Below, piece by piece: positions 1-5,199 of a stretch of DNA of 5,199 bases. The notes below the pieces were generated by a model. That model saw only the letters and a list, made by a program, of their open reading frames with translations, ran no database searches and was not told the origin of the DNA. Position 1 is the stretch's first letter. Every line of letters starts with the position of its first letter. Source of the stretch: an uncultured Woeseiaceae bacterium (GTDB lineage Bacteria > Pseudomonadota > Gammaproteobacteria > Woeseiales > Woeseiaceae); assembly GCA_947259435.1 (NCBI GenBank), contig CAMYMP010000318.1:1-5199 (forward strand). Direction: 5' to 3'. The position numbers were made by a program, and so were the translations under genes.

Positions 1-55
1 CTTGCTGCGGTATGTTTCATTGGACTATTGTGCATGAGCGCGACAAACAATGGCC

Positions 56-63
56 AGAGAAGA
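56..63 (+). promoter_or_regulatory. Probable ribosome-binding site for the first gene
   Basis: A purine run AGAGAAGA ends six bases before the ATG at 70. No comparable purine run precedes the in-frame TTG at 28 or the ATG at 34. This is the main reason for choosing 70 as the start. The match to the anti-Shine-Dalgarno sequence is partial (AGAAG-like rather than AGGAGG). Confidence 0.4.
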
Positions 64-69
64 TTGCCG

Positions 70-1761
70 ATGAAGCAACACGGAGCAAGCCGAAGCCAGA
101 TTAAGCACCTCGCCAGCATCAGGCGGCGTTTCGATCCGGCGTCCGCCAGCGAAAAACTGGACCTGGTCAGGCATCTTCAATCCACTCATGTTTCCTCGGT
201 AAACGACCTCAGGAAGTACCACGACGCCTTGTGCTTCATTCGTGCGTTTCCCGACTCGGAAGAATTGTTTGACGCAGCCGAAGAGTCACTGCTTGCGTTC
301 GAAAAACGCGTCAATCGGCTCAATAAGACTGCCCGCACAGGGCTCTGGGATACGGGTATCGGCGGCACAACGGTGCATTATCCGTTCTCTTTTGAAGTTG
401 CCAGTTGGCTTGCCAAGAATGCTCCGGGCGAGGTTTCGATCGACTGGCAAGACGTCGACAGCGACACGACCCGGCTCGATGAACTGCTGATGCAGCTATT
501 GCTTCCTGTTGAGACCGATTTTTTCGACAGCGGCGCCGTTACGAGCCAGGAGTGGATGGACATTGTCGCGGCGAAAGCCGAAGGCACGGACTTCGATTGG
601 CTGTTCGCACAACTGCGCACATTGCGGTCCTTACCTGTCTTGCCGCAACTTCATGAGTCCGCCAACTTGCCACTCGCGTGGTCCCTGCATGACTCGAAGT
701 TCTCGAAGTCAAGAAATGTCTTTCCTGTGCGAGACGTGGTCCCTCGAACTCGCGGCCTGCGCAAGGCCGGGCGAAACACGAAGTCTGAGATACAACGACC
801 GTTATCGTCGATGCCGAAACTGTCCGTCGGTGCAGGCCGGATGCTGATAGACGTGGCGATGGCATCACTCGCGGCGCGGCATCGCGAGACCTTTCATTTC
901 AACCATGCCAACCCGCACGAAGTGTTTCTCGCGAACGTCGGCAGAGGTGTGTCAATTGCCGTGTTCGGATTGCGTGAGCTTTTTCGGTATCCGCTGGAAT
1001 GCACGATGGGGTTCCTGATTCTGTCCAACGGGGTGCCTATCGGCTACGGCGGCTCGAGTATCTTTTTTCGACAGGCCAACACCGGCGTCAATATTTTCGA
1101 CGAATACCGGGGCAGCGAAGCGGCATTTCTCTGGTTGCAGGTCATGCGCGTCTACCATCACCTGGTTGGATGTACGCGTTTCATTGCGAATCCTTTTCAG
1201 TTCGGCGCTGAAAACGACGAGGCGCTCAAGAGCGGTGCTTACTGGTTTTATTATCGACTCGGGTTTCGATCCGTGTCTCCGACAATCCGCAAGTTGGCAG
1301 TGGCCGAGTACAAGAAGATGCGACGAAACAGAAGTTATCGTTGCGGCATTGACACGCTTCGGCGCCTTGCATCCTGCGACATGCACCTGACATTGCCTGC
1401 CGCGCGCGCCACAGAGTTCTTCGATGAAGAGGGTTTCGAAACGGCATCCATGTTGGCAACTCACGAACTCGGCGATGCAAGTGGTGGCACTCGCGCCGAA
1501 GCTGAATCCAATATCGTAAAGCGCGTGTCAAAAGCGCTCGGTATTCGCAACCTCACAACGTGGTCGAGATCGGAACAATATGCGTTTCGTCAGCTGGCAC
1601 CGATCCTGGCAGCGACCGAGCTCTCATCCTGGCCGATAGAGGAAAAGAGACTGGCCAGGAAACTCCTGCGCGCGAAAGGCGGCCCGCTGGAAAGCCGGTA
1701 TGCACGCTTCCTCGGCCAGAACGACTTCCTGTTTTCGAAATTGCGGGCGGCCTGCCGATGA
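70..1761 (+). CDS. Uncharacterised protein with a GNAT-like C-terminal half
   Basis: I do not recognise this gene as a named family. From the ATG at 70 it encodes 563 residues. The frame is open to the left window edge, with alternative starts at 34 (ATG) and 28 (TTG), so the start is uncertain; 70 is preferred for its purine-rich upstream sequence. The N-terminal ~270 residues look mostly helical and charged, with no signal peptide or membrane segment. Residues ~311-399 resemble an acetyltransferase (GNAT) fold: a hydrophobic strand ending in a GYG turn (about 325-327), a strand with NIFDEYRGS followed by a long helix, then an Asn-rich loop and AYWFYYRLGFR (390-400), which recalls the closing 'Y-x-x-x-GF' element of GNAT enzymes. 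The Q/R-x-x-G-x-G/A acetyl-CoA loop is not clear, so catalytic activity is unproven. The tail (~400-563) is helical and basic. It lies 73 bases upstream of the aldolase remnant on the same strand, with no evident functional link. Confidence 0.7.
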   Translation: MKQHGASRSQIKHLASIRRRFDPASASEKLDLVRHLQSTHVSSVNDLRKYHDALCFIRAFPDSEELFDAAEESLLAFEKRVNRLNKTARTGLWDTGIGGTTVHYPFSFEVASWLAKNAPGEVSIDWQDVDSDTTRLDELLMQLLLPVETDFFDSGAVTSQEWMDIVAAKAEGTDFDWLFAQLRTLRSLPVLPQLHESANLPLAWSLHDSKFSKSRNVFPVRDVVPRTRGLRKAGRNTKSEIQRPLSSMPKLSVGAGRMLIDVAMASLAARHRETFHFNHANPHEVFLANVGRGVSIAVFGLRELFRYPLECTMGFLILSNGVPIGYGGSSIFFRQANTGVNIFDEYRGSEAAFLWLQVMRVYHHLVGCTRFIANPFQFGAENDEALKSGAYWFYYRLGFRSVSPTIRKLAVAEYKKMRRNRSYRCGIDTLRRLASCDMHLTLPAARATEFFDEEGFETASMLATHELGDASGGTRAEAESNIVKRVSKALGIRNLTTWSRSEQYAFRQLAPILAATELSSWPIEEKRLARKLLRAKGGPLESRYARFLGQNDFLFSKLRAACR

Positions 1762-1782
1762 GATTGCGCGGCCCGCTTGCTG

Positions 1783-1788
1783 TACAAT
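1783..1788 (+). promoter_or_regulatory. Possible -10 box upstream of the aldolase gene
   Basis: TACAAT differs from the sigma-70 -10 consensus at one base and lies in the 73-base gap between the first gene and the aldolase, about 47 bases before the GTG start. No convincing -35 hexamer sits 16-18 bases upstream, so the promoter is tentative. A run of six T (1800-1805) follows, but there is no GC-rich hairpin directly before it, so it is not called a terminator. Confidence 0.3.
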
Positions 1789-1824
1789 CCGGATCTCCAT
1801 TTTTTCGCCATCCCTTAAACTATC

Positions 1825-1829
1825 GAGAG
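1825..1829 (+). promoter_or_regulatory. Ribosome-binding site favouring the second GTG of the aldolase
   Basis: GAGAG ends five bases before the GTG at 1835. The alternative in-frame GTG at 1829 would overlap this motif. The product starting at 1835 also matches the usual length of the aldolase N-terminus (the [10 protein letters not shown] motif begins about residue 17). Confidence 0.4.
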
Positions 1830-1834
1830 TGACC

Positions 1835-2631
1835 GTGAACAACTATAAGAAACAACTGGAAAAAGTAAGCGCAGCCCCCGGATTTATCGCCGCCCTGGAC
1901 CAGAGTGGCGGCAGCACGCCAGCCCGTCTTTTGGTGGTGATCGCATCCTTGGCGCTATTCTGTTCGAAAACACGATGGATCGCGAGATCGAAGGTCAGCC
2001 GACCGCATCGTATCTCTGGAACGTAAAAAACGTCGTACCTTTTTTGAAGGTCGACAAGGGGCTGGCTGCCGAGGAAAACGGCGCCCAGATCATGAAGCCG
2101 ATGCCGAACCTGCCAGACCTGCTGAAGAAAGCCAAGGCCAACGGCGTTTTCGGCACCAAGATGCGCTCGGTCATCAAGCATGCCAACCCGGCCGGAGTAA
2201 AAGCCGTCGTCGATCAGCAGTTCGAGATCGGCAAGCAGATCGTTGCCGCGGGTCTCGTGCCGATTATCGAGCCCGAAGTTGACATCCACTGCCCGGACAA
2301 AGCCAAAGCGGAAGATCTGCTGCACGCTGAAATCATGAAACAGCTGAACAGCCTCGGTAAAGACGAGCTCGTCATGCTGAAGCTGACGCTGCCGGAAAAA
2401 GTGAACCTCTATGCCGACTGCATCGCGCATCCGAACGTCGTTCGCGTGGTTGCCCTGTCGGGCGGCTATTCGCGGGACGAAGCCAACGAGCGCCTGTCAC
2501 GCAACAACGGCATGGTTGCGAGCTTCTCTCGTGCCCTGTCAGAAGGCCTTACTGCGCAGCAAAGTGAAGCCGAGTTTGACGCAATGCTCGACGCGTCGAT
2601 CGGCGCGATCGCGAAAGCGTCCGCGACCTGA
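1835..2631 (+). pseudogene. fda: Class I fructose-1,6-bisphosphate aldolase, broken by an internal deletion and frameshift
   Basis: The intact enzyme cleaves fructose 1,6-bisphosphate to dihydroxyacetone phosphate and glyceraldehyde 3-phosphate (and the reverse) in the cytoplasm, by a Schiff-base mechanism. The first 29 codons (1835-1921) give the conserved [13 protein letters not shown], with the active-site Asp at 1898. The match then moves to the frame beginning at 1921: [22 protein letters not shown], continuing to the stop at 2631. Between them the conserved ~32-residue helix of this family (KALKEYG... to ...MRTRVVT in S. aureus, as I recall it) is absent. The pieces sum to 29+236 residues; adding 32 restores the usual ~296, implying a loss of about 97 bases. 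Downstream catalytic positions survive: Lys 2047 (FLKVDKG), Lys 2158 and Arg 2164 (GTKMRS), Glu 2269 (IIEPEV), Schiff-base Lys 2380 (VMLKLT), and LSGGYSR near 2458. Translation from 1835 would end after 63 residues at 2026; a restart at ATG 1975 would lack the Asp. Recent decay or an assembly error both fit. Confidence 0.88.
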
Positions 2632-2647
2632 CCAAGACTGAGCCGTT

Positions 2648-2694
2648 CCGGCGTGTTGTATCAGCGCTCCAGAATTCGGAGCACGACACGCCGG
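2648..2694. repeat. Nested inverted repeat at the convergent gene ends
   Basis: A perfect 9-base inverted repeat (CCGGCGTGT at 2648-2656, ACACGCCGG at 2686-2694) encloses a second 5-base one (GCTCC at 2666-2670, GGAGC at 2678-2682) around a GAATTC palindrome. It covers the stop codon and last codons of the minus-strand envelope gene and starts 16 bases after the aldolase stop. It could act as a two-way transcription terminator, but neither side is followed by a clear T-tract, so that role is inference. Confidence 0.4.
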
Positions 2695-5199
2695 TTCTGT
2701 TCCCGTCCTTCTGCTGTTTCGTTATCGGCGATCGGATTGCTTTCGCCGTAGCCGCGCCACGTCAGCTGATTCGCATCGACGCCGTGGTTGATTAAGTAGT
2801 CGCGCACCGTTTTCGCACGTCGCTCCGACAAACCGCGGTTGTAGTTCGCGTCGCCCCGACTGTCGGTATAACCGGCGACTTCAGTCAGAAGACTCGGGTT
2901 GCGAATCAACGTATCTGCCGCGTCGTTCAGGCTGCGTTCGGCGCCGGGCCGCAGACGGTCCGAGTTTGTTTCAAATCGCACATCGGGCAGTCTGATTTCA
3001 GCCTGAACCTCACAGCCACGACCGTCGACCGCCACACCAAGCGCCGTACCCGGGCACTGGTCTCGCTCATTCAGCACTCCATCGCCGTCCGTGTCCGGGT
3101 CGGGCATCGGTTTGGGTGGCGGCGCGGGTTCCGGCTCGGGCGCAGGTTCTGGCGCGGGCGGCGCAACATAGGGTCGGGAATCCGGCTTGGGACCAAATAA
3201 CAGGCCCACCGAAACGCCCGCGTACCAGGCGTCGCGATCGTAAAAATCAACGTCGCCGCGCAGGAACCACGGGCTCCTCCCGAAGTCGTAGCGCAGCCCG
3301 GCCCCGAATGCGATCTGCACCGACGTCTGCTCTTCGAACGGCACCGGACCGCCTTTGGCACTATTGCTGATGGAGGACAGCCCGATCTTCGCGAACGGTT
3401 TGAGGTCTTCTTCCACGCGCCACTGATAGCCTGCCATCAGCGATGGAACCTTGTAAGTGATCGCTGCATTCGGATACAGGGCAGCTATCGCGGGATTCCG
3501 ATTGGTGATACCGGCCTCGCCAAGGTCCGCGTACTTCAGTTCAGCAAACCAGTGTGGTGAGAACTGCTTGCCAATGAACAGGTGCCAACCGGCATCGTGA
3601 TTCTCGCTCGTATCGTGGAAGAAGTTCTGCGCCTCTTTGTCTGGCGATACATACGAATAGCCGAGGCCCAGGCCACCGTACCAGCAGGCCGCAAAACCGG
3701 CATCATCCCGTTCGGGATCGCTACCGCCGTAGTAATACTCGCCGTTTCCGGGTTCAGTGTAGTGTCCGCACAATGAATCGGCACTCGCGTCGTCAATCAT
3801 TACCAAATTGAGACTCATACCGGCAATGACCGCCATCGCTGCGGCGCTTGTCCTTGCACGCCGTATTACGATGACCGCTGCCAAAGCAAGCAGCAGCAGC
3901 CATCCCACGCTACCCGAACCCGAGACGGCTGTCTCGAGAACCCCGTCAACGTCGATGTAGTCAGGAACGCCATCGTTATCTCTGTCATCGGTGCCCTCAA
4001 TTGCATCGTCGAGACCGTCATTATCACTGTCCGTATCGATGTAATCCGGCATGCCATCACCATCGGTATCGACCGGAGTGTTGGGATCCGGTCCGGCCTC
4101 GGTGGAATCCGGAATGCCGTCGTTGTCACTGTCCGTGTCCTGGAAGTTCGGCAAACCATCGCCGTCCGTGTCGGTCGTGCCTTCGGTGTCATCGAAAATG
4201 CCATCGCGGTCCGAGTCAGGCGCAGTACCGAAGCCATCCAGCTGGTCCACGACATCGGCAATACCATCACCATCGGTATCGGTGATGTCATCGACAACAC
4301 CATCACCATCGGAATCTTCTGCCGCAAACGTCGTGCCGACGATGTCGTTGACGCCGTCATTGTTGCTGTCGACCTCGCGCCAGTCACCAATACCATCGAC
4401 ATCACTGTCCGTCGGCGTCGTGAGCGTGCCCTCGTTGAGAGCCAGCGAGTCAATGATGCCATTGCCGTCGGCATCAATGCCGCCCGCCTCGGTAACATCG
4501 AGCAACGAATCATTGTCACTGTCGAGGTCGCGGTAGTCGGGCACCGCATCCAGATCGGTATTGGTCGGGCTGACGGCATCATCGACACCATCGCCGTTGC
4601 CGTCCGTCCCCAGCGTCACATCGACATCGTAGACATCGTTGATCTGATCACCATCGCCATCCGCCAGCACGTCGAGATCTGCTTCCACCGTATCCGGTAT
4701 GCCGTCGTTGTCGGCATCAATATCGAGATAGTCCCGATCACCGTCGCCGTCGGTATCACGCGGCGCGATTGCGTCATCGACGCCATCGTTGTCCATGTCG
4801 CTGCCGAGCGTTATGTCGACGTCGTATCCGTCATCGATGTTATCGTCGTCGCTATCAACACCAATCGCGATATCGTCTTCGACCGTGTCCGGAATACCGT
4901 CATCATCGCTGTCGCGATCGCGATAATCAGCGAAGCCGTCAGTATCGGTGTCACCCGAGCCTTCGATACCGTCCGGAATACCGTCGTTATCGGAATCCCC
5001 GTCAACGAAATCAGGCGTGCCATCGTTGTCAGAGTCGATCGGCATGTCGGGCGTCGGTCCGGCTTCGATCGCATCGGGAATGCCGTCGTTGTCGGAATCC
5101 GTATCGAGGCCGTCGTTGATGCCATCGTTATCAGCATCAGTGTTCTCGGTACCGTCGGGAATACCATCACCGTCCGTGTCGGCATCGTTCGGGTCCGTT
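2661..5199 (-). CDS. TSP3-repeat / mid-protein anchor / OmpA-family outer-membrane fusion protein (5' end outside window)
   Basis: The frame is open to the right edge, so the N-terminus, including any signal peptide, is missing; the ATG at 5045 is only an internal Met. The 845 visible residues, in order: 1-418, Asp-rich thrombospondin type 3-like calcium-binding units; 425-433, VSGSGSVGW, then a hydrophobic helix (434-445) and RRAR; 455-473, a second hydrophobic stretch ending in ASA, a likely signal peptidase I site; 474 on, mature OmpA part with two Cys (477, 505); ~507-668, alternating aromatic/glycine strands of an 8-stranded-type barrel; 670-699, Pro/Glu linker; 700-729, a DTDGDG unit and a Cys pair (DQC...GRGC), as in OprF/OmpA relatives; ~734-845, OmpA peptidoglycan-binding domain with Asp779 (GYTDSRGD) and Arg794 (LSERRA). 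Their 15-residue spacing equals E. coli OmpA Asp271/Arg286. Inferred role: a porin-like anchor tying outer membrane to cell wall, carrying or releasing a surface array. It converges with the aldolase remnant. Confidence 0.88.
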   Translation of the reverse strand, partial: TDPNDADTDGDGIPDGTENTDADNDGINDGLDTDSDNDGIPDAIEAGPTPDMPIDSDNDGTPDFVDGDSDNDGIPDGIEGSGDTDTDGFADYRDRDSDDDGIPDTVEDDIAIGVDSDDDNIDDGYDVDITLGSDMDNDGVDDAIAPRDTDGDGDRDYLDIDADNDGIPDTVEADLDVLADGDGDQINDVYDVDVTLGTDGNGDGVDDAVSPTNTDLDAVPDYRDLDSDNDSLLDVTEAGGIDADGNGIIDSLALNEGTLTTPTDSDVDGIGDWREVDSNNDGVNDIVGTTFAAEDSDGDGVVDDITDTDGDGIADVVDQLDGFGTAPDSDRDGIFDDTEGTTDTDGDGLPNFQDTDSDNDGIPDSTEAGPDPNTPVDTDGDGMPDYIDTDSDNDGLDDAIEGTDDRDNDGVPDYIDVDGVLETAVSGSGSVGWLLLLALAAVIVIRRARTSAAAMAVIAGMSLNLVMIDDASADSLCGHYTEPGNGEYYYGGSDPERDDAGFAACWYGGLGLGYSYVSPDKEAQNFFHDTSENHDAGWHLFIGKQFSPHWFAELKYADLGEAGITNRNPAIAALYPNAAITYKVPSLMAGYQWRVEEDLKPFAKIGLSSISNSAKGGPVPFEEQTSVQIAFGAGLRYDFGRSPWFLRGDVDFYDRDAWYAGVSVGLLFGPKPDSRPYVAPPAPEPAPEPEPAPPPKPMPDPDTDGDGVLNERDQCPGTALGVAVDGRGCEVQAEIRLPDVRFETNSDRLRPGAERSLNDAADTLIRNPSLLTEVAGYTDSRGDANYNRGLSERRAKTVRDYLINHGVDANQLTWRGYGESNPIADNETAEGREQNRRVVLRILER
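3777..3926 (-). other. Mid-protein sorting-signal / signal-peptide hairpin
   Basis: On the minus strand this encodes VSGSGSVGW, a run of 12 apolar residues (LLLLALAAVIVI), RRAR, a short TSA turn, a second apolar stretch (AAMAVIAGMSLNLVMI) and DDASA before Asp474. The first half has the layout of a GlyGly-CTERM tail: Gly/Ser motif, hydrophobic helix, Arg cluster. Such tails normally end a protein and are processed by rhombosortase, as shown for Vibrio VesB. The second half has the layout of a Sec signal peptide, with RRAR as its positive end and AxA before the cleavage point. Predicted topology: array outside, RRAR in the cytoplasm, barrel outside. Cleavage at either site is inference. Confidence 0.65.
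3945..4118 (-). repeat. 58-residue compound TSP3 unit, C-terminal copy
   Basis: This is the partner of the block at 4911-5084. It starts GIPDSTEAGP, ends YIDVD, and is the last part of the array before the short spacer and the VSGSGSVGW motif. The two copies are separated by about 790 bases of other repeat units, so this is a dispersed duplication rather than a tandem one. Confidence 0.7.
4509..4898 (-). repeat. Tandem 65-residue higher-order repeat within the TSP3 array
   Basis: Two adjacent blocks of exactly 65 residues (195 bases each) align without a gap: 4704-4898 and 4509-4703. Both start GIPDTVE, contain YDVD-(I/V)-TLG at the same place, then GVDDA, and end with a DND triplet. By hand count 38 of 65 residues are identical. 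The insert TVE...YDVDxTLG occurs only in these two blocks, so they come from one duplication of a compound unit. Confidence 0.8.
4911..5084 (-). repeat. 58-residue compound TSP3 unit, N-terminal copy
   Basis: This block starts GIPDAIEAGP and ends YRDRD. It aligns without gaps to the block at 3945-4118, with 35 of 58 residues identical by hand count. Shared landmarks are EAGPxP, PxDxDxDGxPD, DxDSDNDG and IEG. It lies directly N-terminal of the 65-residue tandem blocks. Confidence 0.7.

Follow-up and report, generated by a model that had tools for sequence, protein, structure and literature searches.

The open frame analysed here, on the (-) strand of a 5,199-nucleotide stretch of DNA (the window), appears to encode a fused two-protein surface module, and relatives that carry the two parts as neighbouring genes suggest that its product is cut into equal partners. 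We consider it likely, from the layout of the protein and from these relatives, that the chain is processed by rhombosortase and by signal peptidase I, yielding a surface array and a barrel anchor in a 1:1 ratio. The features of the frame are:

2661..5198, (-) strand: whole open frame, 845 amino acids plus stop; its 5' end is outside the window
3945..5198, (-) strand: TSP3-type DxDxDG repeat array, the putative first product, as read from the sequence; its N-terminus is outside the window
3900..3938, (-) strand: GlyGly-type signature motif LETAVSGSGSVGW, the proposed rhombosortase cut region (TIGR03501; conserved in block alignment A1)
3864..3908, (-) strand: apolar helix 1, residues about 431-445, a proposed out-to-in membrane span
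3852..3863, (-) strand: RRAR basic turn, residues 446-449, proposed to be cytoplasmic
3789..3851, (-) strand: apolar helix 2, residues about 450-470, proposed to serve the second half as an internal signal peptide
3780..3788, (-) strand: ASA, residues 471-473, where signal peptidase I is proposed to cut ahead of Asp474
3195..3686, (-) strand: eight-stranded OmpA-type beta-barrel, residues about 505-668 (Pfam, AlphaFold2, Foldseek)
3042..3101, (-) strand: short TSP3-type linker from the barrel to the OmpA domain (TSP_3, 14.9 bits, below the cut-off of 25)
2691..2978, (-) strand: OmpA peptidoglycan-binding domain (Pfam PF00691, 80.6 bits, over the cut-off)

The preliminary description of this DNA had read a single frame as joining a TSP3 array, a GlyGly-CTERM-like tail, a signal-peptide-like stretch ending in ASA and a full OmpA module, and this layout is confirmed by the positions above, TIGR03501, Pfam and AlphaFold2. 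The DxDxDG repeats of the array are plain by eye, with TSP3_bac scoring 16.0 bits, under the Pfam cut-off of 25. The barrel scores 39.1 bits with OMP_b-brl and 22.4 bits with OmpA_membrane, both above the respective cut-offs. The AlphaFold2 model of residues 410-845 presents a helix-turn-helix at a pLDDT of about 41-51 (i.e., low confidence), followed by eight strands and the OmpA domain at about 75-96. When the model was submitted to Foldseek, E. coli OmpA ranked at the top, and the barrel matched 9a2m, 9fzc and 1bxw. Longer relatives of the protein have 1745 (L003, complete, from Marinibactrum halimedae), 1140 (P0002) and 1185 (P0001) residues, and an N-terminal apolar segment scoring at least 1.9 is present in 15 of the 16 fused frames with a closed 5' end, L003 scoring 1.61. 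An aldolase frame lies beside the gene in the window; aligned with its relative in L001, it is missing 97 bases.

Only two apolar stretches exist in the 845 residues, and they flank RRAR (15-mers above 1.0 start at residues 423-439 and 448-458); the most apolar 15-mer of the protein, at 2.98, starts at residue 431, in helix 1. The sequence GSGSVGW occupies residues 427-433, from nucleotide 3920, and is followed by 412 residues, while the Asp474 codon begins at nucleotide 3779 and 372 residues follow ASA. TIGR03501 (GlyGly_CTERM) matches the region with 17.9 bits in slice 3651-3971, 15.6 bits in slice 3777-5198 and 17.5 bits in a 126-residue slice, i.e., barely over its cut-off of 15.5; as a model of 22 positions, it gives weak E-values (0.004-0.02). 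With the full 845 residues as query, the model is absent among the 25 of 47 families listed. As a background, it is above cut-off in one of 14 control genomes. According to the available text of PMC3237569 and PMC6219818, GlyGly-CTERM is a tripartite signal found at the very C-terminus of proteins that have no further span beyond their signal peptide; the signature motif is described as Cys-free (PMC3237569), and LETAVSGSGSVGW has no Cys either. The window shares the tripartite signal with GlyGly-CTERM, and rhombosortase (TIGR03902) is found in the genomes of its relatives. In the window, however, the signal precedes a second helix and the residues after ASA rather than closing the protein. 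Given the 412 residues beyond the motif, we file it as a mid-protein variant of GlyGly-CTERM and not as a member.

This mid-protein placement is conserved. A simple rule places the block composed of motif, helix, basic turn and helix mid-protein in at least 40 of 120 homologues listed. Among the 33 best homologues the rule finds it in 29, and reading P0007 and P0022 by eye raises this to 31; the Gly/Ser motif is likewise kept in the A1 alignment. A hairpin is called in 37 of 38 fused relatives, whose turns average 4.0 K/R and hold three D/E in total, although the hairpin rule itself demands two K/R in the turn. After helix 2, 35 of the 38 have the pattern [AVST]xA. Judged from the sequences, such conservation across homologues rules out a chance origin of the block. 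Among the 24 block members of A1, 14 match TIGR03501 at E<=1, nine match MYXO-CTERM too, and four match NF033207 weakly (best E 0.0027). The block profile also catches ordinary C-terminal GlyGly proteins (e.g., L051 and L054), and the 34 genomes it returns are not all module genomes.

The two halves also occur as separate genes. Surveying 369 genomes from a single class gave 98 distinct barrel frames, of which 38 are fused, 33 are split, 24 have no such neighbour (“alone”) and three are cut at a contig end; these counts are lower bounds, given that at most 12 candidates in one search, or nine in another, were scored per genome. Matches in A2 below about 78 bits were left out (L040 was kept), as were three stronger fragments (two from G184, one from G371). 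The automatic labels were 37 fused, 36 split, 22 alone and three cut, including L077, at a contig end, set to fused by hand. Afterwards, L056 was relabelled by hand as fused, and L079, L081 and L087 as alone because their upstream frames resemble lysyl-tRNA ligase by eye. L108, kept as alone, is probably a split pair overlooked by the rule.

In each of the 33 split pairs, a barrel gene of the same family with its own signal peptide lies directly 3' of an array gene whose C-terminal signal is of the kind seen in the fused block, so that an ordinary signal peptide stands where the fused forms have helix 2. The distance from array stop to barrel start ranges from -11 to +87 nucleotides (median 2) and nine pairs overlap by 4 nucleotides, values that depend on the start codon chosen. 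On a tree of 64 barrels, parsimony yields 11 changes between fused and split forms, eight of them forced by starred branches, and the fused/split sister pairs L037/L109, L032/L068 and L078/L088 are each placed at 100/100. The 84-row tree is without L004, L098 and one L122 frame (contig ends) and without rows scoring below 100; the 64-row tree is additionally without L089 and every alone row. The clade of the window is fused in 7/7 rows (100/99), or seven fused and one alone once the alone rows join. The preliminary description had held that homologues consistently encoded as two genes would speak against it; instead, the tree shows fused and split forms in alternation, and this makes the two-product model stronger.

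The type of signal tracks the protease gene present. Five loci were found with the protein of the window (48-89% identical), and rhombosortase is above cut-off in all five of their genomes; the five rhombosortase proteins, when read, have GLSG and a later conserved His. Two of these genomes, G005 (L022) and G001 (L065), also encode C-terminal GlyGly proteins with GSLGW. Judging from these relatives, the genome of the window itself probably has a rhombosortase. All five genomes present further rhomboid matches below cut-off, which could do the cutting instead; the general exosortase Pfam model is found in two of the five, and MrtJ was over cut-off in none of the three tried (G001, G004 and G005). 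In the survey, rhombosortase is present in 28/28 genomes with GlyGly-like modules versus 98/341 others. The option of a rhombosortase-style variant, which the preliminary description had kept in reserve, is supported by the sequence and by the comparison. Exosortases have no link to GlyGly-like modules (11/28 versus 113/341), and MrtJ is present in 7/28 versus 45/341. For JDVT-type modules, MrtJ is present in 14/14 genomes versus 38/355 others; the contrast is one-sided, however, because 13 of these 14 genomes carry rhombosortase too. All these counts come from genomes related to each other, for which p-values are descriptive, and “GlyGly-like” means not JDVT by pattern, module signals outside the following NCBIfam checks having been typed by pattern alone. 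When 20 module signals were checked against NCBIfam, the best match of all 16 called JDVT was NF033191, with 13 of them over cut-off, while of four Cys-free signals of JDVT texture, counted as GlyGly-like, two matched below cut-off and two had no match. Of nine further GlyGly-like signals, four pass TIGR03501.

The JDVT-CTERM/MrtJ system (NF033191 and NF033192) is treated in PMC11980579, in the text available to us. In P0041 (43.3 bits), L045 (30.9), L104 (34.2) and L115 (34.0), against a cut-off of 27, this signal lies mid-protein and is followed by a barrel of the window's family. The JDVT-CTERM motif contains Cys and uses another protease, whereas the signal of the window is Cys-free, and NF033191 did not match the window slice at E<=1.

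In the course we propose, the chain would be exported through an N-terminal signal peptide (outside the window; present in complete relatives), helix 1 would span the inner membrane out-to-in up to a turn at RRAR, and helix 2 would cross back, serving the barrel as an internal signal peptide. Rhombosortase would cut at or after the Gly/Ser motif, freeing the TSP3 array, whose C-terminus could be joined to lipid and which would be carried to the surface, presumably in a T2SS step. Signal peptidase I would cut after ASA, and the freed OmpA-type barrel would reach the outer membrane and bind peptidoglycan. The two products would arise 1:1 and probably cooperate, possibly in physical partnership, as myxobacterial TraA and TraB do. 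The hairpin-like architecture with two complete exported halves, which the preliminary description had also put forward, is supported by the sequence and by the comparison.

Signal peptidase I might also act alone, with helix 1 holding the array in the inner membrane, or with the array freed by, e.g., a GlpG-type rhomboid, and with no role for rhombosortase. Although the well-conserved AxA site and the rhomboid matches below cut-off in all five related genomes fit such a course, the presence of rhombosortase in all 28 genomes with GlyGly-like modules, and of MrtJ in all 14 with JDVT modules, predicts signal-specific processing, and we find it unlikely. A chain that is never cut, with a hairpin in the inner membrane, the array periplasmic or outside and the barrel across the outer membrane, is not forbidden outright by the sequence; yet relatives encode both parts separately, at least eight fused/split changes occur on the tree, and the split barrels have an ordinary signal peptide where helix 2 would stand, which makes this course very improbable. 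As for a sequencing or assembly error that erased a stop codon, the shortened aldolase frame nearby may mean that the assembly or the strain carries errors, but the identical fusion in L001, L002, L003 and 35 other distinct fused frames, together with a clade in which every fused or split row is fused, leaves this explanation a negligible probability, and it was rejected.

The preliminary description had further pointed to a “midcut” class of mid-protein cleavage signals linked to exosortases. Such a family does exist in NCBIfam (NF033207, midcut_by_XrtH, cut-off 45 bits), but the membership of the window did not hold: the 126-residue slice has no NF033207 match at E<=1, and exosortases, found in two of the five related genomes, are not linked to GlyGly-like modules. 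At E<=10, the family is absent among those listed for three window slices (for slice 2661-3860, 25 of 44 listed). It matched none of nine genomes (eight with modules), nor any control; of the 124 genomes with an exosortase, 80 were scanned, and ten matched, one over cut-off. The principle is similar by eye in the members from G020, i.e., a sorting-type signal within a protein, then a helix, a basic turn and another helix, and the four weak A1 matches point the same way. However, the members over cut-off, all in G020, are frames of 185-254 residues, against at least 845 in the window; the two G020 loci inspected by eye have no OmpA module, unlike the window; and the enzyme class, judged by the family name, differs from rhombosortase. 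A cut by an exosortase of this class is therefore a far-fetched explanation for the window. A search for papers on midcut and exosortase, mostly outside the subscription literature, found none.

The closest printed parallels come from Myxococcus xanthus. MXAN_5598, listed as a vesicle OmpA domain protein in the available text of PMC4158809, has an internal MYXO-CTERM, for which the authors of PMC11980579, in the portion available, suggest gene fusion and processing of the N-terminal part; the same text cites earlier reports of sorting tags working mid-protein. Like the window, MXAN_5598 has a large adhesin-like N-terminal part, a mid-protein sorting signal, an outer-membrane barrel and an OmpA domain. 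Compared by description, its signal is a MYXO-CTERM (with Cys, handled by myxosortase MrtX), whereas that of the window is a Cys-free GlyGly motif with rhombosortase. TraA and TraB form an outer-membrane-exchange pair: TraA is a surface receptor that carries its sorting tag at the C-terminus, and its gene overlaps that of the barrel protein TraB by 4 bases (PMC3325183, PMC12045341, as far as available). The window shares with TraB the barrel, the TSP3 linker in the same place and the order of the OmpA domain, all preceded by a surface protein that bears a sorting tag, as described in the accessible part of PMC12045341; TraA and TraB, however, are two genes with MYXO-CTERM, and the window has one gene. 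The same part reports 1:1 complexes, with a measured TraA:TraB ratio of 1 to 0.98, which may serve as an independent parallel for a 1:1 output. Membership of the TraB family (NF033763, cut-off 700 bits) was rejected, the window scoring 78.3 bits with its best stretch at 699-842. This family is over cut-off in none of the 39 module genomes, and three of 14 control genomes also match; among the matches listed for the module genomes, about positions 267-518 of 522 are covered (the TSP3 and OmpA part), leaving the barrel unmatched.

With PMC11980579 (in the text available), the idea of a mid-protein sorting signal thus has a published case in one myxobacterial protein; what appears to be new here are the rhombosortase and MrtJ versions and the series of fused and split forms. 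This natural set, with its protease-matched signals, makes it directly testable how sorting proteases select their substrates and whether they require a free C-terminus. It also places the myxobacterial TraAB layout in a much wider setting. More tentatively, and with considerable doubt, TraAB-like two-part adhesion modules may be widespread outside myxobacteria, served by two or more unrelated intramembrane proteases, rhombosortase and MrtJ among them, and repeatedly merging into one gene, the product of which is divided within the membrane into a receptor and its anchor at a constant 1:1 ratio; some of them might serve cell-cell recognition, or outer-membrane exchange, in Gammaproteobacteria. 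If the proposed processing is true, a membrane-embedded sorting protease can act mid-chain, and a single gene would supply equal amounts of a surface protein and of the outer-membrane anchor that goes with it.

The minus-strand frame at 5198-2661 of the window sequence, open at its 5' end, encodes 845 residues arranged as follows.

Features of the 845-residue frame, N- to C-terminal
First part of the frame, - strand: TSP3-type repeats (sequence, domain scan)
After these repeats and before the first apolar helix, - strand: LETAVSGSGSVGW (sequence)
Next, - strand: first apolar helix, then RRAR, then second apolar helix ending in ASA (sequence, predicted structure)
Residue directly after ASA, - strand: D474 (sequence)
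C-terminal to D474, - strand: OmpA-type barrel (domain scan, predicted structure, structure search)
Between barrel and OmpA domain, - strand: proline-rich and TSP3-type linker
After the linker, last part of the frame, - strand: OmpA domain

By hydropathy, no part of the chain other than these two helices is apolar. The GlyGly-CTERM model (TIGR03501) yielded 17.9, 15.6 and 17.5 bits in the motif-holding slices tried, all above its cut-off of 15.5; for the full-length chain it is not among the 25 families listed out of 47.

On the plus strand, the adjoining class I fructose-bisphosphate aldolase gene (1829-2631) is broken: at about 1919-1920 it is without 97 bases found in the intact 299-aa gene of the related locus L001, and its frame is shifted, which reflects either a real pseudogene or an assembly error. 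The 586-aa frame at 1-1761 (+) has a 603-aa counterpart in L001, with gene order kept, and presented no match in Pfam at E<=0.1 or in NCBIfam at E<=10.

A homologue search with residues 405-845 returned 203 proteins, 120 of which were listed. Under a simple rule, the block of motif, helix, basic residues and second helix is present in 40 of the 120 listed homologues, and among the 33 top-ranking ones it occurs in 29; on reading, it is also present in two homologues beyond that count (P0007 and P0022). The halves N-terminal to the block vary, and several matches have other Pfam domains. One Gly is invariant in 24 aligned block slices, and conservation is 90% or higher at L, T, V and G of LETAVxG and at the final Ala of AxA; at E<=1, these slices matched GlyGly_CTERM (14/24), MYXO-CTERM (9/24) and midcut_by_XrtH (4/24).

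The 20-row barrel profile A2 was searched against 369 genomes of the Gammaproteobacteria, the class of G001 (the genome of L001), and matched in 70. Only the stronger matches were sorted, giving 98 distinct frames: 38 fused to an array, 33 split into adjacent array and barrel genes, 24 alone and 3 at contig ends, with labels that include four hand corrections and one set by hand. Two of the fused loci, L002 and L003, do not belong to these 369 genomes. A clear hairpin is found in 37 of the 38 fused relatives, with three acidic residues over all turns combined, and [AVST]xA follows the second helix in 35. In split loci, the sorting-type signal is the end of the array gene and the barrel gene has its own signal peptide, starting -11 to +87 nt from the array stop, at a median of 2; the overlap is 4 nt in nine pairs and 1 nt in four. 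In a 64-barrel tree, the distribution of fused and split states requires 11 changes (bootstrap range 11-12), eight of them forced by well-supported branches. Fully supported fused/split sisters are L037/L109, L032/L068 and L078/L088, the last two both in genome G065. The window's clade comprises seven rows, all fused (100/99), and takes in one alone row, L093, in a quick tree that includes such rows.

Four relatives (L045, L104, L115 and P0041) carry a mid-protein JDVT-CTERM signal (NF033191, protease MrtJ) upstream of the same-family barrel. These forms show the same arrangement with a second protease system. The JDVT typing is above the NCBIfam cut-off in 13 of 16 cases, and the GlyGly-like class is looser (4 of 9). 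The module signals of L037, L109, L048 and L036 present a Cys-free, JDVT-like texture, with NF033191 below cut-off in two and unmatched in two. Motif variants include GSIGW (L024) and GSIGC (L020), and GSLGW occurs in ordinary C-terminal GlyGly proteins of related genomes (L022 in G005, L065 in G001). In G335, the gene of an ordinary C-terminal GlyGly protein adjoins a rhombosortase gene (L072, contig C70).

Rhombosortase (TIGR03902) is above cut-off in all five genomes of loci retrieved with the window's protein; from these relatives we infer the window's own. The five rhombosortases read all retain GLSG and the later His. G001 has two above cut-off, on G001:C69 and G001:C16 (L008, L011). Among the 369 genomes, counted raw and with kinship ignored, 126 have rhombosortase. 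Block-profile-positive genomes, some of them positive only through ordinary C-terminal GlyGly proteins, have it in 34/34 cases versus 92/335 of the others, and an exosortase in 13/34 versus 111/335. Fused or split modules (array, signal and barrel) occur in 38 genomes, 37 with rhombosortase, the exception being G106. The counts by signal type are given below.

Enzymes in module genomes by signal type (raw counts)
GlyGly-like: rhombosortase 28/28 vs 98/341 others; MrtJ 7/28 vs 45/341
JDVT-type: MrtJ 14/14 vs 38/355 others; rhombosortase 13/14; exosortase 10/14 vs 114/355

Given these values, all three enzymes are common among JDVT genomes. Neither signal type ever occurs without its own enzyme in the genomes counted. 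By coordinates, eight of the 14 JDVT genomes (G318, G189, G048, G082, G312, G323, G069 and G217) have their MrtJ gene a short distance downstream of a module's barrel gene and in the same orientation. L041, with G318:C54:2164-2454, presents the JDVT-signal array gene, the OmpA gene and the MrtJ gene in a row.

The principle of a mid-protein sorting signal is already known or proposed, given MXAN_5598, TraA/TraB and midcut_by_XrtH. Excerpts of the cited papers describe MXAN_5598 as an adhesin-like region joined through an internal MYXO-CTERM to a barrel that has an OmpA domain, for which the authors suggested a two-gene fusion, proposed processing and pointed to TraA/TraB (PMC11980579). In the excerpts on that pair, traA overlaps the next gene, named traB, by four bases (PMC3325183), TraB consists of barrel, TSP3 linker and OmpA domain, and the TraA:TraB ratio is 1 to 0.98 (PMC12045341). 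The midcut_by_XrtH model in NCBIfam has 175 positions and a 45-bit cut-off; its members above cut-off in the genomes scanned are all in G020, in open frames of 185-254 aa. G020:C40:129320-132725 is a tandem cluster of these short proteins. In the partial texts of the literature searched, no description was found of the forms linked to rhombosortase and to MrtJ, of genes alternating between fused and split, or of the match of signal and enzyme.

According to the portions consulted, Vibrio cholerae rhombosortase cleaves VesB, exposing its second Gly, which then bears a glycerophosphoethanolamine group, and VesB surface localisation requires the T2SS (PMC6219818); the rhombosortase signal is described as a functional independent unit (PMC13393428). 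By analogy, the window chain would most likely be cut at the Gly/Ser motif and also after ASA, the hairpin remnant between both cuts would be discarded, and two products would result in equal number. The best argument at hand for cleavage of the fusion comes from its split relatives, which make the same two products apart.
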